NCBI GenBank assembly: GCA_000151295.1
Contig: GG745330.1
Span: 927,115-991,114, forward strand
Source of the DNA: Allomyces macrogynus ATCC 38327
Lineage: Eukaryota; Blastocladiomycota; Blastocladiomycetes; Blastocladiales; Blastocladiaceae
Direction of reading: 5' to 3'
DNA: 64,000 nt
Positions 1 to 64,000 of the stretch are shown here, in pieces. The position numbers were made by a program, and so were the translations under genes. The first letter of the stretch is position 1. Each line of letters begins with the position of its first letter. Below the pieces are notes generated by a model. It was not told the DNA's origin and searched no databases. It saw only the letters and a program-made list of their open reading frames with translations.

Positions 1-720
1 TTCGGCTGATCAGCCGGCCCCAATCCGCGTGTTCGAGCGTCGGAGCAACGACATGGTGCAGCGACGATGAGGGCGACGTCAGCGGAACGGATCGTAGCGG
101 CAACCGTACCCAAGCGTCGGCTTGGGTGAACGAGCGGGACGGGGCGCGTCAACTGCGGGGAGTTGCGTCGGTATGGTTGTTTTGGTGGGGTGCGGTTGCA
201 AGAGCGGCCGCACGAATCAAGGATCAGTGGGAAGAGTGGAGTGGAGGGATGGTGCGTGGTGCGAGCGGGGCCGACGACAGCGGGAGCACGAGCACAGCAG
301 AGGCAAAGCAGGGAGCGCGGACCGGGCGAGCGCGACGTCGGCTTTTGACTCGGCCTTTCCGGGTGGGCCAGCTGGTCACCCGCGTGCCCGCCAGGACTCG
401 ACCAGCGCGCCCGCAATCGCGATATTACTTGAATGAACTGCCCGGCAGCATCTTCCTCGCGCCGTTGTTGCCTCGAGCGGCCCTTGGATGACGCTGCCGT
501 GGCCGCTTCGGCGCGAACGCAACTTGGCCGCATGCGTGCGAGACGCGGGAGAGGTCACGCGGAGATCACGTTTCCCCCGTGCAGCGCTCTGCTCCCGCGC
601 GTATGTTTGCTCGCAGTTTGAGCCGCTTCACGACGCACATCGACGACCTGCCAGCGACCCAACGGCTTGGCACCGCTCGCGCCCCACGGTCGACAACTAG
701 CCGCAGCTCCCGCTTTTGCC
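1..720. other. No gene recognised; left edge and upstream region of the first gene
   Basis: Short open frames occur on both strands, but they are arginine-rich, overlap one another and look like chance frames in GC-rich DNA. The region probably holds the promoter and 5' UTR of the plus-strand gene whose first in-frame ATG is at 721. No TATA box or RNA gene was recognised. Confidence 0.4.
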
Positions 721-3146
721 ATGGCCGCGTCGCCGCCACGCTGGGCGACCGGCGCCGCGTGGTCTGCGCCGCAATGGCCTGCCTCGTCCTCGTTGGATGC
801 ACCTGCCTTGGGCCTTGGCGGAGCCAATCCTGCATGGACGCGCCAATCCTGCGACACTCACGAGCCGTCTTCAAGTGCCCATTCATTCGGCTCTGACGCG
901 TGGACGCGATCCGGTGACGTTGTGTCGCGGTCCAAGAACGACGCGGTTCCGCCTGCTCAGTCTTTCGCATCGTCGCGATCGCGTTCAGCCGCCCCTGCCG
1001 ACGCTGCGCCACGCTGGGCGTCCGGCGACATTGCCGACGACCTGAGGGGGCTGTTTGACGCTGAGAAAACGCCGCCGCCGGCTGTACCCATCCATGAACA
1101 CGCCGTGGACCCTCGTTCTGCCGTTACCGCCACCGACTCGCGCCCCGTACCGACGTGGACGCCAGGTCCGTCCAGTGTCTACGACGACGGCGACTGGGTT
1201 TCTGTCACCGAGGCAGCGCACGGTTCTGTCACGACCGCACCGCGCAAGCCCTCAGCTTCCACGAACGCGACCACTGCCGACGGTTTCGATTTCGGCGTCG
1301 AGTTTGGCGATCCGGCTCCGCTCCCGGTCGTTCATGCCAGCCAGAACGAGCAGCCCTCTCCCGGTGGTCGTTCCCGCTTTGGTGGATCGCGCCGGTCGCA
1401 ATCGCTTCCCGCCAGCGGCTATGGTCGTGTCGTCGACCACGGCCGGCCCGTGGCGACGCACCCGCTCACCAGGTTGACGCTCTTCCGCGACCCACCCGCA
1501 CGGCCCTACATCTTCTACCACCGGATCCCGGCGCGCCTCGCCACCGTCTTGGGCCGGCACGAAAGCGCCCTGTCCACGCTCCAAGCCCAGCTCGTCGACG
1601 TGACGGCGCACAATGCCGACCCGGCCGACATCGTCGGCCTGACGGTGAGCGGCGCCGACGTTCAGATCACAATGCGCGCGATCCGAGATTTGCTCAGGTT
1701 TCTCGACGCGGTGCCGAAAACCGACTTGATTGTTCTCTATGAGCAGCCGAAAGCGGCCGTGGGCGAAATGGAGAAGGTCCGATGGGCGCAATGGCCGTTT
1801 CCCGTCGTCGACTTGGACGTGACGGCCCCGCCGTTCTATCACTTGGTCGCGGTCAAGCCTGGATCTGGTTCGTCGGCCTCTTTTCGGCGACACTACTACT
1901 CAATGTTTTCGCTCACTTACCCTCGCCCGCAGCCGCGCCGCCCAAAATCAACCAAAATCTCCAGCAAGCGCGTTCCAACGGCCCGCTGCAGCACTGTCAA
2001 TCCGTCACGATCCGGTCCGAAAAGACGTGGTCCACGACCACCAAGCTCATGCGGTCCTACGCGCGATACTACCTCTGCCTCCTCACCAACACGCCGCCGC
2101 GGTTCGACACGCTCCCGCTGCCGCTCCCACACGTCCTCGACGGCGGCCCGCGCATGGCCATCAAGTACACGGCGTCGCTCGGCAAGCATCTCGTCGCGCA
2201 ACGCAACGTGCACAACCCGCACCTCCTCACCTCCCCGACGATCCCTCTCGCGTCGTTTCCCGGATTCTACCACGACGGCGATCTCAAGGGCTCGTTTGTG
2301 TTCTACCTGGCCCCGCCCGCCGTCGCACGGATTGAAAAGGCCCTCGCCGAGTTTCAGTTTGAACGCGACCCGGACCGGCCCACCGTCAACGAGCACGTGC
2401 TTTTGCGCGTGACGCTCCCAGCCAACCGCGACACCGACCAGTTGTTCCCGGTCCCGGATATCAAGTACCACGTCAAGATCCCGCTCGCGACTGTGCCGCG
2501 CCGCGCGCCGGGTGCTAGGGCGGCGGCCGTCCCGCCGCTCGCGGCTGACACGCACATGCGCATCGCCCGTGTCGCGCGCGTGCCCGTCAAGGCGACGCTC
2601 GCGACCGTCGCGCCCAACGTGCACGACGTGCGGCTGCGGCAGGAGCTGTGCTCTACAGCGACGACGCACGTCGTTGGCGCGCAGGTGCGCACGCACGGGC
2701 CGCGGTCGGCGAGTACGCACCTCGCGCTGCTCGACGAGCTTGAGGTGAGTGCGTGTATTGAAGCTGCGCGGAACGCGGTTGCGGCGTACGAACTCGATGC
2801 AAAGGACGGCACGTTCCGCGCGATTGCGCCGACGACCCGGGACCGGCTGCGGCGTCAACAACAGCAGCGTCGGCGTGACGTGGAGGGTGGTGGGCGCGCG
2901 GCAATCACGCTTCGGCAAGTTCGGCGGTTCCGGCACGCGTCGCAGTCGACGCGCGTGCGCGCCAAGGTCGTGCGCGTGTTTCCGTCGGCCACGGGTCATG
3001 CGGCTCCTGCGGCGCCGTCGTATGTTGTGCTTGAAATGACGTTGTGCGTCACGGACGAGGAGCACGCTGATGTGGCCAAGTTTCGGCTGGTGTTGGACCA
3101 GTTTTGGGACTTGCTTGTGAAGTTGAGCGAGAAGCTGTCGTTTTGA
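721..3146 (+). CDS. Unidentified protein, about 786 aa, two exons
   Basis: Proposed exons 721..1867 and 1933..3146, stop TGA. The 65-nt intron (GTTCGT ... CCGCAG, with a CTCAC branch-like site) moves frame 1 into frame 0, which then stays open to the stop. The first 250 residues are Ser/Pro/Ala-rich and look disordered. Beyond them the protein has ordinary mixed composition, with a first block near 1500-1850 containing FYHRIPARLATVLGRHESAL and a second from about 2040 containing YYLCLLTNTPPRFDTLPLPL. The C-terminus ends KLSEKLSF. I recognise no domain, signal peptide or membrane segment. It converges on TAF4 with about 390 bp between the stops. The start is simply the first in-frame ATG, so an upstream exon is possible. 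The coding call is likely right; the function is unknown. Confidence 0.6.
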
Positions 3147-3539
3147 TTCCCTGATTTCTTGTGATTCCCCCCTTTTTTGTGATTGTTACGTGCACGAACC
3201 CAAGAACGATACCTTTTCCGTACATGTTACTTCGAATACGCGATGTGTTCTCTGACGCGTGGAGAGCGAGATATGTTGCGAACGTCGCGCAGTATTCAAG
3301 ACACGAACGGCACCACGATGGAGGGGCCTTTGCTGGTGTCCTATGTCCTCAGGTGATCGAAGTCCAATAGCTCGATCAACTTCGAGTGCGCTGCGTGGAT
3401 CAATGCTGCCCCGGTCAGAGGTCGCCAGAGGTCGATTCGTTTTCCGATCAAGTAGTAGTTATTTCCTTTCCCCGGCGTCCGTTAGGATTGAGCTACGGAC
3501 GACGTATAAACGCGTTTACACACACAGATCACCGGCTCT
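3147..3539. other. Intergenic, convergent 3' ends
   Basis: About 390 bp between the stop of the first gene and the stop of TAF4 on the opposite strand. It is more AT-rich than its surroundings, as expected for two 3' UTRs. No further gene was seen. Confidence 0.5.
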
Positions 3540-6369
3540 TTACTTTTCGCGCATCTTGACCCACGCCTTCCCTGCAACCTTGCCCGTGCCCGTGGCATTA
3601 AACTTGCCCGCGCCCGTATGCAGCTCACCCTGCAGCGCCAGCAACACATCTCTCACGTGCAATCGCTTATGCCGTGCCTGCGCAGCCGCGGTCCCCGGAA
3701 CCGGCACGCCCGCACCCGCCGCTGCCGCCGCACCCGCCGTAGGCCCCTTGCCCGCGCGCGCTCCACCCAACAAATCCGCACGCCGCTTGGCCACAAGTGC
3801 CGCGGCACGCTTCGCTGCCGCCGTCGCGAGCGAGATGCCCGCACCCGGCGCGGCGCCCGGAACTGCGGCCGCGATCACGGCAGACGCCGTGGGCGGTCCA
3901 CCGGCACCGGCCCCACCCATGGTCATCCACGACCTCGCGGCACCGCCGGCAGCGAGGAACGCGGTCGTGTTGGCGTTGCGCTGCCGCGCCTCCTCGGCAA
4001 TGTTGGCGCGCTCCTTGCGCTCGCGCTTCTTGGACAGAGCGGGCATCGACGCGGCCATGGACGCGGGCGCGGCGGGCGGTGGCGGAGGTGGCGGGGGTGG
4101 CGACGCGTAGTCGCCGTCGACGGCCATCGCATCGACGTTCGCCGCGGCGGCGGGAGTCGGGGACGGCGCCGTGGTCGCCGCAGCACCGGGAATCAACCCC
4201 CGCGCACGCGCAGCCGCATGCTCCTCGGCCGCGACCTGCAGCGCGGCATCACGGATATGCAAGAGCGCGAGCGTCGATTCCGGGTGATCAGCGAGACTCA
4301 ACTCATACGCGACCATCTTGGGCGTCTCGTCGGCGTCGGCGGCATTCGCATCCGCCTGCCGCGCGGCCGCCAGCTGCGGGATCCGGAAGGGCGTCATGAG
4401 CACGGGCGCCTCGCCCGGCTGCGAGACGCCCATGGCCGCCAAGTCGCGGTGCAGGGACGCGCCGGTCCGCTGGTTGGCCCCGTGGACCGCGTCCGTGGCG
4501 ACCATGCGCAGCCGTTCCTGCAGGGCGAGCGCGAGAAAGTGCAATGCCGACTCGGACACATGTGCGAGCCCCTTCACGCCCAGCAATCTTTTCCATGCGC
4601 GCCCGAATCGCTGGCACGTTCACGTGCAGCCGCTCGACAGCAGCCTGCGTTGCGGGCGCGGCGGCGCCCGCCGTGCGCGTGCGCAGCATTTCCTCCTCGT
4701 GCTCGAGATTCACGCCGAGCGTCGCGAGCGCTTGGTCCTCGTCGTCGCCCGCGGCCTTGCGGCCTCCTTTAGCCGCGGCGGGTGCCGAGGATGATGCAAT
4801 GGCTGATCCGGCCGCGGCAATACTGCTTGGGGTCGTCGACGTCGTCGGCTGCGTCGTGAGCGAGCCCGCAGTGCTCGGCGGAATCCCTGGAGGCGCCATG
4901 TACGAGAACCCAGCTAGTCCAGCGTACATTTCTGGCGTCAAGCCCGCGTTCGAAAAGGACATGGGCATGGCAGCCATGGGCATGGTCGACGCGGCCGTCG
5001 TGCCCGGCATGACCATGGGCGACGCGCGTCCAGCTGGGCCTGGAATCACGCCGGGCATTGGCGAGGTCGCGCTCGATCCGAGACTTTGCGGAGCCGTGAA
5101 CGGTGTCGATGAGGCGCTTGATGGTGTCGCCGTCGGTACCGCCGATGCGACTGCCGTGGCGGATGCAGTTGCAACGGGCGGCTTGCCTACCGCACCGGGC
5201 GTCGTGGCACGCGGTTTCTTGGCCGCTGTCCCGCCCGCGGCACCCGCCTGCCCGGGCCGTTTCCGTGCCGCGGCCGTGACCGACTTGCCCGCGACTGCCG
5301 TGTTGGGCCCCGCGCGCGCCAAGTGCTCCATGGCCGCGAGCGACTTGAACTTTTCGGGTCCGAGCAACCCGTGCGCGCGGTCCAAGAACTCGTTTGCCGA
5401 AATGGCCTTGGTGCTAAACGAGTTCCAAAGCACGGTGATTTTCTCGCGAATATCGGGCGCAACTTCATTGATGACAGACCCCAGCGTCGCGTTTGGGGCC
5501 GCGAGACCCGGTATCGGTGCTTGTGCAGGCGTCGGCACGACGGGCGGCGGGATCACGGGCGCGGCTGCGGACGCGGCTGCGGGTGCCGGTGCTGGTACTG
5601 GTGCTGGTGCCGGTACCGGTGCCATCGTCACGGGCATCGTGGGTGCCGGGGACGCGACGCGTGCAGCTGCTGCCGCTGCGGCCGTCGCAGTCGTCCCGAC
5701 GACAGCGGGCGACGTGCCGCGCGACGGCGGCGCCGGGGACATGACAGGACTGCTCGCGGAACTGCCTGGATGCGACCATGCGCCCAAACTCGACGGCGGG
5801 TGCGTAGCGGGCGTCGCCGCTGAGAGAGATGGCGACGCAGCGGCCGACACCGACGCGCCAGCGGGAATGCCATACATGGCCGAACTCGCAAACTGCGGCG
5901 CGGTTGCGGCCAAGTGCATGGGCGGCGGCCGCATCAGGAACGGCGCGTACATGCGGTTGTACATGTGGTACATGCCAGCGGCGGCGGCGGCGGCGGGGTA
6001 GGCGGCAGCTTGCGGGTGCGCGGCCATCATGCCGGCAGGCATCATTCCGGCAGGCGGTGTCGGGACGTGCGGCGGCGGAACGGTGCCAGGTGCGGAAGCG
6101 TAGGGCTGGCGAGCAGCTGCAGCAGCTGCAGCAGCCGCGGCTGCAGCGGCGGGAGCGGCAGATAAAGCTGGAGCCGGGACGAGCGGCGAAGCGGCGCGCG
6201 AGGCCGGATTGGCGGCGGTCATGGCGGCAATCTGCGGCTGGTTTGCGAGCGCCGTCGGGGTTGGGATGCGCGCGTGCTCGAGCGGCTGGATCTGGCTGAG
6301 CAGAGCCTCGACGTCGGCAGCCGCGAGCGGCGCGGCGTGTGGCGGCGGGCCGCCGTTGGGCGTGCTCAT
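3540..6369 (-). CDS. TAF4: Transcription initiation factor TFIID subunit 4 (TAF4), with one frameshift
   Basis: TAF4 is a core TFIID subunit whose histone fold pairs with TAF12 in the nucleus. The ATG at 6369 opens MSTPNGGPPPH, followed by a long Ala/Pro-rich region with poly-Ala runs. Near residues 300-350 lies an RST-type domain (IREKITVLWNSFSTKAISAN ... LLGPEKFKSLAAMEHL). The TAF4 histone fold lies near residues 575-625 (VPAIRARMEKI ... HVSESALHFLALALQERLRM). A basic KKRERKERANIAEEARQRN segment follows, and the stop TAA is at 3540-3542. The frame changes by one base at about 4585-4592, inside the histone fold, and no GT-AG intron fits. The span is 2830 nt, one more than a multiple of three, which fits a single extra base. 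Corrected length is about 942 aa. Domain order RST then TAF4 fits fungal and plant homologues. Confidence 0.82.
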
Positions 6370-6790
6370 CGTCGCGGCTTCGGGACCTCGCTGCGAGCGC
6401 GGAGAGAATGCGGGGAGTGGTGGGCTGTGGGAGAACGGATCGTCGCGAGAACGGCGTGGACGTTGACGCGGCGGTCGTGGCCGCTGCACGGCCCTGCACG
6501 GCACTGTGGACGACGAGGAGCGCGCGACACGGCGAGTTGCACGCGTCTTCGATCGCAGCGACAGGCCAACGCGCGTGAAACTCACGTGTCGGGTGCCCCT
6601 CGTGTCTCGCGGCCTGTCGCGTCTTGGTGGGCTTGATGGACGCCCGCCCCTTGGTGGACGCCCGCCCCTTGGTGGACGCCCGCCCCGCACGTTCCGGCTG
6701 CCCGCCGCGCACGGCTGCTTCTGCGAAGGTGGAAATCTAAATAAAAGAGAAAGATAGAAAGCGAGAAAATAGTCGTCACCATAGGTTTAT
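6370..6790. other. Intergenic region upstream of TAF4
   Basis: About 420 bp between the TAF4 start and the stop of the nuclease gene, both on the minus strand. It should hold the TAF4 promoter and 5' UTR and the nuclease 3' UTR. It contains an 18-bp tandem repeat, listed separately. Confidence 0.4.
6633..6686. repeat. 18-bp tandem repeat, three copies
   Basis: The unit ttggtggacgcccgcccc occurs three times head to tail; the first copy differs by one base (ttgatgg). It lies in the TAF4 upstream region, about 260-320 bp before the start codon. Confidence 0.85.
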
Positions 6791-8872
6791 TCAGCTCTTG
6801 GCCGCCGTCGACGCGGGCTTCCTAATTTCCACGACCACATCATTCGGCGCCAGCAGGTCCATGTCGACCCCCTCCGCTGCCTTTTTGCGGCCTACGCACG
6901 GCTTCCTCTTGGGCTTCTCTGGCGCGGGAGCACGCATCTCCACCGGGAGAGGCACGAGCTCGTCGATGCCCGTGACCGCTGCGCCGTATTGGGCCACGGC
7001 CGCGACGAGCGCGCTGGCCACGCCCTGATCAAACGCAACCACATCAAACGGCCGCACCTGGAACTGTTCCAAGATCTTGACTTCCTGCTCGGCATTGACC
7101 GACGCGGCGGCCCGCTCCTTCGCAAGCACGGCCACCTCGTTCACTTCGCCGAGATCCATCAACGAGTGCTTGAACACGGCACGGGCCTCCTCGGGCGCAA
7201 ACGACTCTTCACACTGCTTGCGCAATGTCGGGTTCGCCTCGAGTGCCTTGTCCAACGACCCGAATTGCTGCACGAGCGCGAGCCCCTTGACCGGCCCAAT
7301 GTTCCGGATCCCGCCGCTGTAGTCGCACCCGCACACGACGGCAAAATCAATCAGTGCATCCATGTCGCGCAACTTGAGTGCCTCGAGCAGGTACGGGTCC
7401 GGCGGTACGAGCGTCATGGGCGCCTTGTCCATGCGATACAAGTGGTGCACGACGGGCAATGTCGGCCAAAACACGTGCACGTCCGAGTCTTCGGTCGCGA
7501 CCCACTGCGCGTGCCCGAGATGCACGAGCGCGCCACACACTTGCTCGGCCTCGGTACGCGCGGGAGCGTAGACGACGGAGACGCCGCGCGCGGTCAGAAG
7601 CGTTTCCAACGTATCGACAACCTCCAAGTCGGGGCCGCGCGTGGATGCGTCGAGCCGTGTCCGCTCGCGCGCAAGCGACTTGACCCAGGCACTGAGCTGC
7701 TCGGGTGTCGCTTCCGTCGTCGCGTCGAGCTCTTGCAGCGTCTTGGCCACGCGCGACCGGAACGTGCCAAGGTTGGCCAAGCTCGACAGCGGCACCGGCG
7801 GGCTGAGAGGAACGCGAACCGGTTCAGGGGGTTGAGTAGCGGCGGCAGCTGATGTGCCCGGCTACATTCGAGCACATCCGCAATTAACTCGGAGGCTAAG
7901 TGGAGCACCGCACAAGAAATTTGGACGTACCACATCCAAGGCCATCCGCTCCAGCGCCGCGCTGAGCGCCTCCAGCGATACGGGCGCATCTGGAACCGGC
8001 TCTCCGACCACCGACGCTTGCGTGACCATTTCCGCGTCCACCGACTGCTCGGTTGGCTGCAGCAGTCCAGGTCCATCGATGACCGACACGGTGGGCTGGC
8101 TCGGTGGCAGCTCGGCCGATTCGGTCACAGTCGGCGTCAAGAGCGGCCACGCTGCCGTCTCGGTCACCGACGGACGCAATGCAGACGGCGCGGTCGCCCC
8201 CTCCTCAACCATTATCGGCGTCATGGTCGCAGGGTGGCCCATTTCCACTGGTGGCAGTGTAGGTACGGTCGGTCGCGAATTGAGCCCCAAATCACTTGCT
8301 GCGACAGGTTCAACTGCGCTGGTGATCATCTCGTCGACAGTCAGCGTGAAATCGCCCTCGCCGTCGACGGTGGCCGTGACCGTCGCGGCAATCCCGACAC
8401 TTGGCGGCACCCCCTCGGCCTGCTCCACTGTCTCCGCCGCAACCGCGACCTCCTGTGCTGGGACCGCCACCCCCACCCCCGGCACATTCTCAAACCCGTG
8501 CCGCAGCATCACATCGCGAATAAACTCCTCCCCAATCTCCGCGGCATCGCGCAATTCGAGCGACCGTGCGCGCCGTGCTGCGCGTTCGCGGTGAGCGACT
8601 TTTTCCTTGGCAACGGGCCGCATAGCACCATCAAACACGACGATTGGCGTGATTTGGTGATACGCGAGGTAGTCGAGCATATTGTTTGTGTACTGCATGC
8701 ATAGCCGGCGCGGCGAGTCGGCGCGCTGCGACTGCGCGGCAAACCAGAACCGGTTCAGGGTGAGCGTGCCGTCGACCGCGACGGTTTGCCCGCGCAGCGC
8801 CGAGATAGCCAGCGGGCGGTAGCAGTACGGGTGCTTGTCGCGGATGAACTTGAGCAGGTTCTTGATGCCCAT
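6791..8872 (-). CDS. FEN1/Rad2-family structure-specific nuclease with long insert
   Basis: Exons 7931..8872 and 6791..7861; the 69-nt intron has donor GTACGT and acceptor ATGTAG, phase 0. The product is about 670 aa against about 380 for ordinary FEN1. The N domain starts MGIKNLLKFIRDKHP, has Asp34 in VAVDG and Asp81 in VVFDGAMRP, both in the spacing of FEN1 metal ligands, and a basic KEKVAHRERAARRAR arch segment. The I domain, in exon 2, has TEAEQ, ATEDSD and GCDYSGGIRNIGP, matching FEN1 EAEAQ, ATEDMD and GCDYCDSIRGIGP. Between the domains lies about 190 acidic, Thr/Val/Pro-rich residues. The C-terminus is basic (KRKPCVGRKK), and no clear PCNA-binding box was seen. All catalytic acidic positions I could align are kept, so it is probably active. 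It may be a divergent paralogue rather than the main FEN1/Rad27. Confidence 0.8.
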
Positions 8873-9531
8873 GGTGCCAGTCGTCGTTGATGCGAGAATG
8901 GTCAGTTGGAGTTGCGAAAAAGTGGTCGTGGGCGTCGTGCTGGGCAAGATCAGGTTGGGCGCGTGCTTGCGCGTCGGTTCGCGTCGGTTCAGGTCCGTGC
9001 TCGTAAGCGCGTCTTGCTCGCTTGCGACTGCCGTTGCTCAAACGCAGGCGCAAGTACCGCACGCGCTCTTCGTCAGTTCATCTCAAGAATCGCAGCCACG
9101 GTGGCTCACAGCAACGTTGAGGACACTGACCGACAGCAATCGCGTCGACAAAGACCAATGGTCGCTCAGCAGCTTGCGGATTCCGGGTGTTGGTGCAGCT
9201 GGTGCAGTGCCAGTTCCCTTGCGAGCCAGCGACTCGATTTACAAATAAGAGTGTCGGTTCTGAGGGATTTGCAGCGTGGTCGGAGTCGTCACGATCGTCT
9301 CCTTGCCATTGCGCCAAGTCGTCGAGATGGTTGGTTGGCAAGCGGTGCGCCGTCCATCGGCGTCCATCAACGTTTGTCGCTGTGGAGAAGGCCCTTTGAA
9401 CGTGCCTAACTGAAACTGATGGCGCTTTGATTCGAGCAAACAGAACAGGAGTGCCCCAGGAGCACGATTCACATCGATCACAAGGCGGCAGCAATGAAAG
9501 TGGGTGGACACAAATCGGCACATCAAGGCCA
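8873..9531. other. Intergenic, no gene recognised
   Basis: About 660 bp between the start of the nuclease gene and the stop of the capping-enzyme gene, both on the minus strand. It likely holds the nuclease promoter and the capping-enzyme 3' UTR. Only chance open frames were seen. Confidence 0.4.
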
Positions 9532-11839
9532 TCAATATTCGCCATAATCCAGCTCTTCCACATCCCCGTCTCGTGGTACCCGGTGCGCGCCGTTCCCCGC
9601 AACCGGCTCGTCGTGCTCGTCATCGCCGAGCGCATCCTCGAGATCCCGTGCCAGATCGTCATCGTCATCGTCATCGTCATCATGATCACCGACCTCTCCA
9701 CCGTTTTGGTGTTGCTGCTGGTCAAATGCGGACGAATCAGCATGCGGCGCGTCGTGATGTCGCGAGTAGCCGTGGTCGGACGAATCGGCATGTGGCGAGT
9801 CGTCATCGTACTGGTGCGCGTCGGCGTAGCCGGACGAAAACGGGCCCGGCACGTTGGGGTACCCGGGCGGCGCCGACGACGCAAACGACGAGTAGGCTGG
9901 GTCGCGGACCGGCGCCGACGACGACGCAAATGATGAGTAGGCCGGATCGCGGACCGGCGCCGCAGAGCGGCCATTCGACGACGATGCAAACGATGAGTAG
10001 GCCGGGTCGCGCATGGGCGCCGCAGCGTGGCCGTTCGACCCGCCCGAGTAGGACGGCGCCGGGGTCACGGTGCCCGTCGCCTCGCGCATTTTCCAGTTGG
10101 ACTTGATGATGGGCGCGTGCGCCTCAAGCTATTGGCACGGGAACAGTGGTGAGGTATCAACAACATTCTCGCGCCAAAGTGAGAAAAATGGCAACGCACC
10201 TCTTCGCGCGTCACGCCGTCCTGGATACTGTGCAAGATCTTGCGGTAGACGTCTGTGTGGTTACCCGTGTTCTTATCTTCACGGAACCGCATGTACTGCC
10301 ACCGCTGGTGCTCCGAGTCCCAGTTGCACTCGATGATCTTGCCGTTGGACCGCGACAGCAGGCTATGTGCCAGCGAACGAACGGTCAGTGGAGAGAACGG
10401 CAGCAATTGAAAACGGCATGGAAGGCGCACTCGCGCAGCTGCTGGTTATCGACTTCGAGATAGGCCTGGAACCGGTGCCGATCTTGGCCCTCCCACAAGT
10501 GCAGCTCAAACTGGTCATTGCGGATGCACAGCATAAAGTCGACCGAGTTTTCGTCGGCCGGCTTCCACTTGAGGCTAGATGTGATGGCGACCACGTCAAT
10601 TGGTTGAAAAGCCAGCGAGAAGCAGTGACCAAACGGGACGCACATATTTGGGTCGGTGCCGAGCGTGTACGGCTCCTCGGAATTGGTGAAGATGAGCCCG
10701 TCGCTCTTGTGCTTGAGGAACGGAATCGAGTCAAAGATCTCCTTGACGTGGTACGAGAGCTGCATCTCCTTGGCCTCGATCCTGGCGATGGCAACGATGA
10801 ATGTCGTGAATTCGAAGGCGTGTCTCTGGTCGTGAATGAGCAACGGTTCGAAATGCGTACAAGAAGGGAATGCGCGCAGCCAAGTCCTTGCGCGTCACGA
10901 CCATTTCCTTGAGCGGCTCCAAGACAAATTTGTGGAAGTGCTAGACACGAGAAAACGGGGCGTGAGCAGATTTCACCATGACAGCTCTGGCCACAATTGA
11001 GGAGAAAAGGCGAACCCCAAGTCGAACGCGGAATGGTCGGTCGATGACCGTCTTGCCGATGCACACGAGGCAGTCGAAGACCAGGTAGCGCAAGACTTTT
11101 TGCTGATCGAAGGAACATAGGTCCGTTAGTTTTCCCCTAGATCGTCGACCGTCGTGGAGAATGAGAACAGAACGTACGCCGTTGGGCTCTGTGTCGAGAA
11201 TCAACTCGCCATCGAGCAGCGTGCAGCGATGGAACTCGACAAACGGCCTCTTGGACTTGGTCGCCTCGAGCGGCAGCGGAAGCAGGATTTTGGTAAAGTA
11301 GAACTCGTTCTTGCGGTCTATCTACGCACGCGACCGCGGAAACCAGCGAGGTCAGCTCTGGGCCATCGGCAGGACAGCTAGCAACGTGCAGAGAAGCCAC
11401 GATCGCACCAAAAACGTTTCGTACTTGCTCAAGCGCTCGTTGAACGTCGTGTAGAGAAGCATGCGCAGCCCGTCCGTCTAACAAAAAACCACCGAATGGT
11501 TACCAAACGTCCTCTCTTCCTCGCCCAATGGACAGAGACCGGTGCGCACCTTCTCGCAAACGAAAAAGTTGCGGCTCTCGAGTGCGTCCAGGTGCTCCTT
11601 TGTAAACGAGACGGGTTGGGCGCCGGCAAATCTACGCGAGTTGCGGCCACGCGCGATGGTCAGCCTCGCTCGGCCTTTAAATCCGACGACGATCACTGTT
11701 CTCCACTCCATTAGTTGACAGGTATGGCTGGTCGCTACCGTTTGTGACGGACGTGCAGCAGGTCGGCGACTTGCTGCCGCAGAATGTCGAGGTAGGGGCC
11801 GAGCACGCGCTCGCCGGGCATCGTCAGGGCTGGATCCAT
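9532..11839 (-). CDS. CEG1: mRNA-capping enzyme, guanylyltransferase (Ceg1 type), ten exons
   Basis: Transfers GMP to the 5' end of nascent mRNA in the nucleus. Exons: 11739..11839, 11550..11631, 11409..11477, 11178..11321, 11016..11102, 10861..10940, 10644..10781, 10431..10574, 10200..10362, 9532..10128 (1605 nt, 534 aa). Every junction restores family sequence. FAGAQPVSF precedes CEK/TDG, so the nucleophile is Lys61 of KTDG, split from TDG by an intron. LLDGELILDTE is motif III, LRYLVFDCL IIIa, KSDGLIFTN IV and LKWKP V, and the OB-fold end has NGKIIEC and MRFREDKNTGNHT. No triphosphatase domain is present, as in yeast Ceg1, where triphosphatase is a separate protein. The C-terminus carries four imperfect copies of RDPAYSSFASS and an acidic tail. 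The order and spacing of motifs make this call firm. Confidence 0.93.
9880..10030 (-). repeat. Coding tandem repeat in the capping enzyme tail (RDPAYSSFASS)
   Basis: Four imperfect copies of a roughly 11-22 residue unit with the core RDPAYSSFASS, some joined by SNGRSAAPV or SNGHAAAPM. It lies after the OB fold and before the acidic C-terminus. The DNA repeats as well as the peptide, so it arose by tandem duplication. Confidence 0.8.
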
Positions 11840-12312
11840 GGCGTTGGGCGCTGGCTTACTGGAACAGGTTGGTCCAATTGAGGTTCGTGCAATGGAGCGG
11901 GAGCCGCTGCTGCAGGTCGGCGCGGGCAGACGAGGCAGAGCGGGGGAAGAACACGGATGCGGTGCCGTTTCGGCGGTGCAGGAGCGGCGCAGTGCGAGTT
12001 GAGCAGGTTGGTTCTCCGAGTTGGCGACGTGACGTGGTCGCGCCTGACGCAAAATCATGCCAAATCGCCGTCCATGTCACTCAAGCATCATCAACCATCT
12101 TCTGCAAGACCCTGGACAACAACGACGACAACGACAGAAACTTCTTGATTTTGGCAAGTCAGACAGAGCCCGCGCTAACGGTCAAAACCGCGAGCTTCTT
12201 GATACATCCAGGAGGATAGAGCGAGAAGGGGGGTACACGATGCGCAGCAAAGATTTCACAACAACGGCAAAGAAAACGACAACAAAACAGACAGACGAGG
12301 CCAGCGAGCAAT
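11840..12312. other. Intergenic, no gene recognised
   Basis: About 470 bp between the capping-enzyme start and the stop of the next minus-strand gene. It is locally AT-richer near 12100-12290, consistent with a 3' UTR. Only chance frames were seen. Confidence 0.4.
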
Positions 12313-14152
12313 CTAGACGCGCACGAGCACGCGCGCGCGAATGCGCACCTTGGACTCTTCGAGATCAAACACGCCGGGCCAGACAAAGTCGGACACAATC
12401 GTCATCGGGTCGAGCGTGCTCATACCAGCGCCAATCTCGTCGAGCGACGCAAACGAGCTGTCGATACCGGCGCTACTCTGCAGGACGCGGCCAGACAAGA
12501 AGACAGCACTCGCATTCAGGATATCCATCCACTTCTCGTCGGGCTTACCGCCCGTGCCAGTGACTTCCACGAGCGCCAACGAGGGCCGGTACCGCTTGGC
12601 GCGGATCATGAGCGCAGCCGCCGCCCATGGCAATTCCGAAACGAGCGTGTCGGCCGCAGCCGCTGCAGCAGCGGCCTCGACATCGTCCTCCACGTCCTCG
12701 GCATCGGCACCCGACTCGCCGCTCTTGGTCGACGCGGCACGAGCAACGGTGCTCGCGCGTGCAGCCGCAAGTGCGATCCGGACATCGGCTGAGCACGCCG
12801 CGAGCATCGGCTCAATCGCGTCGCGCACAATGTCGCCAGCGCGCAGGTCGTAGAGCAGTTCGTGAATCGCCAAAAACATTTCCGCAGGCCGCATGCGGTG
12901 GGCGCGAGACAAGCCCTTGTACTCGACGTGGTGCTCGTAAATAATTGGCGTCCACACGCGTTCAGCGGCGGTACGCGTCGTGAGCGTGCGCCACATGGAC
13001 GCGACGGCGCGCGCGACCGAACCCGTCAGCTGCAGGGCACGCACTGCGTCCGGGTGTTCGGCCGAGGCCAGGTCCTGTGCGGGCGCGTCGGCGGGAGCCA
13101 CAGCAGCGCCACCGACCACGGTGCCGCACGCCGACCGCACGGAGCGGAACAGCCCCTCCCAGTCCGCGAGCAGCTGCCGTGCGCCGTACGACGCGAGAGG
13201 CGGTACTTCGCGCGTGTTGGGAATTCCCGGAACGTCGAAATTGCCGCGGATCAGCGCCGTCTTGTCGGGCAAGATCATCGACAGTGAGGCAGCGGCCATG
13301 GGCGAGAGCGGGGGCGTGTTGCGACGTGCCAGCGAGCTGGCCGATGGCGAGTTCAGCGGGCCAAGTGGCGACGCAGCAACAGCACTGGACCTGCCAATCA
13401 GCGACGATGCGGCCGGGTCGGTGCTTGTGACCTCGGATGTCGACGCAGAAGCCGACACGGCAGATGCAGCTGCCGAGCTGGGCGTACCGGGTGAGAGGGG
13501 CGATGACCCGTAATGCCGGTAATGGAGTGTCGAGTGCAGCAGTTGCGCGAGTAGCGCCGGGTCAATCGTTGGGTCCTCGACCTCGGTGTTGCGAGCAACG
13601 CCGCGAGCCAATGTAGTCGATGTGGCGGGAGCGGGAGCAGCGACATGGCCATTGGCAAAAGATGTTGGTAGCGGTGGCGGCGGTACATTGGCGTAGTCGG
13701 TGTTCTTGGCGTCGAAACTGCGCTTCTGGTCGACCGACGTGTCCTCCATGAGCGTAGACGTTGGGATCGACACTTGCAGCGTCAGCAGCTGCGCGGGTGC
13801 CTGCTGCTGCAGCTCGACGGCCGGTGCCGGCGCGCTGCTCGACGCAATAGCGCGCTCCTTAGCCTGCTTGGCCTCGGGCGACTTGGGTTGGCGACCAAAC
13901 ATGCACATGAAGACGCTGGCGGCCATAACCTTGACACGGAGAATGGGTCGACAGTCAGGAAGAGTGGGGAGAAGAGCCGAGGGCCGCAGGAACGAGAAGG
14001 AAAACGCTACCGACCATGGGGATGGCAATGGCGAGAGCGATCACAGACAGCTGAGCCGAGGGAGCTCGGGCCGTGCTGGAGGCCTCGACCACCGCGGCGC
14101 CCTGGAGCGTCGCAACGCCACTGGCGGCGGCAGCGGCGGCAGCGACGTGCAT
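12313..14152 (-). CDS. Unidentified single-pass membrane protein, 584 aa
   Basis: Exons 14015..14152 and 12313..13929; the 85-nt intron starts GTCGGT and ends GTCAAG, phase 0. The N-terminus MHVAAAAAAASG leads to one strong hydrophobic stretch formed across the splice (LSVIALAIAIPM + VMAASVFMCMF), then a basic FGRQPKSPEAK, so type III (N-out) or tail-in topology is likely. The middle is Ser/Pro/Ala-rich. The C-terminal 300 residues look folded, with WEGLFRSVRSACG, MWRTLTTRTAAERVWTPIIY and ELLYDLRAGDIVRDAIEPML, a mostly helical pattern with an acidic DAEDVEDDVE patch. I recognise no family. The gene is divergent from the AHI1-like gene, with about 670 bp between the starts. The start is the first ATG in the frame that reaches the splice. 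Confidence 0.6.
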
Positions 14153-14824
14153 TCCGGGGGCGAGTCGTCTATCGTGCTCGTGCGTGACGTCGCGCAGTGG
14201 GGCCACGCGCTCGCGATCCCGTGTCAAGCAACAATTTGCAACGAGCAGCAGGCGGGCGTTGTTCGCAGCAAACCGGAGACTCGGGCGGCTAGGGTCGGGC
14301 CAGTCGAAACGTGCGCAAACTCGCGATGCAGCCGTCAGGTCGACGACCAGGTGCTCGAGGCTAACCCGGCGATTTCCACGCGACGACCGTTGGCCGGCGC
14401 CGTTTGCAGCAGTTGCAGCAGGATGCGGATGCTTGCAGCGCGAAAGCTCGTCTTGTCGGGCAGATCCACTGGTTGGTCGTGCACCGGACTCGAGCGCGTC
14501 GTGTGGTCGGTGACAACGGTGGCGGTGGCGGCCAAGGGCGGCGAGGCGATGCCAGCTCGAGCACGAGAAAAACAAAGTGCAGCGCGAGGCAGGCCCTGCA
14601 GACAAGACGCCAGAAAGCAAGGCAGAAGCAACAACTGTTTGTGAATGACTTGCACGTGTGCCTCGCGCCGCGTCTCGCGCGTCCACTTGTGCCTGTGGCG
14701 CCAGCGACAGTGTAGCACCGTGAGCAACAACGACGCCCATGCAGCTGCAGCTGGGGCCTGCCGCAGCCGCTGGAACTTGCCCGATTGTCCGCCATCCCTC
14801 TCGCGAAAACGCTCCAGTACCATC
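14153..14824. other. Divergent intergenic region, probable bidirectional promoter
   Basis: About 670 bp between two divergently transcribed genes. Several overlapping open frames cross it on both strands, but none has a recognisable domain. No clear TATA box was seen. Confidence 0.4.
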
Positions 14825-17117
14825 ATGAACGACGCTCGACCACGCCGCTCGCCCATTTCCCCCGACCTCCAGTTGCATGCTCACGTCCTTGCCACATCGT
14901 CCCTCAACCCGTCCTTGGCCGCCGCTTCGGCATTCCCTTCCGACCACTGGTTTGCCATTCGCGGCCACCTGGTCGAGCACGCGACTTCATCTGCACCACC
15001 ACCTACCACGAGCGCTTTACTGGCGCTGCCGCAACTCTCGCTTCCGCGGCCGATTGACCCGAACGGCAGCCACCTCATTTTCGACGAGCACTGGTATTGG
15101 AGCATCGCTCCGTCCCAGGCCACCCGCAAATTGGCGCTGCTTATCGAGATCCTGTCCATGGACCCTGTGCACCGGTGCGATTTCGCTCGTCGGCTCGCAC
15201 CACTTTTCACGCTCCCTCCAGTTGACGATACACTGTGCCAGGTGCTCAGCTCTGATGGCCTGAAGCCCGTCGCCTTGGCGTTTACTCCCGTCGACGACGA
15301 CGTTTCGATCTTGGGGCAAGACTTGATCACGACCGCCGACCGAACGCTGCAACTCCTCCGTCCGCGCAAGTCACTGCTTCCATCGTGGCCATGGAACGAT
15401 TCAGCAGTTCGCTATTCACCTCCTCCACCGCCATTTGACGCAGTGCGCAAGGCCCAGAAACTCGACGGCTTATCTATGTCCGTACCGCTCTCCCTTTCTC
15501 GGACTAACCACATGACGTCCACTCACCCGCCCTTCGCGCACCATTAAACGTAGAATTGTTCGACTGCAATGGGCACCCCGCCCGCTCGAGTCCCGCGTGA
15601 CGCGCCGCCCACGCACGGCCTTTGAAGTCGAGGCGCCGCGCTTCACCTACGACCAGCTCATTGCGACGGTCATGCCGCGCCCAAACCTCTCCAAGCAGGA
15701 CCGATCGAGCAAGGCGCAGCTTCTGGGCAGCGTTCTCAACCTCGCCGGACAGGTCAGTCTCCCGTGGATCCCATTGATCTCAGTTTCGCTTGACTCACAA
15801 CATTGCCGATTCAGTCGCCGGCTCCTCGCCGCAACCTAAATACGCCGTGCCGCATCCCGACCCACCCGCGTGTCCACCTCGCCGCCGACCTGCAATGCAC
15901 CTCGCTCGCCTTTTCGTCGAACGGCCTCTACCTCGCGGTCGCTGCGCGGCCCTTTGCCACGAGCGTCGGGGTCGGCGTGCTCGCCGACCGGCCTATTGTC
16001 AAGATCTACGACTTGGTCGAATCGGTGCTCACCGTCACGCTCACGGGGCCCGGCGACGCGGTGCATGCACTGGCGTGGAACCCGGCATCGACCGATCTGT
16101 TTGGTATCGCGGACCGGTCGCTCGCGGTGTGGAATTTCCAAGGGCCCGCGTCGCGCTGCGACCTGATTTTGCACCCTGTCGGCGTCAAGGCGTGTGCCGT
16201 GTGGCCCGGGTCCGATGAAGAGCAGACGTACGTTTGGGCAAGAGTGACAGCGGGATTCTCCACCGTTTTGATCACGCGTAGGACGGTGACATTCCTCCGT
16301 TAATTAGGGTCGTTTTGACTGGGAGCGACGACGGTGTCATTCGCAAGTGGTGCGTCCCAACCAAGACACGTCGGCCCGTGGAAGAAGCAACGACGCACAC
16401 AATGGCCGTCTCGCACCTCGCGTGGGATCACGACGGCAAGCGGTTCTTCTCCTGCGACGTAGCCGGTAACGCCATGGTGTGGCTCTACACGGCGGGCAAA
16501 ATGGAGTGCATCAAGATCTTGGAGGGCGTCGCGGTACGTTTTATCCGTTGCTCACTTCGTTTTCCAGCAGACTGGTGACTGATTCGGAGTGATCGTCACG
16601 TAGGATGGCCCGCTCTATTTTGTCACGCCGCTTGTCAAGTCGAAGCGCGTCGTTTACGTCTCCAAGGACCGCATCCAACTTTTCGACTACATGTACCGCA
16701 AAACGGCCGACTTCGCTCTGCCACCCGGCGCATGCATGTCGGGCTTGCCGACCGTCTCGTCGTGCTCGTCACACATCTTTGTCCCGACGACGCTTGGGAC
16801 CATGTGCGTTTCTCGGCCGTTCATGCTGTGAGCGACGTTTTATGACCTGACGCTTACCACCTGGATCACCATGTAGCATCACCGTCACCACGACGGGATC
16901 ACGAGCAGCGACACGAACATCAATGTGCGGGGATGCGCGGTCCTCCCCTGTCGTCGCCATGGCGTTCCATCCACTCGACGAGAGCATGGCCGTCGCGGAT
17001 CGAGGGGCCGTGACCATATTGAACGCTGATCCAGCGCCCGCTGCTGCCGCTGCAAATCCCTCCGTGCCGCCGTCGCCTCGAACTCGGAAAACTGGCGGAG
17101 AAGGATTCAAAACTTGA
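14825..17117 (+). CDS. AHI1: Jouberin/AHI1-like WD40 protein, six exons
   Basis: Exons 14825..15477, 15554..15752, 15815..16227, 16308..16533, 16604..16803, 16877..17117; 643 aa. The introns are 62-80 nt, with donors GTCCGT, GTCAGT, GTACGT, GTACGT and GTGCGT. The N-terminal 220 residues contain a beta-rich stretch (HLIFDEHWYWSIAP). The WD40 part follows jouberin repeat by repeat: LQCTSLAFSSNGLYLAVAA, VHALAWNPASTDLFGIAD, VVLTGSDDGVIRKW, VSHLAWDHDGKRFFSCD and SPVVAMAFHPLDESMAVAD align with its first to last blades. Jouberin acts at the ciliary transition zone, which fits a flagellated zoospore. The human coiled-coil and SH3 ends are absent. Another cilium-type WD40 protein is possible, but the motif order favours AHI1. 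Confidence 0.62.
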
Positions 17118-17145
17118 ATCATTTGCAATACATTGCCCCATCGCA

Positions 17146-18649
17146 TCAATACCGCCGCCTGGATCGGTCGTCATGGCCATCGTCCCTCCGGCTCCGGTGG
17201 TCGCGCGAAGACCGGTCCCCCGACGAGCGTGGCCGGTCGCGCTCCCGGCCGTGGGATCGGTGCCGGTCATCACGATCCCGGTCGTCCCTCCTGCGCGAGG
17301 GAGGCGGAGAGCGCGACCGGGACCGACCCCGACGACGCGCTGGCGGCGACCTCGACCGGCGGCGACTCGACGCAACACTCTGCTCTGCCGAGACCGCAGG
17401 CGACGCGCGCTCGCGCTCGTGCCGCGCACTTGCAAGTTCCCTCCCTCCACGCAAATCTGAATCGTGCTCAAACACCATCGCCGCATCCGGTGCACCACTT
17501 GCCCCGACCGCATCCTCGTCGCGATACTGCGTGCGCCGCTGCAAATGCGCAAACCCACCAAAGCCAGCTCCCGCACGACGCCGAGCGGACGTCCAATCCT
17601 TGTGCAATTTCGCGACCGACTGCGAGAAATCTACCTTGATGCGGCGGTCGTCAATGAGCACATTGTTCATTTTCAGGTACGCTGCCTCGGCGGCCGCGCG
17701 GTCGTCGTATTCGATGAACGCATAACACAGCGACTCGCCCGTGGCCTTGTCGCGAATCACTTCGCAGCTGCCGAGCGTCCCGAACCGGCCGAAAATCAGA
17801 GCCAGGTCCTCGTCGCGCGTGACGGGGTTCAGTTTGCACACGAACAACACGTTTTCGGGGGGCTTGATTTCGGCAAACGGGAGGTCGCCCATCATTTCGA
17901 GCGCCAGCGCGTGGGACGCGGCTTCGCGCGCGCGGCGCTCGCGCTCGGCGATTTCGGGGTCGACCTCCTCGTCGATCACATCGGCTTCGGTCAGTCGCAC
18001 CGAGTCGAGGACGTCCCGCGGCGGGTCCGGAGAGCGGTCGGGGACGACGAGGCGGGGTGGGTCCGGGAATGGGTCATCGAGAATGATCGTGTGCTTGATA
18101 CTATACGAGGAGAATTTGGTCAGGCCACAGAAACGAAAGTAATCGAGGAGCGGAGCATGCGTACCGAATGTCCTGGAACGGCCGACCGTTCGCGTCCGCG
18201 TAGGCGTCATTGATCTTGTCGAGGACATCAAGTCCTTCGGCCACTTCCCCAAACACGACGCAGCGCGCATCGAGGTAGTCGGCGCGGTCGGTCGTGGCAA
18301 TCAGCCACTGCGACCCGCACGCGCCGGTCCCCGTCACGTCGTCGACGCCCGCGAGCGCCATCGACACAAGCCCCTTGCGGGTGTGCTTGCGGCGCGGCAT
18401 TGGGCCATCGGCGGCAAAGTAAGGGCTGGCGTCATCGCCCGTCAGGTGCCAAATGGATTCGCCGCCCTTGCCATTGGCGAGCGGGTCACCCGTCTGGATC
18501 ATGAGGTCGCGCTGGACATTGAAGAAGAGGTGGAAGTTGAAGTACTTGACTTTGCAGAGCTTGAGGAAGTTGGTGCAGAGCCTGGGCGCTTCGTCGACAA
18601 AGAGGTCGATGACAATGTCGCCGGCCGTCGTCTCGATGAGCACGCTCAT
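17146..18649 (-). CDS. PPIL4: Cyclophilin-RRM peptidyl-prolyl isomerase, PPIL4 type
   Basis: Exons 18165..18649 and 17146..18100; the 64-nt intron has donor GTACGC. The product is 479 aa, close to human PPIL4 (about 490). The cyclophilin domain occupies residues 1-165, starting [17 protein letters not shown], with [15 protein letters not shown] and the [16 protein letters not shown] segment. A charged linker ([12 protein letters not shown]) follows, then an RRM near residues 242-320 with RNP-like VLFVCKLNP and [10 protein letters not shown]. The C-terminus is an Arg/Ser/Asp-rich tail (RSRSPP, repeated DRDRDDRHR). The family is nuclear and spliceosome-associated. The stop lies 29 bp from that of AHI1 on the other strand, so the two genes are tightly convergent. 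Confidence 0.92.
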
Positions 18650-19311
18650 GGTCGGGCGGGTGCTTGGGCGGAGAGGGGTGCGGCAGCCTTGCCCGATGCA
18701 ATGCACCCAGTGGCGAGCGTAAGTTGTTGTGCTGGGCGCTCAGATGGTGGTTGGCCGCGGCAGCACAAAGTCGGCCCCCACGGCGGCGAACACGGCGGAT
18801 CACTGTAATCCGGGATCAGTGAGGTGGACTGACAGCAATCCACGTGCGAGATCACGGCGGGAGACACGCGCGTGGTGCGAGACGTTCCCATCCAGCCGGC
18901 CGCCTGCTCGCGTCGTGCTCGCGCGTGCAGCGACCGCGCCCAAAGTCGGAATTGTGGCGACCACGCGCCAGCCAACGAAAGGTCGAAGACTTGCAAAAGC
19001 CTCCGACGGTGCACCAACCCGTGCTCCCCTCGCGTGCCCCCGTCCGCGACCGCCCCACTGCGCTGCGACCACCAACGACATCACCGACACGGATCGCGCC
19101 TGAGCTTCCGTCCCTCGATTGCCGCCGCCGACCGTGCCTGCAGCCCTCGCCGCTCTTGCTCGGTTTGCGCCTCCTGGTCGGGCTGAGAGACCCCGTCGTT
19201 GATCAGTACGCGCCGTTGCTCGCCGCCCAAGATGCTCCCGTTCCAATGTCTCCTTGCTGACCCCGCATGATCTCGATGCTCGCGCTGTAGAGGACTCGAC
19301 CAGGCCCACCC
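18650..19311. other. Divergent intergenic region
   Basis: About 660 bp between the PPIL4 start (minus) and the penicillin-binding-like gene (plus), probably holding both promoters. Open frames here are chance frames of skewed composition. No conserved site was recognised. Confidence 0.4.
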
Positions 19312-21615
19312 ATGCCCCCCTCCGCGTCCACCAGACCCGCGCCCGCTCGGGCACGCGACCGCGTCGTGCGGTCGTGGCCGCTCGCCACGCTCTTCGTCGT
19401 CGCAGCCGCGCTCGTCGGCACGCTCGCGCCGTCCGCTGTCACCGCCGGCGGGTCGACCGACCAGCTCGCGTCGGTCAGTTCCAAGTCGGTCGCGGCTTTT
19501 GTCGAAGATTTCGCGTCGCGGTATGTCGGATCGACGATTCCGGGTCTCGCCGTGGCCGTCGTCAAGGACACCAAGACGGTCTACTCTGGCGGGTTTGGCG
19601 TGGCCAATGTGGGCACGCAGGAACCGATGCACGCCGACACGCTCGTGCGCGTGGGCAGCATCTCGCAGCTCGTTACGGCGACGGCCGTCCTGAGCTTGCG
19701 CGACAATGACCGGCTCGCGTCGCTCGATGACACGGTCGAGTCGCTCGCGCCTGGGATCGTGCCGCCGTCCGCCAAGAACACGGGCATCGACCAGCCGCTG
19801 ACTGTGCGGCACTTGCTTGCACACGTCTCCGGGCTCGAGGAAAAGGTGCTGGGCGTGTATGCGCCGCGGCACCGTGCCCCGGGTAACACGTCGGCGATTC
19901 TCGGCGAGTTCCCAAAGGCTGTGCGCAACCCGGGCGTCGTCATCTCGCCCAACCACCACGCCTACGCGCTGCTCGGCCAGGTGGTTGCGAATGCGGCCGA
20001 GCAGCCTTACGACGAGTACGCGAGCGAGAATATTCTTAAGCCGCTGAAAATGGACGCGTCCACGTTCCGCCCGTTTGACGCGCAGGACCCAGTCATGAGC
20101 GCGATTCTCGAGGGTAACGGCGGCGGGTCGGGCAAGAAGGGTAAAAAAGGGTCGGGCAACGCCAATGTCGCCATGGGCCACACCAAGCTCGGGTCAGCCG
20201 CGTTTGTCGCGGCCCCGGACCTCTACATGCCGTCGTCTGCCGCGGGCGGGCTCGCGACCACGGCCTCGGACATGGCCCAGCTGCTTAAGATGGTCGTTAA
20301 CGACGGGACTAACGGCGCCAAGATCCTGACCAAGGACGCGGCCAAGGAGATGCGCACGACGCAGGTGCGCAGTTACCCGCCCACGGCCGCGAGCCGCAAG
20401 GCGTCGAGCGACGAGGACGGTGCCGCGCCGCCGCCCGTTCCGGGCACCACGCTCGGCTGGTTTGAGCACGGGTACACGAACGGCGTGCGCGTCCTGATGC
20501 ACCCGGGCGAGGTGCCCGGCTTTGCGTCGCTTGCCTTCGTGATCCCGTCGGACCGGCTCGGTGTGTTCTTGAGCATCAATGCTAACGACGGCCACCTGCG
20601 AATGAGGTTCGTCAACGAGTTTGTGCGCAAGTTTGGGTCCAAGTCCACCGGGGCCGGCAGCGGCAGTGGGAGCGGCAAGAGCGCGACGCGTTTCTCGCGC
20701 CCGAACGCCATTTCCGTGCCCAACTTTGCCGACTTTGCCAAGCACTACAAGCCCACGACGTCGGCCTACTATTCGTTTGAGTACCTCTTGTCGGTGCCCA
20801 ACCAGATTTCGCTGTCGGTGAGCCCGACGGGCCAGTCGCTGCTGCTGACGGCGACGCCCATGAAGGCGGCCGAGATGGCCGAATCGACCTACGAGCTCGT
20901 TCCGACGGCCACAGCCACGGCGCCGGGCAAGGGCAACGCGCAAAAGTCGGGAACCGCGACGATTTTCACTGTGGTCCCGCAAGCTGGTACGGAGGGTCCC
21001 TTCCCGCACCACTACGTCGCGATGGTCCCCGCTGGGTCCGAGGCCAACGCGCCTCATTTCTATCTCATCACGAACCTGCTGGGCCACGGCGCTGTCATGT
21101 CGTACGAGCCGATCACCGCGACTGAGTCGCTCGGGTACCTGACCAACGTGACAACCGCGTCCAGCGTGTTGTTTGCTGCGTACCTGGTCCTGTGGATGCT
21201 CATGGGCGTGTACCGCGCGGTCAGAGGTTCCGGCGCGGGTGACGATCACGGGTCGGCCAAGCTGTCGCTGTCGCGGCTCAACCTCGCGCTCGCGCGATCG
21301 ACGCGGCTCGAAAACTTGACGGCATTGACGTGCTTGGCCAATCTCGGGTTCCCGGGGCTCGTCGCGCTCGGTACCTGGAAGTCCGGCGGCATCTACGACC
21401 TGTTTGCGCTGCCGCGGCTACCGGCGGGTCTGCGTATTGTCTTCTTTTCGACGTTCCTCGTGCAGATCATGACGGTCGCGCTCGGCACGTATGTGGTCCA
21501 GGAAGGTCACAAGCACTCGAAACTGCAGGCTGTCTCGGCGCTCCTCGTCGCTGTGGCCTCGCTCACCATGACGGTGGCGCATTTTCAGATGCGTCTCTGG
21601 GTTCTCCACGTGTAA
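19312..21615 (+). CDS. Beta-lactamase/penicillin-binding-like protein with four C-terminal membrane segments
   Basis: A single uninterrupted frame of 767 aa. Residues 22-45 form a signal peptide or anchor (WPLATLFVVAAALVGTLAPS). A serine beta-lactamase-like domain spans about 55-430, with IPGLAVAVVKDTKTVYSGGFG, VGSISQLVTATAV, LTVRHLLAHVSGL, AYALLGQVV and HPGEVPGFASLAFVIP. The nucleophile position is Ser116, but the SxxK lysine is Gln119. The YxN motif is also lost: Pro213 stands where Tyr is expected. It is therefore probably not a working hydrolase. Residues about 613-767 hold four hydrophobic helices (for example SSVLFAAYLVLWMLMG and FFSTFLVQIMTVALGTYVV). This layout resembles bacterial beta-lactamase-related proteins with membrane tails. 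The lack of introns among multi-intron neighbours suggests transfer or retroposition; codon use and GC match the host. Confidence 0.75.
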   Translation: MPPSASTRPAPARARDRVVRSWPLATLFVVAAALVGTLAPSAVTAGGSTDQLASVSSKSVAAFVEDFASRYVGSTIPGLAVAVVKDTKTVYSGGFGVANVGTQEPMHADTLVRVGSISQLVTATAVLSLRDNDRLASLDDTVESLAPGIVPPSAKNTGIDQPLTVRHLLAHVSGLEEKVLGVYAPRHRAPGNTSAILGEFPKAVRNPGVVISPNHHAYALLGQVVANAAEQPYDEYASENILKPLKMDASTFRPFDAQDPVMSAILEGNGGGSGKKGKKGSGNANVAMGHTKLGSAAFVAAPDLYMPSSAAGGLATTASDMAQLLKMVVNDGTNGAKILTKDAAKEMRTTQVRSYPPTAASRKASSDEDGAAPPPVPGTTLGWFEHGYTNGVRVLMHPGEVPGFASLAFVIPSDRLGVFLSINANDGHLRMRFVNEFVRKFGSKSTGAGSGSGSGKSATRFSRPNAISVPNFADFAKHYKPTTSAYYSFEYLLSVPNQISLSVSPTGQSLLLTATPMKAAEMAESTYELVPTATATAPGKGNAQKSGTATIFTVVPQAGTEGPFPHHYVAMVPAGSEANAPHFYLITNLLGHGAVMSYEPITATESLGYLTNVTTASSVLFAAYLVLWMLMGVYRAVRGSGAGDDHGSAKLSLSRLNLALARSTRLENLTALTCLANLGFPGLVALGTWKSGGIYDLFALPRLPAGLRIVFFSTFLVQIMTVALGTYVVQEGHKHSKLQAVSALLVAVASLTMTVAHFQMRLWVLHV

Positions 21616-21938
21616 GGCGACTTTGTCCACCCAGTATCGCGACTGCTCGCGCCGTTGCGTCTGTGGGTGAGGGGGTGGGTGGGTGCAGGTGCGGATCGTT
21701 GACGACTTGCACGCGGGGGAGGAACGATAGTTAAATTGATTGTCTTTTTCTGCATCGTACACTCTTGAATTATTAGCTTGAAAGGAGAGGGCACGGATTG
21801 AGAGGAATCAGAGGTGGTGGATGGTCTGCGTTGGACAAAACCGATTGGATTTGGTCACCAACAGCGGGAACGCCAAGTCAAGATTCCGGGTGAGCAAGCA
21901 AGCACGCCTCAAACCATAACCGAAACGCCAAAACAGCT
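21616..21938. other. Intergenic, convergent 3' ends
   Basis: About 320 bp between two stop codons on opposite strands. It is AT-richer around 21730-21790, as expected for 3' UTRs. No gene was seen. Confidence 0.5.
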
Positions 21939-24675
21939 TCAAGATGCTCCCACTTGAGCAGCGGCCGCCGACGCACTGCGATGGCGGCTCGACTCACGCG
22001 TCGGGTTCGACTCGACGCTCCGCTGACGCCGGTGGCGACGCGGTTTCTCGTACACCTCCGTGTCAGTCCCGGCAGTGGTCTGCGGCACGGAGCCCGTCGA
22101 CGCGAGGGATTCGGGTGGGGTAGGCAACGCGGATGCCGACTTGGACCGTGACTTGGACGTCTTGGACGACGACGACTTGGAAGCCCGGTCGCGATCGCGG
22201 TCGGTCTTGCTGCTGCTGCTCTTCGACTTGCCCGACGACGACTTACGCTTCTCCTTCTTGTTCGTCGACTCTGACTTGCGCGATGACCGCTTGGGCTTCT
22301 CGTCGGCCGAGCCCGCATCGTCTTGGTCTTCGTCGTCACGGTTCGACCACACATCGTCCTCGAGTCGCGACGGTTCGTCCTCGTCCGACTCGACCACGAC
22401 GGGCCGCTCGCGCGACCGCCGCCGCTTCGACGCCGACTTGCGCGACGCTACGGCCGATTCCACGTCGCTGTCGCCTGCAGCAGCTGAGCGCGACGAGCTC
22501 TTGTGCTTGGACTTGGACGACGACGACTTTTTGCTCTTCCCGCTGCTGCTCTTGCCAGACTTGCTCTTGCTCTTGCGCTTGGCCTTGCGCCGCTCCTCCT
22601 CCGAGTCGACCTCGTCCTCATCCTCGTCGTGATCCTCGTCATCCTCCTCGTGCTCGCGACGTCGGCGCGGCGCCCGCTCGACCTCCTCCTCACCATCACT
22701 CGTCTCCTCGGCGTGATCCCGTTCCTCCTGCAAGCTCGGCCCTTCCGAATCCACGGTGCGGCGGCGACGCGTCTTACTGCTCGTGCTCGACCGGCGCTTG
22801 GTCTTGGCCGGCTTCGACGACTTCGACTTGCGCTTCGTCTTCTTCGTGTCGCCCGACGTCCGGCGCGAATGGCCCGCACTCGCGTCGGACGTATACCCCC
22901 GACTGCTTCCCTGGTCGACCGCGTACGGCCGAATCGGGACGGGCGACGCCGTGCGCGATCCGACGGGCGAGTTTGCATACGGCGCGTGCGCGGCCGTGTA
23001 CGGGTAGGGCATCGACGCCGCGTGCGTCGCGACGGGGCGGCGAATCACGGCACCCAGGACTTGGTCGTCGTCGTCCGAGTGGTTACCGCCGGAACGGTGC
23101 GAGAGCTGCGCGGTGGATCCCGTGCGGTGCCGCGGCAACGATCCGGCGGCCGACCCGGCCGCAGGGCGACTGCTGACGCTCGACCGCGGCGTGTTCTCGT
23201 TGGAGGCGCGCGCGTACCCGTTCATGTGGTAGGCCTTGCGCGTGCCGAGCGACCGCTCGCGCTCGCGGTGCAGCGCGTCCTTGGCCAAGTCGCCGCGCAT
23301 CGACTTGAGGTACCCGTGAATCTTGGCGTCCTTGTCGGTGATGGGTCGGCCGAGCGCGCCGCCCGACGCCGTGCGCCGGATCCGTGGACCCCCGCCCCAC
23401 TCGTCCTCGTCGTCGGACGAGAGTGAGGTCGTGGTGGACACGTCCGATTCGGATTCTTCGTCGGAGGGGAGCTGCGCGGTCGTGTCGGGCTTGATTGTCT
23501 CGTCCTGCGGGCCCGCGGTCGGAGCCACGTTCATGGTCAGCGGCAGGTAGAATGGGGAGAAGGTCGACGAGGTTGTCGTCGCGGCGGTCGGTCGTGGTGC
23601 AGCGAGTGGTGGCGGTGCGGGTGCCGAGGACGACGACGAGGGCATAAACAGCGACGTGCTCGCATTCGTTGATCCGGCGGGTGTCGTCGACCTGCTCGGC
23701 GGCGTATACGCGTTAGTCGGCGCGGTGGGTGCCGGCTTGGGCGGTGACGGGGCCGCGTCGCTGCCGCTGGCCAGGTGCCGCAGCAGACCGAGCTGCAGCG
23801 CAAAGTCGTCGCCGAAAATAGACGCTTCGACCATCGGTGCCGCCGATTTGGTCGCAGAGGCCGAAGTCGAGGAGGTGGTCGTCGCGGCGGGTTCCGGCTT
23901 GGGCGGTGGGGCCGGCCCAAGTGACAGGAGCGATCCGAGCGAGGGCAGTTGTGGCGGCGCGGGGGCAGGAGAGGGAGCCACCGCCGCCGCCGCGGTTGGT
24001 GCGGTCGGCGCGTCAAACAGTGGGGCGCGCACCGACGACGAGTCGCGCGGCGGGATCGTGCGCGCCTGCATCGTGGGCCGTGCGCGCGCCGTGGGCAGCG
24101 GCTGCGACGTGACGAGACCTGTAAGAGAGTGGCGTGCGCGTCAGAAATATGGTCCCTAGCGCGACAAGAGCGGCGCGGCGCGGCGCGTCGATGGTCAACA
24201 GGAGAGCCATCATGAACGTACCAGCACTCGGTGCGGGGGCGGTACTGCTGCCGCTGGTGTTCCCGCCGCTGCCACCGGACGCGAGCCCGCGGTTCAGCAG
24301 CTCGAACCGCGCCAGCACATCGTCGAACATGCCAGGGAGCGCGATCGCGTCATGCGCGGGTGCTGCTGCCGGTGCTGCTGCCGCTGCAGGCTTGGGCGGC
24401 GCACTCACGTCTGAGTAGGCGGTAGTGACCTCGGACGGCAGCTTGAGGTCGAGAAACGGCTTACCCGCATCGTCGGTCGGCGCTGTGGCACGCGAGCCAA
24501 AGGGCGGCGGCAGCGGCTTGTCGGGTCCCGGCAAGTAATCGTCCGGGTCGGTTGTTGGGTTCGACGAGGTTGGGCTCGTGGTGGTCGATGCCGACGCCGG
24601 CGCGGCCGCGTGCTTGGAGCGTTTCTTGCGCGAAAACAGCTTCTTCATGGAGGCGCCGCCCGACGTGCAGAACAT
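21939..24675 (-). CDS. Unidentified disordered Lys/Ser/Asp-rich protein, 877 aa
   Basis: Exons 24222..24675 and 21939..24118; the 103-nt intron has donor GTACGT and acceptor TTACAG. Two ATGs are possible, 24675 (MFCTSGGAS) and 24648 (MKKLFSRKKRSKH). The first third is Pro/Ala/Ser-rich with a short helical segment (FDDVLARFELLNRGLASG). A second modest segment, HGYLKSMRGDLAKDALHRER, lies near 23310. The C-terminal 350 residues are almost purely low complexity: KKTKRKSKSSK, acidic EDDEDHDEDEDEVDSEEE, SKSGKSSSGKSKKSSSS and further SK or RS blocks. This looks like a nuclear or cytoskeletal scaffold with many phosphorylation sites, but no domain supports a function. Part of the coding DNA is repetitive (agtcgaagtcc-like), which explains long spurious frames on the other strand. 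Confidence 0.6.
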
Positions 24676-25412
24676 GGCGGATCGGCGGGCACGGCAGGTG
24701 CGGACGGGTTTGATAGCGTGAACGTGGCCGAGAGAGGGAGAAGCACGGGCAGGTGCGGCGGCGGCGGGTGATGTCTCTGGTCGGGTGCCCCTGCGCGCGG
24801 CGCGTCGGGCAGCGTTCGGTTCCTTGCGAGCAGCCGCGGTGCAGATCGTCTATATTAAGTCGTGGAGGAGAAGGGAGCGATGCTGTGCACTGGGTCTGGC
24901 TCGCCGGCACTGGCTGGTGGACAAAGAGTGGGCTGGATCGGATGGATGGCTGCGCCCCGTCAGGCAGGGACTTGGCCAAACTTCATCAGGACAGCGTGAT
25001 CGGCGTGGCGCTCTGCAGCACAGGGTGGCAAGTCCCTGCGCGACCTGGCCCCCACTCAACGCTCCCGGCGAGTGCTGACGTGGGGATTGCTGCGATGGAA
25101 TCCTTTGGTGCATGGACGGTAAACTGGGAACGGACGAGCGCGACTGTCAGTGCGACTGGCGACAGCCGATGCGGCACTGAAAAGAGCCCACGCCAAAGCA
25201 CGTCGCCGTCGTCGTTGCTGAAGCCCGAAACCAAAGCGCCCACGGAATCAGAACGGAAAGAACAAGAACAAAAAACGACAAGACAGGCCTATGACCCGTG
25301 TGAAACAAAACAAAAGAAACAAAGAAAGTTTGTCCACCCGAAGAGTACGTGCGCCCTGCCCCAAATCGGCTCGCCCAGGTGCAGTGCGCCTTGACTCAAT
25401 TTGGCAATGGAT
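24676..25412. other. Intergenic, no gene recognised
   Basis: About 740 bp between the start of the Lys/Ser-rich gene and the stop of the Clr2-like gene, both on the minus strand. It becomes AT-richer near 25240-25340, consistent with a 3' UTR of the Clr2-like gene. No motif was recognised. Confidence 0.4.
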
Positions 25413-28400
25413 TTACGCCGTGATCCGCCGCGACCCCCACCGCTCGCGCCGCGTCTCGACCGACGTCGACACGACATCAATCATGCGCAAGCGCCGGTCC
25501 ATGCCGTACGCGAGGTTGGGCCGCCGCTGCTCGGTCGGCGGGAACCGCGTCACCGTATGCGTCGTGAGCTTGACGCGCGCAATCGTGTCGCGGTCGGTAA
25601 CGCGCGTCGTCATGATGATCGGATCGACGGCCACGTCGTTGCCCGACATAATGCGCTGCATGCCCTCCACTTCGCGCCGCGTGCACATGCGCACGACTGA
25701 CGGCGGCAGCTCCGTCGGCGTCGGTTCACGCCGCAGCTGCTCGAGCGGCGTCGCATAGTCGCCCGATGGCAGCCGCGAGTTGCGAATCACCCACACGTCG
25801 TCGCCGCGCGTAATTAGTTCCGACCCGAGCCGCAAAAAGTAAAACTCCTTGGCCACGGGCGGGCGCAATGGCACTGGTACTGTTGCCGCGCCGCTTGCCG
25901 CCGACGCTGTGCGTGACCGGCGCGCACGCGATTCGTCGGTTGCCGTTTCCTCGACCTCGGCATCGTCGTCGTCGTCGTCAAAATCACCAATCTCGTCTTC
26001 CTCGTCAAACTCGATGACTTCCCACGACGCGTCGAGCGCGATCGCCTGCATCACCGCCGACGACCACAGCGGCGCCGCGCGCGACGGCCGTTCCTTGAGC
26101 GTGCGGAAATGTTGCAGCCGCGACGCGGCCACGCGGTGCAGGAACGATGCCTGGTGAATGGGCCGTAGCGGCGGGTGGTGCTCATAGGGCACGTCGAGCA
26201 TCGGCGGCGCCGTGCGGTCGAGCGCGCCGCCCAACTGGTCCGTATCCTTGAAGTCTTGCCACGCCGTCTCGACCAGGAACCGGTAGAACCGGCTGGTCGT
26301 GAAATGGCGCGGATCAGCGTCGTCCTCGAGCCCTTCGGTCAGCGCAAACAAGTGCCGCCAGTACCACGTCAGCGGCAGCTTGACGACCGTGTACTCGAGC
26401 GTCGCCGGGTCGACGGAGTCCACCTCGTTGACGCGCTCCGAGTCCATGAACAGCTCGTCCTCGTGCGGGTCATATTCAGGCCGGTAAATCGACAGCACCA
26501 TGACGGGCCACATGTGGCTGCGTCGATGACGGCGCGCGGCACCGGACTTGGGGTCGCGCCACGGCTCGGGGTTGGCCATGTCGACGTCCGAGTCGCAGTC
26601 GCTTGGCAGTTCGGCGTCGGGGTCCTTGCGCACAATATCGTTCCACGGCTGGTTTTGACTGCAATATTCGGGTGGAGCAAAAAAAAAAAAAAAAATCAGC
26701 AAAACGCACTGAAACGCAGAGCCAAGGATCGTGCGTCTTTGATCCCAACGTACGCTTTGCGGTCGCGGATAATCTCCTCGTCAATCTCGCGCGCCTCGTC
26801 CTTGGTGAGCGTCATCCAACACACCTGCATGAGCGAGAACCGCGGGAACGGCTTGCCCTGCAGCGACAGCCGGTCGACCTGCCCCAAGAGCGCGTCCACT
26901 TGCGCCGTCATGTTTTCCTGGTCGGTACCCGGCGACGGCTGTGACTCCTCGTGCTTCATCTTGCGCCGCTTCCGGCGCGCATGGTGGCTGCGCCATTCGT
27001 CACCGTCCTCCTCATCGGAGCCGACGCCGCGCGTGTCGTAGACCGGCGCCTTGGTCATCGGCACGCTCTCAGCGCTCGCCTCGTCATCCCAGGCCGTGCC
27101 AGCCGGCGCCGAGCGCTTGGGCGGCGGGCTGGTCGCGGGCTCGCTGGCACTCGACGGGTCCACGTCGGGCATCGGCGGGTGGAGTTGGCTGGGCGCCGGA
27201 GCGTCGGAAGGAGCTGCAACCGACGATATGCGCGGCGAAATATGATCCTCGGCCGTCGTCTGCGCGACCGCGACGTTATCGGCACCAACCACGCGCGGGT
27301 CCGGGACGTCGCTGTCTAGTTCCTGAGCTGCTGCGCGTGCAACCTCGACGCGTTCGACATTGACCGCGAGCGCGCCCGCGTCGTTGCGTGCCGGTTCCTT
27401 GGCCGCCGGCGTCGCCGCGTGCGCGGCCTTGACGTGTTCGGAATAGTCTGCGCCAGCGCTCTCGATTTCGGCCCCACCGACACGTGTTCCCTCGGTTTCC
27501 ACCTTGGCGGCCCGCACTTCATCGACTTTGCGAACCGGTTCCTCGCTGGCGACGGCCAAGTTGTCGTCGATCTGGTCGTCATCTTCAGAGTCCGAGATGA
27601 TGATCACCTCACACTTCCGCGCCTTGGTCGGCTTGGCGATAGCGGCGGCCGGGACCGCGACCTCGTTGCGCGGTTTCGCGATGGCCACCGTCGCGACCGG
27701 CGCCGCCGTGCCCTGGGCATTGCTGCTCGCGAACAGCGAATGGGCCGCGGTTACGGGCGCACGCGTCGTCGTCGGTTCGGGCACAATCGAGATTGGCGCT
27801 CGCGGGTATGACGGCTTGGTCCGGACCGCGGGAGCGGGTCGCTGCGGCGGTGCGGGCGGGTACGGCGCAGGATTCGTGGCCGAAGACGTCGGGATCTGTA
27901 GGAGAGACTGATCAGCGGGACCGCGGGTGCGCGACGAAGAGACCAGCTGCGGCGGCTGCGTCGGTGAGACCGGCAGAACCACGACCGGCCGGCGTGCCTG
28001 CAACCCAGCGGGGCCGCCGAGGTAGATGCGTCGAACCTGCTGGAATTGACTGTTGCGAGACTTGGTCGGCGCGGCGGCCGCGGGCGCGGGCGGCAGCGCG
28101 GGCGCGTGAGCGCGTGTCATCGTCGTCGTCGGCGGCGGCATTGGCGCCGGGGCGTGGTGGCCAATGCCATAGTACGGAACGATCGGCGGTGGTGGAAGGG
28201 CGTCGGTGCCAGGAGCGGGGGCGGTCGGTGGCGGTGGAGCGGTGTAGGTGCCGGGAGCAGGGACGATCGGCGGCGCGCGAGCCGCGAGACCGGGGTAGAC
28301 GAGGCCATAAGGCACGAGTCGTGGAGCACCTCGCTGCCATACCGCATGCTGGACTTGCCGAGGATCGTTTGCCGATCCGGGTGTTGGCGGTGTAGGACGA

Positions 28401-30817
28401 GCCGGTGGGGTTCCACGGCCGGCGGTGCCGCCTTTCAACCCCCAGTTGCCAGATTTGCGCAGCCGCTCCTCTTGCTCGCGCGAGAGTGTGGATTGTGCCG
28501 TCGACGAGGACACGATGCGCGACGGAGGAATCGGGTACGGTCCCGGTCGCGTCGTCGTGGCCAGTCGAGGATCACGAGGGACGGAACGCGACGGCGGCGG
28601 CGGCAGCGGTGCCGAGCTGGACAACGCCCTCGAAACCAGGGCCAGGCGAGGATCGCGAGGTACGGCAGGCAACGGCGTTGCCAAAATCGACGCGCTCAAG
28701 CCTGCAAGCAGGCGAGAGTCGCGCGGAATGGGATGCGGCGGCGGAGCCGTACTCGACGGCGCGCTCGCGGCCAGAGCCAAGCGCGGATCGCGAGGACCGG
28801 CACGCGACGGTGCCGGACTGGACGGCGCGCTAGCAGCTGGGGGCAGGCGCGGATCGCGGGGAACAACGCGCTGCGGCGGCTGCGGCGCCGGATTCCACAA
28901 CGCGGTTGGAGCGGGCGGCAGACGAGGGTCGTGAGGAGATGGAGGCGGATGAGGTGCGAGCGGTGGACGTGGAGCAACTCCAAGTGCGCTTCCACGCGGA
29001 TCGTGAGCGACGGGTGCCGTGAACAGTTGGACATATCCGTGCACTCCTGGCGGCCGTGTACGGCCCGCACCTGGCTGCGCGGGCCATGGCGGGGGCTGCA
29101 CGAACAAATCGTGCGGGTCCACGGTTGCTGGCTGCTCTCCGCGCGCCCGAGCCGCATCGCCCACCGGACCAGGTGGAGATCGAACCAGTGCATTGCGTGC
29201 GGGATCAGGCGGCGGCGGTGGTGCAACGGGACTCGGCGGCTCGAGCAAAACCGACGTGCCGCTGGCTCGCGCGCTGCGTCCATTCACGGCGAAGACATCG
29301 CGAAGCCGTGCCTCATCGTCCGAATCGACACCAACGACGTCAATCTCGGGCGACGGCGAGTGCGGAGGTGGGGGTTGTGCGGTAGCGAGCACGCCAAACC
29401 CGAGATACGACTCGCTGCGCCGCTTCTTGGCCGCAGGCACTGAATCCTCGGCGGCATCCTGCGGGCCAGCGTCGGGGCTGGTTCCTTGACTCGGTCCGGT
29501 CAGCGAAGCTAATCCGCGGGATTGGCGAGCTGCCGCGGGCGCGGACGCGGGCGTCGCCGATTGCGAAAACGACGGCGGCCACGTCTCGCCCGATCCAAAA
29601 TGTTGCTGGCGCGTCGGGGGCGGCTCTGTCAGCTCTTCGCGTAACGTGTCGCTCGCCAAAACGGGCGCGCGAAACGATGATTTGGGTATAGCGCGCGACC
29701 CGATCGGAAGCTTGGAAAGTGCGCGCGCGCGAGCCGCTGCGGCGCGCGATGGCGCGGCCAAGTGAGACGACGAGACTGGCGGGGGCGGCACCGTCAACAG
29801 CGACGGCGGAACCGACGGCACGGACACGGTGCTGGCGGGTGAGCTCGCCGACGACGACGGCTCACTGACCACAGCAGCCTCGCGCTTGCGCTTCTTCGGC
29901 GTCGTTGGAGCCGACCCCGACGCGGTCGCCGATGCGGACGACGACGACGATGCTGCAGCGCTGGCCGACGCCGACTTGCCAGGCTTGGCTGGGTTCTGCT
30001 TTTTGACCTTATTTTCGGGATGACACACCAAACACGTGCACGGATCGCGCTTCTCGGCCTCCGGATCGGACGAGACGCGCAGAAGCCACTCGGCGTGCGG
30101 CTGGAACTCGACGACCGACCGGAACGTGCGCCGCGATGGGTGGCCGTAGATGTAGCGATCCGACCGGCCGGACGGCTTGGTGCGCTTGATCGCGGCGTAC
30201 CCGGGCGGGAATCCGCGCAACCCGAGCCGCGCCGCGACGCGCGCTTCATGATCGTAGTCGCGGTCGATTTGGCCCGGGATTTCGGCAGGCCAGCACAGCG
30301 TCACGCCGTCTGTGAACGTCGGCGGCGCGCGCATGGCCGAATTGGACGCGGGCGCAGGCGCAGGCGCGCGGCTGGTTGTGGACGATGGAACGGGCGGCGA
30401 CAGCTGTTGGCATGGCGATCCGGCCGTGGAGCGCAACGTCGATGGCGACTCGCGGCGCGACAATGGCGGCGGCGTTGCTGGTCGTGCAGGAGCAGCGCGT
30501 GCAGCAGGTACAGCAAGGTGTCGATGAGCTGCAGCTGGTCGTGGTTGCGGTTGAGGTCGGACAGCTCCATCACCATCATCAGCTTGTTGGCCACTTACTA
30601 CAGCTGGACGAGGTTGCACTGCACGTCGAGGAGCAGCGTCAACGGGACGGCGCGTCGGATTGGCCGGGGTAGATCCGGCTCTTGCTCTGCTGGTTGCGGG
30701 TGGAGAGGAGCGTGTACTGGCAAGGGTCAGAGTCGCGGTGAGCGACGCAGCAAGTTCATGGGCAGCTTGGTTGGGCTCATTCTTTGCTGCGGCCTGGCCT
30801 GAGCGCTTGGTCCCCAT
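25413..30817 (-). CDS. clr2: Clr2-like transcriptional silencing protein, very large; 5' end uncertain
   Basis: Main exons: 26754 up to about 30817, then 25413..26658; the 95-nt intron has donor GTACGT, acceptor TTGCAG and an A17 tract. If the start is MGTKRSGQ at 30817 the product is about 1769 aa, far longer than fission yeast Clr2. An N-terminal Clr2 domain (about 29990-30300) has PPGYAAIKRTK, DRYIYGHPSRRTFRSVVEF, HAEWLLRVSSD and CTCLVCHP. About 1000 disordered residues follow, with seven PRDPRL or PRDSRL repeats. The C-terminal region (PLTWYWRHLFALTEG, SRFYRFLVETAWQDF, FLRLGSELITRGDDVWVIRN) fits the Clr2 silencing domain. Clr2 belongs to the SHREC complex, which deacetylates and remodels heterochromatin. 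Between 30380 and 30820 other frames look more natural (LTLLLDVQCNLVQL before GTAAGT), so small first exons are likely. Confidence 0.72.
26679..26695. repeat. Homopolymer A17 inside the Clr2-like intron
   Basis: Seventeen consecutive A on the plus strand, so a T17 polypyrimidine tract on the coding strand, ending 19 nt before the acceptor of the intron 26753-26659. Confidence 0.9.
28540..28900 (-). repeat. Coding repeats PRDPRL in the Clr2-like protein
   Basis: At least seven spaced copies of P-R-D-P/S-R-L separated by 15-20 Ala/Ser/Pro-rich residues (for example PRDPRLALAASAPSS). The DNA repeats too: cgaggatc[gac]cgaggnacgg-like blocks recur on the plus strand. Confidence 0.75.
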
Positions 30818-32178
30818 GGTGCCGTATCGCGATGCACCACCACTTGCGGCACTTCGTCGTGAATCCGAATCTGTGGGGGAATCATGGCGGTAGCGCATGC
30901 AAAATGTCGATGTCGAAGGGGAAGAAGGACGTAAGCAGCAACAACAGCAACAAGAGGAGCGGCAAGTGCGAGACGTGGGAGGAGAGAGTCTCGCACCTTG
31001 GACCACTCTCATCCCAGCAGCAGCTGGCGCACCAACCCAACCTCCAAGCGTCCTTGCTTTTGCAGGTTCCTTGTCCTGAGCAAGTCCTTGCTGCTCTGAG
31101 GCCATGACAGTGGACACGATCCTGCAATGGTGGTGCTATGATTTGAGCCAAAATCGAGTCAAACACCACGTTAGTAATCAACGAGGGCAAACTTTCAGAC
31201 AAGAAGCATGGGAAGGGGGGGTGGGGGGGCAGCACAAGAACAGCAGGGGCAGATGCAGGATGAAGCAACCAAGAGTGAAGCGTCAAGGAAAGGAGCCATT
31301 GGTCACTTGGCGTCTCTTGACCCCACCATCCCCAAGCTCTTAACTTCTCAGATGGGTATCCAAGGCAACACCAGCACACCTGCTTGGGCATGCTGGTGCC
31401 ATTGGTGATGACCATGGTGCCCTGTCCATGGTCAGGGACATGGTGGGGGGACCATGGCTGGGACTGAGCTCAGAAGCACAACCATTGTCGTCTCAAGACG
31501 GGTGTTTGGCCTCCTGGAAAAGATGGAGCACAAGCAGCACCTTGACAATTGACAAAGGCACAAGAAGCAAACGTCTTGGCAGCCTGAGGCCTGGTTGTGG
31601 CGTTGAAGATGGGTTGCTGGCACTTGGACAAGCACGTTTCCTGTCTCAGACATCCTTGGTGAGAGAGGACAGGGTGCTGCGAGGTGTTGCGACGTGTTGC
31701 GAGATGTTCATGTGAGGTGTTGCGAGGCGTGGCGAAGATTTGGGGGTTTTGCAAGGATTTTTGCGGTTGAGAGGTTCTGCAAGCATTTGCATGGATTTGG
31801 CAGGATTTGCGAGGATATTCGAGGTTTGTGATTTTCGTCAAATCATCGATCCTGCTCTGCCAAAACTTATTCTCTTTTCCAAAACCTATCCCAGTCACAA
31901 ACGATCATCAACAGCGAGCAACAGCAGCTGGCACACACCAACACGACTTAGCTCTGGCCGCCACCAACACCAGCAGACCAAGCACCAACCAAATTCCAGC
32001 ACGAGTAGCAGCAACGAGACGACCCTAGTTCCCGCCGGCAACCAGTTTTATTGCGTGTTGACACGGTTCTGGCAACTCAACGGCCAGCACCTCACAGCTG
32101 CCGCCCAACGACCACGCCAGCGGACCAACTCCACCCACCAACCATTGATATACAGTGCAGCCGCGCACTCGAATCGTC
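30818..32178. other. Intergenic region with CpG-poor stretch; upstream of Mgm1 and of Clr2
   Basis: About 1.36 kb between divergent genes. From about 31100 to 31660 the DNA changes character: CpG is scarce and TG/CA rich (tgcttgggcatgctggtgcc), unlike the CpG-rich surroundings. Short frames on both strands have ordinary amino-acid composition but no recognisable domain. From 31668 an imperfect ttgcgaggtg repeat follows. The last 300 bp before 32179 are AT-richer and probably include the Mgm1 promoter. I interpret the CpG-poor part as a transposon or repeat relic. Confidence 0.45.
31668..31736. repeat. Imperfect short tandem repeat (tgttgcgaggtgttgcgac)
   Basis: About five diverged copies of an 11-nt unit resembling gtgttgcgagg are arranged head to tail. 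The following 90 bp (gatttgcgaggatattcgagg) look like further decayed copies. Confidence 0.6.
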
Positions 32179-34969
32179 ATGACCATGTTGCGCCGTCTAC
32201 CCGCCGCAGTCGCGCGTGCGGCAGCGCGCTCAGGCACTGGCGCCACTCGCTTCCCACCAAGGACTGTTGCTGCTTCATCACCTTTGCTCACGACGAACCT
32301 GCCACGGCCGCAAGTCCGGCCAACACGGATTTCGCGAACAACGTCATTTTCGGCTTCGACACGCGCATTCTCGACGTGGTCACCACGAGCAGTCGCGCCC
32401 ATCGCCCATCCACTCCGCAACCCGGCCCTGTTTGCCACGTCTCTTCTCCTCGCGGGCTACGCGCACTACCAGCTCGGCATCATGGGGTCGCTCTACCTGC
32501 CCGCAGGAGGCGACGGCGCTGGCGTCCTGATTCTCGGACCCAAGGCCGATGCCGCGCCAGCGCCTTTGGTTGCGCTCATCGCCTTGATTGGAGGTCAGTC
32601 GCGTGTTTGTTCTTTCCAACGCATTCAGCGGATTTCACTGGGTTGGTTTGTCGCTAAATCGGACGTTTTTTGTGCCTTTAGCGGCCGTTACTTGGGCCCA
32701 TGGCCAAGTCGACGACGCCAAGGCCGCGATTCTCCACGCGGTTGCGGGCATCCGCGAGGATCTTGACGGCATCTCGACGGTTCTGTTCCGAGACGCGAGC
32801 AGTGGCAACTCGGGCGGTGCACCTGGCGCGGGTGACGCGGGCTCGTCCGGCCTGGGCCCGCAGGGGTCGACTCCGTTTGGCGCGGCCAGCGGCGCGAACC
32901 CGGACGAGGATGAGTTCATGGACCTGACCAAGAAGCTGATCGAAGTGCGCAACATTCTCAAAGCGGTCGAGATCACGGACAACCTCGTGCTGCCGAGCAT
33001 TGTCGTGATTGGGAGCCAGAGCAGCGGCAAGGCGCGGGGGCTCGGGGGCGATTGTCGGGCGTGAGATATGTGTGCAAGGCCACCAACATGAACTCGCGGC
33101 GCCCGCTCTAGATGACTGTGGTCGCTGACGCCCGACTCGACCGAGGAGTACGGCGAGTTCCCGCAGCTCGGGTTTGGCAAAGTGACCAACTTCCAGCAGA
33201 TCCAGCGCACGCTCTACGACCTGAACATGGCCGTGCAGGACGAGTGCATTTCCGACAAGCCAATCGAGCTGCGCATCTACTCGCCCAACGTGCCGGACCT
33301 GACGCTCGTCGACCTGCCCGGCTACATTCAAATTCACTCCAAGAACCAACCGCGCGACCTCAAAGAAAAGATTGCCGACCTGTGCGAAAGGTACATTCAA
33401 GAGCCGAACGTGATTCTCGCCGTGTGCGCGGCCGACGTCGATTTGGCCAACTCGGAGGCGCTGCGCGCGTCACGAAAGGCCGACCCGCTCGGTCTGCGCA
33501 CGATCGGCGTCTTGACCAAGCTTGATCTCGTGTCGCCCGAAATGGGCGAGCAGCTGATTGCGCACAACGACTACCCGCTGCACCTCGGCTACGTCGGTGT
33601 TGTGTGCGGCGGCAAGAACCCGCAAGCGGCGCTCGTGCCGTTCCAGAAGCGCGACTTGACGGTCGGTGTGCCTTACTTGCGGCAGCTGCTCATGCGCACG
33701 CTCGAGGAGCGCATGGGGTCGCGGCTCTCGATTCTCGCTGACGCCGTCGACCAGGAGCTGGCCGAGGCCAGCTACCAATTCAAGGTCATGTACAATGACC
33801 GGCGCATCACGGCTGAGAGTTACTTGGCCGAGACCATGGACACGCTCAAGCATCGGTTCAAGGACTTTGCGCGCCAGTTTGGCAAGCCGCAGGTGCGCCA
33901 AGAAGTGCGCACGATGCTCGAGGAGCGCATCGTTGAGATTTGCGAACAACTGTATTGGCAAGACCCGAAGCAGCAGGAAATGGCCACGGCCGCGGCCAAG
34001 ACCGACCCGTACTGGTCGCACAAGCTCAACCTCGCGTCGTCGGCGCTGACCAAGAGTGGTGTCGGCCGCGCGTCGACGCAGCTCGTCGTCGACTCGCTCA
34101 TGTCGCACATGGAAAAGCTCATCACCAACGAGCCGTTTGTGCACCACCCGGACACACGCCGCAAAGTCCTGCAGCTCGCCAACGAGATCATTCGGCACAA
34201 GTTCCACACGACCGTTGACCAGGTCGAGAACACGATCAAGCCCTACAAGTTTGAGGTCGAGTGCACGGACCTCGAGTGGGCCGAGGGCACCAAACGCGCT
34301 GTGGCCATGCTCGAGCGCGAGATCCAGGCCTCGCAAAAGTCCTACGATAGCATCAAGTCGGTCGTCGGTCGGCGCACGCTCAACGGGGCCATTTCGTACC
34401 TGACTAAGCTCGACAAGGAAAAGCATGCGGACCACCCGCTCGCCGGCACCAAGCCGGCGCCTGAGTCGTCCATGGACATGCTCTTGCGTGCCGTGCCGTC
34501 GGACCCGGGAGAGCGGCCGTCCGGTTACACCGACACGCTGCTCGCCAAGGCGCGCACGGCGCTCTACTACGACCGGCGCATGAACAACCTCTACAACCGG
34601 CTCTACCACATCAAGTCGCGGTCGTGCCGGTCGCCCGAGTGCCAAGACACGTGCCCCGAGATTTTCCTCGAATGTGTCTCGGAAAAACTCACGTATACGG
34701 CCGTAATGTTCATCTACATTGAGCTGCTCAACGAGTTCTTTTTCCAGTTCCCACGCGACGTCGACGAGCGGCTCTACTACGACTTGACCAAGAACCAGAT
34801 TGCCGCGTTTGCGCGCGAGAACCAGTCGGTGCGCAAGCAGCTCGACTTGATGGACCGCAAGGCTGTGCTCGACTTGGCGCAGCTCAAGCTGCGCGCGCTT
34901 GTGCGCCGGCAAGAGGAGATGGAGCGCAAGAAGCGCGAGCAGGAGCGCGCCGCCGCGCGTGGGTACTAG
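32179..34969 (+). CDS. MGM1: Mitochondrial dynamin-like GTPase Mgm1/OPA1, damaged at the P-loop
   Basis: Exons 32179..32593 and 32682..34969; the 88-nt intron has donor GTCAGT. It begins with an Arg-rich presequence ([19 protein letters not shown]), then a membrane segment near residues 84-105 ([20 protein letters not shown]). The GTPase domain shows [52 protein letters not shown] (G3) and GVLTKLDLV (G4), followed by stalk and effector regions to the stop TAG. Mgm1/OPA1 fuses the mitochondrial inner membrane. Between 33032 and 33130 the conserved block after GSQSSGK is broken: GKA replaces GKS/T, AIVGRE and [11 protein letters not shown] appear in different frames, and an in-frame TAG stands where Glu is expected. 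Three extra bases restore the frame by [11 protein letters not shown]. The remaining 595 codons are intact, so local sequence error is likely. Confidence 0.88.
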
Positions 34970-35389
34970 ATGTCGCTGTCGTTTGCGTGCGCACGTGCAA
35001 GTCGCGCGCGGGTTTGGAATTTCGGCCCTAGTTCGAGTCTCGCGTTTGCACGCTGACTCGTCGAGCACGGAAAAGTTGGCCTTGTTTCCCGCCGTTTTCG
35101 TCTTGCCACTGCAGTTTTGTTTTGGGCTCGTGTTCGTGCCGTCAATAGTCTTTGAATCGGTTGCAAAAAAGGTAAAAGAGAAGTATTTTGGCGTTCCTTG
35201 GTCGTGATCAAGACAACCAGTGCTCTTCCGGCGATGAGCAAACTGAAGCGTGCCTGAGCGATCGCACGTCGGGAATAGGCTTGTGCGGGTAGGTTCGCGG
35301 TCACATCCATCATTTCGACCACATCCCAAGAGACCGAAGAGCAATCAGCTACGTGTATATTTGGAACAGCGGAACCCGTCAACGCGCGC
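34970..35389. other. Intergenic, convergent 3' ends
   Basis: About 420 bp between the Mgm1 stop and the NDUFA2 stop. It is AT-richer around 35080-35200, as expected for 3' UTRs. No gene was recognised. Confidence 0.4.
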
Positions 35390-35862
35390 TTACTTGCGCA
35401 CAGGGCCGTTGTTGAGCTCGAGGATCTTGGCCGCAATCTCGTTCTCGGCCACGTTCTCGAGACTAATCTTGCGCTCGACGCCAAAGTCTGTCCATCACAC
35501 CACACGATCACGACCACACGGTAAGTCTCCTGGACGAAAAAAGCGCCAAGAGCTCGACGTCCGGGACAATGACGCGCACCGTAGCGAGCAAATGCCCGGG
35601 CTTCGACGTTCTGCGCCTCGCGGATCAGAATCGGGAGCGACGGGTTCGCCTGCTTCATGGCCGGGTACGACTTGGCAATGAACGACCTGCAGCACCATGA
35701 CGACCAACCACCGAAATTGAGCTCGTTGAATTTGACTCGTTGCTTGAATGTTGTCCGTCACGGCAAGCAGACATACCGGAGGCCGGCACTGCCCGGCGCC
35801 GACTGACTCAGGTGGATGCGCAGCTCCTTGATCGAGTTGGAGAGGGGGCCGCGCCACGACAT
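35390..35862 (-). CDS. NDUFA2: NADH:ubiquinone oxidoreductase subunit NDUFA2 (B8), three exons
   Basis: A small gene found by splicing short frames: exons 35777..35862, 35580..35686 and 35390..35487, giving 96 aa (the family is about 95-100). The introns are 90 and 92 nt, with donors GTATGT and GTGCGC. The protein reads MSWRGPLSNSIKELRIHLSQ, then SAPGSAGLRSFIAKSYPAMK, QANPSLPILIREAQNVEARA and FARYDFGVERKISLENV, ending GPVRK. ELRIHLSQ, SAGLRSFI, LPILIRE, ARYDFGVE and ISLENV match NDUFA2 along its whole length. The two Cys of the human thioredoxin-like fold are absent here, as in several fungi. It is an accessory subunit of the matrix arm of complex I. It lies tail-to-tail with the mitochondrial Mgm1 gene. 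Confidence 0.88.
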
Positions 35863-36167
35863 GGTTGATACTTCGTTGCTTGCAGCAGTTTGCACACAGT
35901 CGCGAGATCAATGCACGCCGAAGACGAGACGAAACCAAGTTGCCGACGATGGAAATGGTTTTTGGTCGCTGACAGTTTGCTTGCTGTCGGCTGGCAGAAT
36001 CAGGTTTTCAGGTTACAGGACCTCTTGCTGTGGTTGTCATGAACGGGTGGGCACCGCGTTCGAAACCCATCCCCAGCACCAAGAGTAGACACGAGGAAAC
36101 AAGAGGAGAAGGAGCGAAATACATGTTTTTTCAGACCGTACACATCTAAGTCGCAGCCAGCCCCCGT
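35863..36167. other. Intergenic, no gene recognised
   Basis: About 300 bp between the NDUFA2 start and the CFAP91 stop, both minus strand. Presumed NDUFA2 promoter and CFAP91 3' UTR. No motif was recognised. Confidence 0.4.
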
Positions 36168-38997
36168 TCAGTTCTCTTCAGTCTCCCGATCCGGTTCCTG
36201 TGGCGGCGCCATCGCCGCGTCCCGCGCCGACGCGCTCACATTGCTCCCGGCCGAGCCAGGCGGTGAACGACGCGGTGCCGACGACGCCGGGCGAGACCGA
36301 CGGATGCTGGATCGCGGCCGGCTTGGCTGGGTGGCATGTTGATCGGAATCAGCGGCCAAGTCATTCGTTGATCCATTGTTCACTGCAGCTGCGCTCGTCG
36401 CGGATGGCGGCTTGGCCGACCCAGGCCGCGAGACCATGGACATCGTCGACGCGATTCCGAGCGCATCTCTGCCCCCAACATCGTCGTCGGGCCTTTTCAT
36501 GTCGGCCGTCAGGTCGTGCACAATTTGGTCCGGTAGCGGCACGTCCTTGGCGGCCGCCTCGGCCTCGAGCTCCGGCAAAATGCCGTAAATGGCCTGGTGC
36601 GCTGCGAGCAAATACTTTTGCTGGCTGTGCTGGACCTGCGTGCGCAGCAGCCGCTTCTCTGTCTCCTGGAACAGGAACGACGACACGAGATTGGCCACGA
36701 CCGTGTCGGGCGCGTCCTCGGCGACAGGCGGGGCCAAATTACCGCCGTTCCCCACCACCGCGCCGGCCACAGCTGCCACCGGGTCGGCCGCTTCGTCGAT
36801 TGCGCGGCGCACGCGCTCGCGCGCGCTCATTTCGGCCGTCTCCTGGATCCCTTGCGCAATGATTTCCTCGAGGAACGAGTCGACCGTTTCCTGATGCACG
36901 TGCATGACTTGGCGGAACACCTCGTCCTGCTCTTGCCGCCGTGCGAGCTCGACTTGCCGGCGCCCGGCCTCTTGCGCCTCGCGCATGCGCCGCGTGCGCT
37001 CGACGAGCATGGCCATGGCTGAGAGCCGCTTCTCCTCTTCGAGCCGCTTGAGCTCCTTGTGAATAAAGTCGAGCTGCTGGCCGACAAACTCGGCCTGGAC
37101 CGTGTCCTCGAACAGCTGCTCTTGCCGCTCCGCGAGCGTCTCGACTCGCTCCGTGAGCTGGGCGGCCCGACCGGCGGCATCGGTCGTGACGGCGCCGCGC
37201 TCGTCGGCGACGGCCTGGTCCACGACCAGCACGAGCCGCAGTTCATTTATGAGATCCTGCCGCTTTTCCTTGCCCTGGAGCATCGCGAGCTGCACGGCGC
37301 GACCACGCAACCATCGCTGAATGACGAGCGCCGTCTGGTACCGTGCCTCGACTTCCGGGTCGGGCGCCACGACCGTCGGAGTCAGCGGTCGCGGCGCCGG
37401 CTTGGGCACGGGCTGCAGGAACCGCAGCGGCCGCTTGTCCGATGCCTCGGCCTTGTGCTTCATTTCCTTGAGCTTCTGGTCCATTTTCTCGAGTTGCGCG
37501 AGCATGCTGGCTTCCTTGCGCGCGGCGGGGGTTTGAATCGGGTTCAGGCACGGTTCCGTCAAGTTGGGCTGCGTGACGGTCGGCGGGAACAGCGACTCGA
37601 GGTGCGCGAGCGTCGAGTACTGGTTCAAGTCATGGAACCCGACCGTCGCCGCGTGCTGCTGGCTCGCGGCGCTCGTCGAGACCCCGGGCGTCGCGGGTGG
37701 GCCGCCCACAATCGTGACGTTAGGCGCACCGCTGCCGACATCCGCGAGCCGAGCCGCCGCGAGCGTGCGCTGCTTGTGAATTCGGTCCATGACCGACTGC
37801 ATGTAGGTCGGGATCCCATCGCGCGGTTTCGGCAGGTAGACGTCGGACGCCGGGTTCGCGTACTCGGCAATAATATCGCGACGCGTCGGCGCGGCCTCGA
37901 GCTTGGCGCGTTTAGCCGCGAGTTTCCGCAGTTCCTTGGCGCGGCGCGCGTCCATTTTCGCCCGCAACGCGTCCTTCTCAGCTAGTGTCCGCTGCCAAAT
38001 GCGGTGCATGCGCTCGGCCGCGGCACGCTCGTTATCCTCGGCGCGTTGCGCGAGCACCTTGGCCAAGATCGCGAGCCGCCGTTCCTGCAGTTGCCGAATC
38101 TCGCGCTCGCGGTCCTCCCACTCGCGCAGTTCCATGGCCTCCATCATCTTGAGCCGCCGCTGGAACGAGGCCTCGTCAGTGACTTCCGGCAACGTCGCCT
38201 CCCATCGCCGCTTGGCACGCGCGCGCTCGATCATTTCAATTTCGGCGAGTCCAGCGGGCAGGCCGGCACCCCACTTGAGGTTGGCGAGCGCGAGCAGCTC
38301 CGGGCGGTCAGCGGCGCTCGCCATGACGTAGTCGGGCGAGTACGGGTCGGTCTGCGCTTCAGACTCGCGGTATAGCGTCTGTACGGCCAAGGTACGCGTT
38401 GCCGGCGCCGGTGGCGCAGCGGCCGCGGCCGCGGCCGCATTGGTGTCGTCATTGGCGGCGGGTGGGGCTGGCGTCTTGCGCGCAAATACGAGCTGGCCAC
38501 CCGGGTTGTCGGTGTAGGGGATCAGCGGCTTGCGAAAGTACTTGTACCTGTTGGTGCCCGTGACTTGCGGGTGCGTGTTGATCGGCACGTAGCGGTTCTG
38601 GCCGAGCGAAGGGTCGACGGGGGCGATGCGGACTTGGATCGAGTGAGACGGGTAGGTGCGCACTTGCGAAAACATGTTGTCAAAGTGCGGTACAATGGCC
38701 TGGATGGGCGTGATGCGTGAGGAGCATGTCCGATGGCGATGGTAACGGATGGGACGGGGCAAGCGTACCGCGCGCACGGTCTGCGAGCCCGATAGGGCCT
38801 TCAAGTGGTCTTTGTAGCATGATACCGTGTAGAGTGGGTCTGGACGGTGGAGGGGCGTAGACGGAGCGTTACGGTTGGAGGAGTGGCGAGATAGAGGGCA
38901 ATCAATGGCCCATTTTTGGTGCGTGGTGTTGACATTGCTCACCATAGAGGTAGTCGTTGGGCCGGCTGGCCTGGACGCGCGTCACTGTCGAGGACAT
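36168..38997 (-). CDS. CFAP91: Cilia- and flagella-associated protein 91 (CFAP91/MAATS1)
   Basis: Exons 38943..38997, 38769..38839 and 36168..38699 (885 aa). The introns are 103 nt (donor GTGAGC) and 69 nt (donor GTACGC); the second could be read through in frame but interrupts conserved sequence. The start is MSSTVTRVQASRPNDYLY, joined by splicing to DPLYTVSCYKDHLK. HFDNMFSQVRTYPSHSIQV, TNRYKYFRKPLIPYT and the family signature VQTLYRESEAQTDPYSPDYV follow, then long charged coiled coils (residues about 240-340 and 560-700), and a Ser/Pro-rich end. CFAP91 (FAP91) ties radial spokes and the calmodulin-spoke complex to the axoneme. Its presence implies a motile cilium. It is divergent from RAD9 with about 460 bp between the starts. 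Confidence 0.85.
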
Positions 38998-39457
38998 GAT
39001 GGCGGGCGTTGAGTCGATCGGTCGGTCAGGTCGTTGTGGAGTTGGCCGGCCGGTGAGGTCGCGAAGCCGCAGCGCAGGGCCATTCACCGGCGCCGAGGGG
39101 CCGGAATGGATCGACCAGTCGCCAATGCAGTTACTTGCCGCTCGATTGCAACCGCGGCGGCGAGGGTATCGTGTGTCGCGGCAGTCGCGCAAGTCGCGAA
39201 CAGGCTGGCCAGCTCGGCAATGGAAGAAATATTACCGCAAAGTGTCTCGCACTGTGCAGCGTGCCAGTCACGTCTCTCACGCGACTTGCCTCGGTCCATG
39301 TCGCTGCACTACGACCTTCGACTGCCCAGAAGGCTGCCTGGCCGCAGGTGCTCCTGCAATCTTGAATGAAAACCAACCTGTCGCCCCCAACTGATTCCAA
39401 GCACCCGCATTTTGTGGGTAACGAGGTTCAGCATTTTTGGGTCCAAGCTCAACTCCA
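38998..39457. other. Divergent intergenic region between CFAP91 and RAD9
   Basis: About 460 bp, lower in GC than its neighbours. Open frames cross it on both strands but show no family sequence. Presumed bidirectional promoter. Confidence 0.4.
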
Positions 39458-40034
39458 ATGGAAGCCGTGTTGCCCCCGGACGCGCTGAAAAGTATGATTC
39501 GACAACAACCTCGTTGCTGTTCGGCGACGTGAAGCACCAGCTGGTCCGACCAGGAATGGCAAGCTGACGAAATTTGGAACTGTGTTGTTTCTGCTCGATC
39601 TCGTAGCGTTCGCCAAGATCCTCCAATGTCTCAACAAGATTGGGCCAGAACTGCACATCGGAGCATCGCCCGTGGAACCTGGTCGCGGTCGTGCCGCATT
39701 TTCACCCCAAGACCGAGGAGCTGACCTTGGAGCACTCGGCGGAACGCGTCGTGCTGCGCGCGGTGCCGATTGAGGGCACCTCGGCTGACGATCCCGGGGT
39801 GCTCGCGACGTCGGTGCGGCTCGAAACGGGCGATTTTGAGCCGTATGCGGTGGGCGCGCCGGTCGAGGTCACGTTTATCCTCCGCGAGTTCAAGGTACGG
39901 TGAATGCGGGTCCGTGAACGGGTGGACAAGGACTGACTTGAGTTTCATGAAGTTTTGGTACGCCGTTTGGGACTGGCCGACTATTTACAAGGTCAAGTGC
40001 TGACGTACTTCGATGGACCCGGGCAGTACGTTTT

Positions 40035-40087
<53 letters not shown>

Positions 40088-40923
40088 GCCATTTTGCACC
40101 GTCACGACTGCTGATTGTGTTTTTCCGACGAATTCTGTTCTGCCTCCAGCCCCATGATCTTTTCGATCCAGACGGACGGATTCTTTGCGTGCGACTTTGT
40201 GCTCGCGACGGTGCAAGAGGACCCCGCGGCGGCCGCGGCTGCGGCTGCGACGACGCTAGCAGTGCACACGCCCGCGAAGGCAGCGTTTGCGACACCAGCG
40301 TCCCGCGCGGCTCCTGCCGCAGCCACTGGGCCGCAAGCGCCCCTGCCACCAGCAACGCCCTACCGCGCGCCACCCCCGCGTTCCGAAACGACAAGCACGA
40401 TTGCCGTGACCCCACCTCGACCAGTCGCGGTGACATCGCGCCGCTCGACAGCGGCGAGGGACCCGCACCCGCCGGCTCCACCAGCTGCCGACCCGTTTGC
40501 GTTCCCCGACCCGCCCGTCCTGCCGCCACGGCGCTCGCTGCGCATGACGCAGGCGACGACGACCACGACTGCGAGCACGCGCAGCGCTCGGCGCGATCCG
40601 GTCCCATCGCCGCCGCCACCACCGCCGGTCCCCGAGCACGACAGCGTCGGCACGAACGCGACTGCGGCGAGTGCGGCCATGGCGTTCCCGTTCCACAGCA
40701 GCAATCCGGGCGTCGTGTCGCCGCACCGTCACGGTGCCGGTGCGACGCGCGTGGGGCCGACCTTGGGCAGCAGCACTGTGGACGGTGCGAGACGACGGTG
40801 CCTGCGGGCGATGGAGGGCGTTCGCGTGGCGGTAGAGGTGGGGGTGAGGGTGAGGACGACGATGCAATGGAGATGCCGAGCACGCCGCCGCCGGCCAAGC
40901 GGGCCCGGCGGCTGTTTTCGTGA
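39458..40923 (+). CDS. RAD9: DNA-damage checkpoint clamp subunit RAD9, internally shortened
   Basis: RAD9 forms the 9-1-1 clamp with RAD1 and HUS1 in the nucleus. Proposed exons 39458..39491, 39607..39894, 39943..40025 and 40150..40923; introns 115, 48 and 124 nt, the last with a T48 tract. The N-terminus MEAVLPPDALKTFAKILQCL + NKIGPELHIGASP fits the first 30 residues of the family. The protein then jumps, with a frame change near 39670, to WNLVAVVPHFHPKTEELTLE, RVVLRAV, VEVTFILREFK, GLADYLQGQVLTYFDGPG and MIFSIQTDGFFACDFVLAT, which match the second PCNA-like lobe. About 100 residues of the first lobe are missing. The C-terminal tail is Pro/Thr/Ser-rich with GPTLGSS in one frame and TPPPAKRARRLFS, a typical RAD9 end, in another, implying a second shift near 40780-40850. 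Confidence 0.7.
40036..40083. repeat. T48 homopolymer inside a RAD9 intron
   Basis: Forty-eight uninterrupted T on the coding strand, starting 10 nt after the GTACGT donor and ending about 65 nt before the acceptor CTCCAG. It is far longer than any other homopolymer in the window. Confidence 0.95.
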
Positions 40924-41471
40924 CACGTGGGCACGACGCGCGTCGCGACGCGTCGCGCGCGGGGGCGTAACCGTTTGCAGCGCCATCGTCGGTGGCGTGG
41001 GACAATGCACGACTGTTGAAACGGCTTGGAACCCAGGGCAGGGATTGCGGATCTGACATCAGCGTTTCGGTCGGTTCCCAGCCAGAATCGTCGCGATTGG
41101 TCCCGCGGACAGTTTTCACGGTTTCATGAGCGATGACGACGCGGCGGCGTTGGGCGGTGGTGGTGGGGAGAAGCAGGCGACTCGTGACCGCGTCGCGGCG
41201 CATCCCTGGTGTGCAACGAGGAACAGGCCGTTGGAGGTTGTGGAGGTGGAGCACGGCGGCCAGGCCCCACTTCCCCCACCAAACGCACACGAGCCGCACG
41301 TCAACCGTCAAATACCCGCTCTCCTCCTCAGCTTTATATATCGACCCGCCGTCCCCGCGGCCCGCACTTGCTGCACTCCGCGCGCTGCAACGGCCCGCAC
41401 CGACCCCGCCTGCCGCCTCGGTCCGTCCTCAACCCCGACGCACTGCAGCAGCAACCGCCACCCCGACTGCC
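40924..41471. other. Intergenic, promoter region of the lipase gene
   Basis: About 550 bp between the RAD9 stop and the lipase ATG. Frames running through it have arginine-rich chance composition. It contains a TATA-like element at 41333. Confidence 0.4.
41333..41341 (+). promoter_or_regulatory. TATA-like box upstream of the lipase gene
   Basis: tttatatat, a rare AT run in GC-rich DNA, lies 131 bp before the ATG at 41472, at a plausible core-promoter distance. Based on sequence resemblance only. Confidence 0.4.
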
Positions 41472-44400
41472 ATGTCGCTCACGACGCAGCAGCCGACGTT
41501 GCTGCACGAGGGGCTCGCCAGCACCATCTCGCAAGTCTCCACGGCGACGCGCTTCTCGCTGCGGTGCCTGGCGCTGTTATGCGAGGCCTTTTTCGAAGCG
41601 GCCAAGTTTTCGACGGCCGCATCCTTGGCGATCGGACGGCGCGCGCTCGTCACGGCGCTCACGTCGGCACGACATGTGCACCTGTTGACGGCCTCGGCCA
41701 ACCCGGGCGAGCTGGCAAGGCTCGACCCGAACCTCGGCGCCTCGTTCCTCAGCTTGCTCGACGAGTACACGGCGCTCGGCATCTACTTCGTGCACCATTC
41801 GTTCTCGCTTGCCGAGCTGCTCACGCTCACCACGTTCCACCTGACCTCGTCGACTATCAAGTTCTCGCTCAACGCGGCCGAAGAGACGGTCCGCATTCTA
41901 GACGGTCTGTTTGGGTCCACGGAAACGTCGCGCGCGTGCGCTGCCATCGTCGACATTGTGCGCCGCGAACTCTCCGAGTCAGACGAGCTCAACCGCACGC
42001 TTGACCCCGAGGACATTGCCGCCGCTGCCGCTGCTTCATCTTCATCGTCCTCGTCGTCGTCGTTTGCGCCGCTGCGCCTGCTCGGGTCAGCGTCCAAGCT
42101 TGCGACGCTCGGGTCGGTCACCAAGGCCATTACCGCATTCGCATGCCTGCAAAAGCTGACACAGCGGCGCAAGTACGCGCGGTTGCCCGTCGAAACCATT
42201 TTCGACTTTGTCGTCGACTACGACCGCGTGCGGTCGGCGCTTGACGACGCCAATGACGATGGCCACGACCCGCTCGGGTACGCGACCGATGACGACGAGA
42301 CGGCCGCGCCGATCTGGGAGTCAGACGATGAGCGCGAAGTCGTCGGGTCGATGGAGGGCATGCTCGACAGTATGCAGCTCGACGACGATCCGCGGCAGGC
42401 CGACGAGGCCGTCGACACGTCGACGCCCCCCTTGGACTCGACGTCGGCGGCGCTCAATAAGGTGCGCACGATCACGACCATTGAGGAGCTGCCGCGCGAG
42501 GAGAGCGACGAGCCGCTCTTGCGCCACCAGACGTCGATTCAGACGCTTGTCAGTACGCTCAAGCAGCGGTCGAGTCCCGTCGTGGGCCAGTCGTCGGCGC
42601 AGCCGCAGACGAGCGATCATCATCACCACCATCACCCGCACGGGCATCGGCGCTCGTCGATTTCGTCGACCTCGTCCTCGTCGGTGCATCCACAGCGCCG
42701 GTTCCCGCCGGGCCGCGCGCACCTCATGGTGCAGCACACGCACTCGATGCACCGGCACGGCCCCAGCGCCAGCAACGGCCATGGCCCGCGCCCTCGCCTG
42801 GCGCTGCCCGCCCCGCGTGTCCCGCAGCCGACGCACGTCTATCCGCGGCAGCCGCTCGTCTACAACATTTCGCGCTTTTTGCAGTATTCGACGGGCGCCC
42901 TACGGCAAGCGTTTCCTGCGCATCTTTGGGATTGGCCGCGCGCCGATTCCATCGGTCGTTGGGGACATTCACCACCCGAACCACCACGCGTTTGCCGCGC
43001 ACACGGGCATTTCCGTCAACGACATTGTGCTCTCGTCGTTCCAGCCGCCGCGTGCCAATTACCTGTCGCGGGACGAAGTGGCCGACGCGGCCCGGCACAA
43101 CTTCTACTCGTCGGCGAGTATCTTGAAGCTCGAGGCGCCCAGTATTCACCCGCTCGTGCACTACCTGTGCCTCGACCACGAGACGCGCACGGTTGTGCTG
43201 ACGCTGCGCGGGACGCTGGGGCTGAGTGGTACGCATTCCGCTCCCACCATGGTTTCAAAATTGAACCTGCCTCTCACCTTGCTTCTCCCCGCCAGACGTC
43301 CTGACGGACCTCACTTGCGACTACGCCGACCTGCACGTGTACGTCCCCGTCGTCGACGAGATCACGGGCCAGATCAAGGGCAAGGAAAAGCGCGTTTTCC
43401 AAGCGCACGCTGGGATGCTCAAGAACGCACAGCTCCTCGCCAACAACCTGGGCCCCTACATCAAGCACGCGCTCGACGAGTACCCCGAGTACGGTCTGGT
43501 CCTGTGCGGCCACTCGTTGGGCGGCGGTGTCGCCGCGCTCCTTGCCCTGCTCTGGTCGGACCGGTTCAACGACGACCACGACACAGTCGCGGCCGACGAT
43601 GTCGATGACGCGACCGACGACTCGGAACCGATTGACGAGGGCGAGTTTCTCGACGCGCAGGTGCACCGCACGGCGTCCTCGTCGGGGCTCCCACCCGGCC
43701 GCCCGCTGCACTCGTTCACGTACGGGTGCCCGTGCGTCGTCTCGCACGAGCTCTCGCAGCTGTGCGGATCGCTCGTGACGTCGGTTGTGCACGGCGCGGA
43801 TATCGTCCCGTGCCTGTCGCTCGGGCTCGTCAAGGACCTCAAGGCCATGGCACGCACGCTCATGGACCCTAGTAACAAGGGGGTTGCCGAGACCATCATC
43901 ACCAAGTCGCTTGGGCTCGGGACCAAGGCGCCCGCAGCCGCCATGGCCGCACACGCCGCGGCTGCGGCCAAGGGCGCGCCGCCGTCGGTCGATGACTTCC
44001 CGAACTTGACCGGGTCGGACGTCGAGGAAGACTGGCTGTGGTCCCTCATCCAGACACTCCGCGCCGACATGGTCGCTGAAAAGCTCTACCCGGCCGGCAG
44101 CGTCTACTGGCTGCGCACTAAGCCCTACGTGCGCCGCATCCAGTCGGTCGCGCCAACCTCCTCGTCGCCAACGCCGTCCGAAGACGGCATGGTCCCGCCT
44201 GATGTCGCTCCGGCACCGTCGGCGCCCGCGGGCTACCTGCCCGCGATTTCCTGGCCGTTCTCGTCGCTGACCGGTTCGGTCGCGCCTGAGAACCCGCCGC
44301 CGGCGCAAGTGCGTGCGGCTGCAGCCGCGGGTACGCGTGCAGGGCGGGCGGCGATCACGCGCGAGGAGCGCCGGTTCCTGGTGGTGCTCGACCGGCTCGA

Positions 44401-44530
44401 GGACGTTCATGATTTGGTTGGGGAACTGCGGTTCTCGCGGTCCATGTTCACGGACCATAACCCGCGGTTCTACGAGGACGGGATTCGCGCATTGGAGTTG
44501 GGTGTGGCAGGGCATGCGATTCATGAGTGA
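41472..44530 (+). CDS. Class 3 lipase, sn1-specific diacylglycerol lipase type, with one frameshift
   Basis: Exons 41472..43228 and 43296..44530; the 67-nt intron has donor GTACGC and acceptor GCCAG. Corrected length is about 996 aa. The N-terminal part is helical (ATRFSLRCLALLCEAFFEAA, YTALGIYFVHHSFSLAELLT). A low-complexity stretch with DHHHHHHPHGHRR follows near 42620. The lipase core has ISRFLQYSTG, YGKRFLRIFGIGRAPIPSVV, HHAFAAHTGISVNDIVLSSF, VVLTLRGTLGLSDVLTDLTC and the nucleophile elbow LCGHSLGGGVAALLALLWSD near 43508. FTYGCPCVVSHEL and VVHGADIVPCLSLG carry later catalytic-core segments. These match fungal and animal DAGL-like lipases, which cut diacylglycerol at sn-1. The frame shifts by one extra C near 42897-42902, between STGA and YGKRF; total length is one base over a multiple of three. 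There is no obvious multi-pass domain like that of human DAGLA. Confidence 0.78.
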
Positions 44531-45138
44531 GTGAATTTCGGGTGCTCGGAGATGGATGTTGCGTTTTGATTGGTTGGTGGATCGTTTTGCTCGGAGAGAA
44601 AGTCTTGGCCGCGCGTGCTCCGTGCTGGGGCCGCTTGTTGCTCGTGTTGATAGTTTGTGGTTTTCTTTTTGTTTTGCTCGCGAATATCCTCGCAATGTAC
44701 ATGTATCTGCAAACTCTTTTTGTCGCAGAAATTTGTCTTCTCCTCGACGAAACCGTTGCGGTGGCAAGCAACTCACACAGCTCGTCATGTATGGTCGAGA
44801 ACGCGACGGGGGAACAGAGAGAGAGCACAATTGAGGTGATCATCTTCGTCGCGGCACCACATGAAATGCAATCCTCGTGAAGATATAAAATGTGAACAAG
44901 AACAGGCCATTTCTTCCGTGAAAACATGCCATTCTTCCGTCATGACACGGCTGACACGGCCACAATGAACAGGGAAAGATAATTCAGCAGCGAATTGCAA
45001 CCCGTGGTTGCAGGAGGGTACCAGCATGACCGTACTGAGGCGACCAGCAAAGGCTGGTCGCGTGTATGACACGCGCCCACTCTCCTCCTTGAAAAAGCAA
45101 AGAAATACATAAGGCAATGGAAATGAGAGAAAAGACGG
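44531..45138. other. Intergenic, convergent 3' ends
   Basis: About 600 bp between the lipase stop and the probable end of the SNM1-like gene. It is AT-richer than average with imperfect short repeats (ttcttccgtgaaaacatgcca) near 44910. No gene was recognised. Confidence 0.4.
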
Positions 45139-47054
45139 TCAGGAAGGGTCGGCTGCATTAATGGGCTCGTCCGCCTCGACGGCACCACCGTCACGCTGTT
45201 GGTTGCGCTTTTTCGGCACGGCGCGCATGGTTTGGAGTCCAGAACATTATATCACAATGTATTAGGCCGTCGTAATTGACCCGTGGTGGGGCAGCTCGAG
45301 GCGGAGCGCAACAACATGGATGCTACTTGGCGCGTCAGGTATGAACAAAATCTCACCGCCAACGCTCGGCGTGCAACCTCCCCCATTCCACTGCACGCGC
45401 TCCCGCTCCTTTCCCCATCCCACGGTACCCGCGCCCACGTCCCACCCTCATTTTGATCCGATGCTTGGTCGGCGGCATGAGCGCGCCCATGCTCACGACA
45501 TGCACGTCCGCGCGCCTCGGATCCGGTGAGTACCACTGCAGCAACGCCGGGTCGCTGAGGCATTGCAAAATGGCCCATTTCTTGGCGTCCCAATAGAAGC
45601 GCACGCGCAGCGCTTTGCATATTTCTGAGCGTGAAAGCTGTCAGGATCATGGACGCTCTCAAAAAAATGAGTGCCGAGGCGAAGACGCACCGGGAAACAC
45701 CTTTTCCTTGCCGATCGTGTAACTGCCGACGAGAATCAGAAGCCACGTCACGCATTCGGCAAAGACGGGCGTCAGGTGGTGCCGCGAGTTGACGACGAGG
45801 CCCGGCGGCAGGAAATCGTCCGGGTGCGGCCACGGCTGCAGTGTCAGCCGCGGCGGGTTGCGCTTGGCGACGCGCTTGCTCACGACGAGCGGCGCGTTCT
45901 GGTTCGCATCGAAACACGTCACGCGGCACCCATCCACGACAACCGGCTCGTTCATTGGCAACTCGCGCACCAGATCGCGGCGCACACGCTTGAACGTGTG
46001 CCGCACCAAATTGGCTTTGGCCGTCGAAGCGTAAATCGGCCCGTGCGTGAAAGTGCCCGACAAACCGCCATAGTGATCCGAATGAGAATGGGTCAGGAAG
46101 TAGCCCGTGATACCCGGGATCGCGCCGTACGAAAAGGCGTCGACGGCAAAGGTCGTGTCAGGGATCTTCTTGTAGAACGGGCACAGCCGACGCGGGCGGG
46201 CCGAGGTGGGTGCGGGCGAGTCGCGGTCATCTGCGTCAACATGCGCGGCGGGAATGGGCCCCGGAGAAGCGGGAAAAGGCGCAGGGGCAGTGGCAGGGGG
46301 TGGAGGCGGTGGTCCAGGCTCGGCACGCGCGAAAAGCTGGAACAGCGACGGCTGCTGGGCACTTGCGGAGACCTTTCGACTCGATGGAGTCTTCAGTACG
46401 GCCGACTTGGACGCGACCCGCAACGGTGCACTCGGCGGCGGCGGCGGCTTGGAGACGGAAGTCGGGCGCAAGGTGGTGCGCTCGGCAGACGCTGCCGGTA
46501 CCGTCATGGACCGCGCGGGCGAGTCGCGGATTCCAAGGCCCACGGGCAAAGATGGCGGCGGCGCGTTGCCGGCATCGGCCACGTCCATGGCGTCGCCGTC
46601 CTCGTTGACCGGCGCAAGCGCACCGTCGTCGTCTGCTGTCGCTCACAGGAGCGGGGACGACAGGTCCACAGTGGGACGCGCGCGCACATGCGTTGGCCTT
46701 AGCACAGTCCGGCGCTCGGCTGACGGTGCCGATGCCGACGGCACCGTTCGGGGTCGCTTGGCTGCGGGTCCATGCCGTTCGGGGCCCGAAATCGACCGCG
46801 CGGCGTCCCAACGATCGTGTCGAAGTGGATTCGGCTGACCGTCGCGGCCTTGGATGGAAGCTGCTAGGCTCAAAGTCGCTATCGTCGTCCTTGTCGTCGA
46901 CCTCGTCGGCGTGGACTGAAGGATCTGCGTCACTGCTCGAATGGTCGACGTGATCGTCGTGCCCGCCGTCTTGGTGCTCTGCAGCTGTGCTCGGCTGCGC
47001 GTCGGCGTGGGCGCGACGCGGGAGGCGCACGCGAGAAGATGAAGCGTCGGCCAT
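45139..47054 (-). CDS. PSO2: SNM1/PSO2-family DNA cross-link repair nuclease, apparently missing core segments
   Basis: Exons 46647..47054, 45691..46600 and 45624 down to about 45440, plus a possible last exon ending at 45139; introns 46 and 66 nt (GTGAGC, GTGCGT). The N-terminus is acidic and Ser-rich. The metallo-beta-lactamase part has CPFYKKIPDTTFAVDAFSYG, AIPGITGYFLTHSHSDHYGG, FTHGPIYASTAKANLVRHTF and LPMNEPVVVDGCRVTCFDAN, near-identical to SNM1A/PSO2. After DAN the expected HCPG and HTGDFR ligand segments are absent: about 27 unrelated basic residues lead straight into the beta-CASP part (ILVGSYTIGKEKVF + ICKALRVRFYWDAKKWAILQ, DVHVVSMGAL). The usual YSEHSS histidine region was not found before the end. 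SNM1/PSO2 is a 5' exonuclease acting on interstrand cross-links. As written this copy cannot bind both metals, so it is either a pseudogene or a mis-assembly. Confidence 0.7.
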
Positions 47055-47249
47055 CTTGACGGCTGGGCTCGCGCGTCGCCGTGCTGGGAGGCTGTCGTCG
47101 CCGGCCTCGACGATTGTCGTGCGGGCGTCGCTTCCAGTGAGCGATCCTGCAGCAAATCGCGGTGGTTAGGGAGGGCGTTTGCTGGTCAATGGGCGGGTGG
47201 AACACCGCCGCAGCGACGGCGGCTGCGGAGGGCATGGCAAGTCGCTGAG

Positions 47250-48974
47250 TCACTGCACACTCCACACTCGGACGGGGAACCGGCGTTGGCAGGGGGGAGT
47301 ACATCCGCGATTCAACATGTGAGTCACCTCATGTATGGGCATGTCCTCATTGTGCAATCCAGCCAATGCAGGCTCATTGGGTTGGGCTGCTGGTATGGCA
47401 ATGGAACCCCAGGGCTCAGCATCTGGAGAAGCTCCCTCATGCATGGGCATGTCCTCTTTGCATGTCATGTCCCTGCACATGGCAGCATCATTGGCCTAGC
47501 CATCAAGGCCATGTTGCTGCTTACTCAAATTACTCTTGCCCATGGCCATGTCTTGGTCACAAAGTCCATCAACACAAGGCTCACCAGACATGGGCAGCAG
47601 TGATGTCGCCTCATCTTGCTGACCAGAACCTTGCTCATGGGCGTGCACTTCTTTTGCAAGCTGCTGGAGTGTGTGCAAGTCGATACCAGCCAGTGCAATC
47701 CACACCTTGCCCTGCTTGCAATGAGCATGCCAATTGTGTGGTGGAGTGTCAGCTGCAACCTGTACACCCTCAGGGATAAACTGCAGAATCTGAACACCAT
47801 CTTGTTGCTTGCCTTGCCCTTGTGCTTGGTCATCAGTGGCAGTACCCAGCAGTGGCATGGCATGCAGCATGCCAAAATCAGGAACAAGGCCACAAATGTC
47901 AAAGGCATACTTGGGGTTCTGCAAGATGAACAGGTTGTAGTCAACAATGTGCACACACACTTGTACAGAAACATGTTGAGCTACAGCTTCAAGCCATGGT
48001 GGCAAATGGTTGTGACCCACTTGTTGATCACCACATAAAAATCACAATGCATCTTGCAATTGGATGGGTTCCCTGTGGCATGTTGGTCTTGAGGTGGCAC
48101 CAGTGGCAGCCACAATTTGACAAGGCCTGCAAATGGGTTGATACAACGCCCAACAGCATAGCAAAAACATGCAATGAACGTTTTCTGACATGTTCTTGGC
48201 AATCTCCTGGAACAGGTAATCAAACGACCTGGTAAAGAGTGAGCAATTGGCAAATGGCGCATTGAGGTGATGCACATGGCACAGGTACTCAGATGCAAAC
48301 AGGCCAAGCCTGTCACAGTTGGGGATGCTATAGACAAGAAAGTCAGCAACCTGGTTGGTGACCATGATGGCCTTCAACAGCTATGTACAGTGGAGATTCA
48401 GGCAAGTTGACATGTCACAAGGAAAGTGTATAGCACAAGAGAGCAAGAGTGCATTGATCATGACCATGTCATTGGACAACCTGTAGGCCTCTTTAGCATA
48501 GAGCAACCCATTGCAAAAATCTTCATTGGCATGACATGCATGGTAGCACAAGTAGAGAGTCACCTCAGTTGTGGCAAAACCATGCACAATGACAAGCCAC
48601 TCAGACTGGACCTCAATGACAGTACACATGGCCAAGTACTCAGGTGCATCAACAAGTGTGCAGTGAAGAGTTTGGGGAATGACCAAAGAAATGGGCACAC
48701 ACACTTGATTGCTTGGTGCAGTGGCTGAAACAACTGGGACACTTGGGGTGACACCTGGTGTGACATCCTTGACTGGTGCAGGTAGAATAGGCTCTGCAAC
48801 AGGTGCAGCATCACTGGATGCAGTATTGACAGGCAGAATATTGGCCATGGCAACACATGCCAGGTCTGAATTAAGGAAAACGACATGGTGAATGAGAAAA
48901 CGTGCAGAATGCAAGGAGACCATGAGCAGAAATGCAGACAGGCAAGGTTCCAAAAGTCGGAGTGAAGTGAGCAC
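47250..48974 (-). pseudogene. Decayed CpG-poor coding element, transposon-like, unidentified
   Basis: One reading frame runs from 48974 to 47250 (575 codons) interrupted only by stops at 48381-48383 (TAG), 48042-48044 (TGA) and 47496-47498 (TAG). Each is one C-to-T step from CAG or CGA. The peptide has normal composition: a Pro/Val-rich start (MANILPVNTASSDAAPVAEP from 48848), then helical, Cys/His/Leu-containing segments such as DFLVYSIPNCDRLGLFASEY, SFDYLFQEIAKNMSENVHCM and VHIVDYNLFILQNPKYAFDI. The DNA is strikingly CpG-poor and rich in CA/TG, unlike every flanking gene. I recognise no transposase, integrase, reverse transcriptase or gag motif, and no terminal repeats were found by eye. 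It lies between SNM1 and the mucin-like gene. An intact host gene with unusual codon use and short introns is the alternative, but it is less likely. Confidence 0.55.
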
Positions 48975-49358
48975 ATGATCACACAGAAGACAGCAGCTGA
49001 AGGTCAGGCCCTCCTGATGTGCTCCCTTTCAAACAGTGGCAAAAAACATGATGCTCTTGCACAGACAGATCAAAACAGCCAGACAAAAACAAGACGCAAA
49101 AAATGTGCAAACCAAAACCGGGTCCTGCAAAGGCCTCGCTCAACAAAAGCACACGACGTCCAAGCGTCACAGCCAACACCAGGCGGCCCTTCCATGCCCA
49201 AACTCAACACGACAGCCCACACAACAGCCAGGCAAGGCCGCCCGCGACTCTTCACGCACGTCCCCTCTCCACTCCTCCTCATCCGACCCCCGAGAACGCC
49301 GCCTGCACCAGCAGTCGCCCTCTCGCTCTAAGAAAGCACATCTGCACCACTCACCCGC

Positions 49359-51991
49359 TTACAGCTCAAAGAAACTCTGCGGGTGGTTGCGGCGCGACCC
49401 TGACGACGACCCCGACGACGCCCCACCGTTCGTGGGGGACGCCGGCGGCGCGTAGGCGACAGGCGCCGGCAAATGCGCGGGCGCTGGCGCGGCCATCGTC
49501 TCATTCCCAAGCTCGACCTCGACAAACCCGGCATCCGCCACAGGCGCACCGCCCGCCGCCGCCGCCGCCGCCGCAGACCCGATCGGCACCAAGCCGGCGC
49601 CGCCGAAATGCGTGGTCGTCCCATCGGCCGCGGTATGCTGCACGAGCTGCGGCATCCCAATCGACATATCCGACCCGCTGTCGTCGCCACTGGTAGCAGC
49701 ATCGCGGTTCTTGGCCTCCGACTGGCGCCGGCGGAACGCGACCCCCATAGCCATGCCGACAAGTGCGAGCCCGCCAACGACAGACCCGGCAAGCACCGCC
49801 GCAGGAGTACCCTCGTACGAAGCCGCCGACGCGGTCGACGCGGACCCGTCCGAGTTCCCCTGGAGTTCAGCCGAATCAGTGTCCTCAAACTCGCGCGCGT
49901 CGCCCGCCGAGAACAAAGCGCCGCCGCCAATCACGGGTCGGCCACCGGCGGACCCGGCGCGCGCGTTCTTCTTACTGCCCGAAGTGGACCCGACAGAGGT
50001 TGCGCCCTGCACGTCCGAGTCACCGAGCGCCGCGTCCGGGCGGACGGGCGCGGCCGATTGCTCGGTGGTCGCCGGGTTCGACGCGCTCTTGGCCGCGACC
50101 GGGAACGGGAGCGGCGGGTCCGACGACGAGGGAGCGGGCACGGCGACCGACGACGACGGCGACGTCTGTGTCCCCGCGGGGCCAGCGTGAATCGTCGGCA
50201 GCGGCGCGTCGGTGTCGGTGTTGGCTGGGACCGTGGGCGCGGCAGTGTTAGCACCGCCCGACGGAGCCGGGGAAGTCACGGGCACGGGGAACGGCATGGG
50301 CACGTCCGAGGTCGGCGTGGCGATGGGCACGGTTACGCCCGTCGAAGGGGTCGGGTTCGAACCACCACCGGGGACGGGGAACGGCATCGGCACGTCCGTG
50401 GCCGAGGAAGTCGACGACGAGGACGAGGCCGACGACGAGGCCGACGACGAGGCCGTGGCGGTGCTGGTGGGCTTGGGCGGGACAATCACGGGGACATCGA
50501 CCGAGGTCGACGGCGTGGTCGTGGGCACGACCGTGCCCGTGGCAGTGGCCGTGGCGGTACCCTTGCTGGCCGACGAAGACTCGGCGGGCGGCGGCGCAAT
50601 CGTCGGGATCGGCGCGACCGAACTCGACGACGAGCTCGTGGGCGCGGGCGCGGCCGAACTCGAAGTAGGAGCGACAATCACCGACGACGACGGGGCCGGG
50701 ACGCCCTCCGTGGGCTTGCCGTGGGCAGGGACGCTGCTCGACGACGAGGCCGTGGCGGTCGCCGAGGCCGGAATCGTGGGCTCCGGGTCGACGGGCGTCG
50801 GGACGGCCGTGGGGATGATCGTCGGCGACGGGGACTCAGTCGCGGCAATCGACGTGCGCGACGGGATCGTCACGGCAATCGACGACGACGACGACGGGAG
50901 CCCCGTGCTAATGGCAACGGCCGACGACGACGACGACGAACTTGAGGCTGTGGCCGTCGGCTTGACAATCTCGGTCGGGTCAAACGTCGGGAGCGTGATA
51001 ACCGTGGGCAAGATCAGCGTGCCGGCGGCCGACGACGATGACTTGGTCGGGGGGAGATCGGTGGGCGCAATCGTCGGAATCGGCTTGGCCGAGGTCGACG
51101 TTGCGGTCTCGGTCGCGCTAATGTCCTTGGACACGGCCGGCGGGAGCGTGATTTCAACGGGCGCTTCAGTTGGGCGCGGCTTGATCGTGGTCGTCGAGCT
51201 CGAGCTGGTCACCACCGACGACGAAGTCGAGGCCGGCGCTTCCTTCTCGGGGGCCGCTGTCGGGGCGGGCTTGGCGGCGGGCGGCGCAGGCGCGGGCGAG
51301 CTCTTGGGCGCCGCTGGAGCCGACGACGAGGATGACACGGGGACCGGCGCGGGGGCAATCGTGGGCACGGCCACGGGGACCGAGCTCGACGCCGACCGAG
51401 CGGCCGCAGGGGCCGACGACGACGGCGCGGCGGGCGCGGCCTTGATGGTCGTGGGCGTCGAGAGCGCCGTGGTCGCCGTCTTGGCCGGAGCAGCCGAGGC
51501 GCGGGTCGACGACGGCGCGGGCGCGGCAGCAACGGGGGCGGGCGACTGCACGATAGTCGTGGCCTTGGGCGCCGGGGCGGCAGTACTCGAGGGCTTGGCG
51601 GGCCCCTGCGTGACGGTGATCGCGGGCTTGGTCACAACGAGCGTCGAGGCCCGCGGCCTTGGGCGCGGCATTGGTGACGGTCTGCGTGATGACCACGGGC
51701 GCGGCGGGGCTTCTGCGTCTGCACAATGGTCACGGCAGGCGATGGCGCGGCAGTCACAACAAGCGTCGACGTGGCGGCGGCTGGAGCCGGGGCCGCAGCA
51801 GCGGGCGCGGGGCTCGCCGACTCGGCCTTGCCCGCAGCCGGGTCGAGGATGGGCGAGAGCACCTCGGAGACGGTGTCGAGCAGGGCCGGGGCCGGGGCAG
51901 CGTTGGCGGGCGTCGAGGCCGAGAGCGCAACGAGCACGGCGACAGCGACGAGCGCCAGCACCGAGTGCTTCTTCTTGGCGTGGTGGGACAT
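49359..51991 (-). CDS. Mucin-like Ser/Thr/Pro-rich cell-surface protein with signal peptide and one TM; two frameshifts
   Basis: The ATG at 51991 gives a basic start MSHHAKKKHS and signal peptide LALVAVAVLVALSASTPANA. A stalk of roughly 550 residues follows, built of Ser/Thr/Ala/Pro runs (poly-Ser, repeated VPMPFPV, TIAPTP-like). A single membrane segment lies near 49800 (AAVLAGSVVGGLALVGMAMG) followed by FRRRQSEAKNRD. The cytoplasmic tail is about 120 residues and ends NHPQSFFEL. The layout is that of fungal wall-stress sensors of the Mid2/Wsc kind, without a WSC domain; homology is not claimed. Near 51690-51730 the sense runs through three frames within about 80 nt (TIVQTQ, then SPAAPVVITQTVTNAAPKA, then ASTLVVTKPAITVT), implying two extra bases. 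The span of 2633 nt fits that. Confidence 0.6.
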
Positions 51992-52763
51992 TGATGCAGG
52001 GTGCAAGTGGGCGTCTAGCGGGCCGTCTATGGTTGGTCTATGGGGGGGAGCGCGGGACTTGGCTGCGGTTGCGCGCGCGGCAGGGAGGCCGTGGCGGATG
52101 AATCGGGCGCGCGGTGGAGGCAGCGGCGGCGGCCAGAATTCGCGACGGCGCCTTGGCAAGCGGGTCGGCGGGCGCGCGGCGGGTCCGTGAGCCGACTGCG
52201 GGCAGTGGCGGCAAGTGTGTGGGCGCGGCGGACGCTCGTCGTGCGCGGCAACGTCGTCGAAGTCGAAGGGCGGGAGGACGAGGAGATGGTGGTGGTTGGC
52301 TGTTGTCGAGAAGGCGAGCGACGAGTGGCGGCGCGCACGACCCAAGCGCACGCACACGTGCAGTTGTCGCTTCGATTATGGGGAAATGGCGTTTCAGAGG
52401 CTTTCAGCATTTCGCTGCACGACGCGCCCGAACGACGCCACACATAAGCCGCGCCAACAACCCGCGATTCGCGCTCGGGATCCCGCCGCCTAAGATCCCG
52501 AAGCTGAATCCCCGTCAAGCCCCGCCAAACCCCGCCAAACCCCGTCAAACCATCGATTCATGCACGCCATCGGGAAACGGATTTCATTTTGCTGTTCGCT
52601 CAAACACCACACCCCTCCGATCAATCAATCTTTCGCATCCAGGTCAAGCCGCCGCAGCAGCAACGCATGCATGCGCATCGCCCGTCATGATCGCGCGCCC
52701 ATAACCCCGTCGCCCTGGAGGCGCCGCGCGTCGCGTCACGTCGCGTCGTGGCGGTCCAATCCA
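51992..52763. other. Intergenic, no gene recognised
   Basis: About 770 bp between the mucin-like start and the stop of the next minus-strand gene. It probably holds the mucin-like promoter and the next gene's 3' UTR. It contains a 10-bp tandem repeat. Confidence 0.4.
52511..52550. repeat. 10-bp tandem repeat, four copies
   Basis: Units cccgtcaagc, cccgccaaac, cccgccaaac, cccgtcaaac, head to tail, about 520 bp upstream of the mucin-like start. Confidence 0.85.
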
Positions 52764-55238
52764 TCACGTCTCGCCCGCACCAGCGTGCGAGCCGTGATGC
52801 CCACCACTACCGCCCTTGACGTGCGACCACAAGTCGCGCGCCTTGCCGACGACCGCGGCCTTGGCGCTCTGCCGCCGCGTCGACGCCGCGCGGTCAGACC
52901 CGGGCGTGACGGGTGGCACGACCAATTCGTTTGTGATGTGGTCGTGGCTTTCGTCCACCTTGTGTCGCGCCGCAGAGTCGCTGACATGCGTCGCTGCACT
53001 GCCGCTGTCACCGAGACTGTAGTAGCTCGAGTCGCTCGGCAATACGGGCGCGCGGATCACGACCAGTCCCGGCGCGGCCGTGTCATCCACGACCGCGACC
53101 GCATCGCTGCAGGATTCACGCTGCACCGCGTCGGGCTCGGCCGCAGGCGCAGCATCCGCGCCGCACCCGGCTTCGGGCACGGGAGCGAGCGGAGTCCTTG
53201 CAAGCGCGTTCGACGACGGCGCGCGCACGAGCGAGGCCACGGATAATCTGCTACTAGACGAGGGTGGTGATGATGCGGCCAGTGATGACGCGCCGTGGCC
53301 CGTATCCGAATCGGCGCCAACCGCATGATGCGCCGCGCGCCTCGTTTCCACCGACACGGTCGAAGCAGGCACGCTCGACGAGACCGCAGCACGCAAACTC
53401 GGAACCGGCGGCGGGTCAAACGGCAGCGGCAATGGTGGTAACGCCGCATGCTGGGCCGCGGGCGAGACGGGTGTCGAATGCGACCGTCGGAACAAAGTAA
53501 TCCTTCGATTCTGCGTGGCCGCCGCGACCACGGCCAGCGACGGCCCCGCCGGTGGTGGTGGCGGCGGCGTACTTCGCCTAAATGGAATCGGCATGCGTCT
53601 CCGTATCCTGGGCGTGGTCGCGGGCGACTCCGAGTTATCCCTCCTTGCGCCGCGCGCGCGTGGCGGGACCGGGTCCTCTTCGGTATCGGCCAAGTGGTTC
53701 TCGTCGTCGTCGTCGGCGCCGCCAGGGGAGCTGTCGTCCTGGTCGTCAGAGTCGAGGTCGAGGTCGTCGGCGTCGGTCACGGGCGCCGGAGTCCGTGGCG
53801 GGGACGGTGGCGGCTGCGGCGTGTGTCGTCGGAACAAACCACCGGCCCACTGCTTGGCCCACCCAACGCGGTTCTTGAGATTGGTCTTGGCCATTTGCAG
53901 GTTGATCCGGCGCGAGTTTTTCATGAAATAGAGCAGCAGCGCCTGCGACGCGAGCATCAGCACGATAAACGCGTCGGCCGAGACCCACCGCATCGTGAGC
54001 GTGTACAGGGTCAGCGCGAGCACATTGCGTCGGCGTTGCTGGACAATGTGCGTGTCGCGAAGCGCTGGGAGAGGGTGGACAAGGGAGGGTTAGCCGTCTC
54101 GAACAGTATTCGTGCGGGAAATGAAGAGAAATGGGTACCGACTGCTGAATTTGGCGCGCCGCTCGGTCGACTGCTGCGGTCGCTTCGTCCGCGATGCTGC
54201 CCCTGCACCATTTGCGGGCGCTACAGCACCGCTTCCATTCGGCACATCCTCCCCCGCTCCACCCACCGCGCGATCCTTACCCCCACCCGCGGCGTCCGGG
54301 ATCGGGTAGGTCAGCAGCGCGACGTACGTGAGCGGGCTCAACCAATTGATCTGGTCCGGGTCGCCGCGGGTGCGGTGTACGGCATCGACGAGCGCCGGAT
54401 GGTGGAGCCACCGGCACGCCTGCACGTACTGCCACGCGGCCACGGCGAGCATCGTCATGATGTGCACCCATGCCGCGAGCGCGCGGTGCGGCCGGTGCGC
54501 GTGCGCCACTGGAGCCGCCGTTTCGACGAGCGCATCGGAAGCGCGACCTGGCGGTGGTAGCGGGGCCGTGAACACGAGTGTCGGTGGAACGGTCGCGACC
54601 GCCGATGTAGCGGGCGTCCCCACGGGCGGCGTGGCCAGGTTGCGCGTGGCCAAAGAGAGCGGGACAGGCGGCGCGAGCGCGCGGCGCGGTCGCCCTGCCG
54701 CAGCGGCTGTCGGGGCCAGGTCGTTTGCGTCCGCCGCAGCAACAGCAGCGTCAGACGGCGGGTCCCAAAACGTGTCGTCGTCCGAGGTCGAAACCGCATC
54801 ATCCATGGCCGACGGTTCCTCGTGCAGTGCCGCGGCGAGAACGAGCGCCACGTCGTCGATTCCATCGCCGAGCGCTTCAGTCAGTGCTGACGGCGGGACC
54901 GCCGGTGTCGGCGGAGGTTCATCGAGTCCCGGGTCGTGGTGGTCGCGCGTGGCCGGTGGCGGCTTGCTTGGCCGGCGCACGGACAGTTTGGGGAACCGTA
55001 ATGCGCGCCGTTTCTTGCGGGATGCTGGGTCGGGGTCGGCGGGGGTGGCGGCATCGTCGAGAACTGGGTCGGGTGTGTCGGTTTGGTGTGGCCGGTTCGC
55101 GACGGCTGCGTCGACCGGGGTTGCAGTGTCGTGGTGGAGCGCGCGGGCGTCAGCGGCGGGCGCAGCGGCGACGGCAGCGGGCGGGTGTGGGTGCGACTTG
55201 GCGCGCAGGACAAAGAAGCGGCGGCCAACGGTCATCAT
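52764..55238 (-). CDS. Unidentified membrane protein with long disordered regions, 798 aa
   Basis: Exons 54143..55238 and 52764..54064; the 78-nt intron has donor GTCGGT and acceptor CCCAG, phase 1. The start is MMTVGRRFFVLRAK. The first 230 residues are Ala/Pro/Asp-rich, with a basic KKRRALRFPKLSVRRPSK. A hydrophobic region follows (LAAWVHIMTMLAVAAWQYV, then INWLSPLTYVALLTYPIPD). After the splice come RNVLALTLYTLTMRWVSADA and FIVLMLASQALLLYFMKNSR, then a basic amphipathic INLQMAKTNLKNRVGWAKQW. The C-terminal 350 residues are Ser/Pro/Asp-rich and end GSHAGAGET. Two to four membrane helices are likely, with both ends cytoplasmic. I recognise no family; the RRINLQMAKTNLKN block is the best seed for a search. 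It is the second gene here with a GTCGGT donor. Confidence 0.6.
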
Positions 55239-55649
55239 TGGTTGTTGGTGGTGGTGGGGACAAGTCGTTGATGCAGTTGGCGAGTTGATGCGCCGTGGCT
55301 GGTCCAAGTCGCGGGCCGCGAGCGCGCCGAGGAAAGTGCGGCCAGTGCCGGCAGTCGCGGCGCTCGCCGGTGGCCGCGTCGTCGTCGTCAAGTCGTCGAT
55401 GGCCGCCGCGATGACGAGCGGTACGGGGACGTGCGGGGAAGGGGAGGGTGTGCTTTGGCTTGTTGACGTGGTCAGTCAGTCTTTCGGGCCGGCCGACGGC
55501 TTTGTGTGGTGGATGACACACACGTGCGAGACGATGCCGCCCCACCTTGCGCACTTCACTTCCTGCGGCCCTGCGATCGATTCCCATCGCACCAAGGCGA
55601 TTTCAACCTCAGTTGTCGCTGGCCGCAGCAACAGAACCGCACGCGCACA
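55239..55649. other. Intergenic, no gene recognised
   Basis: About 410 bp between the membrane-protein start and the RGS gene stop, both on the minus strand. Presumed promoter and 3' UTR. Confidence 0.4.
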
Positions 55650-56777
55650 TCACATCTGTCTTTGGAAATCACGTAAGCCCAAATCAGCCCACCAGTCCCC
55701 ACCTCGCGCTCGCGGCGCGCCTCCAAGTCCATCCAGTCCCATCCCATCCCCACCGCGCCGCCGCACGGCCCGCTGGCCTAACTGGGCACCGCCCCCACCC
55801 GCCGTGCGCCCGCTCACCAGCACCTGCTCGCCCCTCGCCCCTGCCTCGAGCAAGTGCACGAGATATGACCGAAACGCCGGCAACAAGTTGCCCAGCAACG
55901 CCTTACCGACCTCACGGCCGACCTGGTCCAACAACCGCGCTGTCGGGCCCGTCGCGTGCGTATCCACGACCGTCTCGAGCACAGCGGACCGCAACGCCCC
56001 CGCCAAATTCAATGCCATTGGCGCCTTGGGGTCGACGTACCGCCGCACCAAGTCGGTCGCGCGGTCGCGGTCAAGCACGGCAATCGCCGGCGGTAACTGC
56101 ATTCCCGACCCGGGCATTGGCAGAGCTGTCGTTGACGCCGACGAAATCCGGCGACTGCCGTCCTGGTTGACGCCCGCGACGAGCGACGGAACGAATCCGG
56201 GTTCCGCGGCTTGCCGCACCGCCAGGTACTCTTCGTAAAACGCGACCGTCTCGGGCATGTAGTTGCGGTCGGCGCACGCGCGGAACAGCGGGAGCAAAAC
56301 GGGCGACGTTGCGGGCTCGACAAAGATGGCGCGCAGTGTCACGGCGTGCGGGTCCGGGACCACCGCCGACAAGGGTGGCGGCGTCGGCGGGGCCGCCGCG
56401 GCCGGCGCATCGCGGCTGCCCGTGGCCGACCGACCGCGCCGGTCCATGCTGAACGTGCGTGACAGCGTGGACATGATCGGCAGCGCCATGAACCCGGACG
56501 TGATTGTCGACGCGCGCTTGCGCCCGTGAGTGTCGTTACCGCCGGCAGCCGAAGCGTCGCCGTCACCGGTCGCGTGATGCCGCGCGGCCGCTTCCATGGC
56601 GCCCGACACGTCCGACATGGACCGCTTGACAAAGACGGGTGCCGTCGACTCGGTTCTCGCTGCCGACTCGCTTGGGACGGCTGTCACGGTTGGGGTGCCC
56701 GGCGCGCTTGCCGCGTCGCCGTTTTCGGACGCGGTCGTCGACCGGCTTGGCGAAAGCCGCTGCAGCGCGCGGAACAT
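55650..56777 (-). CDS. RGS-domain protein (regulator of G-protein signalling)
   Basis: Single exon, 375 aa, from MFRALQRLSPSRSTTASENG. The first 150 residues are Ser/Ala-rich with basic patches (KRSMSDVS, TLSRTFSMDRRGR) that look like phosphosites. An RGS fold follows at about residues 160-335: LRAIFVEPATSPVLLPLFRA, NYMPETVAFYEEYLAVRQAA, then after a loop ATDLVRRYVDPKAPMALNLA, ALRSAVLETV, LLDQVGREVGKALLGNLLPA and FRSYL. The order F..FL / E..xFy..Y / Yv...a...iNl / lld.v..eV...L..n..paF..s matches RGS helices, with a longer insert than usual in the middle. RGS proteins speed GTP hydrolysis on G-alpha. It lies upstream of a GPCR gene in the same orientation. Family assignment is by pattern only. 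Confidence 0.6.
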   Translation of the reverse strand: MFRALQRLSPSRSTTASENGDAASAPGTPTVTAVPSESAARTESTAPVFVKRSMSDVSGAMEAAARHHATGDGDASAAGGNDTHGRKRASTITSGFMALPIMSTLSRTFSMDRRGRSATGSRDAPAAAAPPTPPPLSAVVPDPHAVTLRAIFVEPATSPVLLPLFRACADRNYMPETVAFYEEYLAVRQAAEPGFVPSLVAGVNQDGSRRISSASTTALPMPGSGMQLPPAIAVLDRDRATDLVRRYVDPKAPMALNLAGALRSAVLETVVDTHATGPTARLLDQVGREVGKALLGNLLPAFRSYLVHLLEAGARGEQVLVSGRTAGGGGAQLGQRAVRRRGGDGMGLDGLGGAPRARGGDWWADLGLRDFQRQM

Positions 56778-56832
56778 GGTGTTAGCTCGGGCAGGGGTGC
56801 GTGGAGTAAGGGTACAGGATCGATCGATCGAA

Positions 56833-56850
56833 GGGGGGGGGGGGGGGGGG
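56833..56850. repeat. G18 homopolymer
   Basis: Eighteen G on the plus strand, then A and six more G, 56 bp upstream of the RGS start codon. On the coding strand it is a C tract in the presumed 5' UTR. Confidence 0.95.
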
Positions 56851-57480
56851 AGGGGGGCGAGCACATGCGCATGCGGCCACGCACACGGACCTCGGGCCGC
56901 GACGACAACATGGTGGAGGAAGGGAGTGGGATGATGACCGAGGAACGAGACGGGTCGGGCGTCAGCGGCCGAGATGGCCACGGCGGCTAGAGAAGGGGCT
57001 AGGCGAGCAGCTGCACGAAGAGAGAGCGGGCGGGCGTGCGGACGGTTAGGCGTCGACGTCGAAGAGGACGGCGCAGGATAGGGTGCAGGAGTGGTGTGCG
57101 GCAAGCGGCGATTGGGTGCGAGGACAGGGAGAGCGAAGGGGTGGGGAAGAGGGCCGACGAGAGGGCGGTTGCGGGTGGAGAGCGAGGAGAGAAGGGGTCC
57201 GGGGGCGACGACGAGAGCGGGAGCGAGGCGGGCAGAGCTAGAATGGACGGAGCGCCCCGAAGACGGTGCAGACGAGCGGCCGAGCGCGACAACGGTGGGC
57301 GGGAGACACGGCTAGCCGACTGTCTCGCACGACTGTTCATTGCGAGGATGCCAATCCACCCCGCGCGATCGCCGGCCGGTCGGCCGTACGGCACCCCCCG
57401 CAAACGATGCGACCCGCAGTCGCCAGTGGGTGGAGATGCGAGGGGCCAGCCGGGCCGCGCGGTCCATGGTGGAATATCAT

Positions 57481-57509
57481 CGTCGTCGTCGTCGTCGTCG
57501 TCGTCGTCG
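57481..57509. repeat. (CGT)n microsatellite
   Basis: About nine and a half uninterrupted CGT units in the noncoding region. Confidence 0.95.
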
Positions 57510-58022
57510 GAGCGCAACGGTGGTGGGCGGCGAAGTTGCGATGCGGCGCGCAAGCATGTTTTGGTCGCGGTGAGGCATGGACGCCCGCACGCCCGCCAAG
57601 TCACCCAAGCCCAAAAAACTGAACAGACAAGTAGAGAAAACACAAAAGAGAAAACGAAGTCGGATGACCTACAGGCGATGGCGGCGAACTGACAACGGCG
57701 CCGAGGACGAAATGGACGGCCGGACGAAGGCAGAGCAGCAGCGGTGCGGTGCGAGGGGCGGGGATGACGAGGATGCCGTTGGCGGCAAGGAACAGAGACG
57801 GCAGCGAGAAGAGTCGGATGCAGCAAGCAGAGCAGCAGCACGAGGGCACTGAGAGCCGTGCCTGAGAGCGGGAGCGAGAGCTGGCGCGAGCTTTGGCCGA
57901 GCCAGGCTCACTCAGTTGGACCTGTGCGAGCGATGTTTCGCTGTCTCTCGCGAGAAAAAAAGTGCACAGAAAACGACTTGTCCCTTGCGTCACGCGGCCG
58001 TCCTGCCACAAACATTACCACG

Positions 58023-58091
58023 CCATTTTCGGCTGCAACAACACTCATCCACTCCATTTTCGGCTGCAACAACACTCATCCACTCCATTTT
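58023..58091. repeat. 31-bp tandem repeat, 2.2 copies
   Basis: Two perfect 31-bp copies starting ccattttcggctgcaacaac (58023-58053, 58054-58084) and a third truncated after ccatttt. It lies about 310 bp beyond the GPCR stop. Confidence 0.95.
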
Positions 58092-58399
58092 GAATGGTCA
58101 ATTCTGGTCATCTCCGCCATGATTTCGCGGACGGGCAGATGATGATGGTGGGTCGGAAGAGGGTGTTGTTCTCGCGCAAGCTCGCTCTATTTTTGACGAG
58201 TTCCCGGCGATCCAAGGACGCCGACCAGGAGGGATTCACATGCCAACCGGCAACGGGAAAAAACGTTGACACGGTCCGGACCCGTCCCGACCAATTTGAT
58301 TCCTTGCGCCTACCTGTACAGTCCAGTCCACCCCGTTATGTCCGTCCTGTTCGTACCTCAAACGCCCCCGGGCCTTTTCGCGCAACCAAGTATGCACGC

Positions 58400-61300
58400 T
58401 CACGCGCCAGAACCGCCGCGCCCCACCTGCGGGCGCGATACGACGCTCGACTTTTCCGTCGCGCCGCTCGTCGACTTTTCACTCACATGATCCAATGCGG
58501 CCACATGCCCTTCGGCGCTCCCGTCGCCTGGATCGAGCCGAGACCCAACCCAGTGCCGGTCATGGAACGTCGTGTGCGACGGCTCGGCGCGTTCAGAAAC
58601 GGCGAGCGTCGTGGCCGCGGCGGTGCGTCGCGTCCTCCGCTTGAGTCGATTCATGACCGAGGACCCCGTCGCAGGCGTGGTCACGGCCTGGTCCGGGAAA
58701 ACCATGGCCGTCCACTGGTCGCGCTCGTCGTCGTTCGCGAATTGCACGATCCAGGTCGCGTCGGCCGAGACGGTCACGTCGAGGCAGTGTGCGGCAACGC
58801 CCGAGTGTGGCGCCACGGTGATGCTGGCGAGGGAGATGGCGGTGCCGATGGCGCGTGCCGGCTGACGCGTTGGGAACATGGTCAGGGTGCCTATAGATGG
58901 TGGAGATGATTCGCAGTCAGTGGAAGTGGTCGAGATCCAAGAAATACATGCACGCAACACGCACCGTGCTCCATGTCGGCCGTGACCGTGCACTGCTGCC
59001 ATGCCGAAAACAGATAACTGCCGCGCTTGACGGGTAGCGTGCTCTCCACCAGGTTCACCTACGAGAAAACCGTTTGCTGCAGATCAACGACGCGAGGTGA
59101 AATGCCCCCCAAAACGTACCATCTTCCCGGCCGCATCCCACGTCACCTCCATCCCATTCTCCTGCTCAACGCCGCTCCCGTTGGTACCCGACTTGGCCGA
59201 GACCGTGTCCAGCACGTTCCCACCAGACGCGCGATACCTCCTCGCGGCCGCCGCAGACAACCCGGCATTGACGGCCCCCACCTTGCGCGCCGCCGCGGCA
59301 CTCTCCTTGGCCGCGACCTTTTGCGCGACCTGCACGTGGCGCGCCAAGACCACCACGCGCCCGACGAGCGCCAAGAACGCAAATGCGTTCCCGTACGTGA
59401 CCATTGCCGTCGACACGAGCGCGACCGTCCGCGCCGCGGCAGTGAACGGGTACTGGGCGAGAATCACGACGACGAGCGCACACAATGCCGAGTTTTGCGC
59501 GGTCATGAACAGCCAGCTCGACTCCTTGTGGGCCGACATGACGTGCCGTGTCTTAAAGGCCAGGTAGACGACCAGGCACAGCAGGATGCCGTTGTACCCG
59601 AGCGCGGCAATTGTCATGGCGCGCGTCGAGCCCGCGTTGGTCCCGGCGCACCGGCTCACGGTGAGGTAGGGCGTGGTTTCAGTGACGACGGTTGGTGGGG
59701 CGATGGCGGCCCACACGACGGCGAGAATGGTTTCGCCCACAGCGAGCGCGGCGACACCGGCGAGCAGCGTGCGCGTGCTGATGCTCGTGCGCGCGAGCCG
59801 TTGGTTCTCGAAAACGGTATAGAGCTGCCGTGTCGTTCCCAGCAGAGAAGTGTCAGTATGAACGGTGCCACGAACAACATGACATCGCAGAAGGTGGAAG
59901 CCGGAAGACGCACCCGATACGCCTTGGCGCCCGATGCCGTGGCAATAATCTGGAACCCGTACATGAACGTGAACGTGCTGGCCATACACGACGCGTCGGT
60001 CGGCGGCCCATTCAGCGCGACCAAGTTACTTGCGTGAATGAGCAGGCACCCGACCGCCGACAACAGCAGAAAGGGGAATGACATTGCGCGCACGACGGCC
60101 AGGCGCCGGTGCCGCACGAGATAGGCCGTCGTCACGAGAATCGCGACCATGGCCGCGACATTGAGCGCAAACACGACTGCCGTCGCCGGGTCGGTCAGGA
60201 CCGGGTCGAGTCTCTGGCGGACGGGCCGGTCGAGCGGGACCGCGGCCGTGCCCGAGTAGAATTGTGGCGGCTGCAACGTCGTGAATCTGGTTGGTCCCAC
60301 CTCGAACACGATGCGCGACACGCTGTTGTAGACGTTGTAGACGTGGAAGTCGGCTTGCCGGTTGCCCGCCGCGTCGAACGTGATGTTGCCGGAAATGCCC
60401 TCAAAGTTTGGGAGAAAGTCGACGAGCGTCGCGTTGTGCGACCGCGAGAGGATCGAGGCGATACCAAATTGATTCGCGATCTGGGTGGGAAACGTGAGGT
60501 CATATCAAGCCATGGAGAACAAGATGATCGAGAGAGAAAATGATACCCGAATGAGGCCGCGTGCCATCCCCACCATGCAGTCAACATACGGACCGGTGCC
60601 AAAATCGGGAATCTCTTGGTTTGGATAGGTGACATTCCAGTCGCTTCGAAACCGTTCAAATGCGCGCGTATGCGCGAATTGGATCGGAACGATCGCAAAG
60701 ATGCCGTTCATGAGCGAGGGGTCGAAACCCGGAATCGCAATGGATGCTTGCGCCATGACGGCCAGCCCGTCGCCGCCAATCTGGAAAGGAAAGGGAGGAT
60801 AGGTCAGGCCTGTCAGGTGAAGCCCTCGCCATGGAAACAGGGGGCACACCGACCCAGACCCAGTCGGTGCCAACCATGCCGAGCGCGCTACATGGTGTGC
60901 GGAGTGGTGGGTCAGGAACCGAGGGAGCGACGTGGTTGAGAGCACGAAACGTACGCGGCTTGAGCAAACACGACCGACAGCTCGTCAGGAACGCCCGTGA
61001 CAATGATGATGCGGGAACCGCAGTCGCGAATCTTTTTCAGCTGCTCGCGCACGTCGGTGGTGCCGACCGGGAACTGCTGGTCCTCGAGGAGCGAGATGCC
61101 GAGCGTCGGTGCGGTCGCGACGAGTCCCGAGCGCACTTGAACCAAGCCGTTTTGGCCTCGATCAGCAACCCCGACGTTAAAATTGAGCGGCGCATCAACA
61201 GCAACGCACCCGAGATCCCGTACTGGTCGGAGCACGCGAGCGAGGCCACAACAGACCATCCCATGTTGTGCACAAACAGCGCAATCGCGCGGCCTTGCTG

Positions 61301-61800
61301 CGGATCATCGGGCACGGTACGAAAGAATGTCGGGTATAACACGTTATCGCTGAGTGCCACGGACGTGGCGGTGCCCGAGCACATCCAGCCGTGGAACCGA
61401 CGCGAAATGAGCGCGGCCGGGATGGCCTGGCGCGAGTAGAGCATGCCCACGATCCCTAGCACATGGTCGTCGAGGAAATTGCTGAGCGTCGTGTCGACCG
61501 TCGACTCGGTGCCCGACGTGGTGGGCGTGTTGAGGATGGTAAAGGTGTAATTTGGGTTGAGCGCGTTGATGTACTGCTCGACGACCGCGACCGACTTGTA
61601 GATGCCCTCGAGGACGGGGTAGAGGGCTAAACAGGTGGAGAGCGCGCGCATGAGTCCGTTCAGTCGATGAGCATGCTTGTTGGTAGAGTCTGAAAGGACA
61701 AACTTGTCGTATTGGGAAGCTGGAGCGCGATGGCAAAATTGACGGGTGTGGCCACGACCAGGGTCGCAGCCGCGATAGTGGCCAAAAGAATGGCGAGCAT
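58400..61800 (-). CDS. Class C GPCR with periplasmic-binding-like ectodomain and C-terminal PH-like domain
   Basis: A multi-exon gene. Signal peptide exon from the ATG at 61800 (MLAILLATIAAATLVVATPV), intron 61703-61627, then a receptor ligand-binding (ANF/PBP) domain: LYPVLEGIYKSVAVVEQYIN, LGIVGMLYSRQAIPAALISR, SVVASLACSDQYGISGALLL, IRDCGSRIIIVTGVPDELSV and FEGISGNITFDAAGNRQADF. Seven hydrophobic helices lie between about 60190 and 59350 (for example AVVFALNVAAMVAILVTTAY, FPFLLLSAVGCLLIHASNLV, FTFMYGFQIIATASGAKAYR). After them come a basic coiled segment and VNLVESTLPVKRGSYLFSAW. An intron at 58964-58890 (GTGCGT ... TATAG) leads to IGTAISLASITVAPHSGVAA + HCLDVTVSADATWIVQFAND + DERDQWTAMVF, a typical PH-domain C-terminal half with its Trp. 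Introns near 60790-60910, 60480-60560 and 59830-59880 are clear from frame changes, but exact sites were not all fixed. Relatives are GABA-B-like receptors. Confidence 0.75.
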
Positions 61801-62507
61801 GGCGAGGCCGTGGTCATGATGTGCATGACGAGTGGGCCTGCGCGACGTGTTTGCGGGGCACTGGGCTATGGTGCGCCCAATGAATCGGTGCGGGCGGCGG
61901 CACGGCGGCCCCAGACGTGACTGCACAGGTGGCGGGGTAGTGCACGAGTACCGAGGCCATTGTCGTTGCATCGCGGCGAGTTGGTGTGGGCAAGATGCGA
62001 GCAGCCCACGACTGGGTGACTATTAGAAGCGGTTGCGCGAGGCATGCCTCGCGGTAATGGCACGTGCAACGACTGATTCATGCGTGACTGCTGTTGGCAG
62101 GCATCGCACGCCTCCCTGCCAGTCGCTCCTGCAGTGCGCCGAGTCCCTTCAGCCAACCCGCCGGCCGCGCTCGGCGACGACGACGACACCAGCACGAACG
62201 ACAACGCGCCCGATCCGCCAACCTCGCGCACTCCCGCGCCGCCGCTGCACGCACACGTCCACGACCCGCCGACACGACGCGTCCTTGGCTCTGTGACGCG
62301 TCACAGTCGTCCGCACACGACGGCCCACGACGTGCGCGCACGACAACGACGACGACAACGACGACGACGACACGCGAGGCCCGCGTGGCATGACTTGGAC
62401 CGCCAAGGACTGGGCCCCTTCAACCCCGCTAACGACCCTGGCACCACGAGCACCGACTGCACACACCCCTGCTTGACCTCGCATCCCCGCCCTTGCGCAC
62501 GATCACC
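61801..62507. other. Divergent intergenic region
   Basis: About 700 bp between the GPCR start (minus) and the F-box gene (plus). Probably two promoters. A short (acgacg)n-rich stretch lies at 62340-62372. No gene was recognised. Confidence 0.4.
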
Positions 62508-63979
62508 ATGTCCGACAGCCCACCGCCCACAACATCAACGGCTGACGACCTTCTCGCCGCGCTGCACGCTATGCCGCCCGCTGAGCTGCAGGACCTGCTG
62601 CTGGCCCTGCTGCCGTCGTTACCGCCCGAGCACTTGCAAGCCGTTACGCACAAGGCTCGCCACCTGCTGCTGCGCGACTTTGTCGCCCTGCTCCCGCCCG
62701 AAGTCGCGCTCGCCATTCTTGCGCGCCTGCGCGTCCCCGACCTCGTCCACGCCGCGCACGTCTCGCACGCCTGGCACGCGCTGGCCAGCGACCACGGTCT
62801 CTGGCGCGACCTCTACCACCGGCACGGGTGGACAGCACACGCGCCCCCCTTGCCTCCACTTGATGCCGTCTTCCAGCCGCGCCGCACGCAGGATCCGCTG
62901 CTGGCTGACCCGCCCGTACCACGCTCCGTCGCGAGTGTGCCCGGTACCCGCCCCTGGATCCCGCCACCGGTCACCGTCGCGCACGAGGACGGGTGCCCCG
63001 CCGATGCCGACCTCGACTGCTGGCCCTACCTCTTCCAGCAGCGCCACCGGCTCTTGCGCAACATGCGCCATGGCACGCCGTCGTTGACCGTATTTGAAGG
63101 GCACCGTGAGGGCATTTATTGCATCCAGGCCGATCCGTTCAAGCTGATTTCGGGGTCGCGCGACAGTGCGTTGGTTGCGGTGATCGGACGCGATTGGTTT
63201 GGACTCGAACTGACTCTCCGTTGCGAAACATAGACACGGTTCGCATCTGGAACTTGCGTTCCAATGCCACAACGCACGTGCTCGAAGGCCACGCCGGCTC
63301 CGTCCTGTGCCTCGAGTACAACGCGACGCACCTCGTTACCGGGTCCTCGGACAGGTCGATCCGCGTCTGGTCGGTCCCCTCGACGCACGACGATCCGGGC
63401 GGTCCGTCATGGGAGGGCCCGGACGACACCTACCGCACGTCGACGATTTTGCACGGCCACGCCGAGGCCGTCCTGAACCTGCGCATGGACCCGAAACACC
63501 ACCGGATCGTGTCGTGCTCCAAGGACTCGACGATCCGCGTCTGGGACTGGCACCGCGGCGCGTGCATTCGCGCGCTCGAAGGGCACGTCGCTGCCGTGAA
63601 TGCTGTGCAAATGCGACACGATACGGTCGTCTCGGTCTCGGGCGACCGCACCGTGCGCGTCTGGGACTTGCGCGACCACCACCGCGGCGCCGTGCACCAG
63701 CTAGTCGGGCACGTGCGTGGTGTTGCGTGCGTCGCGTTTGATGGGACCACGATCGCATCAGGGTCGTCGGACGCAACGATTCGGTTGTGGGATTTGCGGA
63801 AAGCCGGGGGCGCGCCGGTCCCGGCGCATGCGGTCCCGACGAACGGACTGCCGGTCGGGTACCAGAGCACGGTGCCGGGCGCGGCGGTCGCACAGCTCGC
63901 ACCACCGCCAATTGCTCCCAATGTGTCCTTCGCCGCGGATGATTTTGTTTTTTTTGCTGTTGCCTCCCTCCTTGATTAG
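62508..63979 (+). CDS. F-box/WD40-repeat protein, SCF ubiquitin-ligase substrate receptor type
   Basis: Exons 62508..63165 and 63234..63979 or beyond; the 68-nt intron has donor GTGCGT and acceptor ACATAG and restores SRDNTVRIWNL. The N-terminus has a leucine-rich helical stretch (LQDLLLALLPSLPPEHLQAV), then an F-box at about residues 64-112 (LLPPEVALAILARLRVPDLV, HVSHAWHALASDHGLWRDLY). WD40 blades run from residue 195: GTPSLTVFEGHREGIYCIQA, LEGHAGSVLCLEYNATHLVT, LHGHAEAVLNLRM, LEGHVAAVNAVQMRHDTVVS, LVGHVRGVACVAFDGTTIAS. The closest type is Fbxw7/Cdc4/Met30. The end at 63979 (FAADDFVFFAVASLLD) looks like intron sequence (GTGTCC ... GATTAG), so the gene probably continues past the window. Confidence 0.82.
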
Positions 63980-63988
63980 AACTTTACT

Positions 63989-64000
63989 TTTTTTTTTTTT
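63989..64000. repeat. T tract at the right edge
   Basis: Twelve T end the window; the length of the run beyond it is unknown. It may mark a polypyrimidine tract or 3' UTR of the F-box gene, or a contig end. Confidence 0.6.

Follow-up and report, generated by a model that had tools for sequence, protein, structure and literature searches.

The window and its CpG-poor insert

We have studied a window of 64,000 nt, positions 927115–991114 of contig C73 in the genome assembly of Allomyces macrogynus (54.0 Mb, 75 contigs). Its contigs seem to form two homeologous sets, since DEAD-box matches recur at equal or near-equal scores on the contig pairs C73/C75, C62/C64, C69/C71 and C55/C63. Positions 1–62121 of the window are collinear, with gaps, with C75:2046536–2111982 at 76–87% identity; all comparisons with C75 cover this part, the last 1.9 kb lying outside the compared C75 DNA. 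Among the genes present, the CFAP91 ORF (36168–38945) has 91% identity with Allomyces javanicus and 90% with A. arbusculus, which are the best two of 119 matches. The features which concern us here are listed below; most of them are defined by comparison with a Fanzor gene found on contig C64.

47312–49029, no strand: CpG-depleted insert without counterpart in homeologous C75; edges approximate
47321–48994, minus strand: homologue of the 5' part of the C64 Fanzor gene, 77% DNA identity
48459–48848, minus strand: remnant of exon 1, from the former start codon; end placed by eye with C64 and the A. arbusculus protein
48381–48458, minus strand: intron remnant of 78 bp (79 in C64), donor GT changed to AT; its last three bases are stop 1
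47321–48380, minus strand: remnant of the first part of exon 2, ending before the nuclease domain; from C64 homology
48167, minus strand: insertion of one base with respect to C64, which exposes stop 2; it lies in a T run and its placement is approximate
47981–47983, minus strand: TAG in the ancestral frame where C64 has CAG, masked by the frameshift
47496–47498, minus strand: TAG in the ancestral frame where C64 has CAG; this is stop 3

The median CpG observed/expected ratio (O/E) of the window is 1.30. In six consecutive 500-bp windows starting at 47251 to 48501 it is only 0.04–0.24, while TG and CA have O/E values of about 1.8–2.1. The insert as a whole has a CpG O/E of 0.097 (10 CpGs, 103.4 expected), very far from a normal ratio, in surroundings of about 1.3. 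A first-pass annotation had described this DNA as poor in CpG and rich in CA/TG, as is indeed the case, and as opposite in this respect to all neighbouring genes. The latter is true with a single exception, a second CpG-poor patch at about 30.75–31.75 kb.

The same annotation had noted a minus-strand frame of 1.7 kb with three internal stops, and this is what we find: the frame is interrupted solely by TAG at 48381–48383 (stop 1), TGA at 48042–48044 (stop 2) and TAG at 47496–47498 (stop 3), and ends with TGA at 47250–47252. It is not open by chance: not one of 2000 first-order Markov sequences with the same dinucleotides came down to four stops in its most open frame, the lowest count being 6 and the mean 14.3. 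Pfam gave no match for the stop-free pieces 48384–48857 and 47499–48020 of the fragment. ARAGORN and Rfam (gathering thresholds) gave no match across the whole 64-kb window.

A relative on contig C64: the Fanzor gene

Fanzor genes are transposon-borne and code for CRISPR-like nucleases. A DNA search of the genome with the CpG-poor sequence found one other copy, C64:429779–431399, with 78% identity; it is thus not a single-copy sequence. A local alignment has 1320 identical columns out of 1707 (77%). The C64 copy has a normal CpG content: all 300-bp windows of the C64 stretch (L002) have an O/E of at least 0.88. Its gene, with uninterrupted frames, has an exon 1 which starts at the ATG (L002:1574) and ends at 1966, an intron of 79 bp, a frame of 857 codons, a further intron and a frame of 560 codons; the ends of the introns were set by eye using protein P0001 of A. 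arbusculus. With the 857-aa frame as query we found one match in all, GGF31_001143 of A. arbusculus (1227 aa), with 86% identity over 58% of the query; it too contains PF07282.

The 560-codon frame contains PF07282 (TNB zinc-ribbon, C-terminal half) with E 5.6e-13, and P0001 contains it with E 7.2e-13. Both are also matched by the Fanzor/TnpB motif D-X(125,275)-[TS]-[TS]-X-X-C4 finger-X(5,50)-RD, written as a regular expression of our own, in which we chose the spacing of the zinc finger, with a last gap of 3–50; the motif is absent from the window copy. Similarity of the 560-aa ORF to solved Cas12f, TnpB-like and Fanzor chains is weak (E 0.024–0.13), and some of the nine matches with E up to 1 are plainly unrelated. 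A long variable N-terminal half precedes the part of the C64 gene which carries PF07282 and the motif.

Judged by this homology, the CpG-poor sequence of the window is the beginning of a Fanzor gene: 5' UTR, exon 1, an intron and a part of exon 2. The window copy is assigned to Fanzor by homology only, because the half with the nuclease (PF07282) is missing. The first-pass annotation had recognised no protein family and had proposed a possibly undescribed type of element. This is not so: its C64 relative is a Fanzor gene, with PF07282 and motif, and the fragment corresponds to the variable N-terminal part of this TnpB-like gene, whose family is already known in A. macrogynus. Bao and Jurka (2013, PMC3627910) describe Fanzor1 as eukaryotic homologues of TnpB and list three Fanzor1 families for this species. 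The C64 gene resembles the Fanzor1 genes of that paper in its PF07282 domain, its motif and its long variable N-terminal half, and is probably of the Fanzor1 type. The window copy differs from the genes described there: it is a broken variable N-terminal part, with the nuclease half lost.

Stop codons and coding constraint

The three stops are of a different nature. All of them had been presented as one C-to-T change away from CAG, CGA and CAG, respectively. The statement is right for stop 3, which is CAG in C64. Stop 1 is also TAG in C64, where it forms the acceptor end of the intron, and the A. arbusculus protein passes over it from exon 1 to exon 2. Stop 2 lies out of the ancestral frame, behind the 1-bp insertion near 48167, and C64 has the same GTGAT: it is a product of the frameshift. 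Introns at the three stop positions, which had been mentioned as a possible objection, are thus found in the relative for one of the three. The frame appears continuous because the former intron has lost one base, from 79 to 78 bp. In the ancestral frame there are two nonsense codons, 47981–47983 and 47496–47498, both of them CAG-to-TAG changes in CpA, neither in CpG. Stops in frames of this kind may therefore be intron ends or effects of frameshifts, rather than traces of deamination.

Comparison with C64 gives no sign of selection on the protein. CpG has changed to TG or CA in 31/33, 41/46 and 66/71 cases according to the codon phase of the C, and in 8/12 outside the coding frame. The other differences are also evenly found at the three codon positions (55/379, 49/404 and 54/365). 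In 479 codons compared among the window, C64 and A. arbusculus, the window alone differs in 147, C64 alone in 15 and A. arbusculus alone in 22; all three differ in 12 and there is no difference in 283. On this comparative evidence the window copy is a sequence which has decayed without coding constraint.

Mutation spectrum

The window copy can be aligned with 162 CpGs of C64, of which 80 are found as TG and 66 as CA (146 in all), 6 are still CG, 2 are TA and 8 have other sequences: the loss is symmetric between the two strands. In the flanking homeologous DNA, 5902 of 7429 CpGs of C75 are kept. When C-to-T changes from C64 to the insert are counted by context, with CA/TG swaps set aside, we find 152/324 in CpG, 10/229 in CpA, 14/204 in CpC and 12/196 in CpT. 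Reading in the reverse direction, from the window to C64, gives C-to-T values of 0.011–0.083 in all contexts. In the flanks, counted without the patch at 30.9–31.75 kb, C-to-T in CpG is 913/14858 (0.061) and does not exceed the value for CpT (0.082). The high mutability thus belongs to the insert, since the CpGs of the flanking homeologous DNA show no raised C-to-T. The changes are also directional: C-to-T and G-to-A together amount to 220 from C64 to the window versus 63 in the opposite direction. The preceding base makes no marked difference, as C has changed to T in 23/42 cases after T, 18/34 after A, 21/42 after C and 21/45 after G.

Most sites have been hit once, as TA products are nearly absent; this fits a loss of one C which ends symmetric methylation. 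There are also 31 CA/TG swaps between the window copy and C64, which correspond to further ancestral CpGs lost in both copies; therefore C64 has lost some as well. Change of CpG to TpG or CpA in both strands with little else, as is typical for deamination of 5-methylcytosine in CpG, is found in the insert and is absent from the flanks. To us the spectrum resembles what methylation of CpG on both strands and later deamination would leave, and not what RIP of the CpA type would leave. The idea that this is decayed mobile-element DNA, already proposed in the first-pass annotation, is borne out: CpG has been lost through C-to-T changes and the loss is restricted to the insert.

The insertion site

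Contig C75 has no counterpart of the region at about 47312–49029 (roughly 1.7 kb), and is aligned with the window on both sides. On the left there is a weak homology up to 47311 (score 40; best of 100 shuffles 33). On the right the homology with C75 is back at 49029 or at 49040, depending on the scoring, and the stretch before this edge shows no homology with C75 (score 12.5; best of 100 shuffles 19.5). The limits of CpG depletion are similar. It begins after a CpG at 47308; on the right CpGs return at 49095, so that about 65 bp beyond the resumption of C75 homology are free of CpG. The site is not cleanly empty, since C75 has there about 300 bp of its own. We searched 70–80 bp at the edges, which are only roughly known, for a target-site duplication or terminal repeats, and found one direct match of 6 bp and no inverted match of 7 bp. 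Transversions between the two Fanzor copies amount to 71/1673 (4.2%), against 3133/55820 (5.6%) between the homeologs, where genes and spacers are mixed. The lower value fits an insertion after the homeologs split, as a rough indication between sequences under different constraint.

Origin and decay of the insert

We are fairly confident of the following history. The 5' part of a gene of Fanzor1 type would have been copied at the level of DNA and inserted between two genes in the C73 homeolog. It is not a retrocopy, as the intron is still present. The insert would then have been treated as foreign DNA and its CpGs presumably methylated on both strands, probably by an enzyme of the DNMT1 type coded in the genome. 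Deamination of 5-methylcytosine to T would have turned each CpG into TG or CA, and decay may have mostly halted at this stage because the remaining dinucleotide has lost the symmetry of a CpG target. The window copy should now encode nothing. The homology, the absence from C75, the symmetric spectrum restricted to the insert and the lack of coding constraint are observed; we infer methylation, the enzyme, the order of insertion and decay, and the means by which the copy moved. Several facts count against this history: both true nonsense changes are in CpA, the C75 site has its own 300 bp or so, the edges gave no clear target-site duplication or terminal repeat, and C64 has also lost CpGs. Moreover, as shown below, some CpG-poor reverse-transcriptase matches lie in open frames, and one of two SRA hits is also poor in CpG.

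A gene for a DNMT1-like enzyme is present in this genome. A profile search found PF00145 above the cut-off at no fewer than nine loci. An ORF of C53 matches DNMT1 chains with E down to 2.3e-53 and, by eye, an ORF of C65 is a near copy of it. They form a pair of DNMT1-like cytosine methyltransferase genes, C65:207128–208804 and C53:820670–822344, apparently homeologs. A BAH domain is suggested by a match below the cut-off.

The fragment might instead have been CpG-poor on arrival, having decayed elsewhere before a piece was moved, and its decay would then say nothing about the present site. Other CpG-poor Fanzor relics do exist in the genome, and the coincidence between the edges of decay and of homology is also expected of a moved piece. 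We consider this unlikely, as the DNA search found no CpG-poor sister, its sole match being C64 with normal CpG, and the 65 bp or so free of CpG beyond the right edge of homology hint at an action in place. It is similarly improbable that the insert was present before the homeologs split and was later deleted from C75. Such a deletion would agree with a site where both sides have changed, C75 having about 300 bp which the window does not have, but the transversions quoted above are fewer between the Fanzor copies than between the homeologs, even if constraint differs.

The other two alternatives have very little in their favour. RIP, a premeiotic C-to-T mutation of duplicated DNA which affects both copies, would account for C-to-T changes in a duplicated stretch and for their strong excess in one direction. 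We reject it as very improbable on account of the spectrum, with no increase in CpA and 2 TA products out of 162, and of the spared C64 partner, which has kept a normal CpG content; in addition, reverse-transcriptase copies of equal score in which long frames are still open are numerous, and the two that we sampled from the top group have normal CpG. That this is a working gene whose composition is unusually poor in CpG is hardly credible. One of the stops does coincide with an intron end in the relative, but two nonsense changes, at least two frameshifts, a lost donor site, the uniform distribution of changes over codon positions and the missing nuclease part speak strongly against it, and we reject it.

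A more general proposal can be made, which we put forward as speculative and rather doubtful: Allomyces would recognise new mobile inserts almost to their edges and methylate their CpGs whatever their copy number, while the source gene would be spared, so that the edge of the mark would be the edge of the foreign DNA. This would mean a methylation defence guided by sequence, for example by small RNAs, which reads the identity of an insert and not its repetition. The history of such hits could then be read from CpG content alone.

Comparison with known systems

RIP of Ascomycota also produces C-to-T changes in duplicated DNA. The likeness ends there: our insert has been hit at CpG and not at CpA, in one copy only and with almost no TA. 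CpG-type decay of transposons, together with a Masc2-like DNMT1, is reported in Microbotryum, Melampsora and Puccinia (Amselem et al. 2015, PMC4352252). Allomyces shares with them a C-to-T signature of transposons restricted to CpG and a gene of the DNMT1 family. It differs in belonging to another phylum and in the absence from the insert of any preference for T before CpG, whereas TpCpG was reported in Microbotryum. In Spizellomyces and other early-branching fungi 5mC is described as confined to transposons (PMC12695648); this is the present-day state which presumably causes such decay. The Spizellomyces paper reports measured methylation, whereas in Allomyces it is the mutational trace that we observe. 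According to a 2026 review (PMC13297926), 6mA dominates in early-diverging fungi, among them Blastocladiomycota, and has taken over almost entirely from 5mC. The trace in the insert suggests that CpG methylation has acted strongly and locally on mobile DNA in Allomyces.

Fanzor1 in A. macrogynus and CpG-type transposon decay were thus already known; what we add is an example from Allomyces with an internal control. A single assembly of Blastocladiomycota contains the insert, its relative of normal CpG content and a homeologous site from which the insert is absent, which makes a controlled case of CpG-specific decay. Literature searches on Blastocladiomycota, early-diverging fungi or Allomyces with methylation, and on chytrids with RIP, gave no CpG decay in Allomyces among the titles and abstract beginnings of the matches listed. 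In a search on Fanzor and CpG decay none of the matches listed mentions Fanzor, so this result has little weight.

Other CpG-poor sequences in the genome

We also determined CpG values for a sample of loci: 14 of at least 55 RVT_1 matches and 6 of at least 39 DEAD matches, hand-picked across the range of scores, all 7 of the listed PF07282 matches, and 12 of at least 16 PF00145 matches, at 9 loci. The CpG-poor share is 5/14 for RVT_1, 3/7 for PF07282, 0/6 for DEAD and 0/9 loci for PF00145. The Fisher test for 8/21 versus 0/15 gives p 0.011, with two SRA hits left out and related loci treated as independent. PF07282 is found at seven loci or more, three with a CpG O/E of 0.14–0.20 (C69, C47 and C74) and four with 0.93–1.40. 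The RVT_1 stretches are also divided, with five at 0.03–0.37 and nine at 1.09–1.49; 3 of the 14 contain masked bases. All six DEAD-box stretches sampled have 1.28–1.44, all 12 PF00145 stretches 1.09–1.47, and the two SRA hits 1.34 and 0.33. As the values are split in this way, decay picks out certain mobile copies, and copy number by itself does not account for it.

The CpG-poor Fanzor-like relics are L016 (C69:844447), L021 (C47:487499), L046 (C74:770787) and L014 (C71:516845). The last one is weakly similar to the N-terminal region of C64 (27%, E 1.8e-6). The C69 relic still has an open frame of 229 codons with PF07282 (E 4.3e-11), despite its CpG O/E of 0.18. It is 73–83% identical to the C47 copy in three pieces, with 33 CA/TG swaps, so the two have decayed partly independently. 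With respect to the less decayed L018 and L020, 62 of their CpGs are TG or CA in C69, and 5 show the reverse; the change in this second Fanzor group is thus as one-sided as in the insert.

A low CpG content is not equivalent to a broken gene, since two of the five CpG-poor reverse-transcriptase matches are found in open frames: C69:1588615–1589088 (584 codons, O/E 0.13) and C59:411599–412081 (508 codons, O/E 0.37). These two elements either stayed open while losing CpG or have adapted. The SRA hit with low CpG is L050 (C62:761716–761874), a weak match to the domain (E 3.5e-7) in a frame of 90 codons, possibly what decay has left of an SRA gene copy.

The second CpG-poor patch of the window (30750–31750) is present in both homeologs, being also found at C75:2076750–2078250; 500-bp windows have 0.26–0.61 in the window and 0.07–0.51 in C75. 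It adjoins and overlaps the 5' end of an ORF with a Clr2 domain (26696–31117, minus strand). There are 10 CA/TG swaps between the homeologs in a few hundred aligned bases. Perhaps it is a relic which predates the split of the homeologs and continued to decay in both.

Downstream of the Fanzor gene in C64 there is an ORF for a C48 peptidase of the Ulp1 type (L008:5652–7154, E 8.7e-33), which may belong to the element. Stretches from the 3' end of the Fanzor gene onward recur on C45, C63 and C55, and by eye the A. arbusculus gene model extends into this downstream region.
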